A stretch of 64,000 nucleotides of DNA from Saccoglossus kowalevskii (taxonomy: Eukaryota; Hemichordata; Enteropneusta; Harrimaniidae): contig NW_003141966.1 in the NCBI RefSeq assembly GCF_000003605.2, positions 54,785-118,784 of the forward strand, given 5' to 3'. The notes below the pieces were generated by a model. It had not been told where the DNA came from, searched no databases, and saw nothing but the letters and a program-made list of their open reading frames with translations. Positions 1 to 64,000 of this stretch are shown piece by piece (within the stretch, counting starts at the first letter, position 1; each line of letters begins with the position of its first letter). A program made the position numbers and the translations under genes.

Positions 1-28
1 GAGACTGCCTGAGAAAACCAGCTGGGGA

Positions 29-37
29 TTTTTTTTT
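29..37 (+). repeat. Poly-T tract 1 (length-variable microsatellite)
   Basis: Nine T here. In other copies it runs from about 7 (units of the 22.9-33 kb block) to 11 (around 4799-4809), and it is interrupted once by an A near 26755. It differs in length even between neighbouring, otherwise very similar units, which fits replication slippage or sequencing error in homopolymers. Confidence 0.9.
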
Positions 38-51
38 GGTTTCATCACATA

Positions 52-66
52 CATATCAAAGATATG
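52..66. other. Perfect dyad CATATC-AAA-GATATG
   Basis: A 6-bp perfect inverted repeat with a 3-base AAA centre, in a fixed place between the two poly-T tracts of almost every unit. Rare broken copies are seen near 34403 (GATATAAG), 41072 (CAATCAAAG), 51543 (TTTCAAAG), 57294 (GATGTG) and 62072 (AACGATATG). It could fold as a small hairpin or bind a dimeric protein. There is no direct evidence for either. Confidence 0.8.
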
Positions 67-84
67 AGACAACGTTCGTGCATC

Positions 85-92
85 TTTTTTTT
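85..92 (+). repeat. Poly-T tract 2
   Basis: Eight T after GTGCATC, present in all copies with lengths of about 5-9 and occasional interruptions (TTTTTCTTC near 13456; CTTTATTTC near 59231; CTTTTGTTTC near 22050). Two 5-T runs follow at 110-114 and 161-165, making about 140 bp unusually rich in A/T tracts, which may be intrinsically bent. Confidence 0.85.
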
Positions 93-215
93 CACTGTGA
101 TGTTAATCATTTTTAGTAGAAAGACATGGAAATCTAGGCTTGTTTTCAAATTCATGAACATTTTTCAATTTCCCAATTATTTTCGGAGAACAAGTTGGTG
201 ACGCTGTCGGCACAT

Positions 216-394
216 AGTGGAGTTTGACCAGTTAACTTACCGTGAAAAGTCGTACAAAGTGAACGCAAAGTTGTGCAAAGTGATTACAAAGTTTGTAGAT
301 GTATTTGTATGTTTGACCTAAGTTGTTGGCATATAGAAACCCGCAATTGTAAAGTCACACAAATGAATAAAAGCGAGATGAAAACAGCCTATAT
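216..394 (+). repeat. Internal subunit A of the unit (about 178 bp)
   Basis: Positions 266-300 match 622-656 of subunit C at 31 of 35 bases without gaps, at an offset of 356 bp, which is twice 178. Its CGTGAAAAGTCGTAC leader parallels CCGAAAATCGAAGAC before C and CCGTAAAGATGATAG before B. Its ACCTAAGT at 316 parallels ACCTAAGT at 496 in B. I infer an ancient tandem duplication. Boundaries are approximate because they are projected from the offsets. Confidence 0.8.
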
Positions 395-441
395 TAGCAG
401 AGTACACATGAGCTGACTGACCGTAAAGATGATAGAAACAG

Positions 442-487
442 CATGCAAAGTTGATAAAAGCGTTCAAAACGTTGGCGGAGTTGCATG
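442..487. other. Inverted pair CATGCAA...TTGCATG
   Basis: CATGCAA at 442-448 and TTGCATG at 481-487 are perfect inverses separated by 32 bases that contain the palindrome AACGTT (468-473). Present in most units. It is broken in the third to fifth units, where the left arm reads CATGCTG or CATGCAG. It may be a fortuitous product of the two CATG-containing motifs. Confidence 0.5.
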
Positions 488-496
488 TATATATAA
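488..496 (+). other. TATATATAA run in subunit B
   Basis: Resembles a TATA element and is kept in nearly every unit. Exceptions are TATATACAA near 36732 and 41508, TATATAGCC near 19594, and one extra TA near 51015. No initiator, polyadenylation signal or stable reading frame follows, so a promoter function is only a possibility. It may merely belong to the well-conserved core. Confidence 0.4.
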
Positions 497-572
497 CCTA
501 AGTCATTGGAATGCCAACCCCGCAGTTAAATTTCGAAAACATTAAGTATATGTCTAGAAAATTCCCGATATG

Positions 573-750
573 TAAGCAGATTACCGCAACTGCGAACCGA
601 AAATCGAAGACAAACTGCTTACAAAGTTATGAAAAGCGATTGCAAAGTTTGTAGATTCGTTTGGCAATGTTACATATGATATTATATTGACGGGTTCCAT
701 AGTCAAAAGTTCGAAAACGTAAATACATATTTCGCACATTGCCGTTAAAG
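573..750 (+). repeat. Internal subunit C of the unit (about 178 bp)
   Basis: Closest internal relative of subunit A (31 of 35 bases over the core at 622-656). Leader TAAGCAG at 573, core ACAAAGTTATG at 621, tail TTCGAAAAC at 710. This part of the unit carries many of the subfamily-diagnostic substitutions (for example TAGATTCG or TAGAATCG; GACGGGTT or GACGGATT). Confidence 0.8.
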
Positions 751-879
751 TAGCGTACTATCACTCGGAGCATGTAGAGGTCATAGGTCAATTCAAGAAG
801 TTACTTGTACAAAAGCTATCAAGTTTAAAACAGTTTCAAAAATGAAATAGTCGCTAATTCGAGTGCATTTCAAATTACG
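751..879 (+). repeat. Internal subunit D, shortened
   Basis: TAGCG at 751 lies 177-178 bp after the equivalent TAAGCAG of C. GAAGTTAC and AAGTTT (821) align with AAAGTTAT and AAGTTT (645) of C at offset 176. After about position 850 the spacing shortens: TTCGAG at 857 and TAAGCAG at 880 lie closer than expected, so D looks internally deleted by roughly 50 bp. The identification is weaker than for A-C. Confidence 0.55.
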
Positions 880-1169
880 TAAGCAGTAGTGTGGGTAGGT
901 GAAGAGACCAAGTTTAAAGTTAAACTCAATCGGGCATGGTTAGTTCTTGCATGGGAGACTGCCTGAGAAAACCAGCTGGGGATTTTTTTTTGGTTTCATC
1001 ACATACATATCAAAGATATGAGACAACGTTCGTGCATCTTTTTTTTCACTGTGATGTTAATCATTTTTAGTAGAAAGACATGGAAATCTAGGCTTGTTTT
1101 CAAATTCATGAACATTTTTCAATTTCCCAATTATTTTCGGAGAACAAGTTGGTGACGCTGTCGGCACAT
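880..1169 (+). repeat. Diverged remainder, possibly two decayed subunits (E, F)
   Basis: TAAGCAG at 880 resembles the leader of subunit C. AAAGACATGGAAAT at about 1074 resembles the AAAGTTATGAAAAG core of C, 147 bp before the A core of the next unit. The 290 bp would fit two subunits of about 145 bp each, but similarity by eye is low. The segment includes both long poly-T tracts, the CATATC dyad and the GAGACTGCCT motif. Origin from the same monomer is a guess; it could instead be unrelated sequence captured before amplification. Confidence 0.3.
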
Positions 1170-1534
1170 AGTGGAGTTTGACCAGTTAACTTACCGTGAA
1201 AAGTCGTACAAAGTGAACGCAAAGTTGTGCAAAGTGATTACAAAGTTTGTAGATGTATTTGTATGTTTGACCTAAGTTGTTGGCATATAGAAACCCGCAA
1301 TTGTAAAGTCACACAAATGAATAAAAGCGAGATGAAAACAGCCTATATTAGCAGAGTACACATGAGCTGACTGACCGTAAAGATGATAGAAACAGCATGC
1401 AAAGTTGATAAAAGCGTTCAAAACGTTGGCGGAGTTGCATGTATATATAACCTAAGTCATTGGAATGCCAACCCCGCAGTTAAATTTCGAAAACATTAAG
1501 TATATGTCTAGAAAATTCCCGATATGTAAGCAGA

Positions 1535-1672
1535 TTATCGCAACTGCGAACCGAAAATCGAAGCCAAAATGCTTACAAAGTTATGAAAAGCGATTGCAAA
1601 GTTTGTAGAATCGTTTGGCAATGTTACATATGATATTATATTGACGGGTTCCATAGTGAAAAGTTCGAAAAT
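1535..1672 (+). repeat. S5-like patch inside an S1 unit (probable gene-conversion tract)
   Basis: Within unit 2 five neighbouring sites switch to the state typical of the 22-33 kb block: ATTATCGC, GCCAAAATGC, TAGAATCG, ATAGTGAAAAG and GAAAATGTAAA. Sites on both sides (GGCGGAG near 1428; CTCGGAGC near 1719) are back in the S1 state. The minimum tract is about 137 bp and the maximum about 290 bp. Confidence 0.6.
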
Positions 1673-4576
1673 GTAAATACATATTTCGCACATTGCCGTT
1701 AAAGTAGCGTACTATCACTCGGAGCATGTAGAGGTCATAGGTCAATTCAAGAAGTTACTTGTACAAAAGCTATCAAGTTTGAAACAGTTTCAAAAATGAA
1801 ATAGTCGCTAATTCGAGTGTATTTCAAATTACGTAAGCAGTAGTGTGGGTAGGTGAAGAGACCAAGTTTAAAGTTAAACTCAATCGGGCATGGTTAGTTC
1901 TTGCATGGGAGACTGCCTGAGAAAACCAGCTGGGGATTTTTTTTTGGTTTCATCACATACATATCAAAGATATGAGACAACGTTCGTGCATCTTTTTTTT
2001 CACTGTGATGTTAATCATTTTTAGTAGAAAGACATGGAAATCTAGGCTTGTTTTCAAATTCATGAACATTTTTCAATTTCCCAATTATTTTCGGAGAACA
2101 AGTTGGTGACGCTGTCGGCACATAGTGGAGTTTGACCAGTTAACTTACCGTGAAAAGTCGTACAAAGTGAACGCAAAGTTGTGCAAAGTGATTACAAAGT
2201 TTGTAGATGTATTTGTATGTTTGACCTAAGTTGTTGGCATATAGAAACCCGCAATTGTAAAGTCACACAAATGAATAAAAGCGAGATGAAAACAGCCTAT
2301 ATTAGCAGAGTATCACATGAGCTGACTGACCGTAAAGATGATAGAAACAGCATGCTGAGTTGATAAAAGCGTTCGAAACGTTGGCGGAGTTGCATGTATA
2401 TATAACCTAAGTCATTGGAATGCCAACCCCGCAGTTTAATTTCGAAAACATTAAGTATATGTCTAGAAAATTCCCGATATGTAAGCAGATTACCGCAACT
2501 GCGAACCGAAAATCGAAGACAAACTGCTTACAAAGTTATGAAAAGCGATTGCAAAGTTTGTAGATTCGTTTGGCAATGTTACATATGATATTATATTGAC
2601 GGGTTCCATAGTCAAAAGTTCGAAAACGTAAATACATATTTCGCACATTGCCGTTAAAGTAGCGTACTATCACTCGGAGCATGTAGAGGTCATAGGTCAA
2701 TTCAAGAAGTTACTTGTACAAAAGCTATCAAGTTTAAAACAGTTTCAAAAATGAAATAGTCGCTAATTCGAGTGTATTTCAAATTACGTAAGCAGTAGTG
2801 TGGGTAGGTGAAGAGACCAAGTTTAAAGTTAAACTCAATCGGGCATGGTTAGTTCTTGCATGGGAGACTGCCTAAGAAAACCAGCTGGGGATTTTTTTTT
2901 GGTTTCATCACATACATATCAAAGATATGAGACAACGTTCGTGCATCTTTTTTTTCACTGTGATGTTAATCATTTTTAGTAGAAAGACATGGAAATCTAG
3001 GCTTGTTTTCAAATTCATGAACATTTTTCAATTTCCCAATTATTTTCGGAGAACAAGTTGGTGACGCTGTCGGCACATAGTGGAGTTTGACCAGTTAACT
3101 TACCGTGAAAAGTCGTACAAAGTGAACGTAAAGTTGTGCAAAGTGATTACAAAGTTTGTAGATGTATTTGTATGTTTGACCTAAGTTGTTGGCATATAGA
3201 AACCCGCAATTGTAAAGTCACACAAATGAATAAAAGCGAGATGAAAACAGCCTATATTAGCAGAGTATCACATGAGCTGACTGACCGTAAAGATGATAGA
3301 AACAGCATGCAGAGTTGATAAAGCGTTCGAAACGTTGGCGGAGTTGCATGTATATATAACCTAAGTCACTGGAATGCCAACCCCACAGTTTAATTTCGAA
3401 AACATTAAGTATATGTCTAGAAAATTCCCGATATGTAAGCAGATTACCGCAACTGCGAACCGAAAATCGAAGACAAACTGCTTACAAAGTTATGAAAAGC
3501 GATTGCAAAGTTTGTAGATTCGTTTGGCAATGTTACATATGATATTATATTGACGGGTTCCATAGTCAAAAGTTCGAAAACGTAAATACATATTTCGCAC
3601 ATTGCCGTTAAAGTAGCGTACTATCACTCGGAGCATGTAGAGGTCATAGGTCAATTCAAGAAGTTACTTGTACAAAAGCTATCAAGTTTAAAACAGTTTC
3701 AAAAATGAAATAGTCGCTAATTCGAGTGTATTTCAAATTACGTAAGCAGTAGTGTGGGTAGGTGAAGAGACCAAGTTTAAAGTTAAACTCAATCGGGCAT
3801 GGTTAGTTCTTGCATGGGAGACTGCCTGAGAAAACCAGCTGGGGATTTTTTTTTTGGTTTCATCACATACATATCAAAGATATGAGACAACGTTCGTGCA
3901 TCTTTTTTTTCACTGTGATGTTAATCATTTTTAGTAGAAAGACATGGAAATCTAGGCTTGTTTTCAAATTCATGAACATTTTTCAATTTCCCAATTATTT
4001 TCGGAGAACAAGTTGGTGACGCTGTCGGCACATAGTGGAGTTTGACCAGTTAACTTACCGTGAAAAGTCGTACAAAGTGAACGCAAAGTTGTGCAAAGTG
4101 ATTACAAAGTTTGTAGATGTATTTGTATGTTTGACCTAAGTTGTTGGCATATAGAAACCCGCAATTGTAAAGTCACACAAATGAATAAAAGCGAGATGAA
4201 AACAGCCTATATTAGCAGAGTATCACATGAGCTGACTGACCGTAAAGATGATAGAAACAGCATGCAGAGTTGATAAAAGCGTTCGAAACGTTGGCGGAAT
4301 TGCATGTATATATAACCTAAGCCATTGGAATGCCAACCCCGCAGTTTAATTTCGAAAACATTAAGTATATGTCTAGAAAATTCCCGATATGTAAGCAGAT
4401 TACCGCAACTGCGACCCGAAAATCGAAGACAAACTGCTTACAAAGTTATGAAAGCGATTGCAAAGTTTGTAGATTCGTTTGGCAATGTTACATATGATAT
4501 TATATTGACGGTTTCATAGTCAAAGTTCGAAAACGTAAATACATATTTCGCACATTGCCGTTAAAGTAGCGTACTA

Positions 4577-7500
4577 TCAGTCGGAGCATGTATAGGTCAT
4601 AGGTCAATTCAAGAAGTCACTTGTACAAACGCTATCAAGTTTAAAACAGTTTCAAAAATGAAATAGCCGCCAGTTCGAGTATATTTCAAATTACGTAAGC
4701 AGGAGTGTGTGTAGTTGAAGAGACAAAGTTTAAAGTTAAGCTCAATCGGGCATGGTTAGTTCTTGCATGGGAGACTGCCTGAAAAAAACAGCCGGGGATT
4801 TTTTTTTTTGATTTCATCACTTACATATCAAAGATATGAGACAACGTTCGTGCATCTTTTTTTCACTGTGATGTAAATTATTTTTAGTAGAAAGAAATGG
4901 AAATTTAGGCTTGTTTCCAAATTCATGAACATTTTTCCAATTTCCCTATTATTTTCGGAGATCAAGTTGGTGACGCTGTCGGCACATAGTGGGGTTTGAC
5001 CTGTTAAGTTACTGTGAAAAGTCGTACAAAGTGAACGCAAAGTTGTGCAAAGTGATCACAAAGTTTGTAGATGTATTTGTATGTTTGCCCTAAGTTGTTG
5101 GCATTTAGAAACCCGCAATTGTAAAGTCAAACAAATGAATAAAAGCGAGATGAAAACAGCCTATATTAACAGAGTAACACATGAGCTGACTGACCGTAAA
5201 GATGATAGAAACACAATGCAAAGTTGATAAAAGCGTTCAAAACGTTGGCGGAGTTGCATGTATATATAACCTAAGTCATTGCAATGCCAACCCCGCAGTT
5301 AAATTTCGAAAACATTAAGTATATGTCTAGAAAATTCCCGATATGTAAGCAGATTATCGCCACTGCGAACCGAAAATCGAAGACAAAATGCTTACAATGT
5401 TATAAAAAGCGATTGCAAAGTTTGTAGATTCGTTTGGCAATGTTACATATGATATTATATTGACGGGTTCCATAGTCAAAAGTTCGAAAACGAAAGTACA
5501 TATTTCGCACATTGCCGTTAAAGTAGCGTACTATCAGTCGGAGCATGTATAGGTCATAGGTCAATTCAAGAAGTCACTTGTACAAACGCTATCAAGTTTA
5601 AAACAGTTTCAAAAATGAAATAGCCGCCAGTTCGAGTATATTTCAAATTACGTAAGCAGGAGTGTGGGTAGTTGAAGAGACAAAGTTTAAAGTTAAGCTC
5701 AATCGGGCATGGTTAGTTCTTGCATTGGAGACTGCCTGAAAAAAACAGCCGGGGATTTTTTTTTTGTTTTCATCACTTACATATCAAAGATATGAGACAA
5801 CGTTCGTGCATCTTTTTTTCACTGTGATGTAAATTATTTTTAGTAGAAAGAAATGGAAATTTAGGCTTGTTTCCAAATTCATGAACATTTTTCCAATTTC
5901 CCTATTATTTTCGGAGATCAAGTTGGTGACGCTGTCGGCACATAGTGGGGTTTGACCTGTTAAGTTACCGTGAAAAGTCGTACAAAGTGAACGCAAAGTT
6001 GTGCAAAGTGATCACAAAGTTTGTAGATGTATTTGTATGTTTGCCCTAAGTTGTTGGCATATAGAAACCCGCAATTGTAAAGTCAAACAAATGAATAAAA
6101 GCGAGATGAAAACAGCCTATATTAACAGAATATCACATGAGCTGACTGACCGTAAAGATGATAGAAACAGCATGCAAAGTTGATAAAAGCGTTCAAAACG
6201 TTGGCGGAGTTGCATGTATATATAACCTAAGTCATTGCAATGCCAACCCCGCAGTTAAATTTCGAAAACATTAAATATATGTCTAGAAAATTCCCGATAT
6301 GTAAGCAGATTATCGCCACTGCGAACCGAAAATCGAAGACAAACTGCTTACAAAGTTATAAAAAGCGATTGCAAAGTTTGTAGATTCGTTTGGCAATGTT
6401 ACATATGATATTATATTGACGGGTTCCATAGTCAAAAGTTCGAAAACGAAAGTACATATTTCGCACATTGCCGTTAAAGTAGCGTACTATCAGTCGGAGC
6501 ATGTATAGGTCATAGGTCAATTCAAGAAGTCACTTGTACAAACGCTATCAAGTTTAAAACAGTTTCAAAAATGAAATAGCCGCCAGTTCGAGTATATTTC
6601 AAATTACGTAAGCAGGAGTGTGGGTAGTTGAAGAGACAAAGTTTAAAGTTAAGCTCAATCGGGCATGGTTAGTTCTTGCATGGGAGACTGCCTGAAAAAA
6701 ACAGCCGGGTATTTTTTTTTTGATTTCATCACTTACATATCAAAGATATGAGACAACGTTCGTGCATCTTTTTTCACTGTGATGTAAATTATTTTTAGTA
6801 GAAAGAAATGGAAATTTAGGCTTGTTTCCAAATTCATGAACATTTTTCCAATTTCCCTATTATTTTCGGAGATCAAGTTGGTGACGCTGTCGGCACATAG
6901 TGGGGTTTGACCTGTTAAGTTACCGTGAAAAGTCGTACAAAGTGAACGCAAAGTTGTGCAAAGTGATCACAAAGTTTGTAGATGTATTTGTATGTTTGCC
7001 CTAAGTTGTTGGCATATAGAAACCCGCAATTGTAAAGTCAAACAAATGAATAAAAGCGAGATGAAAACAGCCTATATTAACAGAATATCACATGAGCTGA
7101 CTGACCGTAAAGATGATAGAAACAGCATGCAAAGTTGATAAAAGCGTTCAAAACGTTGGCGGAGTTGCATGTATATATAACCTAAGTCATTGCAATGCCA
7201 ACCCCGCAGTTAAATTTCGAAAACATTAAGTATATGTCTAGAAAATTCCCGATATGTAAGCAGATTATCGCCACTGCGAACCGAAAATCGAAGACAAACT
7301 GCTTATAAAGTTATAAAAAGCGATTGCAAAGTTTGTAGATTCGTTTGGCAATGTTACATATGATATTATATTGACGGGTTCCATAGTCAAAAGTTCGAAA
7401 ACGTAAATATATATTTCGCACATTGCCGTTAAAGTAGCGTACTATCAGTCGGAGCATGTATAGGTCATAGGTCAATTCAAGAAGTCACTTGCACAAACGC

Positions 7501-9050
7501 TATCAAGTTTAAAACAGTTTCAAAAATGAAATAGCCGCCAGTTCGAATATATTTCAAATTACGTAAGCAGGAGTGTGTGTAGTTGAAGAGACAAAGTTTA
7601 AAGTTAAGCTCAATCGGGCATGGTTAGTTCTTGCATGGGAGACTGCCTGAAAAAAACAGCCGGGGATATTTTTTTTTTGATTTCATCACTTACATATCAA
7701 AGATATGAGACAACGTTCGTGCATCTTTTTTTCACTGTGATGTAAATTATTTTTAGTAGAAAGAAATGGAAATTTAGGCTTGTTTCCAAATTCATGAACA
7801 TTTTTCCAATTTCCCTATTATTTTCGGAGATCAAGTTGGTGACGCTGTCGGCACATAGTGGGGTTTGACCTGTTAAGTTACTGTGAAAAGTCGTACAAAG
7901 TGAACGCAAAGTTGTGCAAAGTGATCACAAAGTTTGTAGATGTATTTGTATGTTTGCCCTAAGTTGTTGGCATATAGAAACCCGCAATTGTAAATTCAAA
8001 CAAATGAATAAAAGCGAGATGAAAACAGCCTATATTAACAGAGTAACACATGAGCTGACTGACCGTAAAGATGATAGAAACAGCATGCAAAGTTGATAAA
8101 AGCGTTCAAAACGTTGGCGGAGTTGCATGTATATATAACCTAAGTCATTGCAATGCCAACCCCGCAGTTAAATTTCGAAAACATTAAGTATATGTCTAGA
8201 AAATTCCCGATATGTAAGCAGATTATCGCCACTGCGAACCGAAAATCGAAGAAAAACTGCTTACAAAGTTATAAAAAGCGATTGCAAAGTTTGTAGATTC
8301 GTTTGGCAATGTTACATATGATATTATATTGACGGGTTCCATAGTCAAAAGTTCGAAAACGTAAATATATATTTCGCACATTGCCGTTAAAGTAGCGTAC
8401 TATCAGTCGGAGCATGTATAGGTCATAGGTCAATTCAAGAAGTCACTTGTACAAACGCTATCAAGTTTAAAACAGTTTCAAAAATGAAATAGCCGCCAGT
8501 TCGAGTATATTTCAAATTACGTAAGCAGGAGTGTGTGTAGTTGAAGAGACAAAGTTTAAAGTTAAGCTCAATCGGGCATGGTTAGTTCTTGCATGGGAGA
8601 CTGCCTGAAAAAAACAGCCGGGGATTTTTTTTTTGATTTCATCACTTACATATCAAAGATATGAGACAACGTTCGTGCATCTTTTTTTCACTGTGATGTA
8701 AATTATTTTTAGTAGAAAGAAATGGAAATTTAGGCTTGTTTCCAAATTCATGAACATTTTTCCAATTTCCCTATTATTTTCGGAGATCAAGTTGGTGACG
8801 CTGTCGGCACATAGTGGGGTTTGACCTGTTAAGTTACTGTGAAAAGTCGTACAAAGTGAACGCAAAGTTGTGCAAAGTGATCACAAAGTTTGTAGATGTA
8901 TTTGTATGTTTGCCCTAAGTTGTTGGCATATAGAAACCCGCAATTGTAAATTCAAACAAATGAATAAAAGCGAGATGAAAACAGCCTATATTAACAGAGT
9001 AACACATGAGCTGACTGACCGTAAAGATGATAGAAACAGCATGCAAAGTC
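4577..9050 (+). repeat. Block of subfamily S2 (units 6-10)
   Basis: The most distinct subfamily: CTGAAAAAAACAGCCGGGG, CATCACTTAC, GTTTCCAAATTC, GATCAAGTTGG, GTGGGGTTTGACC, GTTAAGTTA, GTGATCACAAAG, TTGCCCTAAG, ATTGCAATGCC, CGCCACTG, TTATAAAAAG, CAGTCGGAGC, CAAACGCT and AGCCGCCAG. Units are 953-958 bp. The change to S3 occurs inside unit 10, between AGAAACAGC near 9032 and TTGGAATGCC near 9103. Confidence 0.85.
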
Positions 9051-9102
9051 GATAAAAGCGTTCAAAACGTTGGCGGAGTTGCATGTATATATAACCTAAG
9101 TC

Positions 9103-12100
9103 ATTGGAATGCCAATCCCGCATTTAAATTTCGAAAACATTGAGTATATGTCTAGAAAATTCCCGATATGTAAGCAGATTATCGCAACTGCGAACCGAAA
9201 ATCGAAGACAAAATGCTTACAAAGTTATGAAAAGCGATTGCAAAGTTTGTAGAATCGTTTGGCAATGTTACATATGATATTATATTGACGGATTCCATAG
9301 TCAAAAGTTCGAAAACGTAAATACACATTTCGCACATTGCCGTTAAAGTAACGTACTATCACTCGAAGCATGTAGAGGTCATAGGTCAATTCAAGAAGTT
9401 ACTTGTACAAAAGCTATCAAGTTTAAAACAGTTTCAAAGATGAAATAGTCGCTAATTCGAGTATCTTTCCAATTACGTAAACAGTAGTGTGGGTAGTTGA
9501 AGAGACAAAGTTTAAAGTTAAGCTCAATCGGGCATGGTTAGTTCTTGCATGGGAGACTGCCTGAGAAAACCAGCTGGAGATTTTTTTTTGGTTTCATCAC
9601 ATACATATCAAAGATATGAGACAATGTTCGTGCATCTTTTTTTCTCTGTGATATTAATCATTTTTAGTAGAAAGACATGGAAATTTAGGCTTGTTTTCAA
9701 ATTCATGAACATTTTTCAATTTCCCTATTATTTTCGGAGAACAAGTTGGTGACGCTGTCGGCACATAGTGGAGTTTGACCTGTTAACTTACCGTGAAAAG
9801 TCGTACAAAGTGAACGCAAAGTTGTGCAAAGTGATTACAAAGTTTGTAGATGTATTTATATGTTTGACCTAAGTTGTTGGCATGTACATGTAGAAACCCA
9901 CAATTGTAAAGTCAAACAAATGAATAAAAGCGAGATGAAAACAGCCTATATTAGCAGAGTATCACATGAGCTGACTGACGGTAAAGATGATAGAAGCAGC
10001 ATGCAAAGTTGATAAAAGCGTTCAAAACGTTGGCGGAGTTGCATGTATATATAACCTAAGTCATTGGAATGCCAACCCCGCAGTTAAATTTCGAAAACAT
10101 TGAGTATATGTCTAGAAAATTCCCGATATGTAAGCAGATTATCGCAACTGCGAACCGAAAATCGAAGACAAAATGCTTACAAAGTTATGAAAAGCGATTG
10201 CAAAGTTTGTAGAATCGTTTGGCAATGTTACATATGATATTATATTGACGGATTCCATAGTCAAAAGTTCGAAAACGTAAATACACATTCCGCACATTGC
10301 CGTTAAAGTAACGTACTATCACTCGAAGCATGTAGAGGTCATAGGTCAATTCAAGAAGTTACTTGTACAAAAGCTATCAAGTTTAAAACAGTTTCAAAGA
10401 TGAAATAGTCGCTAATTCGAGTATATTTCCAATTACGTAAGCAGTAGTGTGGGTAGTTGAAGAGACAAAGTTTAAAGTTAAGCTCAATCGGGCATGGTTA
10501 GTTCTTGCATGGGAGACTGCCTGAGAAAACCAGCTGGAGATTTTTTTTTGGTTTCATCACATACATATCAAAGATATGAGACAATGTTCGTGCATCTTTT
10601 TTTCTCTGTGATATTAATCATTTTTAGTAGAAAGACATGGAAATTTAGGCTTGTTTTCAAATTCATGAACATTTTTCAATTTCCCTATTATTTTCGGAGA
10701 ACAATTTGGTGACGCTGTCGGCACATAGTGGAGTTTGACCTGTTAACTTACCGTGAAAAGTCGTACAAAGTGAACGCAAAGTTGTGCAAATTGATTACAA
10801 AGTTTGTAGATGTATTTGTATGTTTGACCTAAGTTGTTGGCATATAGAAACCCGCAATTGTAAAGTCAAACAAATGAATAAAAGCGAGATGAAAACAGCC
10901 TATATTAGCAGAGTATCACATGAGCTGACTGACCGTAAAGATGATAGAAGCAGCATGCAAAGTTGATAAAAGCGTTCAAAACGTTGGCGGAGTTGCATGT
11001 ATATATAACCTAAGTCATTGGAATGCCAACCCCGCAGTTAAATTTCGAACACATTGAGTATATGTCTAGAAAATTCCCGATATGTAAGCAGATTATCGCA
11101 ACTGCGAACCGAAAATCGAAGACAAAATGCTTACAAAGTTATGAAAAGCGATTGCAAAGTTTGTAGAATCGTTTGGCAATGTTACATATGATATTATATT
11201 GACGGATTCCATAGTCAAAAGTTCGAAAACGTAAATACATATTTCGCACATTGCCGTTAAAGTAACGTACTATCACTCGAAGCATGTAGAGGTCCTAGGT
11301 CAATTCAAGAAGATACTTGTACAAAAGCTATCAAGTTTAAAACAGTTTCAAAAATGAAATAGTCGCTAATTCGAGTATATTTCCAATTACGTAAGCAGTA
11401 GTGTGGGTAGTTGAAGAGACAATGTTTAAAGTTAAGCTCAATCGGGCATGGTTAGTTCTTGCATGGGAGACTGCCTGAGAAAACCAGCTGGAGATGTTTT
11501 TTTGGTTTCATCACATACATATCAAAGATATGAGACAATGTTCGTGCATCTTTTTTTCTCTGTGATGTTAATCATTTTTAGTAGAAAGACATGGAAATTT
11601 AGGCTTGTTTTCAAATTCATGAACATTTTTCAATTTCCCTATTATTTTCGGAGAACAAGTTGGTGACACTGTTGGCACATAGTGGAGTTTGACCAGTTAA
11701 CTTACCGTGAAAAGTCGTACAAAGTGAACGCAAAGTTGTGCAAAGTGATTACAAAGTTTGTAGATGTATTTGTATGTTTGACCTAAGTTGTTGGCATATA
11801 GAAACCCGCAATTGTAAAGTCAAACAAATGAATAAAAGCGAGATGAAAACAGCCTATATTAGCAGAGTATCACATGAGCTGACTGACCGTAAAGATGATA
11901 GAAGCAGCATGCAAAGTTGATAAAAGCGTTCAAAACGTTGGCGGAGTTGCATGTATATATAACCTAAGTCATTGGAATGCCAACCCCGCAGTTAAATTTC
12001 GAAAACATTGAGTATATGTCTAGAAAATTCCCGATATGTAAGCAGATTATCGCAACTGCGAACCGAAAATCGAAGACAAAATGCTTACAAAGTTATGAAA

Positions 12101-15100
12101 AGCGATTGCAAAGTTTGTAGAATCGTTTGGCAATGTTACATATGATATTATATTGACGGATTCCATAGTCAAAAGTTCGAAAACGTAAATACACATTTCG
12201 CACATTGCCGTTAAAGTAACGTACTATCACTCGAAGCATGTAGAGGTCATAGGTCAATTCAAGAAGTTACTTGTACAAAAGCTATCAAGTTTAAAACAGT
12301 TTCAAAAATGAAATAGTCGCTAATTCGAGTATATTTCCAATTACGTAAGCAGTAGTGTGGGTAGTTGAAGAGACAAAGTTTAAAGTTAAGCTCAATCGGG
12401 CATGGTTAGTTCTTGCATGGGAGACTGCCTGAGAATACCAGCTGGATATTTTTTTTGGTTTCATCATATACATATCAAAGATATGAGACAACGTTCGTGC
12501 ATCTTTTTTTCACTGTGATGTTAATCATTTTTAGTAGAAAGACATGGAAATTTAGGCTTGTTTTCAAATTCATGAACATTTTTCAATTTCCCTATTATTT
12601 TCGGAGAACAAGTTGGTGACGCTGTCGGCACATAGTGGAGTTTGACCAGTTAACTTACCGTGAAAAGTCGTACAAAGTGAACGCAAAGTTGTGCAAAGTG
12701 ATTACAAAGTTTGTAGATGTATTTGTATGTTTGACCTAAGTTGTTGGCATATAGAAACCCGCAATTGTAAAGTCAAACAAATGAATAAAAGCGAGATGAA
12801 AACAGCCTATATTAGCAGAGTATCACATGAGCTGACTGACCGTAAAGATGATAGAAGCAGCATGCAAAGTTGATAAAAGCGTTCAAAACGTTTGCGGAGT
12901 TGCATGTATATATAACCTAAGTCATTGGAATGCCAACCCCGCAGTTAAATTTCGAAAACATTGAGTATATGTCTAGAAAATTCCTGATATGTAAGCAGAT
13001 TATCGCAACTGCGAACCGAAAATCGAAGACAAAATGCTTACAAAGTTATGAAAAGCGATTGCAAAGTTTGTAGAATCGTTTGGCAATGTTACATATGATA
13101 TTATATTGACGGATTCCATAGTCAAAAGTTCGAAAACGTAAATACACATTTCGCACATTGCCGTTAAAGTAACGTACTATCACTCGAAGCATGTAGAGGT
13201 CATAGGTCAATTCAAGAAGTTACTTGTACAAAAGCTATCAAGTTTAAAACAGTTTCAAAAATGAAATAGTCGCTAATTCGAGTATATTTCCAATTACGTA
13301 AGCAGTAGTGTGGGTAGGTGAAGAGACAAAGTTTAATGTTAAGCTCAATCGGGCATGGTTAGTTCTTGCATGGGAGACTGCCTGAGAAAACCATCTGGGG
13401 ATTTTTTTTGGTTTCATCACATACATATCAAAGATATGAGAAATCGTTCGTGCATCTTTTTCTTCACTGTGATGTTAATCATTTTTAGTAGAAAGACATG
13501 GAAATTTAGGCTTGTTTTCAAATTCATGAACATTTTTCAATTTCCCTATTATTTTCGGAGAACAAGTTGGTGACGCTGTCGGCACATAGTGGAGTTTGAC
13601 CTGTTAACTTACCGTGAAAAGTCGTACAAAGTGAACGCAAAGTTGTGCAAAGTGATTACAAAGTTTGTAGATGTATTTGTATGTTTGACCTAAGTTGTTG
13701 GCATATAGAAACCCGCAATTGTAAAGTCAAACAAATGAATAAAAGCGAGATGAAAACAGCCTATATTAGCAGAGTATCACATGAGCTGACTGACCGTAAA
13801 GATGATAGAAGCAGCATGCAAAGTTGATAAAAGCGTTCAAAACGTTGGCGGAGTTGCATGTATATATAACCTAAGTCATTGGAATGCCAACCCCGCAGTT
13901 AAATTTCGAAAACATTGAGTATATGTCTAGAAAATTCCCGATATGTAAGCAGATTATCGCAACTGCGAACCGAAAATCGAAGACAAAATGCTTACAAAGT
14001 TATGAAAAGCGATTGCAAAGTTTGTAGAATCGTTTGGCAATGTTACATATGATATTATATTGACGGATTCCATAGTCAAAAGTTCGAAAACGTAAATACA
14101 CATTTCGCACATTGCCGTTAAAGTAACGTACTATCACTCGAAGCATGTAGAGGTCATAGGTCAATTCAATAAGTTACTTGTACAAAAGCTATCAAGTTTA
14201 AAACAGTTTCAAAAATGAAATAGTCGCTAATTCGAGTATATTTCCAATTACGTAAGCAGTAGTGTGGGTAGGTGAAGAGACAAAGTGTAATGTTAAGCTC
14301 AATGGGGCATGGTTAGTTCTTGCATGGGAGACTGCCTGAGAAAACCATCTGGGGATTTTTTTTGGTTTCATCACATACATATCAAAGATATGAGAAAAAC
14401 GTTCGTGCATCTTTTTCTTCACTGTGATGTTAATCATTTTTAGTAGAAAGACATGGAAATTTAGGCTTGTTTTCAAATTCATGAACATTTTTCAATTTCC
14501 CTATTATTTTCGGAGAACAAGTTGGTGACGCTGTCGGCACATAGTGGAGTTTGACCTGTTAACTTACCGTGAAAAGTCGTACAAAGTGAACGCAAAGTTG
14601 TGCAAAGTGATTACAAAGTTTGTAGATGTATTTGTATGTTTGACCTAAGTTGTTGGCATATAGAAACCCGCAATTGTAAAGTCAAACAAATGAATAAAAG
14701 CGAGATGAAAACAGCCTATATTAGCAGAGTATCACATGAGCTGACTGACCGTAAAGATGATAGAAGCAGCATGCAAAGTTGATAAAAGCGTTCAAAACGT
14801 TGGCGGAGTTGCATGTATATATAACCTAAGTCATTGGAATGCCAACCCCGCAGTTAAATTTCGAAAACATTGAGTATATGTCTAGAAAATTCCCGATATG
14901 TAAGCAGATTATCCTATCGCAACTGCGAACCGAAAATCGAAGACAAAATGCTTACAAAGTTATGAAAAGCGATTGCAAAGTTTGTAGAATCGTTTGGCAA
15001 TGTTACATATGATATTATATTGACGGATTCCATAGTCAAAAGTTCGAAAACGTAAATACATATTTCGCACATTGCCGTTAAAGTAACGTACTATCACTCG

Positions 15101-17425
15101 AAGCATGTAGAGGTCCTAGGTCAATTCAAGAAGATACTTGTACAAAAGCTATCAAGTTTAAAACAGTTTCAAAAATGAAATAGTCGCTAATTCGAGTATA
15201 TTTCCAATTACGTAAGCAGTAGTGTGGGTAGTTGAAGAGACAATGTTTAAAATTAAGCTCAATCGGGCATGGTTAGTTCTTGCATGGGAGACTGTCTGAG
15301 AAAACCAGCTGGAGATGTTTTTTTGGTTTCATCACATACATATCAAAGATATGAGACAATGTTCGTGCATCTTTTTTTCTCTGTGATGTTAATCATTTTT
15401 AGTAGAAAGACATGGAAATTTAGGCTTGTTTTCAAATTCATGAACATTTTTCAATTTCCCTATTATTTTCGGAGAACAAGTTGGTGACACTGTCGGCACA
15501 TAGTGGAGTTTGACCAGTTAACTTACCGTGAAAAGTCGTACAAAGTGAACGCAAAGTTGTGCAAAGTGATTACAAAGTTTGTAGATGTATTTGTATGTTT
15601 GACCTAAGTTGTTGGCATATAGAAACCCGCAATTGTAAAGTCAAACAAATGAATAAAAGCGAGATGAAAACAGCCTATATTAGCAGAGTATCACATGAGC
15701 TGACTGACCGTAAAGATGATAGAAGCAGCATGCAAAGTTGATAAAAGCGTTCAAAACGTTGGCGGAGTTGCATGTATATATAACCTAAGTCATTGGAATG
15801 CCAACCCCGCAGTTAAATTTCGAAAACATTGAGTATATGTCTAGAAAATTCCCGATATGTAAGCAGATTATCGCAACTGCGAACCGAAAATCGAAGACAA
15901 AATGCTTACAAAGTTATGAAAAGCGATTGCAAAGTTTGTAGAATCGTTTGGCAATGTTACATATGATATTATATTGACGGATTCCATAGTCAAAAGTTCG
16001 AAAACGTAAATACACATTTCGCACATTGCCGTTAAAGTAACGTACTATCACTCGAAGCATGTAGAGGTCATAGGTCAATTCAAGAAGTTACTTGTACAAA
16101 AGCTATCAAGTTTAAAACAGTTTCAAAGATGAAATAGTCGCTAATTCGAGTATATTTCCAATTACGTAAGCAGTAGTGTGGGTAGTTGAAGAGACAAAGT
16201 TTAAAGTTAAGCTCAATCGGGCATGGTTAGTTCGTGCATGCGAGACTGCCTGAGAAAACCAGCTGGAGATGTTTTTTTGGTTTCATCACATGCATATCAA
16301 AGATATGAGACAATGTTCGTGCATCTTTTTTTCTCTGTGATGTTAATCATTTTTAGTAGAAAGACATGGGAATTTAGGCTTGTTTTCAAATTCATGAACA
16401 TTTTTCAATTTCCCTATTATTTTCGGAGAACAAGTTGGTGACGCTGTCGGCACATAGTGGAGTTTGACCTGTTAACTTACCGTGAAAAGTCGTACAAAGT
16501 GAACGCAAAGTTGTGCAAAGTGATTACAAAGTTTGTAGATGTATTTGTATGTTTGACCTAAGTTGTTGGCATATAGAAACCCGCAATTGTAAAGTCAAAC
16601 AAATGAATAAAAGCGAGATGAAAACAGCCTATATTAGCAGAGTATCACATGAGCTGACTGACCGTAAAGATGATAGAAGCAGCATGCAAAGTTGATAAAA
16701 GCGTTCAAAACGTTGGCGGAGTTGCATGTATATATAACCTAAGTCATTGGAATGCCAACCCCGCAGTTAAATTTCGAAAACATTGAGTATATGTCTAGAA
16801 AATTCCCGATATGTAAGCAGATTATCGCAACTGCGAACCGAAAATCGAAGACAAAATGCTTACAAAGTTATGAAAAGCGATTGCAAAGTTTGTAGAATCG
16901 TTTGGCAATGTTACATATGATATTATATTGACGGATTCCATAGTCAAAAGTTCGAAAACGTAAATACACATTTCGCACATTGCCGTTAAAGTAACGTACT
17001 ATCACTCGAAGCATGTAGAGGTCATAGGTCAATTCAAGAAGTTACTTGTACAAAAGCTATCAAGTTTAAAACAGTTTCAAAGATGAAATAGTCGCTAATT
17101 CGAGTATATTTCCAATTACGTAAGCAGTAGTGTGGGTAGTTGAAGAGACAAAGTTTAAAGTTAAGCTCAATCGGGCATGGTTAGTTCTTGCATGGGAGAC
17201 TGCCTGAGAAAACCAGCTGGAGATGTTTTTTTGGTTTCATCACATACATATCAAAGATATGAGACAATGTTCGTGCATCTTTTTTTCTCTGTGATGTTAA
17301 TCATTTTTAGTAGAAAGACATGGGAATTTAGGCTTGTTTTCAAATTCATGAACATTTTTCAATTTCCCTATTATTTTCGGAGAACAAGTTGGTGACGCTG
17401 TCGGCACATAGTGGAGTTTGACCTG
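9103..17425 (+). repeat. Block of subfamily S3 (units 10-19)
   Basis: Diagnostic sites: GATAGAAGCAGC, AACATTGAG, AAAATGCTTAC, TAGAATCG, GACGGATTCC, TACACATTTCG, AGTAACGTAC and CTCGAAGC. Unit 11 carries a 6-bp CATGTACATG insertion; unit 16 has a 5-bp insertion near 14914. The switch to S4 lies between about 17425 and 17550. Confidence 0.85.
9881..9890. other. CATGTACATG palindromic 6-bp insertion (unit 11)
   Basis: Other units read GGCATATAGAAACC; this copy reads GGCATGTACATGTAGAAACC, six bases longer, creating a perfect 10-bp palindrome. It accounts for the 960-bp unit length. The insertion is in frame for the short forward ORF, but that ORF is not credible as a gene. Confidence 0.9.
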
Positions 17426-17549
17426 TTAACTTACCGTGAAAAGTCGTACAAAGTGAACGCAAAGTTGTGCAAAGTGATTACAAAGTTTGTAGATGTATTT
17501 GTATGTTTGACCTAAGTTGTTGGCATATAGAAACCCGCAATTGTAAAGT

Positions 17550-19880
17550 CACTCAAATGAATAAAAGCGAGATGAAAACAGCCTATATTAGCAGAGTATC
17601 ACATGAGCTGACTGACCATAAAGATGATAGAAACAGCATGCAAAGTTGATAAAAGCGTTCAAAACGTTGGCGGAGTTGCATGTATATATAACATAAGTCA
17701 TTGGAATGCCAACCCCGCAGTTAAATTTCGAAAACATTAAGTATATGTCTAGAAAATTCCCGATATGTAAGCAGATTATCGTAACTGCGAACCGAAAATC
17801 GAAGACAAACTGCTTACAAAGTTATGAAAAGCGATTGCAAAGTTTGTAGATTCGTTTGGCAATGTTACATATGATATTATATTGACGGGTTCCATAGTCA
17901 AAAGTTCGAAAACGTAAATACATATTTCGCACATTGCCGTTAAAGTAGCGTACTATCACTCGGAGCATGTAGAGGTCATAGGTCAATTCAAGAAGTTACT
18001 TGTACAAAAGCTATCAAGTTTAAAACAGTTTCAAAAATGAAATAGTCGCTAATTCAAGTATATTTCAAATTACGTAAGCAGTAGTGTGGGTAGGTAAAGA
18101 AACAAAGTTTAAAGTTAAACTCAATCGGGCATGGTTAGTTCTTGCATGTTAGACTGCCTGAGAAAACCAGCTGGGGATTTTTTTTGGTTTCATCACATAC
18201 ATATCAAAGATATGAGACAACGTTCATGCATCTTTTTTCACTGTGATGTTAATCATTTTTAGTAGAAAGACATGGAAATTTAGGCTTGTTTTCAAATTCA
18301 TGAACATTTTTCAATTTCCTTATTATTTTCGGAGAACAAGTTGGTGACGCTGTCGGTACATAGTGGAGTTTGACCAGTTAACTTACCGTGAAAAGTCGTA
18401 CAAAGTGAACGCAAAGTTGTGCAAAGTGATTACAAAGTTTGTAGATTTATTTGTATGTTTGATCTAAGTTGTTGGCATATAGAAACCCGCAATTGTAAAG
18501 TCAAACAAATGAATAAAAGCGAGATGAAAACAGCCTATATTAGCAGAGTATCACATGAGCTGACTGACCATAAAGATGATAGAAACAGCATGCAAAGTTG
18601 ATAAAAGCGTTCAAAACGTTGGCGGAGTTTCATGTATATATAACCTAAGTCATTGGAATGCCAACCCCGCAGTTAAATTTCGAAAACATTAAGTATATGT
18701 CTAGAAAATTCCCGATATGTAAGCAGATTATCGCAACTGCGAACCGAAAATCGAAGACAAACTGCTTACAAAGTTATGAAAAGCGATTGCAAAGTTTGTA
18801 GATTCGTTTGGCAATGTTACATATGATATTATATTGACGGGTTCCATAGTCAAAAGTTCGAAAACGTAAATACATATTTCGCACATTGCCGTTAAAGTAG
18901 CGTACTATCACTCGGAGCATGTAGAGGTCATAGGTCAATTCAAGAAGTTACTTGTACAAAAGCTATCAAGTTTAAAACAGTTTCAAAAATGAAAAAGTCG
19001 CTAATTCGAGCATATTTCAAATTACGTAAGCAGTAGTGTGGGTAGGTGAAGAGACAAAGTTTAAAGTTAAGCTCAATCGGGCATGGTTAGTTCTTGCATG
19101 GGAGACTGCCTGAGAAAACCAGCTGGGGATTTTTTTTGGTTTCATCACATACATATCAAAGATATGAGACAACGTTCGTGCATCTTTTTTTTCACTGTGA
19201 TGTTAATCATTTTTAGTAGAAAGACATGGAAATCTAGGCTTGTTTTCAAATTCATGAACATTTTTCAATTTCCCTATTATTTTCGGAGAACAAGTTGGTG
19301 ACGCTGTCGGCACATAGTGGAGTTTGACCAGTTAACTTACCGTGAAAAGTCGTACAAAGTGAACGCAAAGTTGTGCAATGTGATTACAAAGTTTGTAGAT
19401 GTATTTGTATGTTTGACCTAAGTTGTTGGCATATAGAAACCCGCAATTGTAAAGTCAAACAAATGAATAAAAGCGAGATGAAAACAGCCTATATTAGCAG
19501 AGTATCACATGAGCTGACTGACCATAAAGATGATAGAAACAGCATGCAAAGTTGATAAAAGCGTTCAAAACGTTGGCGGAGTTGCATGTATATATAGCCT
19601 AAGTCATTGGAATGCCAACCCCGCAGTTAAATTTCGAAAACATTAAGTATATGTCTAGAAAATTCCCGATATGTAAGCAGATTATCGCAACTGCGAACCG
19701 AAAATCGAAGACAAACTGCTTACAAAGTTATGAAAAGCGATTGCAAAGTTTGTAGATTCGTTTGGCAATGTTACATATGATATTATATTGGCGGGTTCCA
19801 TAGTCAAAAGTTCGAAAACGTAAATACATATTTCGCACATTGCCGTTAAAGTAGCGTACTATCACTCGGAGCATGTAGAG
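17550..19880 (+). repeat. Block of subfamily S4 (units 19-21)
   Basis: S1-like at most sites (GACGGGTTCC, AACATTAAG, AAACTGCTTAC, TAGATTCG, CTCGGAGC) but with GACCATAAAGATG in place of GACCGTAAAGATG, and in some units GTCGGTACATAG and TTCCTTATT. Unit 20 carries the rare trio GTAGGTAAAG, TTCATGCATC and TTGATCTAAG, shared with distant units at 42 and 48-49 kb. Confidence 0.75.
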
Positions 19881-22390
19881 GTCATAGGTCAATTCGAAAA
19901 GTTACTTGTACAAAAGCTATCAAGTTTAAAACAGTTTCAAATATGAAAAAGTCGCTAATTCGAATATATTTCCAATTACGTAAGCAGTAGTGTGGGTAGG
20001 TGAAGAGACAAAGTTTATAGTTAAGCTCAATCGGGCATGGTTAGTTCTTGCATGGGAGACTGCCTGAGAAAACCAGCTGGGGATTTTTTTGGGTTTCATC
20101 ACATACATATCAAAGATATGTGAAAACGTTCGTGCATCTTTTCTTCACTGTGATGTTAATCATTTTTAGTAGAAAGACATGGAAATTTAGGCTTGTTTTC
20201 AAATTCATGAACATTTTCCAATTTCCCTATTATTTTCGGAGAACAAGTTGGTGACGCTGTCGGCACATAGTGGAGTTTGACCAGTTAACTTACCGTGAAA
20301 AGTCGTACAAAGTGAACGCAAAGTTGTGCAAAGTGATTACAAAGTTTGTAGATGTATTTGTATGTTTGACCTAAGTTGTTGGCATATAGAAACCCGCAAT
20401 TGTAAAGTCAAACAAATGAATAAAAGCGAGATGAAAACAGCATATATTAGCAGAGTATCACATGAGCTGACTGACCGTTAAGATGATAGAAGCAGCATGC
20501 AAAGTTGATAAAAGCGTTCAAAACGTTGGCGGAGTTGCATGTATATATAACCTAAGTCATTGGAATGCCAACCTCGCAGTTAAATTTCGAAAACATTGAG
20601 TATATGTCTAGAAAATTCCCGATATGTAAGCAGATTATCGCAACTGCGAACCGAAAATCGAAGACAAAATGCTTACAAAGTTATGAAAAGCGATTGCAAA
20701 GTTTGTAGAATCGTTTGGAAATGTTACATATGATATTATATTGGCGGGTTACATAGTCAAAAGTTCTAAAACGTAAATACATATTTCGCACATTGCCGTT
20801 AAAGTAGCGTACTATCACTCGGAGCATGTGGAGGTCATAGGTCAATGCAAGAAGTTACTTTTACAAAAGCTATCAAGTTTAAAACAGTTTCAAAGATGAA
20901 ATAGTCGCTAATTCGAGAATATATATCCAATTACGTAAGCAGTAGTGTGGGTAGTTGAAGAGACAAAGTTTAAAGTTAAGCTCAATCGGGCATGGTTAGT
21001 TCTTGCATGGGAGACTGCCTGAGAAAACCAGCTGGAGATTTTTTTTTGGTTTCATCACATACATATCAAAGATATGAGACAATGTTCGTGCATCTTTTTT
21101 TCTCTGTGATGTTAATCATTTTTAGTAGAAAGACATGGAAATTTAGGCTTGTTTTCAAATTCATGAACATTTTTCAATTTCCCTATTATTTTCGGATCAC
21201 AAGTTGGTGACGCTGTCGGCACATAGTGGTGTTTGACCTGTTAACTTACCGTGAAAAGTCGTACAAAGTGAACGCAAAGTTGTGCAAAGTGATTACAAAG
21301 TTTGTAGATGTATTTGTATGTTTGACCTAAGTTGTTGGCATATAGAAACCCGCAATTGTAAAGTCAAACAAATGAATAAAAGCGAGATGAAAACAGCCTA
21401 TATTAGCAGAGTATCACATGAGCTGACTGACCGTAAAGATGATAGAAGCAGCATGCAAAGTTGATAAAAGCGTTCAAAACGTTGGCGGAGTTGCATGTAT
21501 ATATAACCTAAGTCATTGGAGTGCCAACCCCGCAGTTAAATTTCGAAAACATTGAGTATATGTCTAGAAAATTCCCGATATGTAAGCAGATTATCGCAAC
21601 TGCGAACCGAAAATCGAAGACAAAATGCTTACAAAGTTATGAAAAGTGATTGCAAAGTTTGTAGAATCGTTTGGCAATGTTACATATGATAATATATTGA
21701 CGGATTCCATAGTCAAAAGTTCGAAAACGTAAATACACATTTCGCACATTGCCGTTAAAGTAACGTACTATCACTCGAAGCATGTAGAGGTCATAGGTCA
21801 ATTCAAGAAGTTACTTGTACAAAAGCTATCAAGTTTAAAACAGTTTCAAAGATGAAATAGTCGCTAATTCGAGTGTATTTCCAATTACGTAAGCAGTAGT
21901 GTGGGTAGTTGAAGAGTCAAAGTTTAAAGTTAAGCTCAATCGGGCATGGTTAGTTCTTGCATGGGAGACTGCCTGAGAAAACCAGCTGGAGATTTTTTTT
22001 TGGTTTCATCACATACATATCAAAGATATGAGACAATGTTCGTGCATCTTTTGTTTCTCTGTGATGTTAATCATTTTTAGTAGAAAGACATGGAAATTTA
22101 GACTTGTTTTCAAATTCATGAACATTTTTCAATTTCCCTATTATTTTCGGAGAACAAGTTGGTGACGCTGTCGGCACATAGTGGAGTTTGACCAGTTCAC
22201 TTACCGTGAAAAGTCGTACAAAGTGAACGCAAAGTTGTGCAAAGTGATTACAAAGTTTGTAGATGTATTTGTATGTTTGACCTAAGTTGTTGGCATATAG
22301 AAACCCGCAATTGTAAAGTCAAACAAATGAATAAAAGCGAGATGAAAACAGCTTATATTAGCACAGTATCACATGAGCTGACTGACCGTA
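19880..22390 (+). repeat. Mixed S4/S3 units (units 21-24)
   Basis: Unit 22 alternates: S3 sites near 20490-20710 (GAAGCAGC, CATTGAG, AAAATGC, AGAATCG), then S4-like sites (GCGGGTT, AGTAGCGTAC, CTCGGAGC), then S3 again by 20890 (CAAAGATG). Unit 23 and most of unit 24 are plain S3. Unit 22 also carries a TAA at about 20478 (CCGTTAAGATG) that interrupts the short forward ORF found in other copies. Confidence 0.65.
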
Positions 22391-22397
22391 AAGATGA

Positions 22398-25300
22398 TAG
22401 AAACAGCATGCAAAGTTGATAAAAGCGTTCAAAACGTTGGCGGAGTTGCATGTATATATAACCTAAGTCATTGGAATGCCAACCCCGCAGTTAAATTTCG
22501 AAAACATTAAGTATATGTCTAGAAAATTCCCGATATGTAAGCAGATTATCGCAACTGCGAACCGAAAATCGAAGACAAAATGCTTACAAAGTTATGAAAA
22601 GCGATTGCAATGTTTGTAGGATCGTTTGGCAATGTTACATATGATATTATATTGACGGGTTCCATAGTGAAAAGTTCGAAAATGTAAATACATATTTCGC
22701 ACATTGCCGTTAAAGTAGCGTACTATCACTGGGAGCATGTAGAGGTCATAGGTCAATTCAAGAAGTTACTTGAACAAAAGCTATCAAGTTTAAAACAGTT
22801 TCAAAAATGAAATAGTCGCTAATTCGAGTATACTTCAAATTACGTAAGTAGTAGTGTGGGTAGGTGAAGAGACAAAGTTTAAAGTTAAGCTCAATCGGGC
22901 ATGGTTAGTTCTTGCATGGGAGACTGCCTGAGAAAACCAGCTGGGGTTTTTTTGCTTTCATCACACACATATCAAAGATATGAGACAACGTTCGTGCATC
23001 TTTTTTTTCTCTGTGATGTTAATCATTTTTAGTAGAAAGACATGGAAATTTAGGCTTGTTTTCAAATTCATGAACATTTTTCAATTTCCTTATTATTTTC
23101 GGAGAACAAGTTGGTGACGCTGTCGGCACATAGTGCAGTTTGACCAGTTAACTTACCGTGAAAAGTCGTACAAAGTGAACGCAAAGTTGTGCAAAGTGAT
23201 TACAAAGTTTGTAGATGTATTTGTATGCTTGACCTAAGTTGTTGGCATATAGAAACCCGCAATTGTAAAGTCAAACAAATGAATAAAAGCGAGATGAAAA
23301 CAGCCTATATTAGCAGAGTATCACATGAGCTGACTGACCGTAAAGATGATAGAAACAGCATGCAAAGTTGATAAAAGCGTTCAAAACGTTGGCAGAATTG
23401 CATGTATATATAACCTAAGTCATTGGAATGCCAACCCCGCAGTTAAATTTCGAAAACATTAAGTATATGTCTAGAAAATTCCCGATATGTAAGCAGATTA
23501 TCGCAACTGCGAACCGAAAATCGAAGACAAACTGCTTACAAAGTTATGAAAAGCGATTGCAAAGTTTGTAGAATCGTTTGGCAATGTTACATATGATATT
23601 ATATTGACGGGTTCCATAGTGAAAAGTTCGAAAATGTAAATACATATTTCGCACATTGCCGTTAAAGTAGCGTACTATCACTGGGAGCATGTAGAGGTCA
23701 TAGGTCAATTCAAGAAGTTACTTGTACAAAAGCTATCAAGTTTAAAACAGTTTCAAAAATGAAATAGTCGCTAATTCGAGTATACTTCAAATTACGTAAG
23801 CAGTAGTGTGGGTAGGTGAAGAGACAATGTTTAAAGTTAAGCTCAATCGGGCATGGTTAGTTCTTGCATGGGAGACTGCCTGAGAAAACCAGCTGGGGTT
23901 TTTTTGCTTTCATCACACACATATCAAAGATATGAGACAACGTTCGTGCATCTTTTTTTCTCTGTGATGTTAATCATTTTTAGTAGAAAGACATGGAAAT
24001 TTAGGCTTGTTTTCAAATTCATGAACATTTTTCAATTTCCTTATTATTTTCGGAGAACAAGTTGGTGACGCTGTCGGCACATAGTGCAGTTTGACCAGTT
24101 AACTTACCGTGAAAAGTTGTACAAAGTGAACGCAAAGTTGTGCAAAGTGATTACAAAGTTTGTAGATGTATTTGTATGTTTGACCTAAGTTGTTGGCATA
24201 TAGAAACCCGCAATTGTAAAGTCAAACAAATGAATAAAAGCGAGATGAAAACAGCCTATATTAGCAGAGTATCACATGAGCTGACTGACCGTAAAGATGA
24301 TAGAAACAGCATGCAAAGTTGATAAAAGCGTTCAAAACGTTGGCGGAGTTGCATGTATATATAACCTAAGTCATTGGAATGCCATCCCCGCAGTTAAATT
24401 TCGAAAACATTAAGTATATGTCTAGAAAATTCCCGATATGTAAGCAGATTATCGCAACTGCGAACCGAAAATCGAAGACAAAATGCTTACAAAGTTATGA
24501 AAAGCGATTGCAATGTTTGTAGGATCGTTTGGCAATGTTACATATGATATTATATTGACGGGTTCCATAGTGAAAAGTTCGAAAATGTAAATACATATTT
24601 CGCACATTGCCGTTAAAGTAGCGTACTATCACTGGGAGCATGTAGAGGTCATAGGTCAATTCAAGAAGTTACTTGAACAAAAGCTATCAAGTTTACAACA
24701 GTTTCAAAAATGAAATAGTCGCTAATTCGAGTATACTTCAAATTACGTAAGCAGTAGTGTGGGTAGGTGAAGAGACAAAGTTTAAAGTTAAGCTCAATCG
24801 GGCATGGTTAGTTCTCGCATGGGAGACTGCCTGAGAAAATCAGCTGGGGTTTTTTTGGTTTCATCACACACATATCAAAGATATGAGACAACGTTCGTGC
24901 ATCTTTTTTTTCTCTGTGATGTTAATCATTTTTAGTAGAAAGACATGGAAATTTACGCTTGTTTTCAAATTCATGAACATTTTTCAATTTCCTTATTATT
25001 TTCGGAGACAAGTTGGTGACGCTGTCGGCACATAGTGCAGTTTGACCAGTTAACTTACCGTGAAAAGTCGTACAAAGTGAACGCAAAGTTGTGCAAAGTG
25101 ATTACAAAGTTTGTAGATGTATTTGTATGTTTGACCTAAGTTGTTGGCATATAGAAACCCGCAATTGTAAAGTCAAACAAATGAATAAAAGCGAGATGAA
25201 AACAGCCTATATTAGCAGAGTATCACATGAGCTGACTGACCGTAAAGATGATAGAAACAGCATGCAAAGTTGATAAAAGCGTTCAAAACGTTGGCAGAAT

Positions 25301-28300
25301 TGCATGTATATATAACCTAAGTCATTGGAATGCCAACCCCGCAGTTAAATTTCGAAAACATTAAGTATATGTCTAGAAAATTCCCGATATGTAAGCAGAT
25401 TATCGCAACTGCGAACCGAAAATCGAAGACAAACTGCTTACAAAGTTATGAAAAGCGATTGCAAAGTTTGTAGAATCGTTTGGCAATGTTACATATGATA
25501 TTATATTGACGGGTTCCATAGTGAAAAGTTCGAAAATGTAAATACATATTTCGCACATTGCCGTTAAAGTAGCGTACTATCACTGGGAGCATGTAGAGGT
25601 CATAGGTCAATTCAAGAAGTTACTTGTACAAAAGCTATCAAGTTTAAAACAGTTACAAAAATGAAATAGTCGCTAAATCGAGTATTTTTCAAATTACGTA
25701 AGTAGTAGTGTGGGTAGGTGAAGAGACAAAGTTTAAAGTTAAGCTCAATCGGGCATGGTTAGTTCTCGCATGGGAGACTGCCTGAGAAAACCAGCTGGGG
25801 TTTTTTTGGTTTCATCACACACATATCAAAGATATGAGACAACGTTCGTGCATCTTTTTTTCTCTGTGATGTTAATCATTTTTAGTAGAAAGACATGGAA
25901 ATTTAGGCTTGTTTTCAAATTCATGAACATTTTTCAATTTCCTTATTATTTTCGGAGAACAAGTTGGTGACGCTGTCGGCACATAGTGCAGTTTGACCAG
26001 TTAACTTACCGTGAAAAGTCGTACAAAGTGAACGCAAAGTTGTGCAAAGTGATTACAAAGTTTGTAGATGTATTTGTATGCTTGACCTAAGTTGTTGGCA
26101 TATAGAAACCCGCAATTGTAAAGTCAAACAAATGAATAAAAGCGAGATGAAAACAGCCTATATTAGCAGAGTATCACATGAGCTGACTGACCGTAAAGAT
26201 GATAGAAACAGCATGCAAAGTTGATAAAAGCGTTCAAAACGTTGGCAGAATTGCATGTATATATAACCTAAGTCATTGGAATGCCAACCCCGCAGTTAAA
26301 TTTCGAAAACATTAAGTATATGTCTAGAAAATTCCCGATATGTAAGCAGATTATCGCAACTGCGAACCGGAAATCGAAGGCAAAATGCTTACAAAGTTAT
26401 GAAAAGCGATTGCAAAGTTTGTAGAATCGTTTGGCAATGTTACAAATGATATTATATTGACGGGTTCCATAGTGAAAAGTTCGAAAATGTAAATACATAT
26501 TTCGCACATTGCCGTTAAAGTAGCGTACTATCACTGGGAGCATGTAGAGGTCATAGGTCAATTCAAGAAGTTACTTGTACAAAAGCTATCAAGTTTAAAA
26601 CAGTTTCAAAAATGAAATAGTCGCTAATTCGAGTATACTTCAAATTACGTAAGCAGTAGTGTGGGTAGGTGAAGAGACAATGTTTAAAGTTAAGCTCAAT
26701 CGGGCATGGTTAGTTCTTGCATGGGAGACTGCCTGAGAAAACCAGCTGGGGTTTATTTGGTTTCATCACACACATATCAAAGATATGAGACAACGTTCGT
26801 GCATCTTTTTTTCTCTGTGATGTTAATCATTTTTAGTAGAAAGACATGGAAATTTAGGCTTGTTTTCAAATTCATGAACATTTTTCAATTTCCTTATTAT
26901 TTTCGGAGAACAAGTTGGTGACGCTGTCGGCACATAGTGCAGTTTGACCAGTTAACTTACCGTGAAAAGTCGTACAAAGTGAACGCAAAGTTGTGCAAAG
27001 TGATTACAAAGTTTGTAGATGCATTTGTATGTTTGACCTAAGTTGTTGGCATATAGAAACCCGCAATTGTAAAGTCAAACAAATGAATAAAAGCGAGATG
27101 AAAACAGCCTATATTAGCAGAGTATCACATGAGCTGACTGACCGTAAAGATGATAGAAACAGCATGCAAAGTTGATAAAAGCGTTCAAAACGTTGGCGGA
27201 GTTGCATGTATATATAACCTAAGTCATTGGAATGCCAACCCCGCAGTTAAATTTCGAAAACATTAAGTATATGTCTAGAAAATTCCCGATATGTAAGCAG
27301 ATTATCGCAACTGCGAACCGAAAATCGAAGACAAAATGCTTACAAAGTTATGAAAAGCGATTGCAAAGTTTGTAGAATCGTTTGGCAATGTTACAAATGA
27401 TATTATATTGACGGGTTCCATAGTGAAAAGTTCGAAAACGTAAATACATGTTTCGCACATTGCCGTTAAAGTGGCGTACTATCTCTCGGAGCATGTAGAG
27501 GTCATAGGTCAATTAAAGAAGTTACTTGTACAAACGCTATCAAGTTTAAAACAGTTTCAAAAATGAAAAAGTCGCTAATTCGAGTATACTTCAAATTACG
27601 TAAGCAGTAGTGTGGGTAGGTGAAGAGACAATGTTTAAAGTTAAGCTCAATCGGGCATGGTTAGTTCTTGCATGGGAGACTGCCTGAGAAAACCAGCTGG
27701 GGTTTTTTTGCTTTCATCACACACATATCAAAGATATGAGACAACGTTCGTGCATCTTTTTTTTCTCTGTGATGTTAATCATTTTTAGTAGAAAGACATG
27801 GAAATTTAGGCTTGTTTTCAAATTCATGAACATTTTTCAATTTCCTTATTATTTTCGGAGAACAAGTTGGTGACGCTGTCGGCACATAGTGCAGTTTGAC
27901 CAGTTAACTTACCGTGAAAAGTCGTACAAAGTGAACGCAAAGTTGTGCAAAGTGATTACAAAGTTTGTAGATGTATTTGTATGTTTGACCTAAGTTGTTG
28001 GCATATAGAAACCCGCAATTGTAAAGTCAAACAAATGAATAAAAGCGAGATGAAAACAGCCTATATTAGCAGAGTATCACATGAGCTGACTGACCGTAAA
28101 GATGATAGAAACAGCATGCAAAGTTGATAAAAGCGTTCAAAACGTTGGCAGAATTGCATGTATATATAACCTAAGTCATTGGAATGCCAATCCCGCAGTT
28201 AAATTTCGAAAACATTAAGTATATGTCTAGAAAATTCCCGATATGTAAGCAGATTATCGCAACTGCGAACCGAAAATCGAAGACAAACTGCTTACAAAGT

Positions 28301-31300
28301 TATGAAAAGCGATTGCAAAGTTTGTAGAATCGTTTGGCAATGTTACATATGATATTATATTGACGGGTTCCATAGTGAAAAGTTCGAAAATGTAAATACA
28401 TATTTCGCACATTGCCGTTAAAGTAGCGTACTATCACTGGGAGCATGTAGAGGTCATAGGTCAATTCAAGAAGTTACTTGTACAAAAGCTATCAAGTTTA
28501 AAACAGTTTCAAAAATGAAATAGTCGCTAATTCGAGTATACTTCAAATTACGTAAGCAGTAGTGTGGGTAGGTGAAGAGACAATGTTTAAAGTTAAGCTC
28601 AATCGGGCATGGTTAGTTCTTGCATGGGAGACTGCCTGAGAAAACCAGCTGGGGTTTTTTTGGTTTCATCACACACATATCAAAGATATGAGACAACGTT
28701 CGTGCATCTTTTTTTCTCTGTGATGTTAATCATTTTTAGTAGAAAGACATGGAAATTTAGGCTTGTTTTCAAATTCATGAACATTTTTCAATTTCCTTAT
28801 TATTTTCGGAGAACAAGTTGGTGACGCTGTCGGCACATAGTGCAGTTTGACCAGTTAACTTACCGTGAAAAGTCGTACAAAGTGAACGCAAAGTTGTGCA
28901 AAGTGATTACAAAGTTTGTAGATGTATTTGTATGTTTGACCTAAGTTGTTGGCATATAGAAACCCGCAATTGTAAAGTCAAACAAATGAATAAAAGCGAG
29001 ATGAAAACAGCCTATATTAGCAGAGTATCACATGAGCTGACTGACCGTAAAGATGATAGAAACAGCATGCAAAGTTGATAAAAGCGTTCAAAACGTTGGC
29101 AGAATTGCATGTATATATAACCTAAGTCATTGGAATGCCAACCCCGCAGTTAAATTTCGAAAACATTAAGTATATGTCTAGAAAATTCCCGATATGTAAG
29201 CAGATTATCGCAACTGCGAACCGAAAATCGAAGACAAACTGCTTACAAAGTTATGAAAAGCGATTGCAAAGTTTGTAGAATCGTTTGGCAATGTTACATA
29301 TGATATTATATTGACGGGTTCCATAGTGAAAAGTTCGAAAATGTAAATACATATTTCGCACATTGCCGTTAAAGTAGCGTACTATCACTGGGAGCATATA
29401 GAGGTCATAGTCAATTCAAGAAGTTACTTGTACAAAAGCTATCAAGTTTAAAACAGTTTCAAAAATGAATAGTCGCTAACTCGAGTATACTTCAAATTAC
29501 GTAAGCAGTAGTGTGGGTAGGTGAAGAGACAATGTTTAAAGTTAAGCTCAATCGGGCATGGTTAGTTCTTGCATGGGAGACTGCGTGAGAAAACCAGCTG
29601 GGGTTTTTTTGGTTTCATCACACACATATCAAAGATATGAGACAACGTTCGTGCATCTTTTTTTCTCTGTGATGTTAATCATTTTTAGTAGAAAGACATG
29701 GAAATTTAGGCTTGTTTTCAAATTCATGAACATTTTTCAATTTCCTTATTATTTTCGGAGAACAAGTTGGTGACGCTGTCGGCACATAGTGCAGTTTGAC
29801 CAGTTAACTTATCGTGAAAAGTCGTACAAAGTGAACGCAAAGTTGTGCAAAGTGATTACAAAGTTTGTAGATGCATTTGTATGTTTGACCTAAGTTGTTG
29901 GCATATAGAAACCCGCAATTGTAAAGTCAAACAAATGAATAAAAGCGAGATGAAAACAGCCTATATTAGCAGAGTATCACATGAGCTGACTGACCGTAAA
30001 GATGATAGAAACAGCATGCAAAGTTGATAAAAGCGTTCAAAACGTTGGCAGAATTGCATGTATATATAACCTAAGTCATTGGAATGCCAACCCCGCAGTT
30101 AAATTTCGAAAACATTAAGTATATGTCTAGAAAATTCCCGATATGTAAGCAGATTATCGCAACTGCGAACCGAAAATCGAAGACAAACTGCTTACAAAGT
30201 TATGAAAAGCGATTGCAAAGTTTGTAGAATCGTTTGGCAATGTTACATATGATATTATATTGACGGGTTCCATAGTGAAAAGTTCGAAAATGTAAATACA
30301 TATTTCGCACATTGCCGTTAAAGTAGCGTACTATCACTGGGAGCATGTAGAGGTCATAGGTCAATTCAAGAAGTTACTTGTACAAAAGCTATCAAGTTTA
30401 AAACAGTTTCAAAAATGAAATAGTCGCTAATTCGAGTATACTTCAAATTACGTAAGCAGTAGTGTGGGTAGGTGAAGAGACAATGTTTAAAGTTAAGCTC
30501 AATCGGGCATGGTTAGTTCTTGCATGGGAGACTGCCTGAGAAAACCAGCTGGGGTTTTTTTGCTTTCATCACACACATATCAAAGATATGAGACAACGTT
30601 CGTGCATCTTTTTTTTCTCTGTGATGTTAATCATTTTTAGTAGAAAGACATGGAAATTTAGGCTTGTTTTCAAATTCATGAACATTTTTCAATTTCCTTA
30701 TTATTTTCGGAGAACAAGTTGGTGACGCTGTCGGCACATAGTGCAGTTTGACCAGTTAACTTACCGTGAAAAGTCGTACAAAGTGAACGCAAAGTTGTGC
30801 AAAGTGATTACAAAGTTTGTAGATGCATTTGTATGTTTGACCTAAGTTGTTGGCATATAGAAACCCGCAATTGTAAAGTCAAACAAATGAATAAAAGCGA
30901 GATGAAAACAGCCTATATTAGCAGAGTATCACATGAGCTGACTGACCGTAAATATGATAGAAACAGCATGCAAAGTTGATAAAAGCGTTCAAAACGTTGG
31001 CAGAATTGCATGTATATATAACCTAAGTCATTGGAATGCCAACCCCGCAGTTAAATTTCGAAAACATTAAGTATATGTCTAGAAAATTCCCGATATGTAA
31101 GCAGATTATCGCAACTGCGAACCGAAAATCGAAGGCAAAATGCTTACAAAGTTATGAAAAGCGATTGCAAAGTTTGTAGAATCGTTTGGCAATGTTACAA
31201 ATGATATTATATTGACGGGTTCCATAGTGAAAAGTTCGAAAATGTAAATACATATTTCGCACATTGCCGTTAAAGTAGCGTACTATCACTCGGAGCCTGC

Positions 31301-33305
31301 AAAGGTCATAGGTCAATTCAAGAAGTTACTTGTACAAAAGCTATCAAGTTTAAAACAGTTACAAAAATGAAATAGTCGCTAAATCGAGTATTTTTCAAAT
31401 TACGTAAGTAGTAGTGTGGGTAGGTGAAGAGACAAAGTTTAAAGTTAAGCTCAATCGGGCATGGTTAGTTCTCGCATGGGAGACTGCCTGAGAAAACCAG
31501 CTGGGGTTTTTTTGGTTTCATCACACACATATCAAAGATATGAGACAACGTTCGTGCATCTTTTTTTCTCTGTGATGTTAATCATTTTTAGTAGAAAGAC
31601 ATGGAAATTTAGGCTTGTTTTCAAATTCATGAACATTTTTCAATTTCCTTATTATTTTCGGAGAACAAGTTGGTGACGCTGTCGGCACATAGTGCAGTTT
31701 GACCAGTTAACTTACCGTGAAAAGTCGTACAAAGTGAACGCAAAGTTGTGCAAAGTGATTACAAAGTTTGTAGATGTATTTGTATGTTTGACCTAAGTTG
31801 TTGGCATATAGAAACCCGCAATTGTAAAGTCAAACAAATGAATAAAAGCGAGATGAAAACAGCCTATATTAGCAGAGTATCACATGAGCTGACTGACCGT
31901 AAAGATGATAGAAACAGCATGCAAAGTTGATAAAAGCGTTCAAAACGTTGGCAGAATTGCATGTATATATAACCTAAGTCATTGGAATGCCAATCCCGCA
32001 GTTAAATTTCAAAAACATTAAGTATATGTCTAGAAAATTCCCGATATGTAAGCAGATTATCGCAACTGCGAACCGAAAATCGAAGACAAACTGCTTACAA
32101 AGTTATGAAAAGCGATTGCAAAGTTTGTAGAATCGTTTGGCAATGTTACATATGATATTATATTGACGGGTTCCATAGTGAAAAGTTCGAAAATGTAAAT
32201 ACATATTTCGCACATTGCCGTTAAAGTAGCGTACTATCACTGGGAGCATGTAGAGGTCATAGGTCAATTCAAGAAGTTACTTGTACAAAAGCTATCAAGT
32301 TTAAAACAGTTTCAAAAATGAAATAGTCGCTAATTCGAGTATACTTCAAATTACGTAAGCAGTAGTGTGGGTAGGTGAAGAGACAATGTTTAAAGTTAAG
32401 CTCAATCGGGCATGGTTAGTTCTTGCATGGGAGACTGCCTGAGAAAACCAGCTGGGGTTTTTTTGCTTTCATCACACACATATCAAAGATATGAGACAAG
32501 GTTCGTGCATCTTTTTTTTCTCTGTGATGTTAATCATTTTTCGTAGAAAGACATGGAAATTTAGGCTTGTTTTCAAATTCATGAAAATTTTTCAATTTCC
32601 TTATTATTTTCGGAGAACAAGTTGGTGACGCTGTCGGCACATAGTGCAGTTTGACCAGTTAACTTACCGTGAAAAGTCGTACAAAGTGAACGCAAAGTTG
32701 TGCAAAGTGATTACAAAGTTTGTAGATGTATTTGTATGTTTGACCTAAGTTGTTGGCATATAGAAACCCGCAATTGTAAAGTCAAACAAATGAATAAAAG
32801 CGAGATGAAAACAGCCTATATTAGCAGAGTATCACATGAGCTGACTGACCGTAAAGATGATAGAAACAGCATGCAAAGTTGATAAAAGCGTTCAAAACGT
32901 TGGCGGAGTTGCATGTATATATAACCTAAGTCATTGGAATGCCAACCCCGCAGTTAAATTTCGAAAACATTAAGTATATGTCTAGAAAATTCCCGATATG
33001 TAAGCAGATTATCGCAACTGCGAACCGAAAATCGAAGACAAAATGCTTACAAAGTTATGAAAAGCGATTGCAATGTTTGTAGGATCGTTTGGCAATGTTA
33101 CATATGATATTATATTGACGGGTTCCATAGTGAAAAGTTCGAAAATGTAAATACATATTTCGCACATTGCCGTTAAAGTAGCGTACTATTACTGGGAGCA
33201 TGTAGAGGTCATAGGTCAATTCAAGAAGTTACTTGAACAAAAGCTATCAAGTTTAATTTAAAACAGTTTCAAAAATGAAATAGTCGCTAATTCGAGTATA
33301 CTTCA
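22398..33305 (+). repeat. Block of subfamily S5 (units 24-36)
   Basis: About eleven units with a short poly-T (GGGGTTTTTTTG), CACACACATATC, AGTGCAGTTTGACC, TTCCTTATT, ATAGTGAAAAG, CACTGGGAGC, TATACTTC and, in many, TTGGCAGAATTGC. Units are mostly 951-952 bp. Two promiscuous markers, GCTTTCATC or GGTTTCATC after the poly-T, alternate without a strict higher-order rhythm. The next S2 site is near 33525. Confidence 0.85.
33254..33264 (+). other. 5-bp duplication TTTAATTTAA (unit 35)
   Basis: Typical copies read AAGTTTAAAACAG; here AAGTTTAATTTAAAACAG, a tandem duplication of TTTAA. It explains the 957-bp unit in a block of 951-bp units. The same change is found at about 37070 in a different subfamily. 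Confidence 0.85.
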
Positions 33306-33484
33306 AATTACGTAAGCAGTAGTGTGGGTAGGTGAAGAGACAAAGTTTAAAGTTAAGCTCAATCGGGCATGGTTAGTTCTTGCATGGGAGACTGCCTGAG
33401 AAAACCAGCTGGGTTTTTTTTGGTTTCATCACATACATATCAAAGATATGAGACAACGTTCGTGCATCTTTTTTTCACTGTGAT

Positions 33485-34450
33485 GGATATTATTTTTAGT
33501 AGAAAGACATGGAAATTTAGGCTTGTTTCCAAATTCATGAACATTTTTCCAATTTCCCTATTATTTTCGGAGATCAAGTTGGTGATGCTGTCGGCACATA
33601 GTGGGGTTTGACCTGTTAAGTTACCGTGAAAAGTCGTACAAAGTGAACGCAAAGTTGTGCAAAGTGATCACAAAGTTTGTAGATGTATTTGTATGTTTTC
33701 CCTAAGTTGTTGGCATATAGAAACCCGCAATTGTAAAGTCAAACAAATGAATAAAAGCGAGATGAAAACAGCCTATATTAGCAGAGTATCAAATGAGCTG
33801 ACTGACCGTAAAGATGATAGAAACAGCATGCAAAGTTGATAAAAGCGTTCAAAACGTTGGCGGAGTTGCATGTATATATAACCTAAGTCATTGCAATGCC
33901 AACCCCGCAGTTAAATTTCGAAAACATTAAGTATATGTCTAGAATATTCCCGATATGTAAGCAGATTATCGCCACTGCGAACCGAAAATCGAAGACAAAC
34001 TGCTTACAAAGTTATAAAAAGCGATTGCAAAGTTTGTAGATTCGTTTGGCAATGTTACATATGATATTATATTGACGGGTTCCATAGTCAAAAGTTCGAA
34101 AACGTAAATATATATTTCGCACATTGCCGTTAAAGTAGCGTACTATCAGTCGGAGCATGTAGAGGTCATAGGTCAATTCAAGAAGTTACTTGTACAAACG
34201 CTATCAAGTTTAAAACAGTTTCAAAAATGAAATAGCCGCCAGTTCGAGTATATTTCAAATTACGTAAGCAGGAGTGTGGGTAGTTGAAGAGACAAAGTTT
34301 AAAGTTAAGCTCAATCGGGCATGGTTAGTTCTTGCATGGGAGACTGCCTGAAAAAAACAGCCGGGGATTTTTTTTTGATTTCATCACTTACATATCAAAG
34401 ATATAAGACAACGTTCGTGCATCTTTTTTTTCACTGTGATGTAAATTATA
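33485..34450 (+). repeat. Single S2 unit inserted between S5 and S3 (units 36-37)
   Basis: S2 sites start inside unit 36 (GTTTCCAAATTC near 33525, GATCAAGTTGG, GTGATCAC) and end inside unit 37 (CATCACTTAC near 34382). Both ends lie 60-140 bp into a unit, so the tract is close to one repeat long, as expected from one unequal exchange or a unit-length conversion. Confidence 0.7.
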
Positions 34451-34479
34451 TTTAGTAGAAAGACATGGAAATTTAGGCT

Positions 34480-36650
34480 TGTTTTCAAATTCATGAACAT
34501 TTTTCAATTTCCCTATTATTTTCGGAGAACAAGTTGGTGACGCTGTCGGCACATAGTGGAGTTTGACCAGTTAACTTACCGTGAAAAGTCGTACAAAGTG
34601 AACGCAAAGTTGTGCAAAGTGATTACAAAGTTTGTAGATGCATTTGTATGTTTGACCTAAGTTGTTGGCATATAGAAACCCGCAATTGTAAAGTCAACAA
34701 ATGAATAAAAGCGAGATGAAAACAGCCTATATTAGCAGAGTATCACATGAGCTGACTGACCGTAAAGATGATAGAAGCAGCATGCAAAGTTGATAAAAGC
34801 GTTCAAAACGTTGGCGGAGTTGCATGTATATATAACCTAAGTCATTGGAATGCCAACCCCACAGTTAAATTTCGAAAACATTGAGTATATGTCTAGAAAA
34901 TTCCCGATATGTAAGCAGATTATCGCAACTGCGATCCGAAAACCGAAGACAAAATGCTTACAAAGTTATGAAAAGCGATTGCAAAGTTTGTAGAATCGTT
35001 TGGCAATGTTACATATGATATTATATTGACGGATTCCATAGTCAAAAGTTCGAAAACGTAAATACACATTTCGCACATTGCCGTTAAAGTAACGTACTAT
35101 CACTCGAAGCATGTAGAGGTCATAGGTCAATTCAAGAAGTTACTTGTACAAAAGCTATCAAGTTTAAAACAGTTTCAAAAATGAAATAGTCGCTAATTCG
35201 AGTATATTTCTAATTACGTAAGCAGTAGTGTGGGTAGGTGAAGAGACAAAGTTTAATGTTAAGCTCAATCGGGCATGGTTAGTTCTTGCATGGGAGACTG
35301 CCTGAGAAAACCATCTGGGGATTTTTTTTGGTTTCATCACATACATATCAAAGATATGAGACAACGTTCGTGCATCTTTTTTTTCACTGTGATGTTAATC
35401 ATTTTTAGTAGAAAGACATGGAAATTTAGGCTTGTTTTCAAATTCATGAACATTTTTCAATTTCCCTATTATTTTCGGAGAACAAGTTTGTGACGCTGTC
35501 GGCACATAGTGGAGTTTGACCAGTTAACTTACCGTGAAAAGTCGTACAAAGTGAACGCAAAGTTGTGCAAAGTGATTACAAAGTTTGTAGATGCATTTGT
35601 ATGTTTGACCTAAGTTGTTGGCATATAGAAACCCGCAATTGTAAAGTCAACAAATGAATAAAAGCGAGATGAAAACAGCCTATATTAGCAGAGTATCACA
35701 TGAGCTGACTGACCGTAAAGATGATAGAAGCAGCATGCAAAGTTGATAAAAGCGTTCAAAACGTTGGCGGAGTTGCATGTATATATAACCTAAGTCATTG
35801 GAATGCCAACCCCGCAGTTAAATTTCGAAAACATTGAGTATATGTCTAGAAAATTCCCGATATGTAAGCAGATTATCGCAACTGCGATCCGAAAACCGAA
35901 GACAAAATGCTTACAAAGTTATGAAAAGCGATTGCAAAGTTTGTAGAATCGTTTGGCAATGTTACATATGATATTATATTGACGGATTCCATAGTCAAAA
36001 GTTCGAAAACGTAAATACACATTTCGCACATTGCCGTTAAAGTAACGTACTATCACTCGAAGCATGTAGAGGTCATAGGTCAATTCAAGAAGTTACTTGT
36101 ACAAAAGCTATCAAGTTTAAAACAGTTTCAAAAATGAAATAGTCGCTAATTCGAGTATATTTCTAATTACGTAAGCAGTAGTGTGGGTAGGTGAAGAGAC
36201 AAAGTTTAATGTTAAGCTCAATCGGGCATGGTTAGTTCTTGCATGGGAGACTGCCTGAGAAAACCATCTGGGGATTTTTTTTGGTTTCATCACATACATA
36301 TCAAAGATATGAGACAACGTTCGTGCATCTTTTTTTTCACTGTGATGTTAATCATTTTTAGTAGAAAGACATGGAAATTTAGGCTTGTTTTCAAATTCAT
36401 GAACATTTTTCAATTTCCCTATTATTTTCGGAGAACAAGTTTGTGACGCTGTCGGCACATAGTGGAGTTTGACCAGTTAACTTACCGTGAAAAGTCGTAC
36501 AAAGTGAACGCAAAGTTGTGCAAAGTGATTACAAAGTTTGTAGATGCATTTGTATGTTTGACCTAAGTTGTTGGCATATAGAAACCCGCAATTGTAAAGT
36601 CAACAAATGAATAAAGGCGAGATGAAAACAGCCTATATTAGCAGAGTATC
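34480..36650 (+). repeat. S3 block with a recent tandem duplication (units 37-39)
   Basis: Rare variants repeat with a period of about 953: GATGCATTTG near 34637, 35591 and 36544; GTCAACAAATG near 34695, 35647 and 36600; GATCCGAAAACCG near 34934 and 35886; CCATCTGGGG near 35311 and 36264; AAGTTTGTGACG near 35486 and 36438. The copies are almost identical, so duplication is recent. Confidence 0.75.
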
Positions 36651-36675
36651 ACATGAGCTGACTGACCGTAAAGAT

Positions 36676-37610
36676 GATAGAAACAGCATGCAAAGTTGAT
36701 AAAAGCGTTCAAAACGTTGGCGGAGTTGCATGTATATACAACCTAAGTCGTTGCAATGCCAACCCCGCAGTTAAATTTCGAAAACATTAAGTATATGTCT
36801 AGAAAATTCCCGATATGTAAGCAGATTATCGCCACTGCGAACCGAAAATCGAAGACAAGCTGCTTACAAAGTTATAAAAAGCGATTGCAAAGTTTGTAGA
36901 TTCGTTTGGCAATGTTAAATATGATATTTTAATGACGGGTTCCATAGTCAATAGTTCGAAAACGAAAGTACATATTTCGCACATTGCCGTTAAAGTAGCG
37001 TACTATCAGTCGGAGCATGTACAGGTCATAGGTCAATTCAAGAAGTTACTCGTACAAACGCTATCAAGTTTAATTTAAAACAGTTTCAAAAATGAAATAG
37101 CCGCCAGTTTGAGTATATTTCAAATTACCTAAGCAGTAGTGCTGGTAGTTGAAGAGACAAAGTTTAAAGTTAAGCTCAATCGGGCATGGTTAGTTCTTGC
37201 ATGGGAGACTACCTGAAAAAACAGCTGGGGATTATTTTTTTGATTTCATCACATACATATCAAAGATATGAGACAACGTTCGTACATCTTTTTTTCACTG
37301 TGATGTAAATTATTTTTAGTGGAAAGACATGGAAATTTAGGCTTTTTCTCCAAATTCATGAACATTTTTCCAATTTCCCTATTATTTTCGGAGATCAAGT
37401 TGGTGACGCTGTCGGCACATAGTGGGGTTTGACCTGTTAAGTTACCGTGAAAAGTCGTACAAAGTGAACGCAAAGTTGTGCAAAGTGATCACAAAGTTTG
37501 TAGATGTATTTGTATGTTTGTCCTAAGTTGTTGGCATATAGAAACCCGCAATTGTAAAGTCAAACAAATGAATAAAAGCGAGATGAAAACAGCCTATATT
37601 AGCAGAGTAT
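36676..37610 (+). repeat. Short S2 block (units 39-40)
   Basis: Begins with GATAGAAACAGC and TCGTTGCAATGCC (about 36748) and ends with TATCAAATGAGATG (about 37606). It has additional private differences (TTAAATATGATATTTTAAT near 36916; GACTACCTG near 37208; CTTTTTCTCC near 37343). A TTTAA duplication at about 37070 is shared with unit 35. Confidence 0.7.
37068..37078 (+). other. 5-bp duplication TTTAATTTAA (unit 39, S2 context)
   Basis: Same event as at 33254 but flanked by S2 sites (CAAACGCT, AGCCGCCAG). Either a short exchange between subfamilies or independent slippage at TTTAAAA. Confidence 0.85.
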
Positions 37611-37699
37611 CAAATGAGATGACTGACCGTAAAGATGATAGAAACAGCATGCAAAGTTGATAAAAGCGTTCAAAACGTTGGTGGAGTTGCATGTATATA

Positions 37700-40070
37700 T
37701 AACCTAAGTCATTGGAATGCCAACCCCGCAGTTAAATTTCGAAAACATTAAGTATATGTCTAGAAAATTCCCGATATGTAAGCAGATTATCGCAACTGCG
37801 AACCGAAAATCGAAGACAAACTGCTTACACAATTATGAAAAGCGATTGCAAAGTTTGTAGATTCGTTTGGCAATGTTACATATGATATTATATTGACGGG
37901 TTCCATAGTCAAACGTTCGAAAACGTAAATACATATTTCGCACATTGCCGTTAAAGTAGCGTACTATCACTCGGAGCATGTAGAGGTCATAGGTCAATTC
38001 AAGAAGTTACTTGTACAAAAGCTATCAAGTTTAAAACAGTTTCAAAAATGAAATAGTCGCTAATTCGAGTATATTTCAATTTACGTAAGCAGTAGTGTGG
38101 GTAGGTGAAGAGACAAAGTTTAAAGTTAAGCTCAATCGGGCATGGTTAGTTCTTGCATGGGAGACTGCCTGAAAAAAACAGCTTGGGATTTTTTTTTGGT
38201 TTCATAACATACATATCAAAGATATGAGACAACGTTCGTGCATCTTTTTTTCACTGTGATGTTAATCATTTTTAGTAGAAAGACATGGAAATCTAGGATT
38301 GTTTTCAAATTCATGAACATTTTTCAATTTCCCTATTATTTTCGGAGAAGAAGTTGGTGACGCTGTCGGCACATAGTGGAGTTTGACCAGTTAACTTACC
38401 GTGAAAAGTCGTACAAAGTGAACGCAAAGTTGTGCAATGTGATTACAAAGTTTGTAGATGTATTTGTATGTTTGACCTAAGTTGTTGGCATATAGAAACC
38501 CGCAATTGTAAAGTCAAACAAATGAATAAAAGCGAGATGAAAACAGCCTATATTAGCAGAGTATCACATGAGCTGACTGACCATAAAGATGATAGAAACA
38601 GCATGCAAAGTTGATAAAAGCGTTCAAAACGTTGGCGGAGTTGCATGTATATATAACCTAAGTCATTGGAATGCCAACCCCGCAGTTAAATTTCGAAAAC
38701 ATTAAGTATATGTCTAGAAAATTCCCGATATGTAAGCAGATTATCGCAACTGCGAACCGAAAATCGAAGACAAACTGCTTACAAAGTTATGAAAAGCGAT
38801 TGCAAAGTTTGTAGATTCGTTTGGCAATGTTACATATGATATTATATTGACGGGTTCCATAGTCAAAAGTTCGAAAACGTAAATACATATTTCGCACATT
38901 GCCGTTAAAGTAGCGTACTATCACTCGGAGCATGTAGAGGTCATAGGTCAATTCAAGAAGTTACTTGTACAAAAGCTATCAAGTTTAAAACAGTTTCAAA
39001 AATGAAATAGTCGCTAATTCGAGTATATTTCAAATTACGTAAGCAGTAGTGTGGGTAGGTGAAGAGACAAAGTTTAAAGTTAAGCTCAATCGGGCATGGT
39101 TAGTTCTTGCATGGGAGACTGCCTGAGAAAACCAGCTGGGGATTTTTTTTGGTTTCATCACATACATATCAAAGATATGAGACAACGTTCGTGCATCTTT
39201 TTTTCACTGTGATGTTAATCATTTTTAGTAGAAAGACATGGAAATCTAGGCTTGTTTTCAAATTCATGAACATTTTTCAATTTCCCTATTATTTTCGGAG
39301 AACAAGATGGTGACGCTGTCGGCACATAGTGGAGTTTGACCAGTTAACTTACCGTGAAAAGTCGTACAAAGTGAACGCAAAGTTGTGCAAAGTGATTACA
39401 AAGTTTGTAGATGTATTTGTATGTTTGACCTAAGTTGTTGGCATATAGAAACCCGCAATTGTAAAGTCAAACAAATGAATAAAAGCGAGATGAAAACAGC
39501 CTATATTAGCAGAGTATCACATGAGCTAACGGACCATAAAGATGATAGAAACAGCATGCAAAGTTGATAAAAGCGTTCAAAACGTTGGTGGAGTTGCATG
39601 TATATATAACTTAAGTCATTGGAATGCCAACCCCGCAGTTAAATTTCGAAAACATTAAGTATATGTCTAGAAAATTCCTGATATGTAAGCAGATTATCGC
39701 AACTGCGAACCGAAAATCGAAGACAAACTGCTTACAAAGTTATGAAAAGCGATTGCAAAGTTTGTAGATTCGTTTGGCAATGTTACATATGATATTATAT
39801 TGACGGGTTCCATAGTCAAAAGTTCGAAAACGTAAATACATATTTCGCGCATTGCCGTTAAAGTTGCGTACTGTCACTCGGAGCATGTATAGGTCATAGG
39901 TCAATTCAAGAAGTTACTTGTACTAAAGCTATTAAGTTTAAAACAGTTTCAAAAATGAAATAGTCGCTAATTCGAGTATATTTCAAATTACGTAAGCAGT
40001 AGTGTGGGTAGGTGAATAGACAAAGTTTAAAGTTAAGCTCAATCGGGCATGGTTAGTTCTTGCATGGGAG
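37700..40070 (+). repeat. S4 block (units 40-43)
   Basis: S4 sites: TTGGAATGCC from 37709, GACCATAAAG, GACGGGTTCC, CTCGGAGC. Unit 41 shares GTGCAATGTGATTAC with unit 21 at about 19373, a distance of 19.06 kb or 20 units. Confidence 0.7.
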
Positions 40071-40199
40071 ACTGCCTGAGAAAACAAGCTGAGGATTTTT
40101 TTTGGTTTCATCACATACATATCAAAGATATGAGACAACGTTCGTGCATCTTTTTTTCACTATGATGTTAATCATTTTTAGTAGAAAGACATGGAAATT

Positions 40200-41250
40200 T
40201 AGGCTTGTTTTCAAATTCATGAACATTTTTCAATTTCCCTATTATTTTCGGAGAACAAGTTGGTGACGCTGTCGGCACATAGTGGAGTTTGACCAGTTAA
40301 CTTACCGTGAAAAGTCGTACAAAGTGAACGCAAAGTTGTGCAAAGTGATTACAAAGTTTGTAGATGCATTTGTATGTTTGACCTAAGTTGTTGGCATATA
40401 GAAACCCGCAATTGTAAAGTCAAACAAATGAATAAAAGCGAGATGAAAACAGCCTATATTAGCAGAGTATCACATGAGCTGACTGACCGTAAAGATGATA
40501 GAAGCAGCATGCAAAGTTGATAAAAGCGTTCAAAACGTTGGCGGAGTTGCATGTATATATAACCTAAGTCATTGGAGTGCCAACCCCGCAGTTAAATTTC
40601 GAAAACATTGAGTATATGTCTAGAAAATTCCCGATATGTAAGCAGATTATCGCAACTGCGAACCGAAAATCGAAGACAAAATGCTTACAAAGTTATGAAA
40701 AGCGATTGCAAAGTTTGTAGAATCGTTTGGCAATGTTACATATGATATTATATTGACGGATTCCATAGTCAAAAGTTCGAAAACGTAAATACACATTTCG
40801 CACATTGCCGTTAAAGTAACGAACTATCACTCGAAGCATGTAGAGGTCATAGGTCAATTCAAGAAGTTACTTGTACAAAAGCTATCAAGTTTAAAACAGT
40901 TTCAAAGATGAAATAGTCGCTAATTCGAGTATATTTCCAATTGCGTAAGCAGTAGTGTGGGTAGTTGAGGAGACAAAGTTTAAAGATAAGCTCAATCGGG
41001 CATGGTTAGTTCTTGCATGGGAGACTGCCTGAGAAAACCAGCTGGAGATTTTTTTTTGGTTTCATCACATACAATCAAAGATATGAGACAATGTTCGTGC
41101 ATCTTTTTTTCTCTGTGATATTAATCATTTTTAGTAGAAAGACATGGAAATTTAGGCTTGTTTTCAAATTCATGAACATTTTTCAATTTCCCTATTATTT
41201 TCGGAGAACAAGTTGGTGACGCTGTCGGCACATAGTGGAGTTTGACCTGT
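40200..41250 (+). repeat. S3 block of about one unit (units 43-44)
   Basis: S3 sites GAAGCAGC (40502), CATTGAG, AAAATGC, GACGGATTCC, TACACATTTC and CTCGAAGC; private GTAACGAACTATC near 40816. The left end is uncertain between 40070 and 40500, the right end between 41250 and 41455. Confidence 0.65.
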
Positions 41251-41454
41251 TAACTTACCGTGAAAAGTCGTACAAAGTGAACGCAAAGTTGTGCAAAGTG
41301 ATTACAAAGTTTGTAGATGTATTTGTATGTTTGACCTAAGTTGTTGGCATATAGAAACCCGCAATTGTAAAGCCAAACAAATGAATAAAAGCGAGATGAA
41401 AACAGCCTATATTAGCAGAGTATCACATGAGCTGACTGACCCTAAAGATGATAG

Positions 41455-44400
41455 AAACAGCATGCAAAGTTGATAAAAGCGTTCAAAACGTTGGCGGAGT
41501 TGCATGTATATACAACCTAAGTCATTGGAATGCCAACCCCGCAGTTAAATTTCGAAAACATTAAGTATATGTCTAGAAAATTCCCGATATGTAAGCAGAT
41601 TATCGCAACTGCGAACCGAAAATCAAAGACAAACTGCTTACAAAGTTATGAAAAGCGATTGCAAAGTTTGTAGATTCGTTTGGCATTGTTACATATGATA
41701 TTACATTGACGGGTTCCATAGTCAAAAGTTCGAAAACGTAAATACATATTTCGCACATTGCCGTTAAAGTAGCGTACTATCACTCGGAGCATGTAGAGGT
41801 CATAGGTCAATTCAAGAAGTTACTTGTACAAAAGCTATCAAGTTTAAAACAGTTTCAAAAATGAAATAGTCGCTAATTCGAGTATATTTCAAATTACGTA
41901 AGCAGTAGTGTGGGTAGGTAAAGAGACAAAGTTTAAAGTTAAACTCAATCGGGCATGGTTAGTTCTTGCATGGGAGACTGCCTGAGAAAACCAGCTGGGG
42001 ATTTTTTTTGGTTTCATCACATACATATCAAAGATATGAGACAACGTTCATGCATCTTTTTTTCACTGTGATGTTAATCATTTTTAGTAGAAAGACATGG
42101 AAATTTAGGCTTGTTTTCAAATTCATGAACATTTTTCAATTTCCTTATTATTTTCGGAGAACAAGTTGGTGACGCTGTCGGTACATAGTGGAGTTTGACC
42201 AGTTAACTTACCGTGAAAAGTCGTACAAAGTGAACGCTAAGTTGTGCAAAGTGATTACAAAGTTTGTAGATGTATTTGTATGTTTGATCTAAGTTGTTGG
42301 CATATAGAAACCCGCAATTGTAAAGTCAAACAAATGAATAAAAGCGAGATGAAAACAGCCTATATTAGCAGAGTATCACATGAGCTGACTGACCATAAAG
42401 ATGATAGAAACAGCATGCAAAGTTGATAAAAGCGTTCAAAACGTTGGCGGAGTTGCATGTATATATAACCTAAGTCATTGGAATGCCAACCCCGCAGTTA
42501 AATTTCGAAAACATTAAGTATATGTCTAGAAAATTCCCGATATGTAAGCAGATTATCGCAACTGCGAACCGAAAATCGAAGACAAACTGCTTTCAAAGTT
42601 ATGAAAAGCGATTGCAAAGTTTGTAGATTCGTTTGGCAATGTTACATATGATATTATATTGACGGGTTCCATAGTCAAAAGTTCGAAAACGTAAATACAT
42701 ATTTCGCACATTGCCGTTAAAGTAGCGTACTATCACTCGGAGCATGTAGAGGTCATAGGTCAATTCAAGAATTTACTTGTACAAAAGCTATCAAGTTTAA
42801 AACAGTTTCAAATATGAAATAGTCGTTAATTCGAGTATATTTCCAATTACGTAAGCAGTAGTGTGGGTAGGTGAAGAGACAAAGTTTAAAGTTAAACTCA
42901 ATCGGGCATGGTTAGTTCTTGCATGGGAGACTGCCTGAGAAAACCAGCTGAGGATTTTTTTTAGGTTTCATCACATACATATCAAAGATATGAGACAACG
43001 TTCGTGCATCTTTTTTTCACTGTGATGTTAATCATTTTTAGTAGAAAGACATGGAAATTTAGGCTTGTTTTCAAATTCATGAACATTTTTCAATTTCCTT
43101 ATTATTTTCGGAGAACAAGTTGGTGACGCTGTCGGTACATAGTGGAGTTTGACCAGTTAACTTACCGTGAAAAGTCGTACAAAGTGAACGCAAAGTTGTG
43201 CAAAGTGATTACAAAGTTTGTAGATGTATTTGTATGTTTGACCTAAGTTGTTGGCATATAGAAACCCGCAATTGTAAAGTCAAACAAATGAATAAAAGCG
43301 AGATGAAAACAGCCTATATTAGCAGAGTATCATATGAGCTGACTGACCATAAAGATGATAGAAACAGCATGCAAAGTTGATAAAAGCGTTCAAAACGTTG
43401 GCGGAGTTGCATGTATATATAACCTAAGTCATTGGAATGCCAACCCCGCAGTTGAATTTCGAAAACATTAAGTATATGTCTAGAAAATTCCCGATATGTA
43501 AGCAGATTATCGCAACTGCGAACCGAAAATCGAAGACAAACTGCTTACAAAGTTATGAAAAGCGATTGCAAAGTTTGTAGATTCGTTTGGCAATGTTACA
43601 TATGATACTATATTGACGGGTTCCATAGTCAAAAGTTCGAAAACGTAAATACATATTTCGCACATTGCCGTTAAAGTAGCGTAGAGCATGTAGAGGTCAT
43701 AGGTCAATTCAAGAAGTTACTTGTACAAAAGCTATCAAGTTTAAAACAGTTTCAAATATGAAATAGTCGCTAATTTGAGTATATTTCCAATTACGTAAGC
43801 AGTAGTGTGGGTAGGTGAAGAGACAAAGTTTAAAGTTAAACTCAATCGGGCATGGTTAGTTCTTGCATGGGAGACTGCCTGAGAAAACCAGCTGAGGATT
43901 TTTTTTAGGTTTCATCACATACATATCAAAGATATGAGACAACGTTCGTGCATCTTTTTTCACTGTGATGTTAATCATTTTTAGTAGAAAGACATGGAAA
44001 TTTAGGCTTGTTTTCAAATTCATGAACATTTTTCAATTTCCTTATTATTTTCGGAGAACAAGTTGGTGACGCTGTCGGTACATAGTGGAGTTTGACCAGT
44101 TAACTTACCGTGAAAAGTCGTACAAAGTGAACGCAAAGTTGTGCAAAGTGATTACAAAGTTAGTAGATGTATTTGTATGTTTGACCTAAGTTGTTGGCAT
44201 ATAGAAACCCGCAATTGTAAAGTCAAACAAATGAATAAAAGCGAGATGAAAACAGCCTATATTAGCAGAGTATCACATGAGCTGACTGACCATAAAGATG
44301 ATAGAAACAGCATGCAAAGTTGATAAAAGCGTTCAAAACGTTGGCGGAGTTGCATGTATATATAACCTAAGTCATTGGAATGCCAACCCCGCAGTTAAAT

Positions 44401-45225
44401 TTCGAAAACATTAAGTATATGTCTAGAAAATTCCCGATATGTAAGCAGATTATCGCAACTGCGAACCGAAAATCGAAGACAAAATGCTTACAAAGTTATG
44501 AAAAGCGATTGCAAAGTTTGTAGATTCGTTTGGCAATGTTACATATGATATTATATTGACGGCTTCCATAGTCAGAAGTTCGAAAACGTAAATACATATT
44601 TCGTACGTTGCCGTTAAAGTAGCGTACTATCACTCGGAGCATGTAGAACTCATAGGTCAATTCAAGAAGTTACTTGTACAAAAGCTATCAAGTTTAAAAC
44701 AGTTTCAAAAATGAAATAGTCGCTAATTCGAGTATATTTCAAATTAAGTAAGCAGTAGTGTAGGTAGGTGAAGAGACAAAGTTTAAAGTTAAGCTCAATC
44801 GGGCAGGGTTAGTTCTTGCATGGGAGACTGCCTGAGAAAACCAGCTGCGGATTTTTTTTGGTTTCATCACATACATATCAAAGATATGAGACAACGTTCG
44901 TGCATCTTTTTTTTCACTGTGATGTTAATCATTTTTAGTAGAAAGACATGGAAATTTAGGCTTGTTTTCAAATTCATGAACATTTTTCAATTTCCTTATT
45001 ATTTTCGGAGAACAAGTTGGTGACGCTGTCGGTACATAGTGGAGTTTGACCAGTTAACTTACCGTGAAAAGTCGTACAAAGTGAACGCAAAGTTGTGCAA
45101 AGTGATTGCAAAGTTTGTAGATGTATTTGTATGGTTGACCTAAGTTGTTGGCATATAGAAACCCGCAATTGTAAAGTCAAACAAAGGAATAAAAGCGAGA
45201 TGAAAACAGCCTATATTAGCAGAGT
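41455..45225 (+). repeat. S4 block (units 44-48)
   Basis: S4 sites throughout. Unit 46 is 944 bp because 10 bp (the CTATCACTCG part) are missing at about 43684. Unit 48 has GGGCAGGGTT near 44803, which removes the usual CATGG, and ACAAAGGAATAAAAG near 45181, which removes the usual ATGAATAAAAG start. Confidence 0.7.
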
Positions 45226-45256
45226 ATACATGAACTGACTGACCGTAAAGATGATA

Positions 45257-46660
45257 GAAGCAGCATGCAAAGTTGATAAAAGCGTTCAAAACGTTTGCGG
45301 AGTTGCATGTATATATAACCTAAGTCATTGGAATGCCAACCCCGCAGTTAAATTTCGAAAACATTGAGTATATGTCTAGAAAATTCCTGATATGTAAGCA
45401 GATTATCGCAACTGCGAACCGAAAATCGAAGACAAAATGCTTACAAAAGTTATGAAAAGCGATTGCAAAGTTTGTAAAATCATTTGGCAATGTTACATAT
45501 GATATTATATTGACAGATTCCATAGTGAAAAATTAGAAAATGTAAATACATATTTCGCACATTGCCGTTAAAGTAGCGTACTATCACTGGGAGCATGTAG
45601 AGGTCATAGGTCAATTCAAGAAGTTACTTGAACAAAAGCTATCAAGTTTACAACAGTTTCAAAAATGAAATAGTCGCTAAATCGAGTATTTTTCAAATTA
45701 CGTAAGTAGTAGTGTGGGTAGGTGAAGAGACAAAGTTTAAAGTTAAGCTCAATCGGGCATGGTTAGTTCTCGCATGGGAGATTGCCTGAGAAAACCAGCT
45801 GGGGTTTTTTTGCTTTCATCACACACATATCAAAGATATGAGACAACGTTCGTGCATCTTTTTTTTCTCTGTGATGTTAATCATTTTTAGTAGAAAGACA
45901 TGGAAATTTAGGCTTGTTTTCAAATTCATGAACATTTTTCAATTTCCTTATTATTTTCGGAGAACAAGTTGGTGACGCTGTCGGCACATAGTGCAGTTTG
46001 ACCAGTTAACTTACCGTGAAAAGTCGTACAAAGTGAACGCAAAGTTGTGCAAAGTGATTACAAAGTTTGTAGATGTATTTGTATGCTTGACCTAAGTTGT
46101 TGGCATATAGAAACCCGCAATTGTAAGTCAAACAAATGAATAAAAGCGAGATGAAAACAGCCTATATTAGCAGAGTATCACATGAGCTGACTGACCGTAA
46201 AGATGATAGAAGCAGCATGCAAAGTTGATAAAAGCGTTCAAAACGTTGGCGGAGTTGCATGTATATATAACCTAAGTCATTGGAATGCCAACCCCGCAGT
46301 TAAATTTCGAAAACATTGAGTATATGTCTAGAAAATTCCCGATATGTAAGCAGATTATCGCAACTGCGAACCGAAAATCGAAGACAAAATGCTTACAAAG
46401 TTATGAAAAGCGATTGCAAAGTTTGTAGAATCGTTTGGCAATGTTACATATGATATTATATTGACGGATTCCATAGTCAAAAGTTCGAAAACGTAAATAC
46501 ACATTTCGCACATTGCCGTTAAAGTAACGTACTATCACTCGAAGCATGTAGAGGTCATAGGTCAATTCAAGAAGTTACTTGTACAAAAGCTATCAAGTTT
46601 AAAACAGTTTCAAAAATGAAATAGTCGCTAATTCGAGTATATTTCCAATTACGTAAGCAG
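45257..46660 (+). repeat. S3-S5-S3 sandwich (units 48-49)
   Basis: S3 sites 45257-45510 (GAAGCAGC, CATTGAG), S5 sites from about 45530 to 46090 (AAAATGTAAA, CACTGGGAGC, GGGTTTTTTTGCTTTC, AGTGCAGTTTGACC, ATGCTTGACC), then S3 again from 46210 (GAAGCAGC) to about 46645. The S5 insert is about 680 bp, shorter than a unit, which fits gene conversion better than crossing-over. Confidence 0.65.
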
Positions 46661-46689
46661 TAGTGTGGGTAGGTGAAGAGACAATGTTT

Positions 46690-49600
46690 AAAGTTAAACT
46701 CAATCGGGCATGGTTAGTTCTTGCATGGGAGACTGCCTGAGAAAACCAGCTGAGGATTTTTTTAGGTTTCATCACATACATATCAAAGATATGAGACAAC
46801 GTTCGTGCATCTTTTTTTCACTGTGATGTTAATCATTTTTAGTAGAAAGACATGGAAATTTAGGCTTGTTTTCAAATTCATGAACATTTTTCAATTTCCT
46901 TATTATTTTCGGAGAACAAGTTGGTGACGCTGTCGGTACATAGTGGAGTTTGACCAGTTAACTTACCGTGAAAAGTCGTACAAAGTGAACGCAAAGTTGT
47001 GCAAAGTGATTACAAAGTTTGTAGATGTATTTGTATGTTTGACCTAAGTTGTTGGCATATAGAAACCCGCAATTGTAAAGTCAAACAAATGAATAAAAGC
47101 GAGATGAAAACAGCCTATATTAGCAGAGTATCACATGAGCTGACTGACCATAAAGATGAGAGAAACAGCATGCAAAGTTGATAAAAGCGTTCAAAACGTT
47201 GGCGGAGTTGCATGTATATATAACCTAAGTCATTGGAATGCCAACCCCGCAGTTAAATTTCGAAAACATTAAGTATATGTCTAGAAAATTCCCGATATGT
47301 AAGCAGATTATCGCAACTGCGAACCGAAAATCGAAGACAAACTGCTTACAAAGTTATGAAAAGCGATTGCAAAGTTTGTAGATTCGTTTGGCAATGTTAC
47401 ATATGATATTATATTGACGGGTTCCATAGTCAAAAGTTCGAAAACGTAAATACATATTTCGCACATTGCCGTTAAAGTAGCGTACTATCACTCGGAGCAT
47501 GTAGAGGTCATAGGTCAATTCAAGAAGTTACTTATACAAAAGCTATCAAGTTTAAAACAGTTTCAAAAATGAAATAGTCGCTAATTCGAGTATATTTCAA
47601 ATTACGTAAGCAGTAGTGTGGGTAGGTGAAGAGACCAAGTTTAAAGTTAAACTCAATCGGGCATGGTTAGTTCTTGCATGGGAGACTGCCTGAGAAAACC
47701 AGCTGGGGATTTTTTTTGGTTTCATCACATACATATCAAAGATATGAGACAACGTTCGTGCATCTTTTTTTCACTGTGATGTTAATCATTTTTAGTAGAA
47801 AGACATGGAAATTTAGGCTTGTTTTCAAATTCATGAACATTTTTCAATTTCCTTATTATTTTCGGAGAACAAGTTGGTGACGCTGTCGGTACATAGTGGA
47901 GTTTGACCAGTTAACTTACCGTGAAAAGTCGTACAAAGTGAACGCAAAGTTGTGCAAAGTGATTACAAAGTTTGTAGATGTATTTGTATGTTTGATCTAA
48001 GTTGTTGGCATATAGAAACCCGCAATTGTAAAGTCAAACAAATGAATAAAAGCGAGATGAAAACAGCCTATATTAGCAGAGTATCACATGAGCTGACTGA
48101 CCATAAAGATGATAGAAACAGCATGCAAAGTTGATAAAAGCGTTCAAAACGTTGGCGGAGTTGCATGTATATATAACCTAAGTCATTGGAATGCCCACCC
48201 CGCAGTTAAATTTCGAAAACATTAAGTATATGTCTAGAAAATTCCCGATATATAAGCAGATTATCGCAACTGCGAACCGAAAATCGAAGACAAACTGCTT
48301 ACAAAGTTATGAAAAGCGATTGCAAAGTTTGTAGATTCGTTTGGCATTGTTACATATGATATTACATTGACGGGTTCCATAGTCAAAAGTTCGAAAACGT
48401 AAATACATATTTCGCACATTGCCGTTAAAGTAGCGTACTATCACTCGGAGCATGTAGAGGTCATAGGTCAATTCAAGAAGTTACTTGTACAAAAGCTATC
48501 AAGTTTAAAACAGTTTCAAAAATGAAATAGTCGCTAATTCGAGTATATTTCAAATTACGTAAGCAGTAGTGTGGGTAGGTAAAGAGACAAAGTTTAAAGT
48601 TAAACTCAATCGGGCATGGTTAGTTCTTGCATGGGAGACTGCCTGAGAAAACCAGCTAGGAATTTTTTTGGTTTCATCACATACATATCAAAGATATGAG
48701 ACAACGTTCATGCATCTTTTTTTCACTGTGATGTTAATCATTTTTAGTAGAAAGACATGGAAATTTAGGCTTGTTTTCAAATTCATGAACATTTTTCAAT
48801 TTCCTTATTATTTTCGGAGAACAAGTTGGTGACGCTGTCGGTACATAGTGGAGTTTGACCAGTTAACTTACCGTGAAAAGTCGTACAAAGTGAACGCAAA
48901 GTTGTGCAAAGTGATTACAAAGTTTGTAGATGTATTTGTATGTTTGATCTAAGTTGTTGGCATATAGAAACCCGCAATTGTAAAGTCAAACAAATGAATA
49001 AAAGCGAGATGAAAACAGCCTATATTAGCAGAGTATCACATGAGCTGACTGACCATAAAGATGATAGAAACAGCATGCAAAGTTGATAAAAGCGTTCAAA
49101 ACGTTGGCGGAGTTGCATGTATATATAACCTAAGTCATTGGAATGCCCACCCCGCAGTTAAATTTCGAAAACATTAAGTATATGTCTAGAAAATTCCCGA
49201 TATGTAAGCAGATTATCGCAACTGCGAACCGAAAATCGAAGACAAACTGCTTACAAAGTTATGAAAAGCGATTGCAAAGTTTGTAGATTCGTTTGGCATT
49301 GTTACATATGATATTACATTGACGGGTTCCATAGTCAAAAGTTCGAAAACGTAAATACATATTTCGCACATTGCCGTTAAAGTAGCGTACTATCACTCGG
49401 AGCATGTAGAGGTCATAGGTCAATTCAAGAAGTTACTTGTACAAAAGCTATCAAGTTTAAAACAGTTTCAAAAATGAAATAGTCGCTAATTCGAGTATAT
49501 TTCAAATTACGTAAGCAGTAGTGTGGGTAGGTAAAGAGACAAAGTTTAAAGTTAAACTCAATCGGGCATGGTTAGTTCTTGCATGGGAGACTGCCTGAGA

Positions 49601-50000
49601 AAACCAGCTGGGGATTTTTTTTGGTTTCATCACATACATATCAAAGATATGAGACAACGTTCATGCATTTTTTTTCACTGTGATGTTAATCATTTTTAGT
49701 AGAAAGACATGGAAATTTAGGCTTGTTTTCAAATTCATGAACATTATTCAATTTCCTTATTATTTTCGGAGAACAAGTTGGTGACGCTGTAGTGGAGTTT
49801 GACCAGTTAACTTACCGTGAAAAGTCGTACAAAGTGAACGCAAAGTTGTGCAAAGTGATTACAAAGTTTGTAGATGTATTTGTATGGTTGACCTAAGTTG
49901 TTGGCATATAGATACCCGCAATTGCAAAGTCAAACAAATGAATAAAAGCGAGATGAAAACAGCCTATATTAGCAGAGTATCACATGAGCTGACTGACCAT
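46690..50000 (+). repeat. S4 block (units 50-53)
   Basis: GACCATAAAG in all. Units 51 and 52 share GCCCACCCCGC (48194, 49146) and GGCATTGTTAC with ATTACATTGAC (48344, 49297), also seen once at 41684. Unit 53 is short because 8 bp (CGGCACAT) are missing at about 49789. Confidence 0.7.
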
Positions 50001-50080
50001 AAAGATGATAGAAACAGCATGCAAAGTTGATAAAAGCGTTCAAAACGTTGGCGGAGTTGCATGTATATATAACCTAAGTC

Positions 50081-53000
50081 ATTGCAATGCCAACCCCGCA
50101 GTTAAATTTCGAAAACATTAAGTATATGTCTAGAAAATTCCCGATATGTAAGCAGATTATCGCCACTGCGAACCAAAAATGGAAGACAAACTGCTTACAA
50201 AGTTATAAAAAGCGATTGCAAAGTTTGTAGATTCGTTTGGCAATGTTACATATGATATTATATTGACGGGTTCCATAGTCAAAAGTTCGAAAACGTAAAT
50301 ATATATTTCGCACATTGCCGTTAAAGTAGCGTACTATCAGTCGGAGCATGTATAGGTCATAGGTCAATTCAAGAAGTTACTTGTACAAACGCTATCAAGT
50401 TTAAAACAGTTTCAAAAATGAAATAGCCGCCAGTTCGAGCATATTTCAAATTACGTAAGCAGTAGTGTGGGTAGTTGAAGAGACAAAGTTTAAAGTTAAG
50501 CTTAATAGGGTATCGTTAGTTTTTGCATGGGCGACTGCCTGAAAAAAACAGCCGGGGATTTTTTTTTTGATTTCATCACATATATATCAAAGATATGAGA
50601 CAACGTTCGTGCATCTTTTTTTCACTGTGATGTAAATTATTTTTAGTAGAAAGAAATGGAAATTTAGGCTTGTTTCCAAATTCATGAACATGTTTCCAAT
50701 TTCCCTATTATTTTCGGAGATCAAGTTGGTGACGCTGTCGGCACATAGTGGGGTTTGACCTGTTAAGTTACCGTGAAAGGTCGTACAAAGTGGACGCAAA
50801 GTTGTGCAAAGTGATGAGAAAGTTTGTAGATGTATTGTATGTTTGCCCTAAGTGTTGGCATATAGAAACCCGCAATTGTAAAGTCAAACAAATGAATAAA
50901 AGCGAGATGAAAATAGCCTATATTAGCAGAGTATCAAATGAGCTGACTGACCGTAAAGATGATAGAAACAGCATGAAAAGTTGATAAAAGCGTTCAAAAC
51001 GTTGGCGGAGTTGCATGTATATATATAACCTAAGTCATTGCAATGCCATCCCCGCAGTTAAATTTCGAAAACATTAAGTATATGTCTAGAAAATTCCCGA
51101 TATGTAAGCAGATTATCGCCACTGCGAACCGAAAATCGAAGAAAAACTGCTTACAAAGTTATAAAAAACGATTGCAAAGTTTGTAGATTCGTTTGGCAAT
51201 GTTACATATGATATTATATTGACGGGTTCCATAGTCAAAAGTTCGAAAACGTAAATATATATTTCGCACATCGCCGTTAAAGAAGCGTACTGTCAGTCGG
51301 AGCATGTACAGGTCATAGGTCAATTCAAGAAGTTACTTGTACAAACGCTATCAAGTTTAAAACAGTTTCAAAAATGAAATAGCCGCCAGTTCGAGTATAT
51401 TTCAAATTACGTAAGCAGGAGTGTGGGTAGTTGAAGAGACAATGTTTAAAGTTAAGCTCAATCGGGCATGGTTAGTTATTGCATGGGAAACTGCCTGAAA
51501 AAAACAGCCGGGGATTTTTTTTTTGATTTTCATCACTTACATTTCAAAGATATGAGACAAACGTTCGTGCAATCTTTTTTCACTGTGATGTAAATAATTT
51601 TAGTAGAAAGAAATGGAAATTTAGGCTTGTTTACAAATTCATGAACATTTTTTCCAATTTTCCCTATTATTTTCGGAGATCAAGTTGGTGACGCTGTCGG
51701 CACATAGTGGGGTTTGACCTGTTAAGTTACCGTGAAAAGTCGTACAAAGTGAACGCAAAGTTGTGCAAAGTGATCACAAAGTTTGTAGATGTATTTGTAT
51801 GTTTGCCCTAAGTTGTTGGCATATAGAAACCCGCAATTGTAAAGTCAAACAAATGAATAAAAGCGAGATGAAAACAGCCTATATTAACAGAGTATCACAT
51901 GAGCTGACTGACCGTAAAGATGATAGAAACAGCATACAAAGTTGATAAAAGCGTTCAAAACGTTGGCGGAGTTGCATGTATATATAACCTAAGTCATTGC
52001 AATGCCAACCCCGCAGTTAAATTTCGAAAACATTAAGTATATGTCTAGAAAATTCCCGATATGTAAGCAGATTATCGCCACTGCGAACCGAAAATCGAAG
52101 ACAAACTGCTTACAAAGTTATAAAAAGCGATTGCAAAGTTTGTAGATTCGTTTGGCAATGTTACATATGATATTATATTGACGGGTTCCATAGTCAAAAG
52201 TTCGAAAACGAAAGTACATATTTCGCACATTGCCGTTAAAGTAGCGTACTATCAGTCGGAGCATGTATAGGTCATAGGTCAATTCAAGAAGTCACTTGCA
52301 CAAACGCTATCAAGTTTAAAACAGTTTCAAAAATGAAATAGCCGCCAGTTCGAGTATATTTCAAATTACGTAAGCAGGAGTGTGGGTAGTTGAAGAGACA
52401 AAGTTTAAAGTTAAGCTCAATCGGGCATGGTTAGTTCTTGCATGGGAGACTGCCTGAAAAAAACAGCCGGGTATTTTTTTTTTGATTTCATCACTTACAT
52501 ATCAAAGATATGAGACAACGTTCGTGCATCTTTTTTTCACTGTGATGTAAATTATTTTTAGTAGAAAGAAATGGAAATTTAGGCTTGTTTCCAAATTCAT
52601 GAACATTTTTCCAATTTCCCTATTATTTTCGGAGATCAAGTTGGTGACGCTGTCGGCACATAGTGGGGTTTGACCTGTTAAGTTACCGTGAAAAGTCGTA
52701 CAAAGTGAACGCAAAGTTGTGCAAAGTGATCACAAAGTTTGTAGATGTATTTGTATGTTTGCCCTAAGTTGTTGGCATATAGAAACCCGCAATTGTAAAG
52801 TCAAACAAATGAATAAAAGCGAGATGAAAACAGCCTATATTAACAGAGTATCACATGAGCTGACTGACCGTAAAGATGATAGAAACAGCATGCAAAGTTG
52901 ATAAAAGCGTTCAAAACGTTGGCGGAGTTGCATGTATATATAACCTAAGTCATTGCAATGCCAACCCCGCAGTTAAATTTCGAAAACATTAAGTATATGT

Positions 53001-56000
53001 CTAGAAAATTCCCGATATGTAAGCAGATTATCGCCACTGCGAACCGAAAATCGAAGAAAAAATGAGTACAAAGTTATAAAAAGCGATTGCAAAGTTTGTA
53101 GATTCGTTTGGCAATGTTACATATGATATTATATTGACGGGTTCCATAGTCAAAAGTTCGAAAACGTAAATATATATTTCGCACATTGCCGTTAAAGTAG
53201 CGTACTATCAGTCGGAGCATGTAGAGGTCATAGGTCAATTCAAGAAGTTACTTGTACAAACGCTATCAAGTTTAAAACAGTTTGAAAAATGAAATAGCCG
53301 CCAGTTCGAGTATATTTCAAATTACGTAAGCAGGAGTGTGGGTAGTTGAAGAGACAAAGTTTAAAGTTAAGCTCAATCGGGCATGGTTAGTTCTTGCATG
53401 GGAGACTGCCTGAAAAAAACAGCCGGGGATTTTTTTTTTGATTTCATCACTTACATATCAAAGATATGAGACAACGTTCGTGCATCTTTTTTTCACTGTG
53501 ATGTAAATTATTGTTAGTAGAAAGAAATGGAAATTTAGGCTTGTTTCCAAATTTATGAACATTTTTCCAATTTTCCTATTATTTTCGGAGATCAAGTTGG
53601 TGACGCTGTCGGCACATAGTGGGGTTTGACCAGTTAAGTTACCGTGAAAAGTCGTACAAAGTGAACGCAAAGTTGTGCAAAGTGATCACAAAGTTTGTAG
53701 ATGTATTTGTATGTTTGCCCTAAGTTGTTGGCATATAGAAACCCGCAATTGTAAAGTCAAACAAATGAATAAAAGCGAGATGAAAACAGCCTATATTAGC
53801 AGAGTATCAAATGAGCTGACTGACCGTAAAGATGATAGAAACAGCATGCAAAGTTGATAAAAGCGTTCAAAACGTTGGCGGAGTTGCATGTATATATAAC
53901 CTAAGTCATTGCAATGCCAATCCCGCAGTTAAATTTCGAAAACATTAAGTATATGTCTAGACAATTCCCGATATGTAAGCAGATTATCGCCACTGCGAAC
54001 CGAAAATCGAAGAAAAACTGCTTACAAAGTTATAAAAAGCGATTGCAAAGTTTGTAGATTCGTTTGGCAATGTTACATATGTTATTATATTGACGGGTTC
54101 CATAGTCAAAAGTTCGAAAACGTAAATATATATTTCGCACATTGCCGTTAAAGTAGCGTACTATCAGTCGGAGCATGTAGAGGTCATAGGTCAATTCAAG
54201 AAGTTACTTGTACAAACGCTATCAAGTTTAAAACAGTTTCAAAAATGAAATAGCCGCCAGTTCGAGTATATTTCAAATTACGTAAGCAGGAGTGTGGGTA
54301 GTTGAAGAGACAAAGTTTAAAGTTAAGTTCAATCGGGCATGGTTAGTTCTTGCATGGGAGACTGCCTGAAAAAAACAGCCGGGGATTTTTTTTTTGATTT
54401 CATCACTTACATATCAAAGATATGAGACAACGTTCGTGCATCTTTTTTTCACTGTGATGTAAATTATTGTTAGTAGAAAGAAATGGAAATTTAGGCTTGT
54501 TTCCAAATTCATGAACATTTTTCCAATTTCCCTATTATTTTCGGAGATCAAGTTGGTGACGCTGTCGGCACATAGTCGGGTTTGACCTGTTAAGTTACCG
54601 TGAAAAGTCGTACAAAGTGAACGCAAAGTTGTGCAAAGTGATCACAAAGTTTGTAGATGTATTTGTATGTTTGCCCTAAGTTGTTGGCATATAGAAACAC
54701 GCAATTGTAAAGTTAAACAAATGAATAAAAGCGAGATGAAAACAGCCTATATTAGCAGAGTATCAAATGAGCTGACAGACCGTAAAGATGATAGAAACAG
54801 CATGCAAAGTTGATAAAAGCGTTCAAAACGTTGGCGGAGTTGCATGTATATATAACCTAAGTCATTGCAATGCCAATCCCGCAGTTAAATTTCGAAAACA
54901 TTAAGTATATGTCTAGAAAATTCCCGATATGTAAGCAGATTATCGCCACTGCGAACCGAAAATCGAAGACAAACTGCTTACAAAGTTATAAAAAGCGATT
55001 GCAAAGTTTGTAGATTCGTTTGGCAATGTTACATATGATATTATATTGACGGGTTCCATAGTCAAAAGCTCGAAAACGTAAATATATATATCGCACATTG
55101 CCGTTTTAGTAGCGTACTATCACTCGGGGAGCAAGTAGAGGTCATTGGTCAATTCAAGAAGATACTTGTACAAATGCTATCAAGTTTAAAACAGTTTCAA
55201 AAATGAAATAGCCGCCAGTTTGAGTATATTTCAAATTACCTAAGCAGTAGTGTTGGTAGTTGAAGAGACTAAGTTTAAAGTTAAGCTCAATCGGGCATGG
55301 TTAGTTCTTGCATGGGAGACTGCCTGAAAAAACAGCTGGGGATTTTTTTTTGATTTCGTCACATGCATATCAAAGATATGAGACAACGTTCGTGCATCTT
55401 TTTTTTCACTGTGATGTAAATTATTTTTAGTAGAAAGACATGGAAATTTAGGCTTGTTTCCAAATTCATGAACATTTTTCCAATTTCCCTATTATTTTCG
55501 GAGATCAAGTTGGTGACGCTGTCGGCACATAGTGGGGATTGACCTGTTAAGTTACCGTGAAAAGTCGTACAAAGTGAACGCTAAGTTGTGCAAAGTGATC
55601 ACAAAGTTTGTAGATGTATTTGTATGTTTGCCCTAAGTTGTTGGCATATAGAAACCCGCAATTGTAAAGTCAAACAAATGAATAAAAGCGAGATGAAAAC
55701 AGCCTATATTAACAGAGTATCACATGAGCTGACTTGACCGTAAAGATGATAGAAACAGCATGCAAAGTTGATAAAAGCGTTCAAAACGTTGGCGGAGTTG
55801 CATGTATATATAACCTAAGTCATTGCAATGCCAACCCCGCAGTTAAATTTCGAAAACATTAAGTATATGTCTAGAAAATTCCCGATATGTAAGCAGATTA
55901 TCGCCACTGCGAACCGAAAATCGAAGAAAAACTGCTTACAAAGTTATAAAAAGCGATTGCAAAGTTTGTAGATTCGTTTGGCAATGTTACATATGATATT

Positions 56001-59000
56001 ATATTGACGGGTTCCATAGTCAAAAGTTCGAAAACGTAAATATATATATCGCACATTGCCGTTAAAGTAGCGTACTATCACTCGGGGAGCAAGTAGAGGT
56101 CATTGGTCAATTCAAGAAGATACTTGTACAAATGCTATCAAGTTTAAAACAGTTTCAAAAATGAAATAGCCGCCAGTTTGAGTATATTTCAAATTACCTA
56201 AGCAGTAGTGTTGGTAGTTGAAGAGACTAAGTTTAAAGTTAAGCTCAATCGGGCATGGTTAGTTCTTGCATGGGAGACTGCCTGAAAAAACAGCTGGGGA
56301 TTTTTTTTTGATTTCGTCACATGCATATCAAAGATATGAGACAACGTTCGTGCATCTTTTTTTTCACTGTGATGTAAATTATTTTTAGTAGAAAGACATG
56401 GAAATTTAGGCTTGTTTCCAAATTCATGAACATTTTTCCAATTTCCCTATTATTTTCGGAGATCAAGTTGGGGACGCTGTCGGCACATAGTGGGGATTGA
56501 CCTGTTAAGTTACCGTGAAAAGTCGTACAAAGTGAACGCTAAGTTGTGCAAAGTGATCACAAAGTTTGTAGATGTATTTGTATGTTTGCCCTAAGTTGTT
56601 GGCATATAGAAACCCGCAATTGTAAAGTCAAACAAATGAATAAAAGCGAGATGAAAACAGCCTATATTAACAGAGTATCACATGAGCTGACTTGACCGTA
56701 AAGATGATAGAAACAGCATGCAAAGTTGATGAAAGCGTTCAAAACGTTGGCGGAGTTGCATGTATATATAACCTAAGTCATTGCAATGCAAACCCCGCAG
56801 TTAAATTTCGAAAACATTAAGTATATGTCTAGAAAATTCCCGATATGTAAGCAGATTATCGCCACTGCGAACCGAAAATCGAAGAAAAACTGCTTACAAA
56901 GTTATAAAAAGCGATTGCAAAGTTTGTAGATTCGTTTGGCAATGTTACATATGATATTATATTGACGGGTTCCATAGTCAAAAGTTCGAAAACGTAAATA
57001 TATATTTCGCACATTGCCGTTAAAGTAGCGTACTATCAGTCGGAGCATGTAGAGGTCATAGGTCAATTCAAGAAGTTACTTGTACAAACGCTATCAAGTT
57101 TAAAACAGTTTCAAAAATGAAATAGCCGCCAGTTCGAGTATATTTCAAATTACGTAAGCAGGAGTGTGGGTAGTTGAAGAGACAAAGTTTAAAGTTAAGC
57201 TCAATCGGGCATGGTTAGTTCTTGCATGGGAGACTGCCTGAAAAAAACAGCCGGGGATTTTTTTTTTGATTTCATCACTTACATATCAAAGATGTGAGAC
57301 AACGTTCGTGCATCTTTTTTTCACTGTGATGTAAATTATTTTTAGTAGAAAGAAATGGGAATTTAGGCTTGTTTCCAAATTCATGAACATTTTTCCAATT
57401 TCCCTATTATTTTCGGAGATCAAGTTGGTGACGCTGTCGGCACATAGTGGGGTTTGACCTGTTAAGTTACCGTGAAAAGTCGTACAAAGTGAACGCTAAG
57501 TTGTGCAAAGTGATCACAAAGTTTGTAGATGTATTTGTATGTTTGCCCTAAGTTGTTGGCATATAGAAACCCGCAATTGTAAAGTCAAACAAATGAATAA
57601 AAGCGAGATGAAAACAGCCTATATTAACAGAGTATCACATGAGCTGACTGACCGTAAAGATGATAGAAACAGCATGCAAAGTTGATAAAAGCGTTCAAAA
57701 CGTTGGCGGAGTTGCATGTATATATAACCTAAGTCGTTGCAATGCCAACCCCGCAGTTAAATTTCGAAAACATTAAGTATATGTCTAGAAAATTCCCGAT
57801 ATGTAAGCAGATTATCGCCACTGCGAACCGAAAATCGAAGACAAACTGCTTACAAAGTTATAAAAAGCGATTGCAAAGTTTGTAGATTCGTTTGGCAATG
57901 TTACATATGATATTATATTGACGGGTTCCATAGTCAAAAGTTCGAAAACGAAAGTACATATTTCGCACATTGCCGTTAAAGTAGCGTACTATCAGTCGGA
58001 GCATGTATAGGTCATAGGTCAATTCAAGAAGTCACTTGTACAAACGCTATCAAGTTTAAAACAGTTTCAAAAATGAAATAGCCGCCAGTTCGAGTATATT
58101 TCAAATTACGTAAGCAGGAGTGTGGGTAGTTGAAGAGACAAAGTTTAAAGTTAAGCTCAATCGGGCATGGTTAGTTCTTGCATGGGAGACTGCCTGAAAA
58201 AAAACAGCCGGGGATTTTTTTTTTTGATTTCATCACTTACATATCAAAGATATGAGACAACGTTCGTGCATCTTTTTTTCAATGTGATGTAAATTATTTT
58301 TAGTAGAAAGACATGGAAATTTAGGCTTGTTTCCAAATTCATGAACATTTTTCCAATTTCCCTATTATTGTCGGAGATCAAGTTGGTGACGCTGTCGGCA
58401 CACAGTGGGGTTTGACCTGTTAAGTTACCGTGAAAAGTCGTACAAAGTGAACGCTAAGTTGTGCAAAGTGATCACAAAGTTTGTAGATGTATTTGTATGT
58501 TTGCCCTAAGTTGTTGGCATATAGAAACCCGCAATTGTAAAGTCAAACAAATGAATAAAAGCGAGATGAAAACAGCCTATATTAACAGAGTATCACATGA
58601 GCTGACTTGACCGTAAAGATGATAGAAACAGCATGCAAAGTTGATAAAAGCGTTCAAAACATTGGCGGGGTTGCATGTATATATAACCTAAGTCATTGCA
58701 ATGCCAACCCCGCAGTTAAATTTCGAAAACATTAAGTATATGTCTAGAAAATTCCCGATATGTAAGCAGATTATCGCCACTGCGAACCGAAAATCGAAGA
58801 CAAACTGCTTACAAAGTTATAAAAAGCGATTGCAAAGTTTGTAGATTCGTTTGGCAATGTTACATATGATATTATATTGACGGGTTCCATAGTCAAAAGT
58901 TCGAAAACGAAAGTACATATTTCGCACATTGCCGTTAAAGTAGCGTACTATCAGTCGGAGCATGTATAGGTCATAGGTCAATTCAAGAAGTCACTTGTAC

Positions 59001-62000
59001 AAACGCTATCAAGTTTAAAACAGTTTCAAAAATGAAATAGCCGCCAGTTCGAGAATATTTCAAATTACGTAAGCAGGAGTGTGGGTAGTTGAAGAGACAG
59101 AGTTTAAAGTTAATCTCAATCGGGCATGGTTAGTTCTTGCATGGGAGACTGCCTGAAAAAAACAGCCGGGGATTTTTTTTTTGATTTCATCACTTACATA
59201 TCAAAGATATGAGACAACGTTCGTGCATCTTTATTTCACTGTGATGTAAATTATTTTTAGTAGAAAGAAATGGAAATTTAGGCTTGTTTCCAAATTCATG
59301 AACATTTTTCCAATTTCCCTATTATTTTCGGAGATCAAGTTGGTGACGCTGTCGGCACATAGTGGGGTTTGACCTGTTAAGTTACCGTGAAAAGTCGTAC
59401 AAAGTGAACGCAAAGTTGTGCAAAGTGATCACAAAGTTTGTAGATGTATTTGTATGTTTGCCCTAAGTTGTTGGCATATAGAAACCCGCAATTGTAAAGT
59501 CAAACAAATGAATAAAAGCGAGATGAAAACAGCCTATATTAACAGAGTATCACATGAGCTGACTGACCGTAAAGATGATAGAAACAGCATGCAAAGTTGA
59601 TAAAAGCGTTCAAAACGTTGGCGGAGTTGCATGTATATATAACCTAAGTCATTGCAATGCCAACCCCGCAGTTAAATTTCGAAAACATTAAGTATATGTC
59701 TAGAAAATTCCCGATATGTAAGCAGATTATCGCCACTGCGAACCGAAAATCGAAGACAAACTGCTTACAAAGTTATAAAAAGCGATTGCAAAGTTTGTAG
59801 ATTCGTTTGGCAATGTTACATATGATATTATATTGACGGGTTCCATAGTCAAAAGTTCGAAAACGAAAGTACATATTTCGCACATTGCCGTTAAAGTAGC
59901 GTACTATCAGTCGGAGCATGTAGAGGTCATAGGTCAATTCAAGAAGTCACTTGTACAAACGCTATCAAGTTTAAAACAGTTTCAAAAATGAAATAGCCGC
60001 CAGTTCGAGTATATTTCAAAATACGTAAGCAGGAGTGTGGGTAGTTGAAGAGACAAAGTTTAAAGTTAAGCTCAATCGGGCATGGTTAGTTCTTGCATGG
60101 GAGACTGCCTGAAAAAAACAGCAGGTGATTTTTTTTTTGATTTCATCACTTACATATCAAAGATATGAGACAACGTTCGTGCATCTTTTTTTCACTGTGA
60201 TGTAAATTATTTTTAGTAGAAAGAAATGGAAATTTAGGCTTGTTTCCAAATTCATGAACATTTTTCCAATTTCCCTATTATTTTCGGAGATCAAGTTGGT
60301 GACGCTGTCGGCACATAGTGGGGTTTGACCTGTTAAGTTACCGTGAAAAGTCGTACAAAGTGAACGCAAAGTTGTGCAAAGTGATCACAAAGTTTGTAGA
60401 TGTATTTGTATGTTTGCCCTAAGTTGTTGGCATATAGAAACCCGCAATTGTAAAGTCAAACAAATGAATAAAAGCGAGATGAAAACAGCCTATATTAACA
60501 GAGTATCACATGAGCTGACTGACCGTAAAGATGATAGAAACAGCATGCAAAGTTGATAAAAGCGTTCAAAACGTTGGCGGAGTTGCATGTATATATAACC
60601 TAAGTCATTGCAATGCCAACCCCGCAGTTAAATTTCGAAAACATTAAGTATATGTCTAGAAAATTCCCGATATGTAAGCAGATTATCGCCACTGCGAACC
60701 GAAAATCGAAGACAAACTGCTTACAAAGTTATAAAAAGCGATTGCAAAGTTTGTAGATTCGTTTGGCAATGTTACATATGATATTATATTGACGGGTTCC
60801 ATAGTCAAAAGTTCGAAAACGAAAGTACATATTTCGCACATTGCCGTTAAAGTAGCGTACTATCAGTCGGAGCATGTATAGGTCATAGGTCAATTCAAGA
60901 AGTCACTTGTACAAACGCTATCAAGTTTAAAACAGTTTCAAAAATGAAATAGCCGCCAGTTTGAGTATATTTCAAATTACCTAAGCAGTAGTGTTGGTAG
61001 TTGAAGAGACTAAGTTTAAAGTTAAGCTCAATCGGGCATGGTTAGTTCTTGCATGGGAGACTGCCTGAAAAAACAGCTGGGGATTTTTTTTTGATTTCGT
61101 CACATACATATCAAAGATATGAGACAACGTTCATGCATCTTTTTTTTTCACTGTGATGTAAATTATTTTTAGTAGAAAGACATGGAAATTTAGGCTTGTT
61201 TCCAAATTCATGAACATTTTTCCAATTTCCCTATTATTTTCGGAGATCAAGTTGGTGACGCTGTCGGCACATAGTGGGGTTTGACCTGTTAAGTTACCGT
61301 GAAAAGTCGTACAAAGTGAACGCAAAGTTGTGCAAAGTGATCACAAAGTTTGTAGATGTATTTGTATGTTTGCCCTAAGTTGTTGGCATATAGAAACCCG
61401 CAATTGTAAAGTCAAACAAATGAATAAAAGCGAGATGAAAACAGCCTATATTAACAGAGTATCACATGAGCTGACTGACCGTAAAGATGATAGAAACAGC
61501 ATGCAAAGTTGATAAAAGCGTTCAAAACGTTGGCGGAGTTGCATGTATATATAACCTAAGTCATTGCAATGCCAACCCCGCAGTTAAATTTCGAAAACAT
61601 TAAGTATATGTCTAGAAAATTCCCGATATGTAAGCAGATTATCGCCACTGCGAACCGAAAATCGAAGACAAACTGCTTACAAAGTTATAAAAAGCGATTG
61701 CAAAGTTTGTAGATTCGTTTGGCAATGTTACATATGATATTATATTGACGGGTTCCATAGTCAAAAGTTCGAAAACGTAAATATATATTTCGCACATTGC
61801 CGTTAAAGTAGCGTACTATCAGTCGGAGCATGTAGAGGTCATAGGTCAATTCAAGAAGTTACTTGTACAAACGCTATCAAGTTTAAAACAGTTTCAAAAA
61901 AGAAATAGCCGCCAGTTCGAGTATATTTCAAATTACGTAAGCAGTAGTGTGGGTAGTTGACGAGACGAAGTTTAAAGTTAAGCTTAATAGGGTATCGTTA

Positions 62001-62250
62001 GTTCTTGCATGGGAGACTGCCTGAAAAAACAGCCGGGGATTTTTTTTTTGATTTCATCACATACATATCAACGATATGAGACAACGTTCGTGCATCTTTT
62101 TTTCACTGTGATGTAAACTATTTTTAGTAGAAAGAAATGGAAATTTAGGCTTGTTTCCAAATTCATGAACATTTTTCCAATTTCCTTATTATTTTCGGAG
62201 ATCAAGTTGGTGACGCTGTCGGCACATAGTGGGGTTTGACCTGTTAAGTT
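50081..62250 (+). repeat. Large S2 block (units 53-66)
   Basis: About 12.7 units, the longest S2 stretch. It splits into copies with TATATATTTCG or GAAAGTACATATTTCG. A sub-variant (CTCGGGGAGCAAG, GATTTCGTCACATGC, GGGGATTGACC) is tandemly duplicated at 55.1-56.8 kb. Both edge units carry the rare CTTAATAGGGTATCG (50501, 61983) and GTGGACGC (50790, 62271). Unit 55 has many homopolymer indels. Confidence 0.8.
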
Positions 62251-62341
62251 ACCGTGAAAAGTCGTACAAAGTGGACGCAAAGTTGTGCAAAGTGATTACA
62301 AAGTTTGTAGATGTATTTGTATGTTTGACCTAAGTTGTTGG

Positions 62342-62351
62342 CATGTACATG
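62342..62351. other. CATGTACATG palindromic insertion (unit 66)
   Basis: Same variant as at 9881, in the first unit of the terminal S3 block. A 961-bp unit results. Shared descent with unit 11 is likely because the surrounding S3 text is otherwise nearly the same. Confidence 0.9.
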
Positions 62352-63300
62352 TAGAAACCCGCAATTGTAAAGTCAAACAAATGAATAAAAGCGAGATGAA
62401 AACAGCCTATATTAGCAGAGTATCACATGAGCTGACTGACCGTAAAGATGATAGAAGCAGCATGCAAAGTTGATAAAAGCGTTCAAAACGTTGGCGGAGT
62501 TGCATGTATATATAACCTAAGTCATTGGAATGCCAACCCCGCAGTTAAATTTCGAAAACATTGAGTATATGTCTAGAAAATTCCCGATATGTAAGCAGAT
62601 TATCGCAACTGCGAACCGAAAATCGAAGACAAAATGCTTACAAAGTTATGAAAAGCGATTGCAAAGTTTGTAGAATCGTTTGGCAATGTTACATATGATA
62701 TTATATTGACGGATTCCATAGTCAAAAGTTCGAAAACGTAAATACACATTTCGCACATTGCCGTTAAAGTAACGTACTATCACTCGAAGCATGTAGAGGT
62801 CATAGGTCAATTCAAGAAGTTACTTGTACAAAAGCTATCAAGTTTAAAACAGTTTCAAAGATGAAATAGTCGCTAATTCGAGTATATTTTCAATTACGTA
62901 AGCAGTAGTGTGGGTAGTTGAAGAGACAAAGTTTAAAGTTAAGCTCAATCGGGCATGGTTAGTTCTTGCATGGGAGACTGCCTGAGAAAACCAGCTGGAG
63001 ATTTTTTTTGGTTTCATCACATACATATCAAAGATATGAGACAATGTTCGTGCATCTTTTTTTCTCTGTGATATTAATCATTTTTAGTAGAAAGACATGG
63101 AAATTTAGGCTTGTTTTCAAATTCATGAACATTTTTCAATTTCCCTATTATTTTCGGAGAACAAGTTGGTGACGCTGTCGGCACATAGTGGAGTTTGACC
63201 TGTTAACTTACCGTGAAAAGTCGTACAAAGTGAACGCAAAGTTGTGCAAAGTGATTACAAAGTTTGTAGATGTATTTGTATGTTTGACCTAAGTTGTTGG

Positions 63301-63310
63301 CATGTACATG
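63301..63310. other. CATGTACATG palindromic insertion (unit 67)
   Basis: Tandem neighbour of the copy at 62342, 959 bp away, so the variant was duplicated with its unit. Confidence 0.9.
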
Positions 63311-63932
63311 TAGAAACCCGCAATTGTAAAGTCAAACAAATGAATAAAAGCGAGATGAAAACAGCCTATATTAGCAGAGTATCACATGAGCTGACTGACC
63401 GTAAAGATAATAGAAGCAGCATGCAAAGTTGATAAAAGCGTTCAAAACGTTGGCGGAGTTGCATGTATATATAACCTAAGTCATTGGAATGCCAACCCCG
63501 CAGTTAAATTTCAAAAACATTGAGTATATGTCTAGAAAATTCCCGATATGTAAGCAGATTATCGCAACTGCGAACCGAAAATCGAAGACAAAATGCTTAC
63601 AAAGTTATGAAAAGCGATTGCAAAGTTTGTAGAATCGTTTGGCAATGTTACATATGATATTATATTGACGGATTCCATAGTCAAAAGTTCGAAAACGTAA
63701 ATACACATTTCGCACATTGCCGTTAAAGTAACGTACTATCACTCGAAGCATGTAGAGGTCATAGGTCAATTCAAGAAGTTACTTGTACAAAAGCTATCAA
63801 GTTTAAAACAGTTTCAAAGATGAAATAGTCGCTAATTCGAGTATATTTCCAATTACGTAAGCAGTAGTGTGGGTAGTTGAAGAGACAAAGTTTAAAGTTA
63901 AGCTCAATCGGGCATGGTTAGTTCGTGCATGC

Positions 63933-64000
63933 GAGACTGCCTGAGAAAACCAGCTGGAGATGTTTTTTTGGTTTCATCACATGCATATCAAAGATATGAG
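63933..64000 (+). repeat. Partial unit 68 cut by the window edge
   Basis: First 68 bp of another unit, through the CATATC dyad. It shows that the array goes on to the right. Confidence 0.95.

Follow-up and report, generated by a model that had tools for sequence, protein, structure and literature searches.

The DNA considered here raises the question of what a long tandem repeat of Saccoglossus kowalevskii is built from and how it arose. The window, by which we mean the whole stretch of 64,000 nucleotides analysed (positions 1-64000, plus strand), proved to be a head-to-tail array of a unit of about 954 bp, in which 68 anchors were located and 67 units were cut; these units showed a mean pairwise identity of 95.4% and were used to build the consensus of the window unit. 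The window represents the last 64 kb of contig C3309 (118,784 bp), and the array extends over the whole contig, with 124 anchors in monomer M1. The first full unit of the contig (1-1060) was 91% identical to the consensus and carried many single-base insertions, resembling an unpolished contig end. The initial annotation had described the 954-bp unit as composed of subunits of about 177 bp, in the manner of alpha satellite. Dissection of the unit returned the following features, where T1, T2 and T3 denote sequence groups of the satellite, T1 being the form found in C3309:

236..416 (second unit 1190-1370), plus strand: monomer M1, supported by the M1xM2 and M1xM3 alignments
417..595, plus strand: monomer M2, supported by the M2xM3 alignment
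596..773, plus strand: monomer M3, which contains the 30-column stretch best conserved from T1 to T3 (0 differences)
774..916, plus strand: segment D, which separates M3 from the 5S-like piece, with no monomer similarity detected
917..974, plus strand: 5S rRNA-derived piece, 5S nt 49-106, matching at 48/58 positions in the first window copy and 49/58 in the consensus
917-965, plus strand: type I internal control region (ICR), 5S nt 49-97, within the 5S-derived piece
983..991, plus strand: T9 tract after the 5S-like piece, similar to a pol III terminator
992..1189, plus strand: segment U, which links the T tract to the following M1, with no monomer similarity detected

Three monomers were recognised within the unit. 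In the 67-unit consensus M1 aligned with M2 at 114/178 positions (lag 182) and with M3 at 113/180 (lag 358), while M2 and M3 agreed at 102/168 (lag 176), giving pairwise identities of 61-64%. None of 1000 dinucleotide shuffles reached any of the three scores, and the self-alignment above shuffled sequence that the initial annotation had expected was thus obtained for each monomer pair. The short anchor motifs cited for the nested periodicity all occurred at the positions quoted, and the match of the copies called A and C at 31/35 core bases was confirmed; however, some anchors had been selected, as the first 954 bases contain eight CAAAG and four AAGTTT and TAAGCAG also occurs at 880.

No fourth monomer was detected on either side of this block. 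In segment D after M3, where AAGTTT is found at 821, the best score was obtained against M2 and was reached by 67/1000 shuffles, and in the segment tested before M1 (M0, consisting of U without its first ~18 bases) the best score was obtained against M3 and was reached by 190/1000. An apparent extension of the monomers upstream of M1 in a smoothed scan was an artefact, the 150-bp queries having reached into M1. Side diagonals were accordingly present at about 177 and 355 bp and not detected at about 530 bp, where a fourth copy would be required. The proposed construction from ~177-bp subunits therefore holds for the three monomers (~538 bp, ~56% of the unit) and fails for the remaining ~415 bp (~44%).

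Higher-order repeats of alpha satellite are integer multiples of one monomer. A repeat of this kind, formed by a centromeric monomer of ~177 bp with the remainder consisting of diverged monomers, would account for three real monomers in register and for units that are nearly identical while their monomers are well diverged. Alpha satellite likewise carries head-to-tail, diverged, nucleosome-sized monomers in a long unit homogenised as a whole; a definition of higher-order repeats is given in PMC4053949. However, the monomer length does not divide 954 evenly, the segments on either side of the M1-M3 block do not rise above chance against the monomers, and part of the remainder is 5S-derived. 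Since the unit consists of three monomers plus other sequence that is either 5S-derived or unrelated, rather than of an integer number of monomers, and since that other sequence includes a decayed 5S gene, the likeness to a plain alpha-type higher-order repeat drawn by the initial annotation was not upheld, and we regard this explanation as very improbable.

Helically phased A-tracts bend DNA, and the monomers bear such a signal. The AAA periodicity of 10.5 bp in M1-M3 was reached by 0/500, 3/500 and 0/500 shuffles for the consensus of T1, T2 and T3 respectively, while the rest of the unit showed no such phasing (403/500, 263/500 and 346/500). The AA/TT and AAA/TTT signals were weaker than that of AAA and peaked partly at other periods. 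Because phased A-tracts bend DNA, the ~180-bp monomers may favour regular nucleosomes. A CENP-B box was also searched for and occurred at chance level (core 7/9, equalled or beaten in 132/200 shuffles). The most abundant tandem repeat is treated as the prime centromere candidate, with exceptions listed, in the available text of PMC4053949; a centromeric role of the present satellite is our guess.

The origin of part of the remaining sequence was indicated by a comparison with the 5S rRNA gene of the same genome. An ungapped match to nt 49-106 of this gene was found in the consensus of C3309 (49/58), T2 (48) and T3 (45), and in C3309 the alignment extended along the 5S gene and its 3' flank into the T tract (59/75). 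Aligned to the unit, the 119-nt 5S gene scored 80, against a maximum of 32 among 1000 shuffles, and the satellite therefore contains a part homologous to the species' own 5S gene. The Rfam 5S model gave a weak match on a 251-bp stretch, confined to nt 71-106 (E 3.9), amid three other matches that we take to be due to chance, and an Rfam scan of window positions 1-8000 returned nothing at E 1. ARAGORN detected no tRNA in the window, so that a tRNA-type promoter was discarded, and no phage relatives of the window were found.

The 5' part of the gene was far less evident. Nucleotides 1-22 were not recognisable in the 19 units examined, and nt 23-48 were suggestive in two of them by a local test, C525 (1/500 shuffles) and C829b (35/500), where the 5S match is interrupted by an 11-bp insertion and resumes upstream of it as far as nt 23; in the remaining 17 units, T1 included, the match to nt 23-48 was equalled by at least 167/500 shuffles. 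When nt 1-48 were submitted to the local test as a whole, 477/500 shuffles did as well as the T1 consensus and 1/500 as well as C525, in which the end of D resembles nt 23-48. An end-anchored test of the 5' half in 17 units gave 4 for C525, 7 for C482, 17 for C124, 19 for C829b, 23 for C1067 and 291 for T1, all out of 300 shuffles; the local test of the 5' half backs C525, backs C829b weakly, and backs no other unit. The unit does not hold the complete gene that a functional 5S rDNA cluster would have and, because the 5' part is unrecognisable in most units, the piece is a decayed, incomplete 5S gene.

Genuine 5S genes of the same genome were located with RF00001 on contigs C3485, C2212 and C3801 (47 scored matches), and the satellite is distinct from these functional clusters, whose spacers are unlike the satellite unit. 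The genuine genes occur in two repeat types, of ~1139 and ~1579 bp. A pair of spacers that we compared showed its best similarity over the first ~188 bp (123/201, score 80, versus a maximum of 44 in 30 shuffles), and the motif AGAGGGCGC was present in both. The C2212 spacer, belonging to the 1.58-kb repeat, includes internal sub-repeats (~9 x 44 bp, or 4.5 x 88 bp), while no such sub-repeats were found in the C3485 spacer. Compared with the satellite unit, the two genuine spacers showed no similarity beyond 30 shuffles; as neither resembles the unit, we can only infer a descent of the monomers, D and U from a 5S spacer.

With moderate confidence, we interpret the unit as a composite satellite derived from 5S rDNA, namely the decayed and amplified form of a 5S repeat whose spacer was sub-repeated. 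The ancestral 5S rDNA repeat would have comprised the gene and a spacer holding three ~180-bp sub-repeats; it would then have lost gene function, and the whole decayed repeat would have been amplified by unequal exchange and conversion. The resulting satellite might now be structural DNA of (peri)centromeric or other heterochromatic nature, in which the monomers, curved by their phased A-tracts, would promote regular nucleosomes and act as registers for exchange, and the 5S piece would be mostly a relic, with some weak TFIIIA/TFIIIC binding perhaps left in some arrays. This interpretation is favoured by the finding that the genuine C2212 spacer is itself sub-repeated and that no stand-alone monomer array was seen; against it, the C3485 spacer lacks sub-repeats and those of C2212 measure 44/88 bp rather than ~180 bp.

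The same spacers also speak for a different origin, in which a 5S pseudogene, or a retroposon headed by 5S sequence, became fused to an independent trimer of a ~180-bp satellite before the resulting chimera was amplified as a new unit. Composite satellite units made of unrelated parts are common, and nothing in their sequence ties M, D and U to the two genuine 5S spacers, one of which is devoid of sub-repeats while the other has only the short ones. On the other hand, exact-core patterns revealed no array made of monomers alone, and the 5S piece lies in gene orientation before a T-rich tract in T1, T2, T3 and most of 10 aligned units. We consider the chimeric origin rather unlikely.

The distribution of the repeat bears on both origins. 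Genome-wide, an exact pattern of the M1/M3 core, from which M2-like or diverged monomers would escape, revealed no stand-alone monomer array. Two exact 12-base M1/M3 cores at 150-180 bp from each other produced one match in the genome, C2256:59370-59552. Here a single M1 has been duplicated within a composite array; the duplication measures 171 bp (97% matches by TRF), and its breakpoints, read by eye, fall at the homologous starts of M1 and M2. Direct comparison of the two successive 171-bp blocks gave 128/171, lower than the TRF value because the second block runs into M2. Among 100 matches listed of 2344 for the M1 core, 88 of 91 neighbour spacings fitted multiples of the unit; the three exceptions were 171, 665 and 1607. 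SINE3 elements are SINEs headed by 5S sequence and would be expected as dispersed single copies; instead, 87 of 90 neighbour spacings of the 5S-like core fitted unit multiples (100 matches listed of 4255), and C203 and C820, the two contigs listed at one place each, were likewise found to contain arrays.

Across the 572-Mb genome, pattern counts ranged from 692 to 4255 according to the segment searched, with 692 matches for an M2 marker of T1/T2 type, 1840 for D, 2344 for the M1 core and 4255 for the 5S-like core; the last figure should take in genuine 5S genes, which show two differences from the pattern. Reversed-pattern controls returned 0 matches for each of these segments. The counts suggest roughly 2,300-4,200 assembled copies of the satellite, or 2-4 Mb. 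As a tandem, highly repeated, non-coding unit, the sequence corresponds in this respect to a 5S rDNA-derived satellite.

At least two deep groups of the satellite exist in the genome, T1/T2 and T3-like, with ~76% identity between them (77% for T1 against T3). The T2 form is represented by fetched stretches of C275, C859 and C880, also in array, with 87-93% identity to the C3309 consensus by BLAST; its own consensus agrees with that of C3309 (T1) at 93% without gaps. T3 was defined on a fetched 30.7 kb of C2256, made mostly of ~940-bp units (74-77% identity), and short stretches from nine further contigs were 81-96% identical to T3, with 78-80% for an additional piece of C203. A short degraded array (78-91% to T3) was observed at ~451.7-455.5 kb inside the 531-kb contig C203, within the fetched region C203:450800-457300; no T1-T3 match occurred in the fetched 898 bp before this array or in ~1.8 kb after it. 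The order M1-M2-M3-D-5S-U was identical in T1, T2 and T3, and like monomers of T1 and T3 agreed better (M1-M1 0.82, M2-M2 0.80, M3-M3 0.79) than unlike ones (0.62-0.75). As this order is shared and each monomer of T1 has its orthologue in T3, the composite is older than the split of the groups, and these data support the earlier proposal that a nucleosome-sized monomer was copied in tandem before the whole unit was amplified.

Signs of exchange were evident within the arrays. In C3309 the mean difference between units rose from 0.022 at lag 1 to 0.036 at lag 60, neighbours being more alike than distant units. A superperiod among units was considered and rejected, as the difference rises over lags 1-11 and is then nearly flat, with no sharp dip among the printed lags; the identity of window units showed a shallow, broad rise around lags 14-25. 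Two C3309 units, v014 (13749) and v018 (17264), separated by three full units, share the same 309-bp deletion. It runs from the final 76 bp of M3 through D and the 5S piece into the beginning of U, and this variant was probably spread by exchange. Contig C257 (889 kb) ends in diverged, rearranged units of the satellite, with an array edge at C257:887988, and no match to T1-T3 was found in the 788 bp before them. The duplication in C2256, the shared deletion and the likeness of neighbours would be explained by ordinary satellite dynamics, that is unequal exchange and conversion.

The presence of an ICR followed by a T tract suggests a further possibility, a living pol III array in which the 5S-like piece acts as a working internal promoter for a short non-coding RNA that would terminate in the T tract. 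The limits of the ICR in the piece (box A, IE, box C) are those we take to apply to a type I promoter. Between T1 and T3 the ICR differed at 6/49 positions, versus 30/164 for M1, 39/183 for M2, 40/175 for M3, 37/143 for D and 59/195 for U, the most diverged segment; between T1 and T2 it differed at 1/49. A 12-unit set was set aside for this analysis in favour of T1-T3 and a ten-unit set, since nine of its 12 contigs came from listed ICR matches and its conservation was thus biased. The ten units, not chosen through the ICR, comprised seven of eight fetched stretches, the eighth being too short, together with T1-T3; both sets lean towards the T3-like group (10/12 and 8/10 units). The 49-bp ICR window ranked 15/868 in the ten units and belongs, with the M3 core, to the parts of the unit that are best conserved from group to group. 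In T1 versus T3 it ranked only 68/962, the M3 core being the best; because windows overlap, these ranks are descriptive and do not represent probabilities.

Within a single array the picture was different. Over 119 units of C3309 the 5S-like piece had the highest pi (0.057), versus 0.018-0.024 for M1 and M2, 0.034 for M3, 0.048 for D and 0.039 for U; the monomer block as a whole showed 0.0255 against 0.0454 for the rest, a contrast to be read in the light of the 42/954 circular shifts that do as well. Furthermore, an indel interrupts the ICR in four of the ten aligned units (C1195, C1338a, C743b and C482b), and the two deleted C3309 units lack the piece altogether. We consequently lean towards the 5S piece being a relic rather than selected, and a living pol III array appears improbable to us. 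Equally improbable is a related proposal, according to which the ICR would be kept as a dock for TFIIIA/TFIIIC, perhaps pol III, once per ~954 bp beside three curved nucleosome-sized monomers; the unit would then combine, as a (peri)centromeric module, a binding site for pol III factors and a nucleosome ladder of fixed spacing.

A separate observation concerns the mitochondrial contig C4830 (17,037 bp). COX1 lies on the minus strand (L033:3520-4866), while ATP6, COX2, COX3, ND1, ND3, ND4L, ND4, ND5 and COB are on the plus strand; the 16S gene is followed by a 374-aa ORF and then ND1, nd5 adjoins cob, and nd6 and a minus-strand tRNA come after trnP. Over 449 codons of COX1, ATA faced I five times, V twice, L once and never M in the reference, the single AAA faced K, and neither AGA nor AGG occurred. 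According to the available portion of PMC2697986, ATA=Ile is common to echinoderms and hemichordates, AAA=Asn is specific to echinoderms, and the two hemichordates share the nd5-cob adjacency with birds and with Xenoturbella, whose code does not include the ATA change. Codon use and gene order of C4830 thus indicate a hemichordate, most likely an acorn worm. The same portion states that in Balanoglossus no protein gene other than nd6 lies on the minus strand, and the placement of COX1 in C4830 therefore suggests either a derived gene order or an effect of the assembly.

Satellites derived from 5S rDNA have been found in other animals. A first example is 5SHindIII of Hoplias malabaricus, reportedly described by Martins in 2006. 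This fish satellite, 5SHindIII/HmaSat03, is likewise a 5S-derived tandem repeat in the available text of PMC11369246. The same text names another satellite, HmaSat05, as the more likely centromere candidate in that species, which calls for caution in assuming a function for a 5S-derived satellite. PcP190 of hyloid frogs (PMC4201667, PMC11675491) is also a tandem satellite with a 5S-like and a non-5S part and several sequence types; in the available parts of these sources its unit measures 190 bp with a 120-bp 5S-like region and is described without a trimer of nucleosome-sized sub-repeats, whereas the hemichordate unit measures ~954 bp, is clearly 5S-like only from nt 49 and contains M1-M3. 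No description of a hemichordate satellite was found among the open-access papers listed by our searches, although the print literature may hold one, and the available main text of a paper on two hemichordate genomes (PMC11175523) contains neither "satellite" nor "5S rRNA". On our best reading, the present unit is a further variant of the known 5S-derived satellites and not an integer multimer of alpha type.

The origin of a large satellite family in a deuterostome lineage may therefore be readable from its sequence, as a housekeeping-gene repeat turned satellite. The unit also helps to distinguish an alpha-like higher-order repeat from a repeat of gene origin with nucleosome-sized sub-repeats, two structures that are readily mistaken for each other, and makes the binding of pol III factors at a satellite directly testable.
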